Shown piece by piece: positions 1 through 64,000 of a stretch of 64,000 nt of DNA; position 1 is the stretch's first letter; each line of letters opens with the position of its first letter. The notes under the pieces are model-generated. The model ran no database searches. It was not told where the DNA came from and saw only the letters and a program-made list of their open reading frames with translations. Location: positions 75,223,022 to 75,287,021 of the forward strand of contig OV121081.1 of assembly GCA_921293015.1 (NCBI GenBank), written 5' to 3'. Source of the DNA: Phorcus lineatus (taxonomy: Eukaryota > Mollusca > Gastropoda > Trochida > Trochidae). The translations under genes were made by a program, and so were the position numbers.

Positions 1-52
1 TTTCTACTGTTTTTGATCACATGTTTTCAAACGACTTACAATCAAGATTAGC

Positions 53-418
53 TCCATAAACATATTTATTACCCATATGGTTAATTATAAGCGGTGACAT
101 ATTTTCAATATGAGCACATGTGCACATATCACTTTTGCCTAGCAACGATTGTTACAGAGCGAGTTACCGTCTTACGTCGTCTGTGACGTCATAAAACCAT
201 TGTTCGTGACGTCACTGTAGCGGGCCGCCGGAAAGGAAGCAGGCCGCATTCCGTGTGTTTAAAATGAAATAGAATCGGTAATAAAGAAATTATAACAGTC
301 TTCAAAAATCGTGCGAATTTGTGTATAACCCTCGCTCTCGCTCGGGTAATACAAAAATTCACACTCGTTTCGTAAAAGTCATATGACACACTTCCTCGGG
401 TAATAATCTCTATTTATG
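53..418. repeat. possible short MITE-like element
   Basis: The left edge reads CATAAACATATTTATTACCC (54-73). The complement of 398-418 begins CATAAA and ends TTATTACCC, so the ends are loosely inverted with a diverged middle. The interior has two GTGACGTCA-type motifs and a CTCGCTCTCGCTCGGG run. A related TATATATTACCCATATG motif occurs near 19342, which suggests a dispersed family. No target duplication is clear, so this is a weak call. Confidence 0.3.
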
Positions 419-3400
419 AAATAATTCATAATGATAAGTTAATGAAATGCCACAACAGCAATAACGTAAACATTAATGGATTTCTGAATCTTTCGTCTCC
501 AAATTCAACTTCGAAACTCATAATACGTCAAAATTCTAAGACCTCCTGGTCTTAAATAGTAGGCGGACCTGCGGTCCGACCCACAGATTGAACAACTTAA
601 TTTATATTATTTTCGAAACTTTCTTGCAAGATGTCAAAAGATAGGTAAGATACTTTTTCAAATTCATTCTAGATCAGATGCTGGATAATACTCAAAGGTG
701 TCAATGTCATATCACTTTACAGCAAGAATTCTCACGAAATGTGTATGGAAGCGCTTGGATACTAGATTGACCAACACACTGAATATCTTAACGATAGATT
801 TGACAAATTATTTATCATTGAATAAGCTAAATTCATCTTGGAAGCAACATCTTCAAGTTTAGTGATACTCCTTTAATACAAATATCAAAGACTGTTATGT
901 GAACGGGCAACTGACTTCAGCTAAATAATATAAGAAGCCCAGTTACTTTATACAGGGATATTTTGGCATGCGTTATCTTTGCACTTCCTAATCATCAAGT
1001 AAAGACTTAAGTGAATCCGTACTCACATTTAGGTTTTCAAATCGCACCAATGATTTTTATTTCGAATTGAAAATTAAATAGATCAATGAAATGCAGGAGA
1101 GGTTTATTGGTTTTGAAAACCGTCGCTAGTGCAAGGTACCATCCATTAACATTCTTGAGTCAATGAGGGAGCTGTTTGAGGTAGAAAAAATTCAATGAAT
1201 TATGCAATACACAAGTTATCGATATGCATGTAGCAAGTTCTAAATTGAGAAGGGACTTAGGGATTCGTCAAATCAATCACTGTTTAAAATGTATTCCCAG
1301 TACGCTCAGACTATGCCTAGGGTTTGTTGTATTCATGTCGTGTTTTCAATCACAAGCATCTAGATATGATAAAAGCACTTTATATAATAGAGGTTTGACA
1401 TTAGACGTCCATGCTAGGAGTTAAGCATGGTAGAATGGGTCAAGGTCAGTTCGTCTGTGCGTCATTGAAGTTATGTAGCTATATTCTTACTTGCAAGGTC
1501 TTTGTTCTTTGTCTAGTTCTTTGGAATTATTTGTAATAATATTTCAATGTATCAGCATAAATTCAATTTTTCTTTGTTAGAAAGAGAAATAATCACTGCT
1601 TGGACAAGAGTTTTGGTCGAGAAAGCGAAATCAGAAACTTCAGGTTTAAAAATATACACCTCATATTTCGGCGTTTACAAAAAATTTACATCAAGATAAT
1701 TTCATCACTGTAGTATAGCGAAGAGTTGCATTTTTGTTTAAAGCTTTATTGATATTGTTTATACTTGGAAGCTATGTTGTTTGGTGCCACATGAGTGATG
1801 CGGCACTAAGGAAGCGTTTTTGTTCTTGCATGCAGCTTTTCAAAACATAAGTTGTGCCCCTTGCCTTGTATCCTAGGTGGCGTCGTAGTTTGTTGTTCGC
1901 TCTGACACGTTCACACACATATACAACGAATTTATAGATTATTAAGTAATTGGTGTTTGTTTAAAATGCTCATTCGTGAGTTATCATTTATCTGCATTGA
2001 AGTATGATCAATATCGAACCACAACTTTTTCGACCTCGCATTTAAGCTGTTACAGTTCAGTGCAATATTGATTATTACATATTATGGGCAAATAAACATC
2101 TCCCATGGACTATTCTTACGCCAGCTCCAAGGACTTGCAAAGATAGGCCTTGCCGCATTTCCCGTACATTTCTGTGCTTGTCGCCAAGGCTGCTGCGACG
2201 GATCACGATGGTCCAATGAAAAATCCTTTGATTCATTTGCATTCAAAACACGAATTTTTACTGGTTGGTAGCAAGGTTTAAATTATACAGTTATAGAGAC
2301 TGGTGAAATTTAAAGCCATGCGGGTGAAGATGTATGCAAAAGGTTGTTAACTTTAATAAAAAAATATTTAAGAACTTGAACAATTGAATTTTTTAATGTT
2401 ATGCATGCTATACAGCGTAGTGACCTTTTCTGGTTCGTGAATAATTTATGATCCACTTTTGATTTTAACCTGAATCATGTTTGTACATTTTGATGAAAGT
2501 CAGATTATTTGGTAAAACCGATGCGTTATTGATTTAGTATGACGTCTCTGGGTTTTTAAGCTAAAGGCAAGACGAATGTATACAGAATAGTAAACAAATT
2601 GTATCGTGGTAGCATTTTCAAACATCGAAACGAGTGAATAGAATGAGAATCAGATTAACAATTGTGAGTATTTGTCCTTCACATCCTTCTGTGCACATAC
2701 ATATACTTATACTTGTACTTTTTGATTAAATGTATATAATTTATTTCACTGAGCATATTCCGAAGTGACATTGTTTTTGTATAACGGTCCTGTGCTGTTA
2801 TTGGTTGTTTTCTAACATTGAGTTAAAACGTTATTGAATTCGATTTGTATTGCTATATATTGTATGAGATTTCCTCATTTAAGTTTTTATTAGGTGTTTC
2901 AGATGATACCATGCATAGCAAAGATAAAGCTAGCTTCCCTAAACTGACATTCTTGTTAATCAGGTTTGTACGGATTTGGTCTTTATGACTAAGCTCTCTT
3001 ATATTTCAGACATTGATTAAACGATTCCATTCTAATAAATAACACTAGAAATAGCTTTTCAATAAAAGTTAACACTTTATTGACAGTTTCCGATCATAAC
3101 TTGTACTAAGAAACTGTAATGACAACACCATATATAATGGCAGATTAATTACATACCAAATTGATATATGTCAATAAAGAAATGACAGAACTGAAACAAG
3201 ACTATAGGCTCTATAATTTAATGTGACAAGTAAAATTTCTTATTTTGATTTCACAATACTAACGTAACTTGTCTAATTTTATTTGTCTTTAATAACAACG
3301 TTTTTAAATTAAGATCAGTGAAATCCAATAATGACGTGGTGTGATTTATTAAGGTTTCAATAGTCAAGTGTTAATCAAACCGAAATTGATAATTTCTTAT

Positions 3401-4640
3401 TTCAAAGACCAATTGAATTTTATGTTATCACAATCTAGTTTATTTATGTATCGTCCTGCATTGTCACTTAGCTGTAAATGAAATTAGAAATTGATATGAA
3501 TTGAGGTTTATTCAACCTTTATAAAAAATAACTTCTTTTTCCTTGAACAGGTGTACCTCACATATGTATGAAAATACATTTACGCCCTAAAGTAATTGTC
3601 ATTGGAAAATATGATTGCATCTGGTAGACTTAACAATCAAAGGAAACAGACATGTTAACTTTTTCCGGACAGATGGAGCGTTCCATCTTTCTCTATATCT
3701 TAGCATTACCACTTTCACATATTGACCGACGAATGCACATTCGCTCTAATTCTAAATATATGTTAGGCGATTAAAGATAAGTAGTAACACTTCGCGCTAT
3801 TTTAAGACATATAAGTTCCATTGTATGAATGACTTTTGATTTTTTAAATTTTTAATTCTTTTTCATTTCTGAGCATCCTCTATTGAAAGTTGAAACAGGA
3901 TTATAGTCTAAACTTCGTATAACTAATTTCTTAGTAATCACTTAACATTCACAAAAGCATCGATTAATTAATACTACTTGATTATTCGAGTAAACACTTC
4001 TTTTCGTTGTATATATGTTTCCTTCATCTCTAAGATAACAAAATAAACATGACCCAAGGAAATCAACTTCCTATCACAACCACAGCGGTTTTACACAAAT
4101 CTACAAGTACTTAATTATACATTCACATTCGACTTAAGCCAAAACAATAATGAACCACTTAGATGGCATTAGGGCCACGAGGGTAACATACATCTAATGT
4201 TATGGTTACAGATAGTTCCCATCGTCCCCTGATGGATGATAAGAGTAAAAGTCTATAAAAGAGCTTTTGCCAATGTAATAATGTGGCCTTGAGGTCAGTA
4301 TCCCTCAGTATTTCTGTCAAATGATCATCTTTAATGCCTGGAAAAGGAAAATGTTAATGTATGTGTATATCCTGGAAAATACCTACGCTCAGCCTGTTGA
4401 AAATAAATGGTTAAATCTTCAGGAGGCCCTCTGAAACTTTCAGATACAGTAAAATCTTATCTGACTTTGTTTCATACACTTATGCACAAAAACATGTTCA
4501 GCAAATCATTTTTATATATTGTGCAACGCAACATAAAACATTTGTGTGTAAAGGGCAATGTTTCAACATGGTTACTAGCGATTCGTATCCTTTGTTTCTG
4601 TTACTCAACAAAATTTTATAAATATTTAACTAGTAACTTT
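419..4640. other. AT-rich non-coding DNA, nothing recognised
   Basis: No open frame above about 113 codons, no transposon ends and no tRNA-like fold were recognised. The short frames have codon content typical of random AT-rich sequence and no domain I know. It could be intronic or intergenic. Confidence 0.6.
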
Positions 4641-4704
4641 GCAACAAGTAAAGAAGTGAGCATAGCTCACATACCCCCGCTTCAAACTATAGTCTGGCTT
4701 TCTT

Positions 4705-5817
4705 TGTTGGTCTTACCCTCAAAAAGCTCACTTAGGGATCATGGTTGATAAGTGTATTAAGTTTGTTGAAGCTAGCATGTATAGTTTAGGAGATATGCTC
4801 AGGAAAAAGCACTTTGTCAGATAGTCATTGTTTTAGTAACGTTTCCATGTAAAATGCAAAAAATAACAATAATTTGTTGGTCTTACCCTCAAGAGACGCA
4901 CCAATATGGATAAGTGTATGAAGTTTGGTGATGATAGCATGTACGGTTTAGAAGATATACTCCGGACAAAGGACTTAGTCATAAATTCACTGTTTTAGTC
5001 ATGTTTCCATGGAAAGCGCAAAAAAAATAAAAATCATTTGTTGGTTTAACCCTCAAAAGGCACATCAATGGATCATGGTTGATAAGTGTATGAAGTTTGG
5101 TAAAGATAGCATGTATAGTTATGAAGATATACTCCGTACAAAGGACTTTGTCACTGTTTAAGTCATGTTTCCATGGAAACCTCAAAAAAAATAAAAATCA
5201 TTTGGTGGTCTAACCCTCAAAATCACATCTAGGGATCATGGTTGATAAGTGTATGAAGTTTGATGAAGCTAGCATGTATAGTTTAGGAGATATGCTCCGG
5301 ACAAAGGACTTGGTCATAGAGTCACTGTTTTAGTCATGTTTCCATGGAAACCGCAAAAAATAAAAATCATTTGCTAATCTAACCCTCAAAAGGCACATCT
5401 AGGGATCATGGTTGATAAGTGTATGAAGTTTGGTGAAGCTAGCATGTATAGTTTAGGAGATATGCTCCGGACAAAGGACTTGGTCATAGAGTCACTGTTT
5501 TAGTCATGTTTCCATGGAAACCGCAAAAAATAGAAATCATTTGTTAGTCTAACCCTCAAAAGGCACATCTAGGGATCATGGTTGATAAGTGTATGAAGTT
5601 TGGTGAAGCTAGCATGTATAGTTTAGGAGATATGCTCTGGACAAAGGACTTGGTCATAGAGTCACTGTTTTAGTCATGTTTCCATGGAAACTGCAAAAAA
5701 TAAAAATCATTTGTTGGTCTAACTCTCAAAAGGCACATCTAAGGATCATGGTTGATAAGTGTATGAAGTTTGGTGAAGCTAGTATGTATAGTTTAGGAGA
5801 TATGCTCCGGACAAAGA
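4705..5817 (+). repeat. seven-unit ~170-bp tandem repeat
   Basis: The anchor TAACCCTCAAAAGG (variant TACCCTC in the first two units, AACTCTC in the last) recurs near 4714, 4884, 5047, 5211, 5380, 5550 and 5720, giving periods of 163-170 bp. Each unit carries ATCATGGTTGATAAGTGTAT, AGCTAGCATGTATAG and GTTTCCATGGAAACCGC. Units 4-7 are nearly identical, while units 1-3 are more diverged and carry small deletions. That gradient suggests expansion from the right side. Confidence 0.92.
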
Positions 5818-5821
5818 TTTG

Positions 5822-5901
5822 TGACGGACGGGCAGACGGACAGACGGACAGACAGAGAGACAGACAGACGGAGAGACAGACAGACGGACAGACGGACAGA
5901 A
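5822..5901 (+). repeat. GACGGACA/GACAGACA microsatellite
   Basis: An imperfect tetranucleotide array of GACG, GACA and GAGA units directly follows the last tandem unit. It produces an artefactual open frame rich in D, R, Q and T that should not be read as protein. Confidence 0.92.
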
Positions 5902-5948
5902 TGAACGCTATATACGCTGTATATTACGCTGTAAGGCGGGGGTATAAT

Positions 5949-8900
5949 TAATTACTTCATTAAGTGATTATATGGCTTCGTCTGAATATTTCTAACACGC
6001 TTGTAAATGTGTTGATTGAATACAACTCAAATGACTTCAAAAATCAGTCATGGATAGGTAAATGTTATTTGGGTACACATTATCATGATGAATAGTCCTA
6101 GGGCAATACGTTTTTGATTGTACGAACATGAAGGCTTTGGTGACAAAGAGGATTTCCTCCAAATATCCTTCCAATGATAAACACCCTTTGGTCATATAAT
6201 CTAGTTTTGATAATCAACAAAAGAAGGCTAGTTTATTGCCTTACACTTGCTGAAGCCGAGTATATGTAACGAGGAGGTTATAACGTGATAGTCAAAATAT
6301 AAGTGAGAAATGGGGGAGAATGCGAGTATCTGCTAATTAGTTATCGATTTTCCACAAAGATATACACAGAAGTGACAAGAAGATAGTGTAATATCACTGT
6401 ATGTACGAGTTATCATCGATTTCCTGTCTGACGCCTTGAAAATTGGTAATTGACTGACTCAAGGTACAATAAGTATCAAATAACCCTGAAAGACCTTACA
6501 CAGATTGCCTAATGTACAATAGCGATGGGGTAAAAATTATTTGTGGCATTTTATTGATAAATTGTTTGAAAATTCTATCTTTAGACATAGCGTCACATGT
6601 TTACACTCCTGTTTTTAATTATTTCCGATAACCTGTCTCTTGGAGATTGTTTTTAATCTCAAATGCACTGGTCTTGATACTATTCTTATTCATGTTATTG
6701 TTATCGGGTTTTGTTAACTATGAAAGATTCATACTCATTATTTTTGCACAACTCCGAAGTGAACTCCTGATTATAAAATATCATTTCAGGCAGCGTATGA
6801 TCTGATAACATAAGTACGCTCTTACTTTATTTTTTCTCTTACAATGTGCAAAACAAACACTTGTCGCGACAAATCACTGAAGTACTCATTACATGTGAGA
6901 TATTGCAGTACGGCTAAACCAGATAAATTGAGTTGGTGTACAGTATCGGAACACGTAGCCATCGGTGATCGAGGATCTGTTTTTCAGTCCTGTTTTCATG
7001 TGACTAGTCTTATTTGGTTGTCTGGATCCACACAATTAATCTGGATCCATACAATTAATCCTCTTAAAATTGCCTTAAGTCAATCAGATATAAATTGTGA
7101 CATATTATTCTCAGTGTAAAAGGAATGTACTATTTCTCTTTTTATTTCTTTTCGAGTGATTCATAGCCATTTCTTGATCTGTGTTTCAGGTCTGTAGATT
7201 ATGTTTTGTATTTGCAGTGTAAATGCTTGTATTACCTTATCAATCAACAATCTATAACATAAACGTCTCTGTAGGTAACACAAAACAATTAAGATAGCCC
7301 CAAACATATTACCGCCAGGATTATCGCTGTTACTACAGAGGAACGAATACGACAACAGAGGTCCGAATACTATATGTAGTTTATCGATTGAGTCTCTTGT
7401 AGCCAATCTTAAGAATCTTCTATTTAGTTGAAAGGTTCTATGATTCCATGGAGGAGACAATGTGCTCTGTTCTGTACATCTCGTGTTTTCACTATTCAAC
7501 TTTCCTGTTTTCCCAGCTAATAGATGCAAAGTTGTTCAAACGGCACTAAACGATAACTCTCTCATTAACTGTTGATAACTTCACTAGATTTGATAGCTTT
7601 TGAAATCTGTGGAATTTTGTTTTGTGCATATATAACAGTCATCATACAGAGAAACAATTATATCTACATGCTGGTGTTAAAATCTTGGCCTTAATTTGCT
7701 TAGGGCTCCTTCAAACAGTAGACTAGTAACGTTCAAAAGTCAATAATCCAAAGTTGATTATGTCATGAACCAATAAGCCATTAAATTTAAGACATAAACT
7801 TTATTTGTGAATCAATCGACAAAACATAACAATAACATAATCATAGTTAGGAATCCAGTTCCAATCCATAAGAAACAAACGGAAAATCTGAATAATATAA
7901 ATTATGTTCATTGTGGTAATTTCCCATCAACTTCCAAAAACATTTCCACTGGAAATATAGATATTTGACTTAAATAAAAGTCAAAGCCTTGAATGACGTC
8001 AACATGTTGGGTAATAAACTAAAAAAGTAGTTTGTAAGTATTAAAACATTAAAAGGCAGAATTATGAGTATGAATTATGTAGACACATTTATTTAACGTC
8101 ATCGAATAATATTTATTCATATTTATACACCGTTTCTAAAATATAACCGCAGTATCAAAAAGCAATATTCAAACAACAAAATTATCGACCATGAAGACTG
8201 CGTATGAAAGGTTTAACTATTTTTATATTTTGAACAAAACCAATTTCATATAGTACCAGATACTTATATAACGTCCTAAATGATGTCAGATAAAAAATAG
8301 TGTTGTTACATAATTACGTTTATTTTAATTAGTATTTATTAATATGATAATATAAAACAGAGGTAAGACATCATTTTCATAGTTAATTACACTTCACGCG
8401 AAGCGTCTGTTCTATTACGTCGCCTAATAACCCTCAAGGTGCATAACATCCATTTTTAGTAATTGAATGATAAGGTCTCAACATATTTTTCGCTTACGTG
8501 GCAAAGTTGTTTATCAACTTGTGCATATCCTTAGGCGTAATTCGTCGTTTTGACTTAATGGAATTACCATCCTCCAGCTGAAAAAGAAACATAATATTGG
8601 TAAATATCGTTATACAGAAATAACAATAAAATAATGTCATAGATACAAAAAAAAACGCTTAAAAACAAACCGAATTCAGAATCATTCATTGCATTATTCC
8701 TTCACCTGAGGGGAAATTTATCAAAGTAATTGACAGTTAATTGTCTTGTACTCGTTAAGAGCAACGTGCATACTTGATATTCATATGATTTAATTCTAGT
8801 GCCTATTAATTACCTGCACCTTTTTACCTGAAAATTTATCCTATCACATAGTGTAAAATCGTTTAATACTTGATACTGTTTACACACTGGTCAAGCGATA

Positions 8901-11900
8901 CATAAGTGCTTATGATTTCTTTTTTCGTGGTCAAAGGTTTAATGCAATTTGTATAAAAATCGTAAAATAGTTGACATAAATAGTTTCGATATCTGTTAAA
9001 GAATCCTTAAGACTTTATATCCATCTCATGGCATTAACTAAAATTTGAGTCATCATAAACTATTCTTCCTTGTTTCCTTTTTGCTAATCAAAAAAAATAT
9101 TGGCTATACTATGTCCTAAAGCTGTTTAAGTGACACATTAGTTTTGTTGTTTTGTTAAATTTGTAAACTCGAAACATAAAATCAAAGGTTTCTTTATCTT
9201 AAAAATAAAATCGTCCATTTCAAGTTATTAGGAGAGAGTGAGTTAGTTATGAAGTTTAACGTGCTAATGGAAGAAACCTTTCATATTGTTTTGAAAAAAG
9301 CTCATTGCTCATGACTGAAATAATTTTGTAAATTTCGCGGTTTTTCTGATGTCACTGTTTGAAAACGGACTGATAAACTAATAAAAACAATTATAAGATT
9401 TTTATTAGATTTGATATAAGAAAAATCAACAAGATGCGAGGAATAACTTTTTATCAAGCCTGAGTGGATGTGAGAAAGTCCGAGCTTTTGCGAGGATTTT
9501 ATCACAATAATCACGTGGGACACACAAACCATAATTCCGAGCTCTAAATTTGAGCTTTGAAGTACACATTGAAAATACATTCGTGCAGGCGAGTTGCAAT
9601 TCAACTCGGTCATTGTATCCATGCGCGACGAACGACAAATGCTATCGGAATCGTGACTGTCCGAAAGTTGTCATAGGCTCTGTACGACTTCTATATTATT
9701 GTTTTAACATTTTGAATATTTTCGTTAACAAATATGAATATGGGAAGAACGTTGAATAATGAGTCACCGGATCTCTGTTGGCTCGCTAAGTTATCAAAAA
9801 GTTAAAGAAAGAAGTTTGATTTAAAATTACATCTAGTAAGATATTCATGATGGGGCCAAAACGATAGGTTTGTAAAAGAACTGTAATAATCCGGTGTGAT
9901 CTTCCTGTTGGCTTGACTATCATCAAAAACAACCGACTCGTACAGGGACTTGAAATTGTGTGTTGAGATTTGTGTATAGGTTAATTTCGTTTTGTCCTTT
10001 GTTTAAAAAAAATGTTTTTAATATTCTTTAAGTGTCTTCTTATTGGTCTGACATGTTAATCAGCAAAATAATAATGAGGAATATTCAATATCTATATTGT
10101 CATAAAAAAACTAAGATTTATGAAGTATGTAAAATCTAAAAACAGTCTGCCACTTGCGGGGGATATAGCTCGACAATGTCACGCTTGTTCACTAAATAAA
10201 AAAAGGTGTTTTCAAAAATTAATCTGCCATGATTTATGAAGCAAATAAAAAGAAATATTTTTGTACTACTGAGTTGTTGATGGAGATTTTCCTAAGATAT
10301 ATTTCTGTTCCAGGTTAAATTTTCAATTTGAAAATATCATTTTCAACTTAAAATGGTAGTTTGCCAGGAAAAAAATGGGTCAATTTAAGGTCAAATGCAA
10401 TTTTGTGAAAATAAAATATAAAAGATAAATTGTAAAAGAAACTAAATCAACAACAAATATAGTCATGCACAATTAAACGGAAAGATCAGTTAATTTAGAA
10501 CTGTTGACAAGATTAAACGTTTTTAAATTCTATTTTATTACTGATTAAATTCTATTGATAGTGTTATCAGTGCATATAAACCTGAAAACACTTAACACCG
10601 TTTGCAACAACAAACTCTAAAACTGGAAGAGGCATATAAGTATATAAAACATTAATAAAATATGCCAATGAAACAAAATATGCATTCACTGAATTTGTAA
10701 GGTGTAAGGGGTAACCACTCCATTTTAATTGCTAAGGACACTAACTCTTGAAAATGAAATGACTAGTTGCGTGCAGCTCACTATCATCTATGGAGTTTCA
10801 CATGACATTGGGTTTTAAAATACAAATGTTATTGTCAGCCTTTCCAATTCCATGATAATATGATTGAAATGAATTGTTATGTCCCTGTCAAATATGAAAT
10901 CCTCTTAAATTCTTTGTACACGGAAAGCGAATGCTTCAGAATTTATTACATTCATTCCATTACTGAAAAAGCATGCATTTCATAAGAGTCAAGTTACTAA
11001 ATCAGAGTGGACATAGATAGGAAAGACAGGGTAATGAATGTATTTTATATCAAAATTATTTACACATTTTTAGTACAAGAGAACACAATGCAGTTTCATT
11101 GTGTCTGTATTCAACTTGAACGCTTCAAAATCCATGTTTATCAAGTGTTTTTGATCAGTGACTTACACATGTGACCTAATCTCATTTAGATCGTGTATTG
11201 TCAGTTGGATCAATTTGTCTCTATTAGACCAAGAGAAAACCCCAACACTTAAGATCTATAAACCATTGTATATACATACATATTTACGAGTATTAATGCA
11301 AGGGAATGTTATTAGTATTGATTATGAGTTATGTTGAGTCTTGGTATGTTATGACTTCCCTGAGAAGGGGACAAACTTTATTACCTATTTACGTTAATAA
11401 ATTGACTATTAATAAAGCTTATCCGTGACTTTCATACGATTTTTATGTAAGTATATTTCAAAATTGCAAATTCCATTACTTTTGCATCTGTGACTCCGAG
11501 GTCTCTTTAAACAGAATACAGCACAAACGATGCCCCGATTTTAATAATATCATTTTAAAAAATCACTTCATTTATGTTTCATAATTATTTCCATTTCCGA
11601 ATTTAAAACGATTGGTTTTAGTTTTTGTATATTAACATGCCAATAGTGCTCATGATTGCAATATTCTCAAACGAGCTTCTGCTAAACCGTTCAAAACTGT
11701 ATTACCTTAAAAAGCGGATTTTTTTCAAAACAGTGCTGCATACTTGCAATATTATTATCTTAAAAGTGCTATTTCCTTCATTCGCAAAACTTGTGAATTC
11801 TCACTATTTGAATTACTGGTCAAAAAGATATTTTTCTATTCAAAATTTTGGGGTACACCATCTTCGCATCAAGAATCAGCAAAATATAAAAAGAAAACGT

Positions 11901-14900
11901 GGTTAAACATATTGACAATATTTACCGAGGCTGAGATTGGTGAAAATAATGGGACAAACATGTATGCAAATACATGGAACACAAAGACACTTGCACATAA
12001 TGGTTTTTTCAGCCATTTGGTCTTAACTTTATACAATTTTCTATTTCAATATTGTACTTTTGATGTGAATAAAAGAGTATAGTAAATAGTTATTAAATTA
12101 TATAATTAGTTAATACATTTATCATGAGGTATCACATTCTTGTGTTCATTGGATACGCTTATAAAAATTTACCTTTTCTATACAGTTACCTGTTCTATAT
12201 ATACCTGCTTAACAAAAGTTGAATCAATTTCAAATGTTGGGCAATGGTGGGGGAGCTTTGTCAACCATCACATTAGCAACTTCGTTGACATGGCAAGCCT
12301 TTTGTGAAAATATCACTTTCTCACCCCAAGTATGGCCCTGACTGAAGTTTAATTAATTTTTAATGTTGATCAGTTAAATGATAAGTCTTTAAATGTTTTT
12401 GTCTGACGATATATATCGAACAGGATTAGGCTTTTTATAGTAAATAGTTATTTGTTGTCTTATGTGTTTGGAGTATGAGTAAAAGAGCTATAGGGCTCTA
12501 TATATAACGTAATTAGTATCCTTGCATATTAATAAACGTCCATGCACTTTTATTATTCTATGATAATGACAGTTATAAAATCGCTTCAAATTATCTCTAT
12601 GATACAACGGATTAACAGTAGTAGTAAATGCTATTCGGGTATCAAAGTAGTTGAATACATACTAATCATTAATTAAAATTAATTGTCATGCAGATATAGA
12701 GTGTTGCCCTTATTACTTCAGCCTACTGTAATGTCACTACAATGATCGGCACAATTATAATTACAGCACAAAATTGGATATATCATGATAATTTGTTTAA
12801 TTAACCCCTGTGGTTTTGACTACTTGTCATCAAATCTTATGTTATATGAAGACTTTCGAAATACAAATCCTATCAGTGTCAAACTGGCAAATTTTTACAA
12901 GAATAAATTATCAAATGTGTAACATTAAATAAGCTAGGTATATATATTAATTTAAGTCCTTGGTTAACGCAGCAGTAGATTACAGTTGAATCGGTCGGGT
13001 AGCATAAAAAGTAGTTGATAGATCAATTGCACACTAAAACAATTATCTAAAAAGATATGAAAAATGGCGCAGGAATTCTTTATTGTTTCTCACCAAGGCA
13101 TTATATAGGTTATTTAGCTTCTAGAAGTTTCTAATAAAGCCTCAAAGTAGTAAAGGCCTGTCTTGGGTAATCAAGAACCGGTGGAATGCTGTAGGCTCAA
13201 ATAGGGTACATAATCATTAAATTGTATTTGTACTAATGTTGGTTTTCTATATTATGTACATATCTTTTGTAATTGATTACGCAAAATTGCCTTGTATATG
13301 AACCTAATAACCGTTCTATTCTGCAGGGTTTTTTTTAAGAGTGGTTAACGAATACTTGCTAGTTTAACTTCTATTGATTAAAACTGCAGTGACGTTGGGT
13401 TTTTACGTTTAAGCGAGTATTTTAGACAATGACGTTAAAGTTTTGAAAATCTTTGTAGATCCCTTCTTATTCAATTGTGCATATCTTATCACAGTGTTAG
13501 AAATTTTAAAAATGTCTTTGTCAGCTTAAATTTCTGGTGAGCATGGAAAAAAGACTTATGACCATGCCGTTTTTTGTCAAAAAGTGCTTTCATTTCTTCT
13601 ATTTCTTCAATCACTGTCATTAATTTTCTTAGATGTGCTGTATCGCTTCTAACAAACATGTATCTGGCAGGATTTAGAATGTATTAATGAAAAGCGCAGG
13701 TTTTTAACTAAAAAAACGGTCAAAAAAAGCAGAATTTGCCGACGGAAACAATATCAATAATGTTGATCATTGTCTTCAATCGTTCACAATTTTCCTACCT
13801 TTTTCGATAAAAAGCACCGTAAACTAACTTTTTCGATAAAAAATCGAAATCTTAAATATTATATTTGGTTGATCCCATCTCTCCATTAGAGAAATTTGTA
13901 ATTAGGCCTCCACTTTTTCGCAGAAGATTTTTCATAAGGTACAAATCAGTATCTATTTACAACTACTTTATTCTCTCTCCCTCAATATGTTTGAAATCTT
14001 AATTTGATCACTAAAATTGAGGAAAAGATGGGAGAAAGAAAAACTCATTTTTCTTCGCTTGTTTCCAATATATTTCATAAAATTTGGCAAATTAGTTTAA
14101 ATATTGGTAGCGTCAATCTCAAACATCGTTGCTTGGTTATTTTGCTTGGTTAACATTTTTGGCAAGTGATGTTTACCGGGGAAATTTAATCATCTTCTTT
14201 GAATATGTAAAGAATGGCAAGCGGATATACATTAACCGAAATCCATGTACTTTGTCATTTACTGCCTCTGATTGAAAATTTTATGACCATTTAAAGGCCT
14301 GTTTACGCATCTACTTTCCCCTGTAAAGGGCTTTGATTCCAATGTGTGCCTTTCATCAGTAAAGCTTATTGTCACTTTCAAAAAGCATAATATATTCGAA
14401 GGCATGGATGGAGGATTAATTAGAAATAAGATTAAACATCTGTAGGAATTATTATACGGCTCATTTACATTTCCAACGACATCAAGAACAACTTATTTTG
14501 TGCGATTTTTGTGGTGAAAATAAGAAAATTAATTTTAGATTAATGTAATAACAATTTTAATATCTGACTCACGAAATGGACTCTTCTACAACTGATTCGT
14601 TATGCTTCCGTATTTTAATCACAATATTAAACGAAATAAACAAGTAAGTTGTTACGTAAATGTCATGTGCTGAAAACTAATTTAAGACTCATTATGTGTG
14701 GTTTAATGGTATTAAACTATACAATTCACTTTTAAAGATACTTCTATAGTTAACCAGTTTTCACCTTTTCAACCTTAATGTACACACTTTTTTTTGGCTT
14801 AGGTTCCTGTGATGCAAAGTGCTTAAATCAAGTTTGATGAACACATTTGTCTTCGAGAGGTTGCAGCATTCATACAGGCAATAGGTTGTAAATTTTAGCT

Positions 14901-16869
14901 TTGATGGAAAAAGGTATATAACTTTACACACTCTATTATTCTGTTGTGAAATAAAACCCTTACAACCAGACACATTGCAATACATAAATGCAAATTATTG
15001 GTCATGCAGACATTAAGTGTTGACTTTATTAGTTCTGCCTAATGAAATGCCAGTACATCAGTGGTCTTCACTAAAATAGTTACAGAGAAAGTAATAAAAG
15101 AATAAGAATCAATATTATTATTCATTAACTACTTGAAAGCTGAGTTTGTTTCGGAATAAGTTTTGAATAGTTCAAATAATTCAAATTTAATCGTTTGGAG
15201 GCAAATTAAAAATTGGCTAACGTTCTCTCTTTTTGTAATTGAAACACATTGTTTATTGTTAACTCAAAATTCAGAATTTGAAATGTTAACGGCTTTATAC
15301 TGGAGTTCTCTCCTTCAATATTTATTTTTAAAATCGTTAGAACTGTTTTCATTTGAAAGGACATGTAGAACTATTTTACATTTTTATTTAGAAAGCAAAT
15401 AAAAATCCAGCTTTAAGTTAGCTCCTTCCAATTACTGATCAAACGACTAGGAGAGGATTGGATCCACTCGGAGAAACAAACTTGGTTACACAAATGATAC
15501 TTGAAGACAAAAAGGTAAGCAGCTATTTTCAAGATGCAATCTTAAATAGATTTTTAAATGTTTTATGAATAATTGTGTTTAGAAGAAGCGTTTAGTTCTT
15601 AAGTAAGATTAGTGTTGACAAGTGTCAAGAAGGGAGTTCCTTAATAACACGAATGACTACTACGAATCAATATCAAACGTTTTCCTTGTTTATGTTTTCA
15701 AACTGCATCATATTATCAATTACAACTATCAAACGTTTCACAGAATTGTAGAGCAATACTGGACATGATCTCCTGATTGTGTTAACCTTGATAAGGGTGA
15801 TACCAACCTTTTATTAATTTCAAAAGAAGAGTTATACTTTTTACATCACAGGTCTTTGAAAACAAGTTTTAGTTGGACGTCACAAAATTAAAGTATATTG
15901 ATTCAGCAATCTTACCTCCTAAACTATTTCTACTTTCTAAAAACAGTACGGAGTCTGCGATTGCGACTGTTGACAGTTGAACGTGGAAGCTTATCTATAA
16001 CAGGATGTTGCAAGTTTTAAGCGACACTATGAAGAACCTCTTTCAGAACTATTATTACAACTCTCTGTATCGTTTAGGTGTTCACTTTAATGGGTATTAT
16101 CAAAAGTTTAAAATGAACTGTTTAATCATATTCTATAACTCTATATTCTAAATTGACCTGATGAACTGAACAAACTCTTTGGTAAGATGAAACAGAGATG
16201 CAATGCAAGGCTGCCTTAGAGTAGCGCCTCCTTCAGGTTATGGAAAGTGTTAATCGGACAAATGAAGAATTTCACTGTTCCTCTTTGTAAATGGGTTTTC
16301 TAGGTTTCTTTCTTCAAAAATCAAAGGTCGGAAGTGTATAAAAGAATGGTGTTTAACCTTTGTGTTTAAAACAATTGCTGGAAACATTATTCTTCTGAAA
16401 CATAACTGTAAAAGCAAGTACATCAAACAACACAGCAACTTTACAATGAAAGAAAACTTAGATCATGGGCCACGATTGAAATAAGACCTAATTAACCACC
16501 AGCTGTTTCATGTTACATCGGAGAGAAACCCATAAGAGAAAACAAAGGTTACATTTATTATTCTAATTTTGCATTTACCCTTTCATACTCAGGAGATCAT
16601 GAGCACACACATCTAATAACTTAGTGAAAAGCCTTTGCATCTTTTACCGATTTGGAAGTTTGATTGTCTCATGACTTGATTGTAAAACATGGAGAACCTG
16701 TCGACCTATGTGGGAACATATTTACAACACAAAGGCATTCCATGAGGTTCATTGATACAATTCACACTCTTCAGTAGAATATAAACGATAGTTATGCACT
16801 TGATAACTGTGTTATTAAACACCAGATAGCATTGACCACTTCTCATGCAAGAGGACGTTATTATCCATT
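5949..16869. other. long AT-rich stretch, no gene or element recognised
   Basis: About 11 kb without a recognisable gene. The frames here (for example 6844-7119 +, 7161-7529 - and 11744-12082 +) show no domain I can name and sit in unbiased AT-rich sequence. One small feature is a tandem 20-bp duplication at 7021-7060 (CTGGATCCACACAATTAATn twice, one mismatch). It may be a large intron or intergenic DNA. Confidence 0.6.
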
Positions 16870-16889
16870 ATATTTTGTCAACACCATAG

Positions 16890-17186
16890 CCACCACATGA
16901 CTCAATACCTTAACGTGGTGTGGTGGTTTGCGTGCTTCAGAGACCCCGAGAGCTATGCCAGCTGGAACGTATTGCTCCTGGACCGGTCGACGGGTAGAAG
17001 CCAGACCAAATTTGAGTCCTTCTAAAACATGTTGTCTATCTCTCACTATGCCTTTCTTTCCGTCTTTTCCCTCATCCTGTCGATCCCTTTCTCCCTTATC
17101 TGTCCACTCTCTTTTGGATGCTTGTCATTCACGTGTTTAATAACTGAAATATTGTTGAAAACACGTTAAACCCCAACTCACTCACT
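16890..17186 (+). mobile_element. SINE-B (CTCA-tailed retroposon), complete, with TSD
   Basis: A complete copy of the window's commonest retroposon, called SINE-B here. It starts CCACCACATGACTCAATACC and ends in the tail CACGTTAAACCCCAACTCAC followed by CTCA units. An 11-bp direct repeat, CAACACCATAG, flanks it exactly at 16879-16889 and 17187-17197, as expected of a target-site duplication from LINE-driven retroposition. It landed inside a SINE-A fragment that continues to 17374. No clean tRNA head is visible, so the origin of its 5' part is unknown. Confidence 0.88.
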
Positions 17187-17374
17187 CAACACCATAGTGG
17201 GTATGCATTGTGTTGAAACATGCGAACCATGTGTGGTACTGCACTGACATTTAGTGTAGCACTGCATCCAAACCTTACTACGCGTAGAGCAGTTCTCTAC
17301 AGTTCATTGGTTGCCGAGCCGAGGATTCTTGATTCAAAGCCTAATGCGCTAACCACTGTGCCATCCCGTCCTCC
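17187..17374 (-). mobile_element. SINE-A fragment interrupted by SINE-B
   Basis: The minus strand reads a degenerate tRNA-like head ending at 17374 and the SINE-A body, matching the complete copy at 22131-22442. The tail half is missing beyond CAACACCATAG. A 10-bp repeat ATATTTTGTC lies on both outer sides (16870-16879 and 17375-17384), consistent with a target duplication for the original SINE-A insertion before SINE-B split it. Confidence 0.65.
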
Positions 17375-17671
17375 ATATTTTGTCTAAAACTAGTTACTCT
17401 GACTGATGTGGTAGTTGAAAGAGATACGTTTTAACTCTATTTCAACATTAATGTAAATTAATTCATGTAATGTAGAATATACCAGTGATTATCGTCTGAG
17501 ATCATAACAAATCAATACTCTAGTGAAAATTTTAAACATCTTACTTCAACATTTAGATATCAATCCCATTAAACTTTAAACATAAAAATTTCAACATTGT
17601 CTACCAGCATGAGCAGAAGTGAAATAAAAGCAGTGGACAGTTATGTTCGTTTGAAAAATCGGATTATAGGA

Positions 17672-17828
17672 TGTCCATCTCTCACTATGCCTTTCTTTCC
17701 GTCTTTTCCCTCATCTTGTCGATCCCTTTCTCCCTGATCTGTCCACTCTCTTTTGGATGCTTGTCATCCACGTGTTTAATAACTGAAATATTGTTCAAAG
17801 CACGTTAAACCCCAACTCACTCACTCAC
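17672..17828 (+). mobile_element. SINE-B, 5'-truncated copy
   Basis: Only the 3' half is present, from the CATCTCTCACTATGCC segment to the (CTCA)n tail. Truncation at the 5' end with an intact 3' tail is the usual product of incomplete target-primed reverse transcription. Confidence 0.85.
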
Positions 17829-17954
17829 TTGAACATTAGGCGACTCTGCCACTCACTCACAGCAGTTGTAAAGACATTTATGACGGAGAGAATGCCTTTT
17901 ACAGGCCAACTGTTCTTTCTGCTAAGCTCGAGGTCAGCGTTCTGTACCATTTGG

Positions 17955-18269
17955 ATGAGTGAGTTGGGGGTTTAACGTGCTTTGAACAATATTTCAGTTA
18001 TTTCACACGTGGATGACAAGCATCCAAAAGAGAGTGGACAGATCAGGGAGAATGGGATCGATAGGATGAGGGAACAGACGGAAAGAAAGGAATAGTAAGA
18101 GATAAAAAAGCAGGTTTTAGAAGGACTCAAATTTGGTCTGGCTTCTACCCGTCGACCTTTCCAGCTTGGGTGTCCCTACCAGGAGCATGTACGCTCCGGC
18201 TGGCATAGCTCACGGGGTCTCTGAAGCACGCAAACCACCACGCCGCGATAAGGTATTGAGCCCTGTGGC
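17955..18269 (-). mobile_element. SINE-B, near full length, minus strand
   Basis: It begins on the plus strand as GAGTGAGTTGGGGGTTTAAC (complement of the tail) and runs to GATAAGGTATTGAG near 18260 (complement of the 5' start). The body contains the CCGTCGACC..., GAGCTATGCC... and GTGTGGTGG-related blocks in reverse. Target duplications are not obvious. Confidence 0.85.
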
Positions 18270-18509
18270 GGCCCCTTTAAATGAAAAGCTCAGCTAAATA
18301 ACGGTACATGGAGTTCGAAATAATATGTATTTCAATTGGATGACCAATACCTCTCCCCCTTCCCCCCGTAGAAGTAAGAATTTTTAAAATTGTTCTAATC
18401 GTTTTTGAAAATTTAATTAGCCGATTCTCGAAAAGTTCGTAACTCTTAGACATTTTAAATATACAAGACAGGACCCCCGTCTGTCGAAATTACTTTACGA
18501 ACAAGCAAG

Positions 18510-18990
18510 ATGACAACCTTCGAATTCATTGTTGTGCTAAATAAGGATTTGTTAAACCAAAAAGGTAAGGGTTTTTTCGTAAACGTTCGAGATATTTAGA
18601 TTTAATCGATGATCGTGTAGTTTTCAACCGTTATAGATTCTCAAGAAACTGGTTGCTATTGATACCCCTAAATTAATAAGGGAGATCTTAATCCAAACAT
18701 ACAGGACACCTGGTATACATATCTGCGTTTTAATCTTTGTAGGCCGACTTACACGGCATTTCCCAGCCTATAGTGTTCCGCGAGCCATAAGTTCCTGTTT
18801 TGGAAGTTTTCACTGGATTACAGTAGATACAATTTTCCAGAGGAAATGAGTTCCGTCAGGTGAGAGCCGGTTTTCATGATGTCGTGTGATTGGGGCTGTA
18901 GTCGAAACACTGGTTCCTATCATTCGGCCGTCCATGGACGAGGGGGCTTTCGTGTCCCGCAAGCGTAAGGGTTTCCGCGCCGTAAACATG
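18510..18990 (+). other. possible short exons ending in consensus splice donors
   Basis: Three short ATG-started frames end at good donor sites in a CpG-richer patch. At 18510-18564, MTTFEFIVVLNKDLLNQK is followed by AG|GTAAGG. At 18879-18964, a 28-codon frame starting MSCDWGCSRN and ending GGFRVPQ is followed by GC|GTAAGG. At 18934-18990, another frame ends at ATG|GTAAGC. The second has a C-x3-C near its start and a later F-x-x-P, loosely like the beginning of a THAP zinc finger, but the remaining ligands are not visible. Nothing ties these into one gene and they overlap in different frames. Treat them as candidates only. Confidence 0.22.
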
Positions 18991-19186
18991 GTAAGCGTTT
19001 TATCCATTTAAATTTCTATATTAAAAGTGATATTGTTAATCATTTTATGACATTATACCAAAGATATAAAGATCTGGGAGCCGTCGAGTGTGTGCCATCA
19101 ATGTTAACAATTGTCCTTCATCTTCACGCATAAGAAAGCCTTTTAAGGGTATAGTAAACGTATAGAATTTTGGGCACTCTTTAGGT

Positions 19187-19352
19187 TAAATATTTAGAGA
19201 ATAACCAACGAGGTACGAGTGAGTACGGGAAATATCCACGAGTTGAAATTATGTTCACAGTCGCGAGCCTTGGCGTGCGACTGAACATTATTTCTACGAG
19301 TGGATATTTCCCGTAATCACTCGTACCGAGTTGGTTATTCTATATATTACCC
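19187..19352. repeat. long near-perfect palindrome (foldback)
   Basis: The arms run 19199-19266 and 19274-19340, matching over about 65 bp with a few mismatches (for example GGTACGAGTGA...GGGAAATATCC against its complement), with a short spacer. Weaker pairing extends a further 10-12 bp outward. The fold would be a stable hairpin, typical of a MITE or foldback transposon. Confidence 0.85.
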
Positions 19353-20630
19353 ATATGCAATTAAAATAACCAATTACGGCTGGAAATCCTTGTACGGTAG
19401 TGACATTGATCAGCTGATCCGTATTCATACGCGTATAAAAACCAAACATCTCAGGAAGTAAATTAGTCACCAACGCTACCTAATGTACTTCTGTTAAAGA
19501 AGGCCATGAAACTGACGACAATTTGATCCCCAAATGAAACATAACATGAGTTTCATATTTGAGACACATTAGGATCATAACAAAAATACTCTTTAGAAGC
19601 TATCGCATTAATATGCTCATAGTGAATGTGTATCGTCGTCACTACCTACTTACTAACGGGCGAGTGGCTGGACGCACAGTGTTGAAACGAAAACTGGAAA
19701 AACCTGTCAATTTTATAAAATTTCAACAGATAAAAATGGCAATATCTTGAAGAGAAATATATAATGAAAGCATCGAAACGACTTTGTATGTCAATATTGT
19801 CAACTGATCTGAAGTTTGAACAACATTTCTTCTCTTGGATGTTGCTTTCAATCACGTCTTGTTGCCAGTATCAAGAACGATAACTCTTATCAAATTATTT
19901 ATCGTGTAGTCGATGAACCATTGTTAAACTATATTAAATACACAACTACAACAACGAAACGTTTGCCCAAAAATTTGTACGGAGCGTTTCTCGATTTGTA
20001 TGAGTACTTTATACAGCTGCATACTGCGTGGGAGAGGACGCCATTGTGCAAAGGTTTGTTTGGTGCGAGCGTGTTCGAACTGGATCGAGTCCGTCAGACC
20101 TGCATGCTTTTGCAGTGACACCGACAATAGATCTAGATAGTGTATGGTTTGAACAGTCGTTGGCTTCATTCGATTTTATGTTGTGAAATGATAATGATTA
20201 ATTCTAAGTTATCATTAATGTATCGTTAATCTTCAGATTATGTTTTGATGTTTTCATGAATATTTTTATGGCAGCCATGTTTGTTTACAAACGCAGTGCC
20301 TATTTTCAAGTATTTTGCTTGGGAAAAATTATCATTCTTGTAAATTACAGTCATAGCGAATTGATGAAGTGTCAAATTATGTGATAGAATTTTAATTTGT
20401 AATAAATTTTAAGATTGTTCATCGATCTACGCTTTTCTTTGAATGGCGATACATGTGTTCAGCACGTTCTATTTATCAATGAAACGTGAAAATAGTCCCG
20501 TCAACCAATCGTATTTCATTCTCAGGGTAACAGACCAATCAACGTCGAGAATCACTAAAGAGCACATGTGAGGATATAAAAAAATATCCACCTGTGTCTC
20601 CTCGCCCATATTGGTAATATATAAGACATA
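19342..20630. mobile_element. putative non-autonomous DNA element with short inverted ends
   Basis: TATATATTACCCATATG at 19342-19358 is mirrored by CATATTGGTAATATATA at 20609-20625, with weaker matches outside. The palindrome at 19187-19352 overlaps the left end and may belong to the same element. The interior has open frames on both strands (19559-19750 +, 19816-20118 +, 19924-20169 -) with no domain I recognise. No target duplication was identified. Confidence 0.35.
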
Positions 20631-20639
20631 ATCCGTTAT

Positions 20640-21890
20640 TTACGAAAATGGATATAATATTCTGTTTATATCCGTTTTATAATTTTATTTTGAGACTTTA
20701 AAAGTATGTTTTCATTAGAGGGATACATTGGAAATTCCAATTTTCCATTTTTAAGATTCAAACATGGCAATATTTTTCATGATTATTTGTCCATGCTCAA
20801 AAAAATACTTTGCATGATTAATTACTAAATATTTCTGTAAGTCATTGTGATATATTTTATATACTGGTACAGGTTTACTGACGTAGTCTGCAAGTGGCCG
20901 GGTAGCAGCCATGACAGTTTCATACTGTCGAACTGTCACATTGGGGACTGAAACCAGCAGTTTGGTATAATTCAGTTCATTTCAATTAACGAATATAACT
21001 CTTTAATTGTCTATATCGTCATTATGGACTGTCTGAACTTGTCTTGATATTAGATGTTTCACTGAATGTCTAAATCATTGATAGCACATGGGTTCTCTAA
21101 CAAAACTGGAAAGGCAATGTATGAGTTTAGGGCGTTATAAAATCCTTACCTGATGACATTCTTCATCTTCGGAAGCTTGACAATGGATGGATTCTCTTGA
21201 CTTCATCATATATTTCCCGTTCTTTCGATGAGTAATTAGAACGTCCAAACCCTTGTTAACATTGACACAAATCTCAGTTTGAGTAATGGATTATTCATAA
21301 AATATATAGTTTTGGGAGTACAAGCATTATCATTTGTTCCACGTGTATAAAATAAACATTGAAACACCAACTGTCCTTGTAGACTAGATGCAATTTGGCA
21401 AAGGTTTTTCATTTACATAATTGTATTTAGAATCATTTTACAGCCAAATGCAGTAATCAAACCAACTGTACAATCAAAAGCCTTTTAACATGATTTTTGT
21501 TGACTACACAATTGGATACTGTCCGCACTAGAGGCGATTTGAGATCACAAGGGTTCATTGACTTGTTAGTTCATGTCTCAATTCAGGAAGTGGACATACA
21601 CGTCTGAGAAGGACAATATGAAATTGATTTAAGAGAGTAAATAAACTGATACGGTCTAGCTCCTTGCAATTCATTGATAAGAATCTTGCTCTAGGTCAGT
21701 CGATTCTCATAAAGTGTGTACTAGTCTACTTGACCCATCATCGTAAATCTGACATGCCAGCAGATCAATAAAATGATTACTTACAGTATTCGCTGTGGGT
21801 AAGATTTTATTGCAACATAGAAAACAATTCATACTGTTTTGTCAGTCCATTTATATCGAGACTAACAGGGAGCGCGAACTGGAATTGATG
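20640..21890. other. non-coding, nothing recognised
   Basis: AT-rich DNA without repeats shared elsewhere in the window and without a supported coding frame. A 62-codon minus-strand frame at 20751-20939 has no recognisable motif. Confidence 0.55.
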
Positions 21891-21895
21891 TCTCC

Positions 21896-22130
21896 AGTAC
21901 CAGTACTTGTCATCGTCGTTCGTATGAAATGAAAGAATTTTAGATAACATTGACTTGATACATTTAATAATTTGCGTGTCGATTCATCATCACCATGGTT
22001 TTGATATTGATTTTATATTTTGATATTATCTTTCTGGACCTCGATGATCTTTGGCCATCTGTCTTTGAGATTGTCTATGCCCTTGCAGTAAAGTGTTCTT
22101 ACTAGCCCCTCACCCTCAGTGGTTGACTTG
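21896..22130 (-). pseudogene. mariner-type transposase C-terminal remnant (split by SINE-A)
   Basis: On the minus strand the segment near 22020-22110 reads KGIDNLKDRWPKIIEVQKDN, which resembles the end of mariner-family transposases (KGI..LE.RW.KCI...GDY). The same DNA is related to 54914-55440, where a clearer mariner remnant lies. Nucleotide similarity between the two loci covers the TCGTATGAAATG...GATAACATTGACT block and the TCTATGCCCTTGC...AGTTCATC block. SINE-A splits the copy, and sequence resumes at 22443. This is a decayed fragment with no function. Confidence 0.48.
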
Positions 22131-22442
22131 GTGAGGTGAGTTGGTGTTTAACGCCGCTTTCAAGATTATTTCACTTATATCGCGGCTGCTAGTATTATTG
22201 CAGGGAGAAAGCCCGCAACACTATAGTGGCTATGCATTGCGGTGAAACCTGCGAGCATCGGCTGGAACTAGCGAACCATGGGTGGTACTGCGCTGAATTT
22301 CAGTGTAGCATTGCACCCAAACCTGACTGCTTGTAGAACAGTTCTCTACTGCAGACAAAGTTGCCGAGCCCCTGGCGGGATTCGAACTACGGACCTCCTG
22401 ATCCGAAGCCGAACGCGCTAACCACTGCGCTATCCCGCCCCT
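22131..22442 (-). mobile_element. SINE-A, complete tRNA-derived SINE with TSD
   Basis: Read on the minus strand, it starts with a tRNA-like head: GATAGCGCAGTGGTTAGCGC (A-box region), then GTAGTTCGAATCCCGCC (B box, consensus GGTTCGANTCC) about 35 nt later, i.e. an internal RNA polymerase III promoter. A ~240-bp body follows, ending AAAGCGGCGTTAAACACCAA and CTCACCTCAC. The 12-bp direct repeat GTGGTTGACTTG flanks it exactly (22119-22130 and 22443-22454), so both boundaries are fixed and the element is 312 bp. It interrupts a mariner remnant. It is the best-preserved SINE-A here and is the reference for the other copies. Confidence 0.92.
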
Positions 22443-22490
22443 GTGGTTGACTTGAGTTCATCGCCTAATCTTGTACCACGCAAGTGTATT

Positions 22491-23390
22491 ACACATTGCA
22501 AAACAATTATATGTCTCATAGGCAAGATCTTGACTGTAGGGGGAAGGTTAAGTGACGGTTTACTGAGGGTAAAATGAAGAAAATAATCTATCTATTTTAG
22601 CATGTTTTGTTCTGTGAATCCCTCTCACTTTCACCTTGTAAATTACAGTTTTTACTTTTCAATAAATGATTTGACAACAAGTTGTTGGAACAATTAACGA
22701 GAATTTAATGCATCGTGATCATTTATCTACATTAATAAAGTCAAGCATCATTCGTTACAATAAGATTCATGAAATAACGAGAGCTGGTAACAGTAACTCC
22801 AAAGAGATTTTTGGGACGCTTCCCTAGAAAGTGAGAAAACAGTCTAAGGCGAAATGCTTGGAAATGATAACTTACATCATGTATCGACTCGGACTTCCGA
22901 TTTTATGTCTTGCTCTCTCGACAACAATTTCTAAACTGTCAAAATCACTAAACCTATGTCACAAACATCATGACGTAATTTGTTTTAAGTAAAACAAACA
23001 AATATATTTATTGATTATTATTATTATATTCAGCAATATATTAATATGAAGAGCGTCGTGAAAACACATTAATACTGAAATATATTTTCGACGCTAAAAA
23101 TAAAGAACTAGCAATATTAAGTTTCTCAACAAGTGTGTACACGTGATGTCATGACGTCATCATCACAAATGTCTCCATGGACGGTACTGCCGAAGCAATG
23201 GTTTTGACAAAATGATGGCTATCAGGTAAATGTGAACGGATTTTGGTGAACACAAACGATTATGAGTTTTTTCAATTCAATTCAAACCGTATCATGTCTC
23301 GTCACTAAAGACTGTGGATAAATGCAATTATAATCACTGTCAATTACCGACAGTGAGAATTCAATGTGTGTAGAGTCCTCACGATGCGAC
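22491..23390. other. non-coding, nothing recognised
   Basis: AT-rich sequence. A TTATTATTATA run lies near 23020, and a CATGATGTCATGACGTCAT-like CRE-containing stretch near 23144-23160. No gene is supported. Confidence 0.5.
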
Positions 23391-23613
23391 GTACGGTAGG
23401 TTATGTCATAAATTTGTTTGGTGACAACCAAACACTATGACCATATATTAATATAGGGGTAAGCTTGTATTTAGTGGCTCTGTGGGGGTTTCACAACCAA
23501 ACTGGTTGACCTACTTTGTCTGGACTCTTTTTCTCCCTAAGTCATAACATTGCTTCCGCACTTACGAAGAGCGTTTCTGACCACTACTTGACTCAATACC
23601 TTATCGTTGTGGA
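23391..23613 (-). pseudogene. duplicated Gypsy integrase C-terminal fragment plus SINE-B start
   Basis: This segment is a close copy of 24797-25010 in the same orientation. It contains the minus-strand VGQPVWLLNPN-like stretch and the NDVTYRI-like end of a Ty3/Gypsy integrase, and it also carries the first ~35 bp of the SINE-B that interrupts the other copy at the identical site. Sharing the SINE junction shows the duplication came after the SINE insertion. It breaks off at CGTTGTGG near 23613. Confidence 0.7.
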
Positions 23614-24690
23614 GCCGACGGGTCAGTTACTCTACTTCCAACTTCAGGGCCTGGACTTCAAGCAACTGACGTTCGTACGCCAGCTCCCACGATGTCTTTG
23701 AGGCATCTCAGGCTTGGCCTGGCTATCCCATGAAAGTTTCGTCTAAGGCTGTCTCGGGCTGTGTCTGTCTGTCGGAACAGGACAGGTCGGATCGGAAGAT
23801 AACAACCTTCTGTACGGTGGATCGCTGCCGTTTCGTCTTCACCTTTGGACACCAGGCTTCCCGGGTCAATGAAACCTGTTCTCGGCTACCTTTTACTTGG
23901 CTCTCCAACCTACGAGCATCGGGTTGCTGGGATTGCCTTTCCCAACGTGTGTAACCGAATAGTCCCTTGTTAGTTCTTGGAACTGGGTGAAGAAGGTTCA
24001 CCGGACAGAAGAAAGTCGTTACCCCTGATTATGACGCCTGGTCCAGTGTTGGTTGAACGCATGGAAATGGAAATTAGTAAACAGCATCTTTTTCGGGTAG
24101 CCAGGACATTCCATACCTGGCGTAAAATTTACCACTTTCACGGATGGGGTTACCAGGTTGGGTACAGTTTTCATCTCGTCGAGGGACATATCTGCGTCGA
24201 TAAGCTCGAGAATTAATGGGATAGACCTATTAATGAGAGTAACAATTAGAAATAATAATTGTCAGTTAAAATTAACCCATAGGTTTTGCAGTTAAATTTT
24301 ATAAGTTTTATCTTTACAGTGCAGGTATAAAAGAGAAAGAGAGAGTTCCACTTTTAATGTTATTTAAAAATTAACACAAAACTTGTACTGGTTAGTGAGT
24401 TGATCCAACATCTACTCCCAGAAAATCAGTCATTCAAATTGGTTAGGCCTTTAGAAATACTGCTGGAAAGCGTCCAACACGCCCAAATTTTAAATTCTTA
24501 CAGATTTGTTTAAATTTCAAAGTGACTAGTATACATATGATATCACCAATCGGCTCTCTGCCACTAACGTACCTACATGTAGACTGATAATTTTTATATC
24601 AATTTATATATTTATTGTACTATTGTGATTCTAACTCCCATCTATTATTCTCGGAATTTTCAGGATAGCAAGATACACTGGATAGATGTC
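23614..24690. other. GC-richer spacer of unknown origin, then AT-rich DNA
   Basis: From 23614 to about 24216 the sequence is GC-richer than its surroundings. It holds overlapping frames on both strands (23723-24001 -, 23730-23954 +, 23977-24216 +), none with a motif I recognise. Because it sits between two Gypsy-derived segments it may be other retroelement debris, but no match could be read. From 24217 on it is AT-rich with nothing recognised. Confidence 0.45.
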
Positions 24691-24973
24691 ATAAACCTAC
24701 TGCTTGACAGACCACCATGTAAGTGGATTATTCCCCCAATATGACAACAACCGGTCAGTATGAACAACCTTTGGGGTTTAGTTAGGTCCGTTCTGAATAC
24801 GGTAGGTTATGTCATAAATTTGTTTGGTGCCAACCACTATGACCATTTAGGGGTTAGCTTGTATTTAGTGGCTCTGTTGGGGTTTAACAACCAAACTGGT
24901 TGACCTACTTTGTCTGGACTCTTTTCTCCCTAAGTCATAACATTGCTTCCGCACTTACGAAAAGCGTTTCTGA

Positions 24974-25294
24974 CCACCACTTGACTCAATACCTTATCGC
25001 GGTGTGGTGGTTTGCGTGCTTCAGAGACCCCGAGAGCTATGCCAGCCGGAGTTTCCATGCTCCTGGTAGGGACTCCCAAGCTGGACAGGTCGAACGGGTA
25101 GAAGCCAGACCATAATTATTTGAGTCTTTCTAAGACTTGTTGTTTATCTCTCACTATAACTTTCTTTGTCTTTTTCCTCATCCTGTCGATCCCTTTCTCC
25201 CTGATCTGTCCACTCTCTTTTTGATGCTTGTCATCCACGTGTTTAATAACTGAAATATTGTTCAAAGCACGTTAAACCCCAACTCACTCACTCA
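24974..25294 (+). mobile_element. SINE-B inserted in the Gypsy remnant
   Basis: Full-length copy from CCACCACTTGACTCAATACC to the (CTCA)n tail. GTTTCTG occurs just before the start and just after the tail and may be a short target duplication. It is antisense to the Gypsy pol and separates the integrase core from its C-terminal domain. Confidence 0.88.
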
Positions 25295-25575
25295 GATTGT
25301 TTCTGGCAGCCTCAAAAGCTTTTTCAAACTGTTGTTAGATCTCATTCACATATTCTTCTTTTGTAACAGGATTATCATTAGGATCATCTGTTACCAGGTG
25401 AAATGGCATTCGCACCTCTGATCCACATACTACTTTATTTGGTGAGTAATCTGTGGTTAATGCTTCTAAACTTCTATAAGCAGCCATCACAAAGGGGAGG
25501 TGTTTGTCCCAAGGCCTTGGTCTCCTGTCTGTATATATACTTAGCATGGCTGCTAGTGTGCGGTTAAAGCCCTGG

Positions 25576-25679
25576 GCCTAGATTTTCGAAGCTCTCTTAG
25601 TGCTAAGACAGTCGTAAGCCAATGTTAATGTATGGTACTTTCGACTATCGTAGTGCTAAGAGAGCTTCGAAAATCTAGG
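25576..25679. mobile_element. 104-bp palindromic MITE nested in Gypsy
   Basis: The ends are inverted copies: GCCTAGATTTTCGAAGCTCT at the left, its complement at the right, with pairing over about 35 bp per arm. The flanks repeat CCCTGG (25570-25575 and 25680-25685), a likely target duplication. Excising it rejoins the integrase reading ...HQANGQ to GFNRTLAAML, which confirms the boundaries. It has no coding capacity; the parental transposase family is not evident. Confidence 0.88.
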
Positions 25680-25985
25680 CCCTGGCCATTAGCCTGATGT
25701 CGGAGAGAAGTTGATCGGGTTTTTGCCACTCCCAATGATTTAGATAGTTCTTGAAACAGTGTAGCTAAATACTGTCTACCCTAATCACCAAGTATGATTT
25801 TTGGGGTACCGAAACGGCATTCCATTCTTCTATCACTTTCTTAGCCACTGTTTTAGCCTCGATATTTGATATGGCTTATGCCTCTCTCCATTTAGTGAAC
25901 GAATTTGTAATCACCAAAACATATTTATTACCAGCCGTTTTCTCTAGGGGACCCATGATATCAGTAGTCACTCTCTCCAAAAAAA

Positions 25986-26260
25986 ACATGCTTACAGAGG
26001 TAATTTTCAAATATTGACTCCAGGCGAAGCCGATGAACATTTACCGATGAACAATTCTCGAGGGAAGATACCAAGTCCGAGGCGTAGCCGAGGACGTGGG
26101 GTATCTGACCAAGAGTACATTTAGACAGTTTCAATTTCGTGCAGGCTATTGTATAACCACCTCCTAGTGGTGTAATTGGAAGTGTTTATTGTTTTATGAA
26201 TACTAGGATATTGATGTAGCTTCATTTTTTTATACAAGTTACTATTTTTGTATTTGTATA
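25986..26260. other. spacer between Gypsy and Tc1 remnants
   Basis: GAGGCGTAGCCGAGG-type repeats (26030-26095) occur here, with short direct and inverted copies of GGCGAAGCCGA. No gene is seen. Confidence 0.4.
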
Positions 26261-27632
26261 CTTAACAGCAAAAGAAACGCGAGACATCTCTTATTTAAAG
26301 TATGTTTTTACTTTAATTCATAAGTTAAACAAAAGTAAGAATAGAATTCGATCCTTTACAGTTAACACTTTGACAACAGTCCAACTGGACTCCAAAGATG
26401 TCTTTTACTGGGTGGATCTGTCACATAGGGGGCGTTGCAATGTCAGTACCGGTATGCCCTCCTTGCTTGTTCAGAACAGCCATACAACATCAATACGTGA
26501 AGTTAATGAGCCGTTTAACAAAAGCCCTTGGCACCTGCGCGTGAACCCTGAGGAAAGCTGCTTCCAGTTCAGCACGAGTTATCGGCCTTGGAACCACCTG
26601 ATTCAAACGTCTCTGGATTTTATCCCACAGATGTTGAATTGGGTTTAAATCTGGACTCAGGGTCGGCCATTGAATTGTTCTGATGTTGTGTTGGCGTAAA
26701 ACGTCGGTAAAAGTCGAGCAAAGAAAAGCACGATGTTAGGTCTGAGGATCTGGTCAATGTACCGTTGTGCTGTTATGCCATTTCCTTGCCCTGCACCAAG
26801 ATTTTGGAAGACGTGGGGTCCAATCCTCTGATTCAGGCCTAAAGCAGCCCACACAATGATGCTCTGACTAGCCCATGCGTCTCTTTCCATCACACAATCA
26901 TCTCTTAAACGTTCACCCCTCCTAAGCCACACTCTCTACCTTCCATCCAAGGTTGAAACGCAGTATCTGCTTTCATCCAAGAAGATTATGGACCTCCATT
27001 GTTGCTGACGCCAATGTCGGTTTTGTGTAGCCCACTGCATTCGTGCTTGTCGGTGACGTGCGGGGAGATTAGGACGTTGAGCAGGACGTAGGCAACGAAG
27101 ATTTTCGACTGCTAGGCGACGTCTTACCATGTCACTACTTATGGGCTGTTGTCGAGTGCCAACGGTCTGACGAGCCGTTACGGTGGCTGGTCTGAAGCGA
27201 TCCTGATGATGTTGCCGAACAATGTGGCAATCCTGCCTGGGAGTGTTCACTCGGGGGCGTCCACTACGGACCCTGTCTGCAGTGCTGTTGGTGGCGTTGT
27301 AGCGTTGCTGAAGACGATGGATAGTGCTGACATAAACAGTAGCAACCACCTGAGCACACTGACCGGCTATCACATTAACACATTTTATACCCATAGCCTT
27401 CAAGCAAAGCAGTTTGGTGTGCCCGAGCGATGACTGCAACATCTACCCATGGCCCTCAGCATTGTTGCGTTTGAGGGAGTTAATTTATCTAACATTGTAA
27501 GGTTACCTGCATCTGTTATCGCAGACATGAATATGTCATGAGTTATTAGCGTTTTGATTCCAGATTTAAAAAATACAGAAATTTTAGTTATAAATTGACC
27601 TCTGAAATTTTCGCGTTTCTTTTGCTGTTAAG
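26261..27632 (-). mobile_element. Tc1-like transposon, full length but inactive
   Basis: Terminal inverted repeats CTTAACAGCAAAAGAAACGC (left, from 26261) and the exact complement (right, ending 27632) bound a 1372-bp element. Both ends are followed outward by TA, the Tc1/mariner target duplication, within a TATA context on each side. Only about 22 bp of the termini match. The single interior gene is a broken DD34E-type transposase on the minus strand. Confidence 0.94.
26510..27464 (-). pseudogene. Tc1-like DD34E transposase pseudogene
   Basis: The family encodes an HTH DNA-binding half and a DDE nuclease half that cuts and pastes the element. Here the paired-type HTH region ends in RVRSGRPRVNTPRQD (about a third of the way in), followed by the first catalytic aspartate in FLDESRY. 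Then comes an in-frame TAG at 26936-26938, where relatives have Gln (DGRQRVW). Reading continues in the same frame (VWLRRGERL, SQSIIVWAAL, AQRYIDQILRP). The segment that should hold the second aspartate (QQDNARPH in relatives) is deleted after FFAR near 26710. The frame resumes shifted (RQHNIRTIQWPTLSPDLNP), and the catalytic Glu of NPIEHLWD is Gln (NPIQHLWD). A frameshift also lies near the N terminus (about 27445). Loss of two of three catalytic residues makes it dead. Confidence 0.94.
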
Positions 27633-27639
27633 TATATTT

Positions 27640-28700
27640 TCATTTTCAAAATTGGAACCCATTATGATTAACAACAAGGTAATATATTTTGTTCATTGTT
27701 AAAAATGTGATGATTTGTAATGATGATCATGCAATTGAAAATCAACTGTTCCTTTCAATGAGAATAGCATGATTCAGATTATCAACAAACCAAATGAGCA
27801 CAGAGATTTCCAGCATACATTTACAATGAATAGTTTGCGTATACCACGAATAAGTCAACAATGTAAAAACAAAGTTTAAAGCAAACTATTTTTCTGAATT
27901 TGTTTCTTTGACATGAATAACCTTTCATTCGGAGATAATCTTTTTCAACAAAGAAATTCATAGGAGGCTACCTTAACTAAAATGTCATTAATATTTACTG
28001 CTCAAGACATGACAAAAATACAATTTATGTTGACAAATAATAGTTTGAAGAAATGGTCAATGCTTTCAGTTGAAGAATACTTAACAAATGGAATTTGTTG
28101 TGGTTTCTTAAATTGATTAAAACAAGTTGAGTTCGAATAACAATAATTTGTAATGATTACATCACAAAAAACCTAATACTGGCTTTTTCTAGGAAACTAA
28201 ATTACGACACAACCTTAAACTCAAATCAACTATAACGCAGTTGTTTCTTTATTCAGTAACATCCCTTCAATACAATCAGATCTGAAAAGGGACATAATTA
28301 TTTGTCCTCAACCATATAAATAGCACGTTTCTCTTAACTATTTTAGAACTAAATGCCAAAACAAGCTGAAGTTGCTTGTTGAAAGGTTTTTCATAGAATT
28401 AAATTAAGTTTCTTGTACTTCTATTATTAAAGAATATGCATGCCATCGATAGTATATTGTAATGAAAACTGATAAATAAAAGGCTCACAAATCTATGTAA
28501 ACCAATTCATTTATTCGTTTGGATGTTGAGCTAAACTGAAAATATAAAATGTACGTTTCTATGTACAGCTATACGCATTGTGTAAATGTGTAAATATCGA
28601 TTAAACGCATTAAGTCTTCTTATTCTTAAAGAACCCAAGGCAATAATTTCGGATAATAAGTTTCTGTTTAAGTGAAGTATTTGAAGCCAATTTAAAAATT
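27640..28700. other. non-coding, nothing recognised
   Basis: AT-rich sequence without long frames, transposon ends or shared repeats. Confidence 0.55.
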
Positions 28701-28706
28701 ACTGGC

Positions 28707-29018
28707 GTATTTCAACCCTCTCGAGTGATAGACTTCGGATTCGGATTAGGACCAAAAAGTTCATGGTTTCGAATCCTGCCAGAGGCTCGGGTACTATCTG
28801 AAGTAGACAACTATTTTTCATGCTGTAAGATTTTGGTGCAATGCTATACTGAATCTCAGTGCAGTACCAACCATGGTTCGTTATTTCCATCCGATGCTTG
28901 CAGGTTTCACCGCAATGCATAGCCACAATGGTGTTGCGGGCTTCAGGTATTACTAGCAGCCGTGATATCAGTGAAATATTCTTGAAAGCGGCCTTAAACT
29001 TCAAATCACCTTGCCTAA
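28707..29018 (+). mobile_element. SINE-A copy, diverged, plus strand
   Basis: The B-box region GGTTTCGAATCCTGCC (about 28767-28782) is followed by the body: ATGCATAGCCACAATGGTG at 28914 and GATATCAGTGAAATATTCTT at 28962. It ends in the tail GAAAGCGGCCTTAAAC. The tRNA head is mutated and the terminal CACCTCAC run is largely lost, so this is an old copy. Confidence 0.75.
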
Positions 29019-29282
29019 ACTTTTTTTCACGTTTACATATTTTCAAGAAATATTTTACATCTAAAGCGCCATTGTAATGAAAGTTCCAAAATTCAGAATT
29101 TCAATACTATGTATATTTATTTATTTCAAATTATCTGTTAACAAAATGGTAGATGTTAGCCCGAAATTTAATGTTTGCATATTCATTATAAATAAACTGA
29201 ACTTGCTAGACCTTTTTTTTAACTATTGAATGTTAAGAGGAATTTACCAATCGTGTACATTACATTAGCCTTTAGCATATAT

Positions 29283-29295
29283 AATATACATATAC

Positions 29296-29366
<71 letters not shown>
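29283..29366. repeat. (TA)n array at the 3' edge of the Penelope-like element
   Basis: An uninterrupted TA dinucleotide run with a few TATACA variants at its left end. It creates a spurious poly-(Tyr-Ile) frame on the plus strand. It borders the retroelement directly. Confidence 0.93.
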
Positions 29367-29368
<2 letters not shown>

Positions 29369-29440
29369 TGTAAAAGTTAAATGTTCATGGTTTATGTATC
29401 AAATATTCTTTAAAAATAACAAACTGAAGATTGGTCTTCA

Positions 29441-29495
29441 TATAAGTTCATTACCAACCGGTTTCACAATATAGTGATCATCAGGGTAACTTATA
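29441..29495 (-). ncRNA. candidate hammerhead ribozyme of the Penelope-like element
   Basis: On the minus strand the two invariant core blocks appear in order: CTGATGA (29484-29478) and GAAAC (29465-29461). The core is enclosed by a stem I of TTACC/GGTAA plus an outer TATAAG/CTTATA, with a 4-nt bulge on one side. Stem III would be the minimal type, GAAAC-CG-GTT, with cleavage after the last T of GTT. Very short stem III hammerheads are characteristic of Penelope-like elements. The weak point is stem II: TCACTATATTGT pairs poorly as written, although CAC/GTG can form if one core position is shifted. Activity is therefore uncertain. Confidence 0.6.
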
Positions 29496-29613
29496 CATTG
29501 TGTTGCTAATGGTATAGCGTTAACAATGGCAAGGGACGTAATTCATGACGTCATATGCATACCTCTAAAATATATATAGTAAATGCGACGTCAACATGAT
29601 TTAATATCAGTTA

Positions 29614-31908
29614 TTAGTTACAGTTCAATTTAGGGGTATATCCATCAATAAAGAATCGTTCTTTTATTTTCCTCAGCTCTTCATTATCTGTGCGCATTTT
29701 GTAAATAGGACAGATTGTGAACTGGGGATTGCAATTCTTTGCGCATTCATCTATATGTGCGCTCAGGGGTATACATCTATAGTTTGGTGTTTTTATCTGT
29801 TGTTTATGCACTCGGACTCTCGCCCTTAATGTATCCCCCGTTTGACCAATATACTCTTCGCAACAACCAGCGCATGTTATTACATATATTAGATTTCTGG
29901 AGGCGCAAGACATATTTTCCATTATTTTGAATTTTGAATTATTTCTAAAGGTGAATGAATTTAACTCTAAAATGTGTGTACAAGTGCCGCAATTCGGCCT
30001 ATTACATTTTGTGATACTTCCACCTAATTCAGGTTTTTGATCTTTAAAGCACGCTTTAAATAACAGTTGTTTCAGGTTTTTGCTCTGCCGTTTACTGTTT
30101 ATCATTTTAGTATCTTTTAGAGCGTGCTTTAGTTTTGGACATGCGTCTAGCGCCTGTACATAGTTTTTCACATTTGGATAGATATTTGGATTGCAGGGGT
30201 TAAATGTAGTAACAATAGGTAGGGCTGCCGAATTATTTTCCTGTTGTCTTTGTTTTAGAATATCTTCCCGGTTAAAGGAACGGGCCTTTGTTATAGCATC
30301 CAAAATGATGTTATCAGGGTACCCTCTGGCTTTCAATAATTTCTCTAATTCTTTCAACCTCAAGTTTAGATTATTCGGGTCTGATACTATGGTACATATT
30401 CTACGGGCTAGGGAATATGGAATGCTATTTTTAATATGGCGCGGATGGCAGGACCTATAGTCTAAATACTGTTTGGAATCTGTAGGTTTGTAATAGATAT
30501 CAGTTTCTATATTTCTTGATTTTAAGGTTACCATTACATCTAAGAATGCTAACTCTTCGGTACTATCTTCCATTGTGAATGATAGACTTGGATGTAAATT
30601 TTGAAGTATATTATGTAGGTCTTTCAAGGAATCATTATCTTGTGTCCATAATATAAAACAGTCATCCAGACATCTTTTCCAACTTTTTTTTAATTCGTTT
30701 TCGATTTCAACTCCAAACTTTTGGCCAACCTTACGGTATAATAACTCTTCTAGGTATCCTACTACAAGTGTGGCGTAAGTTGGCGCCATTTTCGTTCCCA
30801 TGGCTGTCCCCTTTATTTGTTTGTAATAGTTTTCATTAAAATGAAAATTATTATTTGTAAGGATAAATTTCACACTTTCTATAATGAAATCTTTTGAAAT
30901 CCTCTCAGGTAACTCATGGGAGTGTTTATCCAACCAATAATTAATTGCTTCTATACCTAAGTCATGAGGTATATTTGAATAAAGGTTAGTCACATCAAAT
31001 GATACTAACCTGGTATTTGGATTTGTTTCTGAGGGTAGCTGGTTGAGAAAATGTGTTGTATCTCTTAAATAACTTTTCACATGTTTTGTAAATAGTTTTA
31101 AGAGGATGTCTACAAAGTTGCTAAGTCTATGTGTTGGGCATTGAGGTCCCGCTATTATTGGTCTTAGTTTTAGATCCGTAGGGGGCGGCAGTTTGACATA
31201 GGCTGTATTCGAAGCATGGCAACCTTCCTTTATATCTACACTTTTATGAACTTTTGGTAATCCATAGAAATTACTAGTCTTAGGTTCAAAGTTAGTTAAG
31301 TAATCTTGTTCCTTATCTGTAAGGCAGGGAGAGTAAGAGTTAACTAATTTCTTTAACTTCGAAAATGATGCATTATCTGATTTGTGGTTTACTTGTTCAT
31401 AATACTTAGGATCGCCAATGGTTGACAACGCAAGGTTTTTATAATATGGTTTATCCATAATTATAATTGCCCCTCCTTTATCAGCTTCTTTAATGATAAT
31501 TGAGTCATTTTCTGATAATGATTTAATGGCCTTGCGTTCATTGAAACTAATGTTGGATTTCACATTTGCGGGTTGTTCACAATTTTTTAGTTCTTTAATA
31601 TGTTCGATTGTTCTGTCTAAAATTCTATTTCTCCCTGCCTTGGGAGTAAACTTACTCTTATTGCGAACTATTGAATCATCATTGTAAGAATGTGAGTTTT
31701 CTAAGTCTTGCATTGAATCATTTGGGTCTGGGCTAAAGTATTCTAAAAGTCTTAATTTTCTAGAGAAGTCTTGAATATCTTTTTCAAGTTCTTGTGGGTT
31801 TCCTTTGGATGGTGATGGCGTGAATTTCATTCCCTTTAACAGAACGTTAATTTCACTATCGCAAAGGTCCACATTTGAAAGATTGATGATTTTGGGTTCT
31901 ATTTTTAA
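29614..31908 (-). CDS. Penelope-like reverse transcriptase with GIY-YIG endonuclease (5' partial)
   Basis: One open frame of about 764 codons, ending at TAA 29614-29616. The first in-frame alternative start (GTG, 31870-31872) gives 752 aa, but family-like sequence (NLSN...) continues upstream into the (TA)n, so the N terminus is truncated. Counted from that GTG, visible motifs are NFYGLPKVHK (201-210), LRPIIAG (236-242), FDVTNLYSNIP (292-302, first catalytic Asp), GTAMGTKMAPTYA (355-367) and CLDD (401-404, the catalytic Asp pair; relatives usually have Tyr or Ile next to DD). A Cys-rich linker CNRPNCGTC follows. The GIY-YIG nuclease is LIYVITC...EYIGQTG (from 661) with Arg in LRARVRVHK and Glu in KERFFIDG. 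Such proteins nick DNA and prime reverse transcription in the nucleus. No internal stop is present, so the insertion is recent. Confidence 0.95.
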   Translation of the reverse strand, partial: LKIEPKIINLSNVDLCDSEINVLLKGMKFTPSPSKGNPQELEKDIQDFSRKLRLLEYFSPDPNDSMQDLENSHSYNDDSIVRNKSKFTPKAGRNRILDRTIEHIKELKNCEQPANVKSNISFNERKAIKSLSENDSIIIKEADKGGAIIIMDKPYYKNLALSTIGDPKYYEQVNHKSDNASFSKLKKLVNSYSPCLTDKEQDYLTNFEPKTSNFYGLPKVHKSVDIKEGCHASNTAYVKLPPPTDLKLRPIIAGPQCPTHRLSNFVDILLKLFTKHVKSYLRDTTHFLNQLPSETNPNTRLVSFDVTNLYSNIPHDLGIEAINYWLDKHSHELPERISKDFIIESVKFILTNNNFHFNENYYKQIKGTAMGTKMAPTYATLVVGYLEELLYRKVGQKFGVEIENELKKSWKRCLDDCFILWTQDNDSLKDLHNILQNLHPSLSFTMEDSTEELAFLDVMVTLKSRNIETDIYYKPTDSKQYLDYRSCHPRHIKNSIPYSLARRICTIVSDPNNLNLRLKELEKLLKARGYPDNIILDAITKARSFNREDILKQRQQENNSAALPIVTTFNPCNPNIYPNVKNYVQALDACPKLKHALKDTKMINSKRQSKNLKQLLFKACFKDQKPELGGSITKCNRPNCGTCTHILELNSFTFRNNSKFKIMENMSCASRNLIYVITCAGCCEEYIGQTGDTLRARVRVHKQQIKTPNYRCIPLSAHIDECAKNCNPQFTICPIYKMRTDNEELRKIKERFFIDGYTPKLNCN

Positions 31909-31911
31909 AGA

Positions 31912-31912
<1 letters not shown>

Positions 31913-31971
<59 letters not shown>
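31913..31971. repeat. (TA)n array at the 5' edge of the Penelope-like element
   Basis: A pure TA run of nearly 60 bp abuts the 5'-truncated end. Together with the array on the other side it brackets the insertion. Confidence 0.93.
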
Positions 31972-31975
<4 letters not shown>

Positions 31976-32544
31976 TATTACGCAAATCCTCTTGATAAAA
32001 GCCTTGTATATTTTGTACTATTTCATTTTGAGAAGTATGTTACTCGACTATGGTCTTTCGTACAATAAACATTGATTGATTGTTAAATTGAGCCTAATGT
32101 TTATGTTCAGCCCTTTTCGTCGCATTTTCACTTACGGTGCACTCGCTTCGCTTCCTCCTTTCATGCAAACAAATAAATGAGGTGACAAAATGTGGATGCA
32201 CATTCCGACAACCATAGTTTTTACCTGACAACATTCTTCGTGACCTAACAGCTTAAGATTAGAAGGATGACAATTTATCTGATTTAATCATGTGTAGTCC
32301 GTTATGTAAATGATTTAAAACTTCCAAATCCAACATTGCTACAAGTCGCGTATGGATAAAGATAATGTTTCAGTTGGAGTAATGCATTGTTCATGAACGA
32401 TAGTTTCGGGGAATTTTGGTATAATTTCACCCTCAGGTGTTCAACGTACATTGAATGAATATTGAAACACCACTGTCCTTGTAGACGAGATATATAATTT
32501 ACCCAAACCTGTGAATTTGAATAAATGTATTTGGAATTATTCAG
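31972..32544. other. non-coding, nothing recognised
   Basis: AT-rich spacer between the Penelope-like insertion and a LINE fragment. No coding frame or repeat end was recognised. Confidence 0.5.
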
Positions 32545-33112
32545 TTACATGGCACTTTGGCAAAACATCTCATTGACCATTTTGGTATTTCGCAGAAGCT
32601 ACTTTCAAAATTGCAGTATGTACAAAATACAGCGCTGGAAACATCACCAAAACTCCCAAACACTGTCACATCACACCTGTCATGACAGATCTAAATTGGC
32701 TTCCTGTCAAATCAAGAATTGAATTCAAACTGATGTTTTATGTTGACAGAAGTTTCCATGATAAAAGCCCTCAATATTTAAGTAAATTGCTTCACCATTA
32801 CATCCCAGAAAGACAACTGCGTTTCCTAAGTCAAAATCTGCTTTCTGTGCCTCCTACAAACTTGAATCTTTTGTAAAGAACACCTTTGCTTGTTCTGCCC
32901 CTCTTCTCTGGAACTCTCTCCCACCGGCCATAAAACTGCAACTGACTTTGTCTCTTTCAAACGCGTGTTGAAAACACATCTTTTTGTTGCACATTACAAC
33001 TAACTATACTTTTCTCCTAAAGTGATGTAAATAATTGTTGTGTTAGCGCTATGAGCATGTGCCTTGTACATTGAAAAAGCGCCATACAAATGCACATTTA
33101 TTATTACTATAC
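32545..33112 (+). pseudogene. LINE (L2/CR1-like) RT C-terminal fragment and 3' end
   Basis: Plus-strand blocks in several frames match the post-RT end of L2/CR1-type LINE proteins: KLLSKLQYVQNTAL (about 32596), then LNWLPVKSRIEFKLMFY (32688 on), SPQYLSKLLHHYIPERQLR, LLWNSLPPAIK (about 32907) and FVSFKRVLKTHLFVAHYN ending in TAA near 33003. At least two frameshifts and one stop (after SHLS) separate them. After the stop, GCGCCATACAAATGCAC and a TTATTATTA run near 33108 resemble the usual LINE 3' tail. The 5' part, including endonuclease and catalytic RT, is absent, as expected for a 5'-truncated insertion. Confidence 0.85.
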
Positions 33113-34386
33113 CTTTAAAATATTATAGAAGTATGTTTATTAAAAGTTTTGTGTTTATAGTTACTTCCTCTTCCATATTACAATATCTTGTATGATAATA
33201 ATCTTTTGACGAGCTTGATTAAAGGAAAAGTATATCATAGACAAACTGAATGTTTAATGCAGATTAAACCGACAACAAGTAGTGTTATTTCACTTATCAC
33301 TTGTGTAACATTCCGCCATTCAACCAAGTTCTGCACTGAATCTTAAGTCGAATTCACCATACTAATTTCATTCGACTGCTCGCTTATATAAATGTCTTCT
33401 AAATCGATCCAAGAAAATTTTTCTGCAACAATATTGTCAAACGAAACATTTCTAAATGGAAATCCATGGAACTATTTTGTTTTAACACCTCTAAATGACT
33501 TCGAAAAACTTAGGGTGAAAATGAACTGTCTAGTTTGAGAGCATTTAATCTTAAGGAAAACATGGCAAATGTTATACACTCTTCGGGAAAAAATCTCAAA
33601 AGTGATTTTAAGAATGTCTGAAGTGTGTATAAGAGATAAAAACAATAAAGATGTATTATTTCTTGCTGAACATTATCGTTTGTATAAATGTGCACAACTT
33701 CAGCACAAAAAGGCAGAAGTGTTCGATAGTCTTTTGTTTTAAGAGCAGTTGTAATTGTTTTCGCAAAAACGCCAATGAGGCAACATTTAAAACAAATTGT
33801 ACCTTGACGTAATTGGAGAAGCATAAGCTAAAGATTTCCACAAAAGTTTGTTACTCGTTTTGGCAAGGAAATGAGGTTTTCATAATGCCACTAGTGAGTG
33901 GCTAGAATCGAGATGTTGGCGTAGGTAGATAGCAACTGCAGGGTTGTAGTCAGCGATTTCTAATCACGTGAATGGTAATTAGAACACCTTATCATATCAC
34001 TGGAATCGTTTCTTGTAGATTATTTCCACCCAAAAGTAGAATTCCACGAATTACCAACAGAGCCTGCGAAAGCCAATGGGACTGCAACAACTTGGTTACT
34101 CACTTTCTTGTCAAATCCGTAGAACGTACACAACAAACCTCGCGTTTTCGTCTTTCCCGTCATGGTTGCAGATAAAATGTTAACCAATTATAATTATTGG
34201 ATAAGTCAGACTTTGGCCCTTGATTGCATTCGATACGTCGACCTATTCGTTTGAGGCAGTTGAATAGTTCCATCTTATAAACAAATGCTCCAGAAGTTGA
34301 TATTTTGATATTTAATCTGACATACTTCGCAACAGTGATATATTTTGAGTTAAGTAGCCTAGGTGAGACACAAAGGGTGTTATTTA
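33113..34386. other. non-coding, nothing recognised
   Basis: Frames at 33510-33824 (-) and 34160-34537 (-) have no recognisable domain, and the second overlaps transposon ends. No repeat boundary was found before 34387. Confidence 0.5.
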
Positions 34387-34500
34387 GGGGATAAACATAC
34401 AGCGTTTGGAAATCAGAGGCATATAACGGAATTATAATGGCTCCATATAAAGCCTTAAATGGATAATTTAGGGCTATTATAATTCCGTTATATGCCTCTG
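34387..34500. repeat. palindromic foldback element, right arm split by a later insertion
   Basis: The left arm (34387-34438) contains GATAAACATAC, GTTTGGAAATCAGAGG and CATATAACGGAATTATAAT. The right arm starts at 34475 with the complement of the inner half and stops at CCTCTG (34500). The outer half of the right arm reappears at 37911-37934 (ATTTCCAAAC...GTATGTTTATCTCC). Joining 34500 to 37911 restores a palindrome with arms of about 54 bp, so a 3.4-kb insertion has split it. Confidence 0.85.
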
Positions 34501-35143
34501 GACCCCGTTTCACAAAAAATCGTAAATCTACGTGCAACTAAAATTTACGTTTACGAGAAGCGCAAAACCACACGTAGATTTGTACATTCACGTAGTTTAC
34601 GTGTGGAACTCTCCTGTTCAAAAAGTCAAGAAAGTTTGTCCAATCGGTCTTCCGTTTCACAACAAACATGTCTCAAGAAAATGCCGCACGTTTCGGTCAC
34701 GTAAGCAATATGTTAGTCAAAGCGAGGAGAAAATCTGTGCAAGATCATCACAAATATCCAACAGACACATCTTTGCTGACCCGACAACAGTAACGAATCT
34801 AATGGAACCCGTCTTTGCAGTTGGCTGACATTCACAGACCCTCATCATATCACAGGTGCGTGATTTTGTATAATTATTATCTCGGCAAGCGTACCATTTT
34901 ATATTTTCATAATGTAGCTATTTACGTTTCTTTGAAGAGGTAACAAACGTGGAAATTTCATGGTGATAACAGCTTTTTTTAATATGACTGTTTAGGCCTA
35001 CTTTAAATTAAATGTTTGAAAGGCACCAGTTATATTTAATTTGTGTAAAACAATTCAAGAATTATCCTCTCTTTATCTAACCAACCAAACAAATAGATCA
35101 TTAACAATTAAGGATATTGTTATCATATTATCAATGAAATTTG

Positions 35144-35235
35144 GAGCTATACCTGTGTCTGGAATTTTACTCTGTATCAGACTATAAGATCTTATAGTCT
35201 GATACAGAATTAAATTCCAGACAAAGGTATAACTC
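35144..35235. repeat. 92-bp near-perfect palindrome
   Basis: The arms GAGCTATACCTGTGTCTGG and CCAGACAAAGGTATAACTC continue inward through TCTGTATCAGACTATAAG to an AGATCT centre with no spacer. Only a few mismatches occur over about 45 bp per arm. It lies within the Harbinger-like element. It may be a MITE or a foldback; no duplicated flank is evident. Confidence 0.85.
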
Positions 35236-36209
35236 ATGACAATAGAAATAAGATTTAATTTGGCAGGTGTTTTTTTATTACTCATTTTCATATATTGAAA
35301 ATAGATGTTCAAGTAACTAAGTTTTTCCCAACTAGGCCTTATTAATGGTAAAAAAACATTTTTTTAGCAATAGTGTGATTTCTTATAATTTTTGTTTGTG
35401 TACCATGTACCCCATGACAGTTCTGTATTTCTCCACAAAAATGTAATGATTGATACTGATTGATATTTGAACATTGACCTTTGATAAAGTCACCTTTTAA
35501 TACTATCAACTCAAGTGAAATCTCAAGACTCTATTCTGAATATATTGAATAATTACAGGCTTGTAATCAAAGATACAAATCAAGGGTGCCAGTTTTCTTA
35601 TTAGGTAGAAAAAAATTTTTTCAGTGTTGAATTTATATCAAAACTTTCTTTCTTTTAAAGTCACATTTTAATACTATCAAGTCCAATAAAATATCAAAAC
35701 TTTCTTTTTCTAACTACAAATTGTAAGTTGAGACTATAGGTAGATTTTATATTAAAATTACATTGAGTTAGTTCTTATGCTGCCCTGATTCTGAAATCAG
35801 CATACTTATGGTAGTTATTGTCTAACCTTTCTTTTTTTTTGTTTCAGAAAGTTTGAAGAAAGCTGTTTGTAAGCAGATCACCACTGTTCTGTAACAAATT
35901 TTCATCAAGAAATATATTGAAGAAGGAGATAGATTGTTATTTTCTTTTATCCTATAACAGACCCATCATGTGCTTTTGGACTATCATGGAGACCAAAATG
36001 AACTTCTTTATGTGTAATATAATCAATTGACATTAACATAGTAATGTGATGAGTTACTTTACTTTGAAAATATATGGGAGACCAAGGTTAGAAGCTAATC
36101 AACCTTGTTATGGTCATGTCAGTGTCATCTAAACCTGCTTATGTCAATAAAGTATATTATATTTGAAATCAGTAAAATAATGTTTTCAGCAGTAAATAAA
36201 GCATATTTA

Positions 36210-36517
36210 CTGTCAGGCCTATGAAGCCAGATGGGTTAATATCATAGCCCATCCAAGCGGTCTGTGGTGTGAATACTGCCACAGACTCAGCAACTTTGAA
36301 GTACAGGTTTGGCTGCAATGCTGCACTGGATTTCAGCGCAGTTTCACTCATGGTTCGCTTGTTCCAGCGGTTGCTCGCAAGTTTCACTACAATGCATAGC
36401 CACAATGGTGTTGCAATGGCTTTCTCGCTGCAATGATACTAGAAGTTGTTACATATATAAGTGAAATACTCATGCAACCGGCTTAAAAAAAAACCATATC
36501 ACCTCACCTCTCCTACT
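36210..36517 (+). mobile_element. SINE-A copy inside the Harbinger-like element
   Basis: The body matches the complete SINE-A, with ATGCATAGCCACAATGGTG (about 36392), ATATAAGTGAAATACTC and the tail ACCGGCTTAAAAAAAAACC followed by ATATCACCTCACCTC. The tRNA-like head is badly degraded. Its position makes it younger than the transposon that hosts it, or already present when that element was active. Confidence 0.75.
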
Positions 36518-37937
36518 ACTGCACCCCCAAAGCTAGAGATGTGACATTTTTGGTGAATAAGTTTCATGTCAATTGACAATATTTTCAAAGCTGAATATAT
36601 ATGTCATGATGAAGTGGGAAAATTTACTGGATAAAATAGATTTAATCAATTAACCATCATTGTTATTTTTATGTGATATTATATATATATGTTTATTCTT
36701 AACCCATATTTTTAATGCCATATAGGCAGAAATCTGTTGAGTCATAAATAATTCCTAGAACAAGAGAGCATTTTTGAATCAAGAGAAACATGAAAACAAT
36801 GTTGTAAAAAAATTTCAACCTGAAAAAAGACTTAGGTGCTTCAGTCACTGTAATAAGCACCGGTAATTTTTTGTTGCAGATGTATTCAATTCAATGCAAC
36901 AATGATGTCGTAGTCTTTCTCCCTGTGATTATTTAGTTTGGTTTTTGTAGATAATATTTTAAATTTGATTTACAATTGATTTGAATTTGTTCATCATATT
37001 TTATTCACTTGGAAAAGAATAGGTAACACGTGTAGTAACTAAAAAACTCTCCTCTAATAATGTGCAAAATTTATTTAAATATTTGTACAAATCAAAAGGA
37101 CAGAATGTGAACCAGTAGAGAGGGGTTACAAAAAAATAAATAACAAACATTAAAGAGATAAAGAAATCAATAATTTTCATTGATATAAGTTAGATGCGCT
37201 TGAATGATTAGCCACACCTAGCAACTAGCAACTGTAGCTAATAGCACACTATCATGATTGTAATCATATATTTAATTTAAAATTTTAGAACAGTAATTTG
37301 TCGGTAGTATTTAGTATAAACATTTTATGTGATTTTTTATAACAACTATTGTGTGTTTTCGTATAAGTTTAGTTGAAGAAAGAATATCGATTCGCTCAAG
37401 TCTGCGTTGGGTATGAATTTTCACATGACTCAATTTCGCACGGCACTAGAATTCAAGCGACGCAACTCTTTTATTTCATTACAAAGTACGAATTCAAGGA
37501 CAATTTAAGTGTGGATAGGAAAAATTAAGTTTTATTTACTGGTCTTTTGTGTCTTTCTTTTATCTCAAATATGATTTTCGACAACATAAAATGTGAATTA
37601 AGAGCCAAAGTCCTTTAAAAGTCACAGGCAACAAACTGACATCTCACCGGTCACCCGGACGAAAGTTTTTCTCCCAATCAAAACAAAATCTTCCTGTTTG
37701 CAGGTGCGTGAAAATCCCTAATAATAGCAATAAATTTCACACGTAAGGACTTACGAGTGGAAAGGGCCGGGGCACTCCTAGATTTACGACTGATATCTCT
37801 ACTAGTTAACACGTGCACCTTTTTGTGAAACGCATCCAAATCGTAGATCTACGTTTACGTGTGAAAATCATTCGTAAACTAAGTTACGATTGTTGTGAAA
37901 CGGGGTCCTGATTTCCAAACACAGTATGTTTATCTCC

Positions 37938-40359
37938 ATTCTACCATAACAACGTTTTACAACTGAACTATTTCTTTCACGTTAGCTCGGTTGTGCTGTG
38001 TCATCGATGCCCGTGCACGATTTCCACGGACTGACATTCACATTTGAATCTCGAACATTACCGACAATTTCCAAACGCTTTAAAAGGAGCTCACCCTTTT
38101 AGTATTTCGCGACCAGCGTCGGAGTTCGGAATAATTTCTGCAATATTTTAAATAGTTTGAAGTCTGTATTTAGGCATTGATGTTTTTAATAAAGTTGTGA
38201 GGTGAATGCAATTTATATTTTGATGATTTTGATGTGATATTTTGTCAGTTTCTGTTTCAAACCATCACTAACCCTAACACCGTGTTATTGAATGCCTGCC
38301 TTCATGAAATGTAAACTGTCAGGGTTTCGCCGTGTTTGACCGTGTTATGCATTTGCATACTTTTATTAAATTGGATTTATACATATATCTGTGCTATTTT
38401 GATCAAAATAATGTTATCTTTTGTAAAAATGTCTGGTACACAAGTATTTAGAGAATACTGTTGCTAGGCAACTAGTGAATTCTTGCGCGTTAGACGAAGT
38501 GACAAGAAGACTGTATAACCAGATTATAGGCATTCTGATTTTTCACAGCAGCCAATCAGAATTGGCTATTTCGCACAGTTATGGTAGAATACTGGTTAAC
38601 TTTAGCACGGTAAGTAAACATTTCCTATTTAATCAAGAATGTCATACACGTATAGTACGTCTTTGACTTTTATAAGGTATTCATATTCAATTATTTTCAA
38701 GTTGTCCAAGGAACATGCTTATGTTTTCAAGAATGCAAGTCTCATTGCGTAGATTTTCATTATGAACAGTCTTATATTTTGCTTAGATTTAGTTCGAACA
38801 TGATTATGCAATAAAGCAGGGAACATCTTAGTAATTTACATCATATCAGAATTTCTGCAGATTTCGATGGAGCCTTAAAGTGACATAGAGTAGTTTTCAT
38901 GATTTTTCATGTGGCTTTAGTAAAAATACCTTATGGCCTGTGTTCAGTTATAATCGCCCTCCTAAACTTGCATCTTTATCTCTAAGATGCCAAAATAATG
39001 ATATTTTCTTGTTTTCAATGTAAATCGGAAAACGGCCCGACACATTTTAAGGAGTAAAAAAAAATGGTGTCGCATATAACATGTACATTAGTTTAATGAC
39101 CTACGTGACACTATCAAGGTATTCTTGTCTTTGTGTCTGCTGTAAATAAGTTTCAAAAATTACGTTTGAGCCATTGGCGCCCGCTACTGTCCGGTTTTCG
39201 ATCACAAATCACGAATTTTACCCACTTATTGTGACTAAACTGATCAGCGTTAGGATTACCAATTTCTGAAACAACCACTACTTCTGGATAAAAAAAAACA
39301 TTTATGAAGTTTGACATATTTTACTTTAACAACATACTGTGTGCCCGTCCCTCGGCCCTCTCATTGCATTATCACTTAAAGATTCTTACCTAATTCAACT
39401 CCTAAAACAACATGGAGTTTAAAGGCTAAGTAAGAGAGAATTGAGATTTGCCGTAGTCCTATACTGGTGACCTGTCTCATGACCAGCAGTTTAAAGTGGA
39501 AGAATTACATTTTTATAATTGCATTTTCCGTTATCCTGTGATTTCACAACTCCCAAATCCCCTCTCAAAAGTATAGCATGTCACATGTATGTAGATTTGA
39601 AGATTACATCTCAGTTTGCGCAATGCATTATTCATTGGCCCATTGCCTTGAGAGACAAAGTATAATTTCCATTATTTTACAAGATCAATTTAACCACGTA
39701 CATCTTGTATTCAAAGTGCATGCAACAGACAGAAAAAACTGCTTGTCTTGGTGGATTACAGATATGATTTTAAACTTTGTCTCACGGCGTCTATCAGCAT
39801 TTGTAATTAGAAAAACATTTTGAAATGATAGTAAGATCTCATATCCTATCTTAATGTTAAATCAAGGATTTATTGAAATAGTGAAGTTGTAAAACAATGT
39901 CACCGATATAAGGATGAGATAAATTGTCCTTATCATTAAGTCTCAACATAATTGTAGAAGTAGGTTCATATCAGTTGCCTTAGGCCTTACAATTAATTAA
40001 CGGGCTTAAAGTGTTGACTTAATAATTCTCGTGGTTAAAATATGACGGTTTTTTGTTAATTTATATAATGTTTAAGCCATACTTTCACTCTGAACATTTT
40101 GAAGGTGAAAAGCAAACACATTAATTTGTAATTATGTAATCAAATATAGTTCCTTTGTGACTCCTCAAAGTATACCCTCATCCGATTTGAGCTTCATGAA
40201 TCTCCACAGTAGATTCCTGATATGAGTGCATTTTCCTTAACGCTTCAATCTATGTAAAGTATGTATCCCATTTTGTTTTTACTAACAACCCACTTGATTA
40301 AGATTTGAATAAATGTTCTGAAACTTCGTCACTTTAACATAAAAGAAATTCGTACGTGA
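37938..40359. other. non-coding, nothing recognised
   Basis: AT-rich sequence. Short frames (38475-38666 and 39578-39823 on plus) lack recognisable domains. No shared repeat was found. Confidence 0.5.
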
Positions 40360-40622
40360 CTCCTCCGCGACGCCCAATCGCGGCGTGGAGGTTTGTGTTT
40401 CAGCATGACCATAGGCTACGTCAGCGGGATCATTCCTGTTCTCATCAGGTGCAATCATGTTGAACAGGTCAAAGGGCAGATAATTGGTCATTCAAAATCT
40501 GCTGTCTTCCTCCTACTAAATCTTTATGTCAGTCTTTCTCTTTAACACCCTATGCTTCTCTAACTAATCAGCGTGTTGAGTGAATGGTATATTGTTGGCA
40601 GCACGTTAGACCCTACTTACTG
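40360..40622 (+). mobile_element. old diverged SINE-B copy
   Basis: Recognisable blocks include CGCGGCGTGGAGGTTTGTGT (compare CGCGGTGTGGTGGTTTGCGT), GGTCAAAGGGCAGA, TGTCAGTCTTTCTCTTT and GCACGTTAGACCCTACTTAC. Divergence is much higher than in other copies, suggesting an older burst or a related subfamily. Confidence 0.5.
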
Positions 40623-41070
40623 ACTTTGCCTGAATGTGTGATAAAAATGTTCAAAGTGACAGACCACTCATATCCTCAGTCACATTGTTCTCCGTAAGCA
40701 ACGCGAACGCAGAGGTCTACGCTTTTCCAATAGAAGAAACAATTAATATACCTGTTTCGTAAGGTCATTCAATTTGTAACTGTAATGACGGTTGCAGCCG
40801 TAGATCTATACCAATACCTTTAGAGCCAAGTTTAGTCTAGTTTAATAACTAAAATGTTGTGCAAATTATAGATCAGCTGAGACATATTTCTACGTATACG
40901 TACACACTTGTTATTTTCAGTAATATTTTCAAAATTTAATATTCAAATAACTTTTCAATTTTCAAAAATTCTAGTATTTCTTGGGATTGTAAAGTCAACA
41001 GGCATATGAGAAATGTGATTGTTACTATTCAACATCCAATCTGAATGATCAGCTAGCACATTTCTCTTAA

Positions 41071-43165
41071 CCCTCCCGATGCATTGACATTTTACTGTGC
41101 TTTGGTGCTTCCCTGGGCCTCATGGGCCCCGGCATATCATTCGTTTCTATTTCGGACCCCTTTGAACTGGCTATGAGGCTGTGATATCTTATGAACAATT
41201 CATTGCAACCATGGAGCAGCTGAGAATGAAATTTGATCTGATTGGGTAAGTATGTTCAGTTCCGTCGAGATTTTTTGTCTTTCTTCGTACTGCAGATGCA
41301 ACATCTACGTCGTTTTCCGAGATCACTTAGATCCGGATCATCTGACAGAACATCCTTCACAATGTCCTGGAGCTGACGCCTTTTCGACATTCCCTTCCTC
41401 CTGCTGACAAGAGGATGCATCAGAGCTTCAGCAATGGCTTGTAGAAACTCACGTCTAGGAACTCCAGCTGATACATTCCACTGAGGGAAATTGTTCCATG
41501 CTGTGTAGGATGCAATGCCGGCGACATCTAGCATGTTAGTAAACATCACCATCGGCCATCTCCTGCTCATCCGTTGTGTTGAATATCCATGGGCCATCTG
41601 ATCCATTGTATCAACTGCTCCTTTTATTTGTTGTAGTAGAGAACTATGTCTGGCTTCTTCTTTTGAGAACCATCAACGTCAGCTGTCTTGTGCATTTTGC
41701 TGAGCAGAGTGACACTCTTGGACCTCTTGCATTGGTGACTGACAATAGTTGTCTTGTCTTGAAATGCAAAGACATAATCGTGAACACCTCTCGCTGTCTT
41801 GGTGCTGAATGCGGCAGGTAAAAAACGCTTGTTCTGTCTGACAGTGCCAACCAAAGTGAGACCATTAGAAATAAGTTCCATGGTCAGGAAAGAATTTGTA
41901 TGCTGTGATGTTACGATTTGAGTGAATGTAAGGCCTGCAGAGTTCCAATGTAATACTTCTACCCAGTCCAACGTGGGCACTTCTGCCTTCCTTTCCGAGA
42001 TATGACATGGAAGGAGATAACAGTTGCTAGAGTCAACTAACCAGAACAGTTTGAGTCAATATTTGTCGGGTTTGGCTTGAATATAATAAATAAAGTAACA
42101 TCTGCCACGAAATGGGACCAGCTGTTCATCAACAGTAAGGTTGTCTCCGGGTACGTAATATCGACCCAAACATGTTTGGAACTCCTCCCTAATCTCATGG
42201 ATCGGTGCCAGCTTGTCCTTCTGACGCCGTTGACTTCTGGTCTCTTTGTCATCAAAACGCTGTATACTCAAGAGATCCTTGAATCGACGTTGAGACATTG
42301 TTGCTCGTACAAAAGATATTCCGTATTGTTTGCTCCACAATACATCAGTGTCAACCATATTTATTTTGAGATGTCCAAGAGTCAGTAATATTTCTACAAG
42401 AGCCGACAATTCTATCTCATCTGTCTCTGCCCATTCCTGGGTATCTTTCCCTTTTTCTTTCATCACTCTCCTCCCTTCCTTATTTTTAAAGGTGACAATT
42501 TTTTAGTGATATTTTTGGTGATATACAGTTGAAACATGTATCTGTCTCATTGATGATATGATCTGCATGTATAACCTTCTGAAAAGGACCTTGAATGATG
42601 TTGCGTTGCGGAGTTCGAGATTGTGCTGGTGGGTGGTAGACCATTTGCCTTCTTTGCCGACAAAAATGTCATGATCATCAGCGTTATCATCAACATCAGA
42701 TGATGTTAATTCAGAACTATCTGAAGATGTATTATTGTCAGAAGCATCCAGAGGTAGATAGTCAATATCTGAACCACTTCCTTCATCAAATGCTATCCCT
42801 AGCAGACATCAAAACCTTTGTGCAAGTTACCCAAAGGCTTGGTATTTTTCTTTCGATATTTCATCTTGGATTGCTAGGACCACGTGCCACTTGCAGGCTA
42901 TATCAACAAATCTTAAAGATGCTCAAGTATTGAAAGCAATGACCTTGGGCCTCAGAGGCCCGGGGATGCACTTACTGACTGTGGATTTTAGAATTAACAT
43001 AATATTTTTTATTTTTTTCTTCAAGAGTAGATTATGTTTGATTAAACCCACATTGGGGTTTGGAAGATTACATAGAGTTATGTTATTTTATTCAAGATTT
43101 AACCAGTTTTACAGACCTCCAAAGTGGCCATCGGGCCTGTGAGGCCCCAGGTAGCATCGGGAGGG
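41071..43165 (-). mobile_element. piggyBac-family transposon, complete ends with TTAA duplication
   Basis: The element is bounded by TTAA at 41067-41070 and 43166-43169, the piggyBac target site. Its ends CCCTCCCGATGC and GCATCGGGAGGG are a perfect 12-bp inverted repeat. Length is 2095 bp. Subterminal GC-rich palindromic blocks occur near both ends and once inside: GGGCCTCATGGGCCCCGG at about 41115, GGGCCTCAGAGGCCCGGGG at about 42949 and GGGCCTGTGAGGCCCC at about 43133. These stand out from the AT-rich surroundings and are likely transposase-binding repeats. The interior holds one minus-strand transposase, now broken. Confidence 0.95.
41256..42864 (-). pseudogene. piggyBac transposase pseudogene
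   Basis: The family excises elements precisely at TTAA using a DDD nuclease. From the minus-strand N terminus there is an acidic leader (SSDVDDNADDHD, then GKEGKWSTT) near 42600-42720. The catalytic domain follows: DKLAPIHEIREEFQTC, PGDNLTVDEQLVPFRGRCYF (holding the first catalytic Asp) and AKPDKY. An in-frame TGA stands where relatives have Gly, and reading continues LKLFWLVDSSNCY. The second Asp region (DNFFTS in relatives) is frameshifted and appears mutated (NITAYKFFPDHG). The C-terminal part is recognisable: GLTLVGTVRQNKRFLP, KKPDIVLYYNK, DQMAHGYSTQRMSRRWP, MLDVAGIASYTAWN and the start of a Cys-rich zinc motif CCICSTKKDKK. Further shifts lie near 42470-42560 and 42800. It cannot make an active enzyme. 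Confidence 0.93.
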
Positions 43166-43169
43166 TTAA

Positions 43170-44270
43170 CGGCGCTTATTTTCGTAACGTTATGTTTTAC
43201 TCTATTATGCCGTTTTGAAATTGAACACGAGTATCAGTAAAATCGATTGGAATGTGTTCTCTCGGTTTCGTGATTGTAATCGATTGTGCTTTTTCACTTA
43301 TGCACGATATTCATTGATTGACATTCATAAAGAGATGACGTATTTAACTGAATGATACTAATATGAGCACATAGGGTAATTTGGCACCTTTCAATGGCAA
43401 TACAGTTCTATGAAACGTACTCTTTGTCACTTAACAGATATGTGAGATATACGTATTGAAATTGCGATGAATCATTCTGTATTATTTGACATGCATTTTC
43501 GAAATATATCAGAAATTTCAATTGATGCTATGAATATGGTATTTCTCAAATGTTTTCTGATATCTGACAATGATAACAATCTGCAGATGTTTTGCTAAGA
43601 ATTTATAGATTATTCAAATAATATAAGAAAGTTCCACCATCCTTAGGTTTTTAAAACTGTCTGCATACTGCCAGACCTGTCAAGCTGAGAATGATAATCT
43701 AATTTTACAGGCTTCTGGTTTTTCTACATGTGTTTCCAATTTTTTTCTTTCTATTATAACAACCGGGCTTGTGGATTCATAGATTGTATATGGTTTTAAA
43801 ATCATATCTGAATTACACATTTTGCTCTCAAAATTAAACCTCTTGAAAGCCCTCAAAGTCTCATATTCGACCGCCTTTGGTAACATTTAAAAAATAAGAT
43901 GTTGTAAATTTCGACTATTAAGATATTTTTGTGTTTTCTACAGACATTTTAAATATTCCATGAGTGTTGAAAGTTCATTGATGGTAAAGATATAGAGAAT
44001 CTCACCCAAGTGTCTTCTGATATCAAATATATCAACATGAGTTGATAAAAGTTACAAATTTATTTTTACTTTTATCAACGAGTCAAAAAATCATTTTTCA
44101 TTTAGATTCCGTGAAAAATATGTATTTATGAACACTGCACTACTCTAAGACTCTCAGTGGAGTGATGTCATATCATAGCATTGTGATGTCATTACTTGAT
44201 GAAGTAAAACAATTGTGATGTCATGAACTTGACTGTAATAGGGCATTGTTCAAAATCTACTGTCAAAACA
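43170..44270. other. non-coding, nothing recognised
   Basis: AT-rich DNA after the piggyBac element; no supported frame or repeat. Confidence 0.5.
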
Positions 44271-44335
44271 ATATCTCCTACAACGATATCTTGTAGGAGA
44301 TATCGCTTGATCTTCCACCAGCGATATCTCCTGTG
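44271..44335. repeat. cluster of overlapping hairpins
   Basis: ATATCTCCTACAA at 44271-44283 pairs perfectly with TTGTAGGAGATAT at 44291-44303. GATATCGC at 44298-44305 pairs with GCGATATC at 44321-44328, so the middle segment could form either of two hairpins. It may be the core of a small foldback element. Confidence 0.7.
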
Positions 44336-47300
44336 GAACACAGTTTTGGATCATAAACCTAGATTCTTCGTAACAGATTAATTATATTCTGACGCTGGAA
44401 CACTTCAAAGGAAATTGTCTTTGACAGAACATATTGAAGGTACCGTCATTGCAATATCATAGAAAATTCTCTGACAGGATTGTATGCAACATGTAACATT
44501 TTATTTTCCCACAGTTTCGCTTGGATGGGAATGTGCTCTTGATATTGAGTGTTTTGACTCAAATCCCGCAAAGGACGATTTTTTTAAAAAGCATACAAAT
44601 TTGTACTATTGCAGTTGGTTTGATATTTGGGTGAAATATTGTATCTTAATACTGTTTTAATATTGTCATCACTTTATTTTATTCAAAAACATAATTTTTA
44701 AAAACAATTTCATCACATTCTTTTGCAGGTGACATTAATTATCCAACATTATCAAACTGGTCACCTTCGATCGTTTTGTTTCTGATGTTGGATATGGCAG
44801 AAACAATTAAATCCTTAAAACATATAGATAGACATTTGGACAATCACCCTGATTGCGACATGATCTAAATGATATTTAAATTTTATTTTAAAATAACATG
44901 TACACAGCGGATGTCATCCGTCATCGTAACCCGAGGGACTGCCCTTAAAGTAAAAGGAAACAATAAATATGTCTGTGCTCATTATATATTTAGTAAGGTC
45001 TACAGAGAATTAAGTCAACTTCAAAGCAAGATACTATAACAATGTGTCTCCAACTTGCCAATTCTATAAAGGAAGTTAAGGTAAATATTTCCAGTTTCAA
45101 CACGTCATCTGTGCTTTTAGCGAACGCAATATACATCTTCTGACATAATATGAGTAGAAACACTGGTATCTGATATCCTCAGTCTATGAACTTTTACGAA
45201 ATGCTTAATACTTTGTAATCGAAGACCATACATGTGTAAAACGATTCAGTGTACACATCCTCGTCTACAGCGTCACGATGTATCAATGATTTAGATTGTG
45301 AATATCGGTTGATGCAAAGGGAAGATTCTGCGTTGTATGAACAACAATACTTTGAAGATACAATCTCAGATTAAATTCGTCAGCAAACTCTGTATTCAGT
45401 AAAAACCATATTTACTCCTTTAGCTCAAGATACGTGTTCCTATCATCGGGCACTGAACAATTGTTTTTTTAATACTGGTCAACTCTACATCTGTTACTTG
45501 GAAAGAAAACACAATAGTCTATTATATATTACCATAAGCACACTTTTGTCATTGCCTATTGTATAATATTTTATCTGTATAACCGTGTCATTGTCAATAC
45601 CTTTTGTTTGCCTGTATTATGAAATATGGAAAATAAAAAAAATCAATAAAAATATTTACTCCTTGATGGGATCATAGAAATATGTTCTTAATTATCCCTC
45701 CAGTAAACAATTTTGACAACTCATGTTGCAACTCATGGAAATAACCAACGGTTTTTTCCTCGGGACCTACTAAGCAGTAAAAGGCGATAGCGTTACACGT
45801 CCATTTCAGTCTTTTCTATTTTGTAAGGATATGAAATATGAAAAGGAACCAAAGATTCTCCCGCTATGAGAAGATGTAGTTTCAAATGGTGTCCATCAGA
45901 AACTCACAGGAAGTCGGTAGCCAGGTATATAAAACAGTCTTAATTTAGGTTAAAAACCCTTTTTTGCTAATCTTTCAGATGTTACTGAACCGCGATTGTT
46001 TTTCACTGGGATGTTGTTCTCCTATAAACAGTTCCCTTTGGTTCATCTTTGTGATTTCTAACGATTCAAATTGTTTTCATGTTTGAATGTCTTGTCTGCC
46101 ATTATAACCTCTTGTCAGGTTTCAGAGTCGCATAGACAGACATTTTAGGACAATCCAGGTTGAAGTTCTGGCAAACTGTACTAAATAGTAGAAGAAGAAC
46201 CGTCACATATTAATTGTTATTATGCCCTTAACAACAATTCTTCAAAGTGCAAGTTTCATATCTATAAACCATTTCTATGTTTTTCCAACATTTTCCTAAG
46301 TAGTGTTGATTTATAAAGGTTAAAGATGCCAGAGGAGACCTCATTACGTTTCTTTTAGACAAGATAATCAAGTGTCACCATTTCGTCCTGGTAAGGCTAT
46401 CCAGTTTATAAGACAAAAATCGCAATGTGCGTCATAAGTTTCAAATTACTACTACGCAGAATATGCTTATTTCTATGTTATAAAATGACAATGATACAAT
46501 AATTATCTATTTATGAATATTATAGTTTGTAAGCTTACACCGTAGATCTAAGGTTGTTTTTTTCCAACAAATTCTCTATTTCTATAAGTTTATACTTTCT
46601 TCTCCAAATAACTTTGATACGTAGTCGCTTGTCATCCTATTCTTATCTTGTTACCTTAGCTATATCATGTATATGTTGTTTTACATTTGTTGTTTTATAT
46701 ATTATTCTATTGTATATATGGGTTTAGTTAGGATTGAAAAAAACTTATCTCTGATAACTGAAATGATTTCTATCAACATGAAACATCAGCTCATTAAATT
46801 CACTTCAACAAATCACTGGATTCACTGTTCCGACGATATTTTTGTCTTCTTATGTTTTCTTGTTCTCCTTAAATACATTTATGCAAGGAAAACCTGTCAA
46901 TGATCTTTCTTATAATATAATTTATTCAGTAGGATTTTTGTTTCTAGGAATGTGTTTGAAATAAGGTCCCAAGACAAAGAGACAATGTTTATGTGTATAA
47001 GTTACCTTTGCCACGAAAAAATACAGAGAATATCAACTTCATTCTTGAGATTGAAGTTTGACTTTTAAAGCTTTACGCGACATTATTTTTTTCGGTACCT
47101 TATCAAGACAGTATGCACAAATGTAGAAATACACGGTTCTATACTTTGAATTTTGCAACAGATATTTTCACTTCTGTGAAATTTTACTGCACATATTACA
47201 TACTCTAAAGTAACACGATTTGTCTGTTGTCACAACCGCACTTAACACGTTATTATGTTACATTTTGTGTCGATCAAACCATGACTGTCCTGAAAATAAA

Positions 47301-47352
47301 CTCCATAGAAAACTTCAAGTCTATTACACAACAGTTGGTCTCCTTGTCGGTA
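44336..47352. other. non-coding, nothing recognised
   Basis: Three kilobases of AT-rich sequence. A plus-strand frame at 46667-46903 is hydrophobic but shows no known motif or homologous context. Confidence 0.5.
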
Positions 47353-47540
47353 GACCAGTCACTTCAAAGAGAGTTTGATCTCCTACGGATGGAAGATTAA
47401 GATCATTTGAAGATCAGATGTCTCGACTCAAACTCTTTTATCAAATTTGCAAAATTGGTCTGTGCCATTCACAGACAAATGGAGGATAAATGTTTGTTTA
47501 AAACTTGGCACTGAAATAAATTGTATTTGACAGGTCTTAA
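47353..47540. repeat. dispersed repeat C, copy 1
   Basis: Shares ordered blocks with 60162-60360: CCAGTCACTTCAAAGAGA, TTTATCAAATTTRCA, and CATTCACAGACAAA followed by a CACTgAAATA-AATTG stretch. The two copies are moderately diverged and in the same orientation. The nature of the repeat is unknown. Confidence 0.6.
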
Positions 47541-48106
47541 ACTTGCATGAATAAAACTAGCAACATAATCATCGATTATTCCTACGATTTCTCTTCACAT
47601 TGTTTACTTGATAACGAACCAATTGAAATTGTAAGTGAATATAAGTACCTTGGAACTGTCATTGACGCTCGACTTAACTTTTCTGCAAACACCGATCGTA
47701 TCTACAAAAAGTGTCAACAACGTATGTATTTTTTAAGAAGATTAAGATCTCTTAATGTTGATAAATCTAATATGAATATGTTTTATAATTGTTGCATCCA
47801 ATCTATTTAATCTTTTTCTGTACAGTGTTGGTTCGGTGCCCTTTCCCTCCAAAATAAAAACAAACTTCAAAAAATTGTCAACACTTGTTTAAAAATCACT
47901 GGCTCATCTTTTGATTCTATTTGTCAACTTTATAAATAGTGTGTCTTAAAGTCTGCCCACAACATTTTGTCTGACCCCTCCCTTAACTTATACAGTTGTT
48001 ACAAACTTTTACCTTCCGGACGCAGATATCTTATCCCTAAATTACGGACGAAAAGGGCACGTGCATCGTTTTTACCTACAAGCATTAAACTTTTAAATGA
48101 ACTTTA
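47541..48106 (+). pseudogene. LINE (L2/Rex1-like) reverse transcriptase C-terminal fragment
   Basis: One plus-strand frame encodes EYKYLGTVIDARLNFSANTD, then KKCQQRMYFLRRLRSLNVD, FYNCCIQSI, a TAA stop, CWFGALSLQNKNKLQKIVN, a TAG stop, and LLPSGRRYLIPKLRTKRARA, ending SIKLLNEL and TAA. This series is the standard end of the RT and C-terminal domain in L2/Rex1/CR1-like LINEs. Two nonsense codons but no frameshift indicate a moderately young, 5'-truncated insertion. Its 3' UTR is interrupted by SINE-B and resumes at 48431. Confidence 0.9.
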
Positions 48107-48176
48107 ACTTACGACCACGTTTTTCAAAAATTTAATCATTATGGTACTTTTATACTTTTAGATTATGATGCCTCTA

Positions 48177-48430
48177 GCAAGCTATGCCAGCCGGAGCGTT
48201 AATGCTCCTGGAAGGGACACCCAAGCTGAAGCCAGACTAAATTTGAGTACTTCTAAAACCTGTTGTCTATCTCTCATTATGCCTTTCTTTCAGTCTTTTC
48301 CTTCGTCCTTTCGATCCCTTTCTCCCTTTTCTGTCCACTCTCTTTTGGATGCTCGTCATCCACGTGTTTAATAACTGAAATATTGTTCAAAGCACGTTAA
48401 ACCCCAACTCACTTACTCACTCACTCACTT
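48177..48430 (+). mobile_element. SINE-B inserted in a LINE 3' UTR
   Basis: 5'-truncated SINE-B from GCTATGCCAGCCGGAGCGTT to a (CTCA)n tail. LINE 3' UTR sequence lies on both sides, so the SINE is younger than the LINE copy. Confidence 0.85.
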
Positions 48431-48595
48431 ACACACAATCTGTATTTAATCTGTATTTAATATTTATAAGGTTTGTTTGTTTATATGTCTATGCCTTGTT
48501 CATATGTCTTAACTGTTATATGTTGCGTCACTGTTGTAATAAGAATTCCTTTATCGGGCAATAAATTATTATTATTATTTTTATTATCATTATCA

Positions 48596-48627
<32 letters not shown>

Positions 48628-48645
48628 TACTATTATTATTATTAC
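48431..48645 (+). mobile_element. LINE 3' UTR remainder and (ATT)n tail
   Basis: After the SINE, the sequence runs to CCTTTATCGGGCAATAAATT followed by an (ATT)n microsatellite at 48565-48645. A tail of short repeats after such a motif is usual for L2/CR1-like LINE 3' ends. The frame seen here (III repeats) is microsatellite artefact. Confidence 0.7.
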
Positions 48646-48659
48646 TTGTCCTTCAAGCT

Positions 48660-51600
48660 GAACACCTAACAGTACTCACACATTTTAGATGAATTAATCT
48701 AAGAGGAAACGTGCCTTGAAATTTTTTAACATCTTGGGAAACAGAACCACTGAAAACTACAATGGCCATTTCATTGTTGAGTGTTTGAGTGGTATATTAG
48801 GTAATAGTGTCCTATGATATTGTCTTCGACATATAATGGTCCATAATACCAAAAGGTATTTTCAATAGGTTTGCACGACAATCTCAGATATAAGTCAGAA
48901 AAGATGCATACATTAACTATTGTTTTTCAGCTTGATGCCATTATTTAGAAAAAATGACCTTGACAAACATTTTACTTGACAAGACCTTTACAATGATAAC
49001 AAAACTCATATAAAACTGTATTATTGCTAAATGAAGACAGTTTGAGAACCCCAAATTATCATATTAAATTAATAAGCTGTTGGCAAACGTGTTTGTTTTC
49101 TTATTTGTTTTCTCGAGACCCGGCTGAACTCACTTGCTTGAATGATGATTTGTAGTTTCAAAGAAGATCATTAATCCCCCTGTTGTTGGGGTAGAGAACA
49201 AATATTCAACATAAATCTTTATCGAAACAAAACACAAGACAACTTAAGCTCTAGAGGAAAGAGTCGACAAGGCAAGGTTATCTATGAGATGTTATCATGA
49301 ACGAAGTAGACACGTATTCAGGCAGGATTTTCTAGACGTCTATGAATAATACAATCGTCTCATCGGACTCATGTCTTGAGATGGCAATAGCTCATGTCAA
49401 TACACAGAGACTCTTTAGAAAAATGGATAGTATTCTCTATGGTTAGCATGAACTTCTCTTTCTGAATATTCGGGTCGTTGATGCTCCAGCTCATTGACAT
49501 GAAACAGTTAGGAAGAGTTTACATTCTATTTCTATCACGTGTCGATTTTTCATGTAAACATATATGTTGTACTACCAGTATGACTCTCAAACTACAAGTC
49601 ACCCTGTTGTTCCTTTGTATTTTTTGACACAGCAAAGACTTACGTTTGTGCTTTTAATAGCGTCTTTGAAACGGAAGTACAGGATTGATGATGGAAATAG
49701 TTCATAAATTTTTCATCTAACGAAAATTTCAAATAATTTGCAAAATGTCCATTGAAAGTCTCGCAGGTCTCATAGATATCCTTAAAATAAATGAACACAG
49801 ATTGTTCTCATCCCAGGGGTGGTTAAGTGAAAAACACGGAACATTCGACCTTTGGTGACGACGAACAAAAACACTGTGTCTGAACGAACGAAACCAATCA
49901 ATTTTCATATAAACAACTAAACATAGTAATGTTGCGATGGTGAATTCGAACTCAAGGAGACTATCATTGTTTCCCGTGAACTCATTTGCAAATCGCAGGT
50001 TTAATATAAAAACAACAGAGTTAGACGGAGGAAGCTTGTTGATTCCTAAAACCAAACTCTACAAACCACACAAACGAAACACTAAGCTTGAGTGAATAAA
50101 AATTATGAATCAGACATACTTTGGTATCTTTGAATAAAATGCCTTTTTAGACTCGCAACATTTTTTTTGTGACACTGCATGTTTTTGAATATGGTTAAAA
50201 CAAGTGCACAGTGTTGTTTTAAGATAATGTTCATGCATTAAATCATTTATCTAATACTCTCCACTTGAGACTTGAATTGTCGCCATCATTTGTCTGTACC
50301 GAAGTCTTGATGTCTCTAATTTGTATCTCTATTAAAATGTCACCATGACGGATGATATGAAATACTCATTTCTTTAATTTGTCAAATTGCATTGAATGAT
50401 AAAATGTTAACTTGAAGATCATATCTAAGCACATGATGTCATATTTCATATAATCAGCTTGTCACATGAACCTGCTTGCAATGAGCAACGCGATGTCGGA
50501 TTCATTATAACCTTAAATTCAGGCTAGATTTCGTATCCTCAAGCAATGGCGGTGAAAATGGTGTGCATGATGTTTGACAGGTGATGTAGTTTCCACGAAT
50601 AATGTGCTATCAAGTCACACCATACTTATATGATTAAGTATTGGAATGGTTAAAATTAGCATGTACTAATATTTAATCATACACTTTAAAAATTCTCATT
50701 GTAATTTCTCCAACTGCACTGACAAGATATAGTAACACATGTGTATTGTTCAAAGATGTATGAGTATGTTATGTTGTACCTTGTGTGACGGGTCGCACTC
50801 ACATCAAGTCTGTCTAAAAATCTAAGAGATCTTTTCTTTTTGATATTTCTCGAAACCTCCAGAAGTCTTAACTTATCTTTAAACGGGTGAGTTTCTTACT
50901 CTTAGTGCTTACACGTAACGGTACAATAACCATTCGCGAACCTATCATTTGATCACAGCTTTTGGTACTTCTGGATGATGAAAAAAATAGAAGTTAAATG
51001 TACAACATTTTAATTTCTATATATGTCGGTATAAACATTTCCATATTGACTTACTTAAATTTTAATCACGAGTACATTGATTGATCATTTAGAAAAATGT
51101 CACTTACTGTGTTTGACGCTGCTTGTCATTTATTTGAGATATGACTAAAGAACTAACTAAAGAGTTTTAAAATTTCAGACAAATGGTCTCTTAAGCGAGC
51201 CACCAATAAGGGCAATAACATTAAACTATGGTTCAGTAAATTAAATCATTACTGCGCACGTTTAAACAGAGCATCATTGGTGCTTCGCCTTATCGTGATG
51301 CATTAAAACTAAAAAGTAACATGGTACTCGCATGATTTTGCATGTTAACGAACTTTATGGATGAAGCTTATCGTCTAGTCTCTTGTCAGATTTAGCTACA
51401 TTATTTATGTCAGTGACTGGCATTTCAAGGCCTTTATTTGCATCACCTTTTCTTTATTTTCCAGCTTTTGCGGATATTCACTGACATGCTAGAAATAAGC
51501 CATGTTTTCTTTTCTCTATAATTTATATATTTGGTGTGCAATGTCATCAAAGCAGATTTCAGCAGAGGAATGGGTTTGATAAAACAGCTAAATTTACTTA

Positions 51601-52939
51601 CCGAATAATAAATACCCTACCTTATGTGATGAAAGATACAGTAGTTCACACAATAAATCAATCTATTTATTCAAGAGTGACGACCAAATTGATTAATTAT
51701 TTATCCAAAGCAGCTTTATCATAAGATTTAACAATTCATTTCACTAAATACATACAATGGTCTCTTTCAAACGCCAACACAACAGAAACATTTTGTAGTA
51801 AATATTACTACTTTTTAGAAATAGTATTACCATTTGTACATTTTAATCTTGCATTCGCCTTTACCTGGGGAATGGACTACATGTACACAAATGGCAGATA
51901 GTGATGCAATGCAATAGGGTCATGCAAGAAAAAACATGACGGTATTATGGTAGATCTTTGACGTAAAAGATTGCTGTTGACTTTGCTCTACGACTTATAT
52001 TCTGAATCAAGAACAGTCAATGTGCTAAGTGAAATATAAAGCCTGTTTATTTATCACACATGATGCTTACAAGCTAGCATTGATAAAGACTGTCGTATAA
52101 GTTATTAAAATATGTATATTTGAATATTCCAACAAAGCAACGTTCCAATTCGGTTACGTCAATCTTTTTCTTGAGTAGAAATGTTTAATATTTTGGAGAC
52201 CTGTCAAGTTTAAAGACGTCCTTCTTAGTCTCGTAACGTTGCTAGAGGCTTGACCACGGAAAAAAATTAGTAATCAAAATTTTCAAAAGTATTGACAGTC
52301 TTTTAAAAACAATTGATATTTTTCTGAAATGTCAACCCTTAATAGGGCAATAAATTAAAGACTTATTTAAGGCTTTTCTAACCTTATTTTTCTTTATCAA
52401 GTTAAACGACTTTGAAAGGCGTCAATTCTTAATTTAAGTGAAAGTCCCCTGGGAAATTACACTGCAGGAATTGGCTGTAACACTGCATTCCCCTCTTTAG
52501 AGTTTTTGGGAAAGTAATTTAACACTTTCAATGTTATTAAATTTTCTAATGAGATATCGGTATCATAATATCGTATAGTAGGTTTCAGCGATATTCAGTT
52601 GAAGCACTTTTCCCTAACACAAACATAAAGAGGTGTACATCGCTGTTCATGTGCTTGTCAAAAAGGCAAAAGGATAGAGCAGAGATCAGTGATGCGTACA
52701 CTATGGCGCCACTCAGATGAAACTATACTTTTGTTTTAAATCAAATCTTACCATATAACCTATAACAGCATAGAAAATAAGCAAAATCAATCAAGGATGG
52801 AAGGTACAGGAAGAAAAAATATGTCAATAATCTTAAACAAAGCGTATATTTCGTCAAAGGAGAGACTATAGAGACCAACGAAAACATTTGTATTATGAAC
52901 GTTGCAGTAATATCAAGGGAACCGAAACATCCGTATACG
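48660..52939. other. non-coding, nothing recognised
   Basis: Over 4 kb of AT-rich DNA. The longest frame (49729-50055, minus, 108 codons) has no recognisable motif. Confidence 0.5.
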
Positions 52940-53167
52940 AGGTGAGGTGATTTGGTGTTCAACACCGCTTTCAAGAATATTTCACTTACATCACGGCTGC
53001 TAGTAATATTGCAGGGAGAAAGCCCAACGCACCCATGTGGCTATGTTTTGCGGTGAAACCTGCTGGAACTAGCGGGTGATACTGCGCTGTAATTCATAGT
53101 AGCAATGCACCCAAACCTTACTGCGTGTAGAACAGTTCTATTCTGCAAAGTTACCGAGCCCCCGGCT
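52940..53167 (-). mobile_element. SINE-A copy lacking its tRNA head
   Basis: The complement of the tail (GGTGAGGTGATTTGGTGTTC) begins at 52941. The body then runs with TCACGGCTGCTAGTAATATT and GGCTATGTTTTGCGGTGAAA to ACCGAGCCCCCGGC near 53166, where the tRNA-like head should start but is missing. This is a 5'-truncated copy with small internal deletions. Confidence 0.82.
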
Positions 53168-54910
53168 GATCATTTTCTGACGTGACTAGTTTGCCCTTTC
53201 TTTCTGATCTGCCTACACTTCTTTGAATCTGAACCCATGAGGCAAATTGCCTTACTCACTTACTCGTTCACTTCGTCAGTCTTAGTTATTGTCCGAGGAA
53301 GAAGAATACAACTCGGACTTCTACTTAAAAGCACAGTCAACTTTGATAAAATTTTACAAAACTGGGACTTAGTGCATCTACCTTCACACATACGTATTTC
53401 AAATGCATTCAGATGGTAAAATAGAATTAAGTAGTTCTCAGACATCAAAATGCTTCTTGAGAGGGTTTCTTTGATCAAATTCAAAAGTTAATCAACATTT
53501 TAACCACATGTGATTAAAGGAACTGAATTTTGAAAAAAAATGAACCCTTGATATATAATGAAAACATTTCAACAACGGATCTTTAAAAAGTATTTAAAAA
53601 ATTCAGGGGTAAATGATAGGACATTCATCAAGAAATCTGTTATCTATCTAATTTCAATTATTGAAACGTGAAATCATAAAAGTGTATTTCACCACCACAT
53701 TTCAAAAGTAAGATATAGATAGGGAGATAACTTCACTGATAAACAACGCATGACATTAAATATGTCTGCACCGAACTACACATGTTCAAGGTATATTATG
53801 TAACTATATAATGTGAATAAGAAACCAGTATTGACATGATGTCCTTAATTATTATTTCAGGTTGCTCGATATGAAAATGACATTAGACTAAATAAAGATA
53901 GGCTCCTCCTCAACAGTTTCAAGTCATGAACAGTTTTGTTGTTTATTTTACTTTGCATTTGGTCAGATTTCGGTCAGTCATATATGAACTTGGCAAAGAC
54001 ACGTACAACTCAATCTTCTTCAAACCATTAATGGATGACAAGAGAAAGGCATCAAATCATGTTGAGATCAGGATCAATAGACAAATATACGGAAGAGATC
54101 CTTATAAAGCCTTTAGTACAGATAAGTGCGGATCAAAGATAGACTCAAACACTTTGCGGCAAATCAAACATTTGATTTCGTCTTCCCCCAGGAAGGACCA
54201 TTAAATTCAGAAAATGAGGGTTCCATTAGCTTCACTATAAAAAAATATTGATCTTAAATGTTTTATGTTTTGCTCGAAACAAAACTTCTATCTCCAGTGT
54301 AGACTGTAATAGCTATAGGATCGCGAAAAGCGTGTTTCTGAAAGAATTCTTACGTTATTTCCCTGTTTAGTGAAGTTGTCTCAGGCAAGAGAGAATGTTT
54401 CAGGACATCAGTTCATGAAAACATAGAAAATACCGAAATAACTTGTACAACGTTAGAAAATCACAGTCGTTACAGAGGTTGGTAAAACGACATGATCCCG
54501 AAAAAGTTGAAACCATTTAATAATTGTTCACCTAAACAAATAGAATCAGTATGTGCAACGGTTCCTTTAAAACAAGGTATGGTATGGATTGCAACTTCTA
54601 AATGCCCGTCACGAACTTATTATGTACATTATTGCTATAATATGATGTCATTCATACCTTAATTAATTTATACTTTAGTTCTCAAAGTTCTTGTTTGGTT
54701 CTAGTATTGATTTAGTACATTCTTTATTTGGGTTATCTGGGTAATGGCTTCGATACAAAAAGGCCTGAATCTTTGAATAACACATATCTAGAGATAGAGA
54801 TGGAACTAAACTAAACACTGCTTGATTCGACCATTTCCATTTCAAAATAACATATTAACCCATTTTCAGAACTATCAGTTATACCTGCTATTAAATAACG
54901 CCGCGTGTTA
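53168..54910. other. non-coding, nothing recognised
   Basis: AT-rich. A plus-strand frame at 53926-54204 (92 codons) has no motif I know. Confidence 0.5.
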
Positions 54911-54913
54911 TGT

Positions 54914-55256
54914 TGAGTACTTGGCATCGTCATTCGTATGAAATGCAAGAACTTTAGATAACATTGACTGGATACATTTTTATTATTTGCATGTTGGGTC
55001 ATCATAATGAAAGGTGTCATTAAGAGACTGTTGCACATATGAATAGTAGCATAACCTTTGTTAACAGCTGCAGACCATAAATAAATGAGATAGATTAAAT
55101 TGTACAATGTATTTAAACGAACTTTTGTATTAACCATTGTCAGTCATATTCTATATCATTACTGTGCCACACAATGATTTATGTGAATAATGATTTTGAA
55201 TAAAATTAATTACTAGAAGAGAAAATTTACCAAAATTTTTTTTAATTAAGTTGGCG
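54914..55256. repeat. sequence shared with 21896-22000, 3' of a mariner remnant
   Basis: The block TTCGTATGAAATGCAAGAAC...TAGATAACATTGACTGGATA matches 21911-21965 closely. The remainder up to the TACGAGGGGAAGTAAATAAG motif has no counterpart at the other locus, so the two copies differ by an insertion or deletion of about 300 bp. Confidence 0.55.
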
Positions 55257-55922
55257 TACGAGGGGAAGTAAATAAGTTCATAGAAGTGGATATGAAACAG
55301 TAGCCGATAGTTGTGATAAAGAATATGATCTCCCTGGACTTTGCCAATTTGTTTTGAGACTATGTATGCCCTTGCTCTGACTGGCCCCTCAGGCACGCCC
55401 CAGTAGCTGTCTTCAGTTCATCATCATTGCCATGGTGAATCCACGCTTCATACCTTGTTACTAGACGGGCATGAAAGTTACTGGGATCAGCATTGTTAAT
55501 GTCCAAGAGCTTAATACTGGACTGAAGTCTCGCTCTTGTGCATTTAAGTTTCGTGGTAACAAACTTGCTGATACCTAGGACATGTGCAAATGCTCATGAA
55601 TTATGGTGCAAACACTTCCATGCGAAATGCCACACTCTGAAGGCATCTCGTCCACGTTTATTATACGATCAGATATGATGAAGCCCTGGATCCATGAAAC
55701 CATATCATCTGTAAAAACTTCAACAGGCCTCTCTGACCATGGGTCATGGTCCAAGGAAGTGCGACCCTGCTTAAATTCCGCTGACCATTTTTCAACAGTG
55801 GAATATTGAGGGGCTTCTTTCCCATACTTATTGGTCATATGTTTATGTATTTCGGTCGCATCTACCCCTTCTTTCGTGAGAAAATTGATAACTGCACGAT
55901 GCACAGTTTTTAAACTTTCCAT
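55257..55922 (-). pseudogene. mariner transposase remnant with central deletion
   Basis: The minus-strand N-terminal half is open: it starts MESLKTVHRAVINFLTKEGV and has the HTH region YSTVEKWSAEFKQGRTSLD, then ISHGSVCTIIHEHLHMS. After a TAG stop and a frameshift, NADPSNFHARLVTRYEAWIH appears, where relatives have VTGDESW, so the first catalytic Asp is lost (Tyr). The rest of the DDE domain is missing, and a C-terminal block KGIHSLKTNWQ follows. TACGAGGGGAAGTAAATAAG at 55257 resembles a mariner terminal repeat; the matching upstream end was not found. The protein belongs to the mariner HTH plus DD34D class and is inactive. Confidence 0.85.
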
Positions 55923-58900
55923 GAATACAGGAGGGAACCTATGTTCAACAGGCTGTAAATCTCAAGTAAATTATCGGGAGGGTTGTTTATGTCTGTCAAC
56001 TGTCGTCAGATGGCCTATTTAAAAAATGACAACAACGATTATGTCTTCGGGGGTGTATCAATACTAACCTTTAAGAACCTACTGACTTCCATGCGTATTT
56101 ATTCTCATCTCAACATTCATGTTTTCTCTTTTTATGTCTTAAGAATTCCTGCTATCCTTGAGCAAAGTAACAAACCCTCTAAAGAGTATGTGATATCATC
56201 TTGTTATAGACAGAAGATAAAAAAGGTGTTCATCAAAAACAATTAGAACGAATAATGCCTGCAGTGAATCTCAGCATTGGTCAATAAATTATTTGGAGTA
56301 TCGGAAGCCAATAGAATTCTTTGTATTTTACCCATTGCTTAACACAAGGTTTGATTGATCAGATTATCAATATTTCAAACACAAATAAATACAATGCTTA
56401 TAGCTTTGTTTGAAAAGTCATTACACAATCTTACAATGTCATCTACTTTTGTTTAAATAAATCGTGTTGATACTGAAATAACAACGGTCTCCTCAACTCT
56501 ACACTATTCATGACTTCGTCCTTTGTGTGAATAGCAGGTCTGATTTCATTTTGGAAAACAGTAGAATAGCATATTACCGCAATGCTTTTTGAAAAGTTAA
56601 TAAGTGAAAGTGAGAACATCAATCACAATTCATTTCCTTTTCATCGATTACGTTGTGATGACTTCGGCAAAAAACAAAAAAATTCAGGGAAAAGACAGTT
56701 TATCTTGCCCTCGTTTTATTAATTTTCTAATTATCGAGCTTTGGCGATAGACTGTCATAATAAATATAACGAAGAAAATCTGCAAGTAATAAGTTGATTA
56801 TTGAATTTATTGCCCATATCTTGACCCAACCATATTACATATTCGGTCAGTTATTCTGAAGTAGTCATGCACTTTAATAACAATCACAAACATGTGTACC
56901 TGCAGCCTTCACAATCTGATTCGAAAGACCTTTTATATTGTGTCTTTAGAAGTTAGCAACACATTTATCTTGCATTCACCATTTCTCAACCAAAGAACTA
57001 TCTAGATGATGTGGAATGTAGCTGACAGGGGCAATACACTGTGAAGTTTGTGGAAAACATTGTGAAATAACAATTAGGCTTTGAATATTTTGCAAGCGAA
57101 GCGTATTTAACTTCGACAGGAACAACATTTGGAGTTTGTGAAAGAACGCCACGTGATGACCGTGTTTTTTCCCTGAACGCCCTGAGGAATAACATCAGAA
57201 ATGCGACCAAGCGTGGTCACTCATTTACACAAATTATGATTTAGTATGTGTTCAAATAAATACTTTTTGTTAAGGACTGACAGATAAATCAATTATCGCA
57301 TAACAACACATTATCAAGCAAATTTAACTGCTAGTTTTGTACAAAGTTACAGACGACAGTTTTTACGAAAAATAAAGGCAACTCATTCCTTATAGTCTAT
57401 TATTGGCAACCGGGACAAGAAGTCTTTCTTACAAAGCAGACGATTCCAGGGATGGAAGTAAAAGACATCATCAAAACATTACTTTAAATGCATTGAATTT
57501 TTAAATAACTGTACTTGTGTTCCCTTAAATGCATGGATCACGTTTCATGGAACATTTTTGTTATGGGCAATTTCCGACAAAATATATTTTAAGAGAAATG
57601 TATTGAAATTGTGATAAATCACTCCTTCCCTTACGGCAAACAATTTCTACTGAATTGACAAATTGAAGAGACGCTATTTAAATGATATCTTACAGAGGTG
57701 TTGTTTTGTGCCAGACTTATGACGATGCTCATTACTCAAGGGAGTGTTCCTAGCACACTCTCCCTACCATTTAGAATAACCAGTAGGAAGTCAACATTTA
57801 GCTTTTCTCATCAATAGTGTAACATAATAAGTCACACGTCTTACAACATGTTTTAAATCAGTCCGATTAAAATGTACCATATTCGGAGGGATAAAATGTT
57901 GTCACATGTTTATTTTGACGGGGGGATCACATTATCTGATTTGGTTCCCTTGTGGGACTCGAAACAACACCCTCCGAGTCGGGCCACACCGCCAGCCATG
58001 GCCGTACTGGCAGTGAACCAAACCGCTAATTCCGCCAGCATTGGTCGTACCAGCAGCTAAGCAACTCGCCCTGTGGTACACATACACACACATGAAGATA
58101 ATTTAACAAGATCACAGACTGCAGCTGATTCTAAATGTGAGATGTCATGATATTTCTCCAATCTTTTGGATAAAACAATCTTAAGTCCATGAATCAAATT
58201 CCTATGTAAGAATTGGCAATACTTGAATTCATAATTCATGGAATCTAGGCGACTCTGTGACAGGGAAGGTCAGAATTTGAGGGATTTTCTTCCAAGAGTA
58301 AGACATCCAATTTGTCAATTGTCAAGCTGACACTATTCCTTATTTCTGGAATAATAAGACCCAGATAGGATAGTGAAGCTTCACCACACTGAAATGCGAC
58401 TTCAACGATAAATATAGTTAATACACGAAATACCAAAATATCACCAAGATATTTTGGTGTCGGTAGAAAAAATGTGTGTGTCCGCTTCAAACATGATGAC
58501 GCCTTTCTATAATAAAAACATTTATGAGATATTATTTTTCCATAATAAAAACATTTCCTACTTCTAGACTTTCTTGTTGGAGTATCAAGATGTGGAATAT
58601 GCATGTTCTCTCTGATTCGCTTGACATTTTCTTTTCACCAATACAGAATGCTGAACACTTATTTCGTTGTTATTTGATTGTTCGCTTGTGATTACTTACA
58701 CATATCTGTTGCTTATGAAATCAATTGTCATAATGTTATTAATAAATAGTTTAATATATAATAGTTTAATTAGATACAAATTCCCTCAATACTTTATTTT
58801 TTTTCTAGTTCCTTCAGACTATATTAATGTTTCCATTGCCCCTTGATAAGCCCATAATATAAACTGAAGGTGCTCAATTGTAGTAAAGAAAATCGATACA

Positions 58901-59653
58901 GCACAGTAACTTTAAGCATTTTGGCAAAAGGGAAATGAATAAATAGAACACATGTGGCTTATCATTGGTGGCGGCATGGGGTACTTGGTGGACGGTAAAA
59001 TATTTCGATCTAAAATAATGGAAATAAGGCAGCACTTTAAGAAATGTTATATTCACCAGAGTTCTTAAGATGTCAATTGAGGCGATATAATTTTGCCTGA
59101 AAATAGTTGCCTAATTTCAATGTGTTAGTGACAGTGTTTGTATTCTTAAAAACAGCCGCATGCTATGAATGTAGTATGGAAAGTTATAATACTCTGCCTA
59201 AAAGAACATATGTAACCAACAATCATTTAATGATGCTGTAAGCTTTGCGAAATCAAGTCCTCAAATACTTTCGGCACAAATCTTTCTGAATTATTATTTT
59301 AATACATTTCAGTGACGCGTTTATCTAAAATTATTTCGAAAAATGTCTCTGATTAAAGTTTGGTACCTTCTCGTTTCAAAGTAAGAGTCGCCTCAAATCG
59401 TGGCTGTTTTAAACCGTCTATACTTACCATAACATCTTTCACAAGTTGTAGTTACACTCTGACCGTGACATTGTAGCAAGGCGGGTTTTCTGAAGACGTT
59501 GCCCTTTGCGTTCACCTTGAATTGGTCGGTGAACTGCCCTAGCTATTTAACAAAAGTATCCCTCTTCAGGTTATTTCTATCATTGAAAAAGTTTATAAAT
59601 TTCAACCTGATTAAAACTACTTCATATTTAATGAATTTGCATTTCTTCTATTA
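55923..59653. other. mostly non-coding, one GC-rich patch
   Basis: No gene supported. A GC-rich patch at 57915-58075 contains, on the minus strand, TGTTTCGAGTCCC, a B-box-like sequence, so it might be part of another tRNA-derived SINE. Around 58425-58465 an inverted pair (ACCAAAATATC/GATATTTTGGT) is present. The minus-strand frame at 58245-58604 has no known motif. Confidence 0.45.
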
Positions 59654-59887
59654 CACCGCTTGGCTCATTACCTTAACGTGGTGTGGTGGTTTGCGTGCTT
59701 CAGAGACCCCGGAAGCTATGTCAGTCGGAGCCTATATACTCATGACAGGGCATCCAAGATGGACAGCCAGACCAAATTTGAGTCGTTCAAAAAACTGCTG
59801 TGTATCTCTTATTGTGCCTTTCCTTCCGTCTTTTCCCTCAAGCTTTCGATCCTTTCTCCCTGACCTGTTCCCCAACTCACTCACTCA
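59654..59887 (+). mobile_element. SINE-B with internal deletion
   Basis: It runs from CACCGCTTGGCTCATTACCT through GTGTGGTGGTTTGCGTGCTT to the CCCCAACTCACTCACTC tail. About 65 bp between CCTGACCTGTT and the tail, including the TTAATAACTGAAATATTG block, are missing. Confidence 0.82.
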
Positions 59888-60161
59888 TATTTCTTCTAAT
59901 TTGCGGGAAGTAAAAACTCATTTAAAACAATTACTAACAATTCATAATTACGTCATAAAAAGTATATGAATTGATAATGATCGCATTCCTGAGTTTTACC
60001 TTTTTCAATGAATACAACGATAACCTACACCCTTAAAACCTATAAACTCGTTTAGTCGCGATTGATAAGATAAAATGACCGTCCGAAATGACGGCCTATG
60101 TTACATACATGTCATATTGGATTGGTGATGTCGACGTTCCAAGGTATGTTCCTGTCACTAA
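59888..60161. other. short spacer, nothing recognised
   Basis: AT-rich sequence without a recognised feature. Confidence 0.5.
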
Positions 60162-60360
60162 CCCAGTCACTTCAAAGAGAATGTAAGCGCCACTGAATCA
60201 AAGAACTGGAATACTTGATGACGTGTTGTCTGGACTTCAACACTCTTTATCAAATTTACAGGAATTGTCTGCGTCATTCACAGACAAAAGGGTGGTAATG
60301 ATTTTACGTAAAACGTTTCGTCACTAAAATAGATAAATTGAATTTGGCATGTATTACAGT
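60162..60360. repeat. dispersed repeat C, copy 2
   Basis: Matches 47353-47540 in the same orientation, with CCAGTCACTTCAAAGAGA at the left, TTTATCAAATTTACAGGAAT in the middle, and CATTCACAGACAAA further right. Confidence 0.6.
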
Positions 60361-60765
60361 TGTCTTACTGTAGACAAGAATCGCATTTCTCTCCTCTCGT
60401 CTGTAAGAACTTTTCTTAAACTTTGGTTGAGAGTTTCAATATTTAAGATTTTGAGAGAATGTAAAGGACTTCTGAAAGAAAAAAAGGTGCGATATTACAA
60501 GCATAGAAACATAATCTGAGTCAATTATGTTTGAAACAATAAACCAACTTGTTATTTGACCGAGAATAAATGCTAGAAACCATGTTTTTGGATGGTAAAT
60601 GACACTTTGGTGGAGCGAAAAGGATATAGCATAGCGGAAGAGAATTCAGACAATATCATACAATCGTAACAATATAATACATTCATTGTTTAAACCTTCG
60701 TAACATTATCAAAAAGGCAATTAGCTGCTTATATATCTATATATCTTATATATATATATTGGTTA

Positions 60766-61093
60766 CCACCACTGGACTCAATACCTTATCGTGGTGTGGT
60801 GGTTTGCGTGCTTCAAAGACCCTGAGAGCTATGCCAGCTGGAGCTTCCATGCTCCTGGTAGGGACACCCAAGCTGGACAGGTCACACGGGTAGAAGCCAA
60901 ACTAAATTTGAGTCCTTCTAAAACCTGTTGTCTATCTCTCACTTTGCCTTTCTTTCCGTCTTTTCTCTCATCCTTTCGATCCCTTTCTCCCTTGTCTGTC
61001 CACTCTCTTTTGGATGCTTGTCATCCACGTGTTTAATAACTGAAATATTGTTCAAAGCACGTTAAACCCCAACTCACTCACTCACTCACTCAC
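60766..61093 (+). mobile_element. SINE-B, full length, with 13-bp TSD
   Basis: Starts CCACCACTGGACTCAATACC and ends in (CTCA)n. The direct repeat TATATATTGGTTA lies at 60753-60765 and 61094-61106, fixing both ends; the element is 328 bp. The high identity to the 24974 and 16890 copies suggests recent activity of the family. Confidence 0.93.
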
Positions 61094-61106
61094 TATATAT
61101 TGGTTA

Positions 61107-61971
61107 ACAATTGAAATGTGTACAGAAATAGGAAATTAAAGGCGTAGGTCTTTTACCAATAGTCTAGTAAACTATTTTGTATAACATTACATGAGAGCTT
61201 TGAAGCTGAAAATGCAGGCGCAACCGTTTCATATCAATTATGCCTTGCAAGCAATTTATAGAGGATAAATGTCTTTTCTTGACTACACCGTGTTACTCTC
61301 ATACGTGTTCTATCTCACTTGCGTAACACGTACAACCCAGCTTACACGTTCCAACTGCAAACAAAAGTTTATATCACCGCTAATCATAGAAATTAGCATA
61401 AAATATTTCCATATGTGGGTATTTGTTAGAGTAAATCTGTTAAAGCCGTAAATGGGTCAATTTCAAAAGATGTCTCCGTTTGTCGTTCTGAATATGAAAA
61501 ATAATAATTCCATAAAAGACTAAATTTTTTATTTGAACATGAACAGCAAACATCAACAATAACAGTGATAAAGTTTGCAAGCTTAATAACCAATACTTAA
61601 TTAACAAATACCTGTTAATTAGTGAACATTGAAAAATGTGTCCTTACCGTTACCAAAATTACAAATGTTATTTGTTTCAATATTGATATATCAAAATGAT
61701 ATTTAATGATGTTAGGTATTATTCTTATATAGTGTTAGCATACCCTGAGAGAAATTCAATTATTTGTAAAGCAGAAAGTTAAGTTTTCAGCTTTTCAATT
61801 CTACCGTTCAGAAAATTCAGCTCAAGATGTCTTTTCAACTTACAAAATAACCGTACCAGAAGAAATTGTGTGTTTATGGCTTATTCCTCATTTAGATAAA
61901 ACAGAAAGTAGTATGTACTTTTAGTTTGGTTCACAAAGGTTCATAATTAATGGAAGTAATTACCAATTAGT
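61107..61971. other. non-coding, nothing recognised
   Basis: AT-rich DNA leading to the 200-bp-spaced repeat array. No frame supported. Confidence 0.5.
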
Positions 61972-62400
61972 CAGTGGTATTGGTATGGACATGTCTAGTA
62001 ATGGCACTGACATTGACGGTAACGGTAAGGACATATTTTAAAAAAGTACAAATATTAAAGAAAATATCACTGAAAACCATTCAGCTTATATTCACCTTTC
62101 CTTTTTGTAACTGCACAAACAAAACTCCATCACAAATTCTTAAAATACAAAACATATTTGCCAACAGTTTAATGTCTGATATTGGTATGGACATATCTAG
62201 TAACGGCACTGACATGGATGGTAACGGTGAGGATATACATATGAAATTTTGGAAATTATTGAATTTATTGTACCTAAAGATTACTTTTTAGGAACATATT
62301 GCCATTTGGATTATTTTGCAAAAATATCTAATACACAAAGTTATTGAGCTATTTTCAGTTTATCAGTTTTGACACACGGTATCGGCATGGACATGTTCGT
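61972..62400 (+). repeat. three 200-bp-spaced copies of a coding-like block (possible mini-exons)
   Basis: A ~60-bp block begins at 61979, 62181 and 62381 (spacings 202 and 200). The first two copies read GIGMDMSSNGTDIDGNGKDI and GIGMDISSNGTDMDGNGEDI; the third is cut short after GIGMDM. Differences between copies 1 and 2 are mostly silent or conservative, and each is followed by a good donor-like site (CG|GTAAGG, CG|GTGAGG) with an AG upstream (ATTAG or CAACAG). The DNA between the blocks is AT-rich and not obviously repeated. They could be tandemly duplicated small exons of a Gly/Asp-rich protein, or a periodic satellite. I do not recognise the peptide. Confidence 0.5.
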
Positions 62401-62959
62401 AATTATCATATGAGAAATTAAATGTTTCAAGCATGTTGGTATTATTAACACTAATGCCCCCCAAAAAAATCCATCTAAAAATTTAACTCACATTGCAAGA
62501 GTTCATCATTTAATGCCAAACATTTTTTGAAACATATTATTCTTGCACATGCTTCACTTGTATTCTCAGGCGTCAACATCTGAATTATTAAATTGTCTTT
62601 TTTATATTTATCAAAAACCCACAAACATGAGATGAAATACTATAACAAGAAATATCAAAAGGAAAGTTTACAAATGACCTATCAAAATCTCTTACAAAAT
62701 GTAAACATATATAACACACATGTGAAACTTGTAACAGACAAATGTCATTCTAGGTGTATTGTAATGCTTTGATGCTCTACAATCTTGTAAACATGAATCT
62801 TAAAAATATGAACTTAACAAGAAATCAACAAGATGAAAACAAACAGTGGCTACAACTTCACTCTTTGCTTATGGAAGTGAACAACAACAATAACATTGAT
62901 TAACCAAACACAATCAAGAACAGATTACCCGGTATCTACTGCATTAGTTTTGCAAACTG
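62401..62959. other. non-coding, possible 3' UTR of the minus-strand gene
   Basis: AT-rich sequence immediately downstream of the minus-strand coding block at 62960. No clear polyadenylation signal could be assigned. Confidence 0.4.
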
Positions 62960-63853
62960 TTATCCATACAAATGTTTGTCAACAATTGCCCACAATTCTG
63001 CATCTTCCATTTTATGTCTTGGATTTTCACATGGCATTTTAGGCTCTGGAATAACTGCAAGTAAATCGGTGTCATATTGATACCAACAACGATCCTTCAA
63101 TCTTGGCCAAAAGAAGCAATTTGGCTCATGTGTGATCTGTGCCATACACTCCACATACAGATCACTCTCTTCATCTATGTCAAGAACCTTTCCTGGAAAA
63201 GCACGTCCCTCATATGATACAAGCACATATTTTCCAATGAGCTCTACGGGCTCTGGCAAGAAGCTCTGATGATCTTCGAATGTCTTCAATTGACGAGTTC
63301 CTTCAGTGGTAGCACATTCACCAGAAGGAACAGTTGGTGTGTTTGAGGAGGCAGTTCTGAGTGGCTGAGCTGTTTTTTCTGGGGGGTTTTGGGTAATAAT
63401 TGTTGCTTTGCTAGAGACTTCTGTGTGCACTTGTGCTGATGTTTCTTGTGAAGAACCATTAGAAGTTTCATCAGTTGGAACCTTTGGTCTCTCTATTGTC
63501 ATAACTGGTACAAAGTGATTTGGTACCTAGTGGATCGGTTTCATATCAGGGGTTCTGGTACTCGTCCACATCATATGTATCATCTCATCACTTCTTCCTG
63601 AGCCCCGCGGCAAGATCATTCTGTGTAAATCACTGCGTACACTGCTGTTTCCAAGCTTTTGGTAAACTGAGAAGATTGTGATACCAAGAACACTAGCAAG
63701 TGCAAAAACTTGCCATATCCCCATATAGCTTCGTGGAGTAAAGAGTGACAGAACTTCTTTTTCATAGATGTCACCTACTATTCCATCTGCCAGGACAGCG
63801 TTTGTCACAAACTGTTGAGAATAGTGTACTCTGTGATGATATACAAGTGTATC
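62960..63853 (-). pseudogene. vertnin-like uncharacterised protein, last exon, one in-frame stop
   Basis: A single minus-strand frame runs from a possible acceptor (TATCATCACAG near 63830) to a stop at 62960, with one TAG at 63527-63529. Before the stop: YMGIWQVFALASVLGITIFS, VYQKLG, LHRMILPRG and MMWTSTRTP. After it: VPNHFVPV in the same frame, where relatives have WxPNHFVP, so the TAG most simply replaces a Trp codon. This is the pattern of a widespread invertebrate family related to vertebrate vertnin, possibly OTU-protease-like. A Ser/Thr-rich linker follows, then a Tudor/SH3-like module (GKYVLVSYEGRAFPGKVLDI, VECMAQ, FFWPRLKDRCWY, LLAVIPEP). Function is unknown. Either it is a recently broken copy or the base is a sequence error. 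The start of the gene lies beyond the window. Confidence 0.6.
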
Positions 63854-64000
63854 ACATTAATCACAAACTGCATTTGCTCAAAAGTTTATAATATCAAGAC
63901 TAAGAATGAAGCGTCTGTATCCATATTGTGTCAGGGTCCAAACCAAAACCACTTTTTGTCCAAACCATTACTAAATAACACTTTAGGTATAGAGTATCAA
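63854..64000. other. window edge, possible intron
   Basis: AT-rich sequence with stops in all minus-strand frames just upstream of the vertnin-like block, consistent with an intron. No exon was recognised. Confidence 0.35.

Follow-up and report, generated by a model that had tools for sequence, protein, structure and literature searches.

The window, by which is meant the whole 64-kb stretch of Phorcus lineatus DNA analysed here, carries a 5'-truncated Penelope-like element on its minus strand (Table 1). The open reading frame (ORF) of this element encodes 752 residues and combines a reverse transcriptase (RT) with a C-terminal GIY-YIG domain, as expected of Penelope-like elements. Searches of ORF sub-fragments against Pfam placed GIY-YIG above its cut-off (24.5 bits against 22.6, in a 253-aa fragment) and RVT_1 below its own (26.0 bits against 29.6), and the whole protein listed RVT_1 alone at E ≤ 0.1 (23.6 bits). 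The protein also aligns in a single frame with the ORF of a mussel Penelope element, L003, from residue 182 of the latter, with 205 of 568 aligned columns identical (36%). The Penelope-like assignment made in the initial annotation is therefore borne out. Among solved structures, no match was found at E ≤ 0.001.

The frame remains open through the TA tract as far as 31971, and the GTG start of the ORF is an artefact of truncation. Since the 5' part, about 180 residues of the ORF, is missing, the copy is probably dead as an element. The copy ends in an AT tract on one side and a TA tract on the other, and we infer that it is a recent 5'-truncated insertion into a TA microsatellite.

Other mobile sequences were identified in the window. 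For instance, a short stretch at 691-840 (+) shares 44% identity with Penelope RT residues 289-338 (E 2.6e-6) and is perhaps a remnant of another Penelope copy. Transposase pieces include one of the Tc1/mariner type (26936-27442, minus strand; HTH_Tnp_Tc3_2, 33.6 bits), a match to HTH_48, the HTH domain of the Mos1 transposase (55575-55961, minus strand; 38.2 bits), and two DDE_Tnp_1_7 pieces, presumably of the piggyBac type, at 42056-42502 (minus strand; 81.2 bits) and 41256-41672 (minus strand; 17.3 bits, under the cut-off of 22.4). A tRNA-like sequence at 22439-22373 on the minus strand (31.1 bits, cut-off 29), unseen by ARAGORN, is possibly the head of a SINE.

Table 1. Positions in the window of the Penelope-like element and of the parts of the hammerhead-like motif
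Feature	Positions	Strand	Basis or remark
TA tract, truncated 5' end of copy	31914..31970	.	Sequence
5'-truncated Penelope-like element, open frame, RT + C-terminal GIY-YIG, 752 aa	29614..31872	-	Pfam, alignment to L003 ORF
3' region of element, ORF stop to AT tract, contains motif	29369..29613	-	245 nt, sequence
Stem I outer, 5' strand UAUAAG	29490..29495	-	Pairs with 29441-29446, probabilities 0.77-0.93 (245-nt region)
Stem I inner, 5' strand UUACC	29485..29489	-	Pairs with 29451-29455
Catalytic core C3-A9, CUGAUGA	29478..29484	-	Sequence
Stem II region UCACUAUAUUGU, 12 nt	29466..29477	-	U-U mismatch, C-G, A-U; rival UCAC/GUGA hairpin extends into G12 and A13
Core G12 A13 A14 A15.1 (GAAA)	29462..29465	-	Sequence
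Stem III, loop-free palindrome ACCGGU	29457..29462	-	AACCGGUU, 8 nt, 29456-29463, in predicted dimer
H17 (U)	29456	-	Predicted cleavage 3' of it, between 29456 and 29455, from position relative to core
Stem I inner, 3' strand GGUAA	29451..29455	-	Sequence and pair probabilities
Stem I bulge UGAA, 4 nt	29447..29450	-	Sequence
Stem I outer, 3' strand CUUAUA	29441..29446	-	Sequence and pair probabilities
AT tract, 3' end of copy	29277..29366	.	Likely insertion target

Anatomy of a hammerhead-like motif 3' of the ORF

A hammerhead-like motif of 55 nt lies 118 nt past the stop codon of the Penelope-like ORF, in the kind of non-coding position expected of a Penelope hammerhead. On the minus strand it reads UAUAAG-UUACC-CUGAUGA-UCACUAUAUUGU-GAA-ACCGGU-U-GGUAA-UGAA-CUUAUA (29495-29441). 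CTGATGA and GAAAC follow one another in the order reported by the initial annotation, and the letters fit the hammerhead core CUGANGA ... GAAA with an A15.1-U16.1 pair and H17. The two-part stem I described there (TTACC/GGTAA and TATAAG/CTTATA, with a 4-nt bulge) was likewise located, closing the core with 5 and 6 bp. In the 245-nt region, seven of its 11 pairs exceed a probability of 0.9, and the inner pairs run, from the outside in, at 0.19, 0.66, 0.91, 0.92 and 0.91, the first two being the lowest of the stem.

The description of stem III held only in part. It is short, as had been noted, but the proposed 2-bp hairpin with a 2-nt loop fits less well than ACCGGU, a 6-nt palindrome that pairs without any loop, which is the form of stem III looked for in a minimal hammerhead of the Penelope type. 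Read in this way, stem III would confine any activity of the motif to a dimer.

Stem II is weak, in line with the initial annotation: a U-U mismatch is followed by just one C-G and one A-U pair. Its pairs in the hammerhead register have a probability of 0.0 in the 245-nt region, against 0.95-0.99 for the pairs of a rival UCAC/GUGA hairpin, which occupies core bases G12 and A13 and is present in the minimum-energy folds of both monomer and dimer. The monomer fold additionally pairs the core CUG with CGG. In the dimer, which holds two stems II, the predicted energy is -12.9 kcal/mol when the hammerhead stem II is formed, -14.7 kcal/mol when it is left out and -25.1 kcal/mol when the rival hairpins form instead. 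A stable stem II beside A9 and G12 was thus not found, as it costs 1.8 kcal/mol relative to none and the rivals are better by 12.2 kcal/mol.

Mussel Penelope relatives and covariance models

When genome contigs were scanned for a motif of the Penelope RT, a single contig, L003, was returned (a second pattern returned none). L003 sits in the genome record of a bacterium, the thiotrophic gill symbiont of the mussel Bathymodiolus brooksi. Its content points to mussel DNA, and its ends overlap by 77 nt, as expected of tandem copies. A protein search of the same genome gave four matches, three on the L003 contig and one on L007, and a pattern search gave four as well, among which the L007 site alone passes the descriptor (L004-L006, which are the L003 contig, and L030, which is the L007 site, were left out of the counts). 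L003 and the fragment L007 are Penelope sequences, most likely of the mussel host, within a bacterial record, a probable case of eukaryotic contamination of a public assembly.

Both carry hammerhead-like motifs past their stop codons. The L003 motif, spotted by eye, lies 417 nt past the stop at 1099-1137 (+) and reads GACA-UUGAUAAA-GUCCC-UCGGU-GGGAC-GAA-AAUU-U-UGUC. That of L007, found with a relaxed descriptor 207 nt past the stop at 1146-1108 (-), reads GACG-CUGAUGAA-GCUUG-UCGGU-CAAGC-GAA-AUAU-C-CGUC. All 12 pairs of the structure chosen for comparison (four in stem I, C3-G8, five in stem II, two in the palindrome) are kept between the two, seven of them changed on both sides, a result reached by 9 of 500 shuffles; slid structures reach at most 2. 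Since the descriptor had already demanded seven of these pairs in L007 (stem I, the core pair and the palindrome), the independent covariation is that of stem II, where five of five pairs are kept and four are changed on both sides; it concerns the two mussel sequences only, and the stems of the Phorcus motif are not part of it. As a separate observation, L003 carries U3 and A8 where C3 and G8 are usual, a natural variation that alters both partners and keeps them matched. A search of the available literature on hammerhead ribozymes with C3-G8 found no paper, although printed accounts may still exist.

The mussel motifs and the candidate share the same layout, namely stem I, a CUGAUGA-type core, stem II, GAA followed by palindrome and H17, and the closing strand of stem I, and all three lie 3' of a GIY-YIG-type ORF. 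The mussel motifs differ in that A9 is followed by a further A, stem II has 5 bp and the loop reads UCGGU; the candidate shows none of these features, and its palindrome has 6 nt against 4 nt in the mussel motifs (AAUU in L003, AUAU in L007). A MAFFT alignment of the three motifs was discarded because it placed the window sequence out of register.

The initial annotation had named the absence of a covariance-model hit as grounds for refutation. No Rfam hammerhead model matched the window at its gathering score, or the candidate at E ≤ 10 on 181 nt. However, both mussel Penelope motifs, with their covarying stem II, are missed by the same models, so the missing match is uninformative as a refutation, and it exposes a gap in what an Rfam scan can recover among Penelope hammerheads. 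The motif did draw a SNORD66 match of 13.4 bits (cut-off 32), rejected as chance, which we take to reflect its UGAUGA box.

A covariance model built from the L003 and L007 motifs (R1) gave the candidate 6.8 bits, under all 14 window sites listed at E ≤ 10 (9.8-14 bits). Within the 245-nt region the candidate ranked third, with two other sites slightly higher. There was accordingly no match to a model of other Penelope hammerheads, the model being narrow since it is built from two sequences that share the UCGGU loop. The R1 result counts against close kinship of the candidate with the mussel motifs.

Further searches returned no additional relatives. The relaxed descriptor found nothing in 20 stretches (200 kb) of the window's own genome (957,807,699 bases, 74 contigs) or in 48 viral loci (411,618 bases); as negative controls these are weak, because well under one chance match is expected in them. 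At E ≤ 1e-3 the 20 own-genome stretches held no Penelope match, and one 19-nt chance match (E 0.46) was all that the 3' region gave against them. Viral contigs yielded no confirmed Penelope relative: two weak loci, L001 (read in one frame) and L002, were dropped, and the 48 viral loci gave no tblastn match at E ≤ 1e-2. Phages gave no match at E ≤ 1e-5.

Origin of the weak stem II and alternative explanations

Taken together, the motif is fairly probably the hammerhead of a Penelope-like retroelement, lying in non-coding sequence 3' of the ORF, in a recent copy that is truncated at its 5' end and sits within a TA microsatellite, with a stem II whose weakness is probably a family trait. The core, the two-part stem I, the loop-free palindrome, the place 3' of the ORF and the layout shared with L003 and L007 are directly observed.

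The initial annotation had offered either a variant architecture or a decayed copy. If the copy had decayed, its family would have a normal ribozyme and stem II would have been lost by mutation after insertion, as could be suggested by the 5-bp stem II of L003 and L007 and by the loss of the 5' part from a copy that is probably dead. However, the ORF has no stop in 752 codons, and 5.5% of all substitutions in it would create one. Assuming neutral drift since insertion and an intact parent, divergence is bounded at 2.4% if indels are absent, at 0.9% if one accompanies every ten substitutions or at 0.5% if one accompanies every five, which corresponds to 0.58, 0.21 or 0.13 expected changes in the 24 bases of core and stem II. 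The core is also intact, as is stem I in both of its parts. Given an undamaged ORF that aligns with that of L003 in one frame, decay is an unlikely cause of the weak stem, and the variant half of the earlier proposal is the more likely one: the weakness probably belongs to the family rather than to this copy.

Chance resemblance, in which the core letters and a hairpin would have come together by accident in an AT-rich 3' region, was also weighed. The bare core CTGATGA..GAAAC says little by itself, as it occurs three times in the 64-kb window (0.36 expected), the other two cores, at 16158 (+) and 63441 (-), being without stems. Moreover, Rfam gives no hammerhead match and R1 fails to single the site out. 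The folds are similarly modest. The 55-nt motif folds moderately better than its shuffles (z -2.32; 6 of 200 as good), and the 245-nt region has a z-score of -1.77, with 9 of 200 shuffles folding at least as well. Against chance, once A15.1-U16.1, a non-G at position 17 and a stem I of at least 4 pairs are added to the core, the motif is the sole site in the window. In 200 Markov sequences, 0.3 such sites are expected, falling to 0.125 with a stem I of at least 5 pairs and to 0.05 when a 15.2-16.2 pair is added as well. When a loop-free palindrome (4 or 6 nt) is required as well, the expectation per 64 kb on both strands drops to 0.010 (at least 4 pairs) or 0.005 (at least 5), estimated from 600 Markov sequences with a criterion set post hoc, once the palindrome had been noticed; this criterion fits the published description (PMC6466107). 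The outer stem I, six more pairs across a loop of at most 4x4 nt, would arise by chance in 1.3% of cases with Watson-Crick pairs only and in 8% with G-U pairs. In addition, this sole site lies within the 245 nt that follow the one long Penelope ORF, and the two mussel Penelope sequences also have their motifs 3' of the ORF. A chance origin is accordingly judged distinctly unlikely.

A structured 3' element other than a ribozyme, such as a hairpin recognised by the RT or the endonuclease through UCAC/GUGA and the long stem I, would suit the persistence of that hairpin in both minimum-energy folds and its capture of G12 and A13, but it has no call for an intact CUGAUGA/GAAA core or for U17, and the L003 and L007 motifs keep the core letters between stem I and stem II, which makes it very improbable.

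With the hammerhead reading preferred, the status of the candidate can be described more closely. Since the core, stem I, palindrome and position were all found, while a stable stem II, tandem motifs and an R1 match were not, it is probably a variant that is built like Penelope hammerheads and derived from them, rather than an established active member of that group.

Predicted dimer action and comparison with known hammerheads

Penelope motifs are described as type I hammerheads of a minimal kind, possibly cleaving as dimers, and their in vivo activity and role are said to be still unknown (PMC7761336). Dimers of such hammerheads are reported to require a palindrome at stem III as well as tandem motifs (PMC6466107). 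Compared with the published minimal type I hammerheads of Penelope (Cervera and de la Pena 2014; Lunse et al. 2017), as citing papers describe them, the candidate shares the core letters, the lack of a proper helix III, the stem III palindrome and the non-coding place next to a Penelope ORF. It differs in its two-pair stem II behind a U-U mismatch, its 6-nt palindrome and its stem I of 5 and 6 bp with a 4-nt bulge. The hammerheads in those descriptions also occur in tandem, whereas the truncated copy has one motif. A second motif, as expected if both pseudo-LTRs were present, was not found by descriptor in the 64-kb window; as truncation has removed the 5' end of the copy, to about residue 182 of the ORF, any upstream motif has been lost.

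A weak stem II has parallels elsewhere. The metazoan retrozyme motif HHR_Amex2 likewise has a U-U mismatch at the base of helix II, and amphibian retrozyme motifs need dimers for efficient cleavage (PMC7229834). The retrozymes themselves are non-autonomous, short repeats with a length of about 170-400 nt (PMC7229834), whereas the candidate sits in an ORF-bearing Penelope copy. In avocado sunblotch viroid motifs, helices I and II are not clearly delimited (PMC6155905). Another comparison is the Anolis PAc, which is also a Penelope with GIY-YIG and a hammerhead, and whose motif cleaves only when protein is added (PMC11167929). Because PAc cleavage needed the protein of the element, a weak motif need not be dead. 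The PAc motif overlaps the start of its ORF (PMC11167929), whereas the sole remaining motif of the Phorcus copy is 3' of the ORF.

The unconstrained minimum-energy fold predicted for the homodimer has the double-hammerhead topology, with stems I formed between copies, AACCGGUU paired and CUGAUGA free. In the same predicted structure, the rival hairpin takes the place of stem II, and A14 and U17 form a pair. The energy of this dimer is unremarkable, since among 300 shuffles 15 attain -29.3 and 145 show an equal gain from dimerisation, and it was rejected as evidence on that account. In this prediction the topology alone is telling.

Cleavage of the candidate as a dimer is tentatively predicted and, in our estimate, somewhat doubtful. 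In such a mechanism, two copies, either tandem units of one transcript or two transcripts, would pair through the palindrome, and the 5' arm of one copy would pair with the 3' arm of the other. Cleavage would then follow on the 3' side of U17 (window base 29456). A stem II this weak would probably make cleavage slow, dimer-dependent or aided by the protein of the element. With its single motif, the truncated copy, if transcribed on its own, would need a second RNA in order to act.

A more elaborate version, which we regard as decidedly improbable, is a dimer-gated hammerhead with a lock, whose core would be hidden twice in a single RNA and freed by the pairing of two element RNAs. The lock would consist of CUG paired with the CGG of the palindrome, and of G12 and A13 held in UCAC/GUGA; dimerisation, with or without the element protein, would free CUGAUGA. 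A second unlocking step would be needed, because the predicted dimer frees CUGAUGA yet keeps G12 and A13 in the hairpin.

If such a lock were real, cleavage would not be constitutive and would instead report the presence of two element copies together, as in tandem Penelope transcripts. More generally, the combination of an intact core and a long stem I with almost no stem II in a young copy would show how minimal a stem II is needed by hammerheads that act as dimers.
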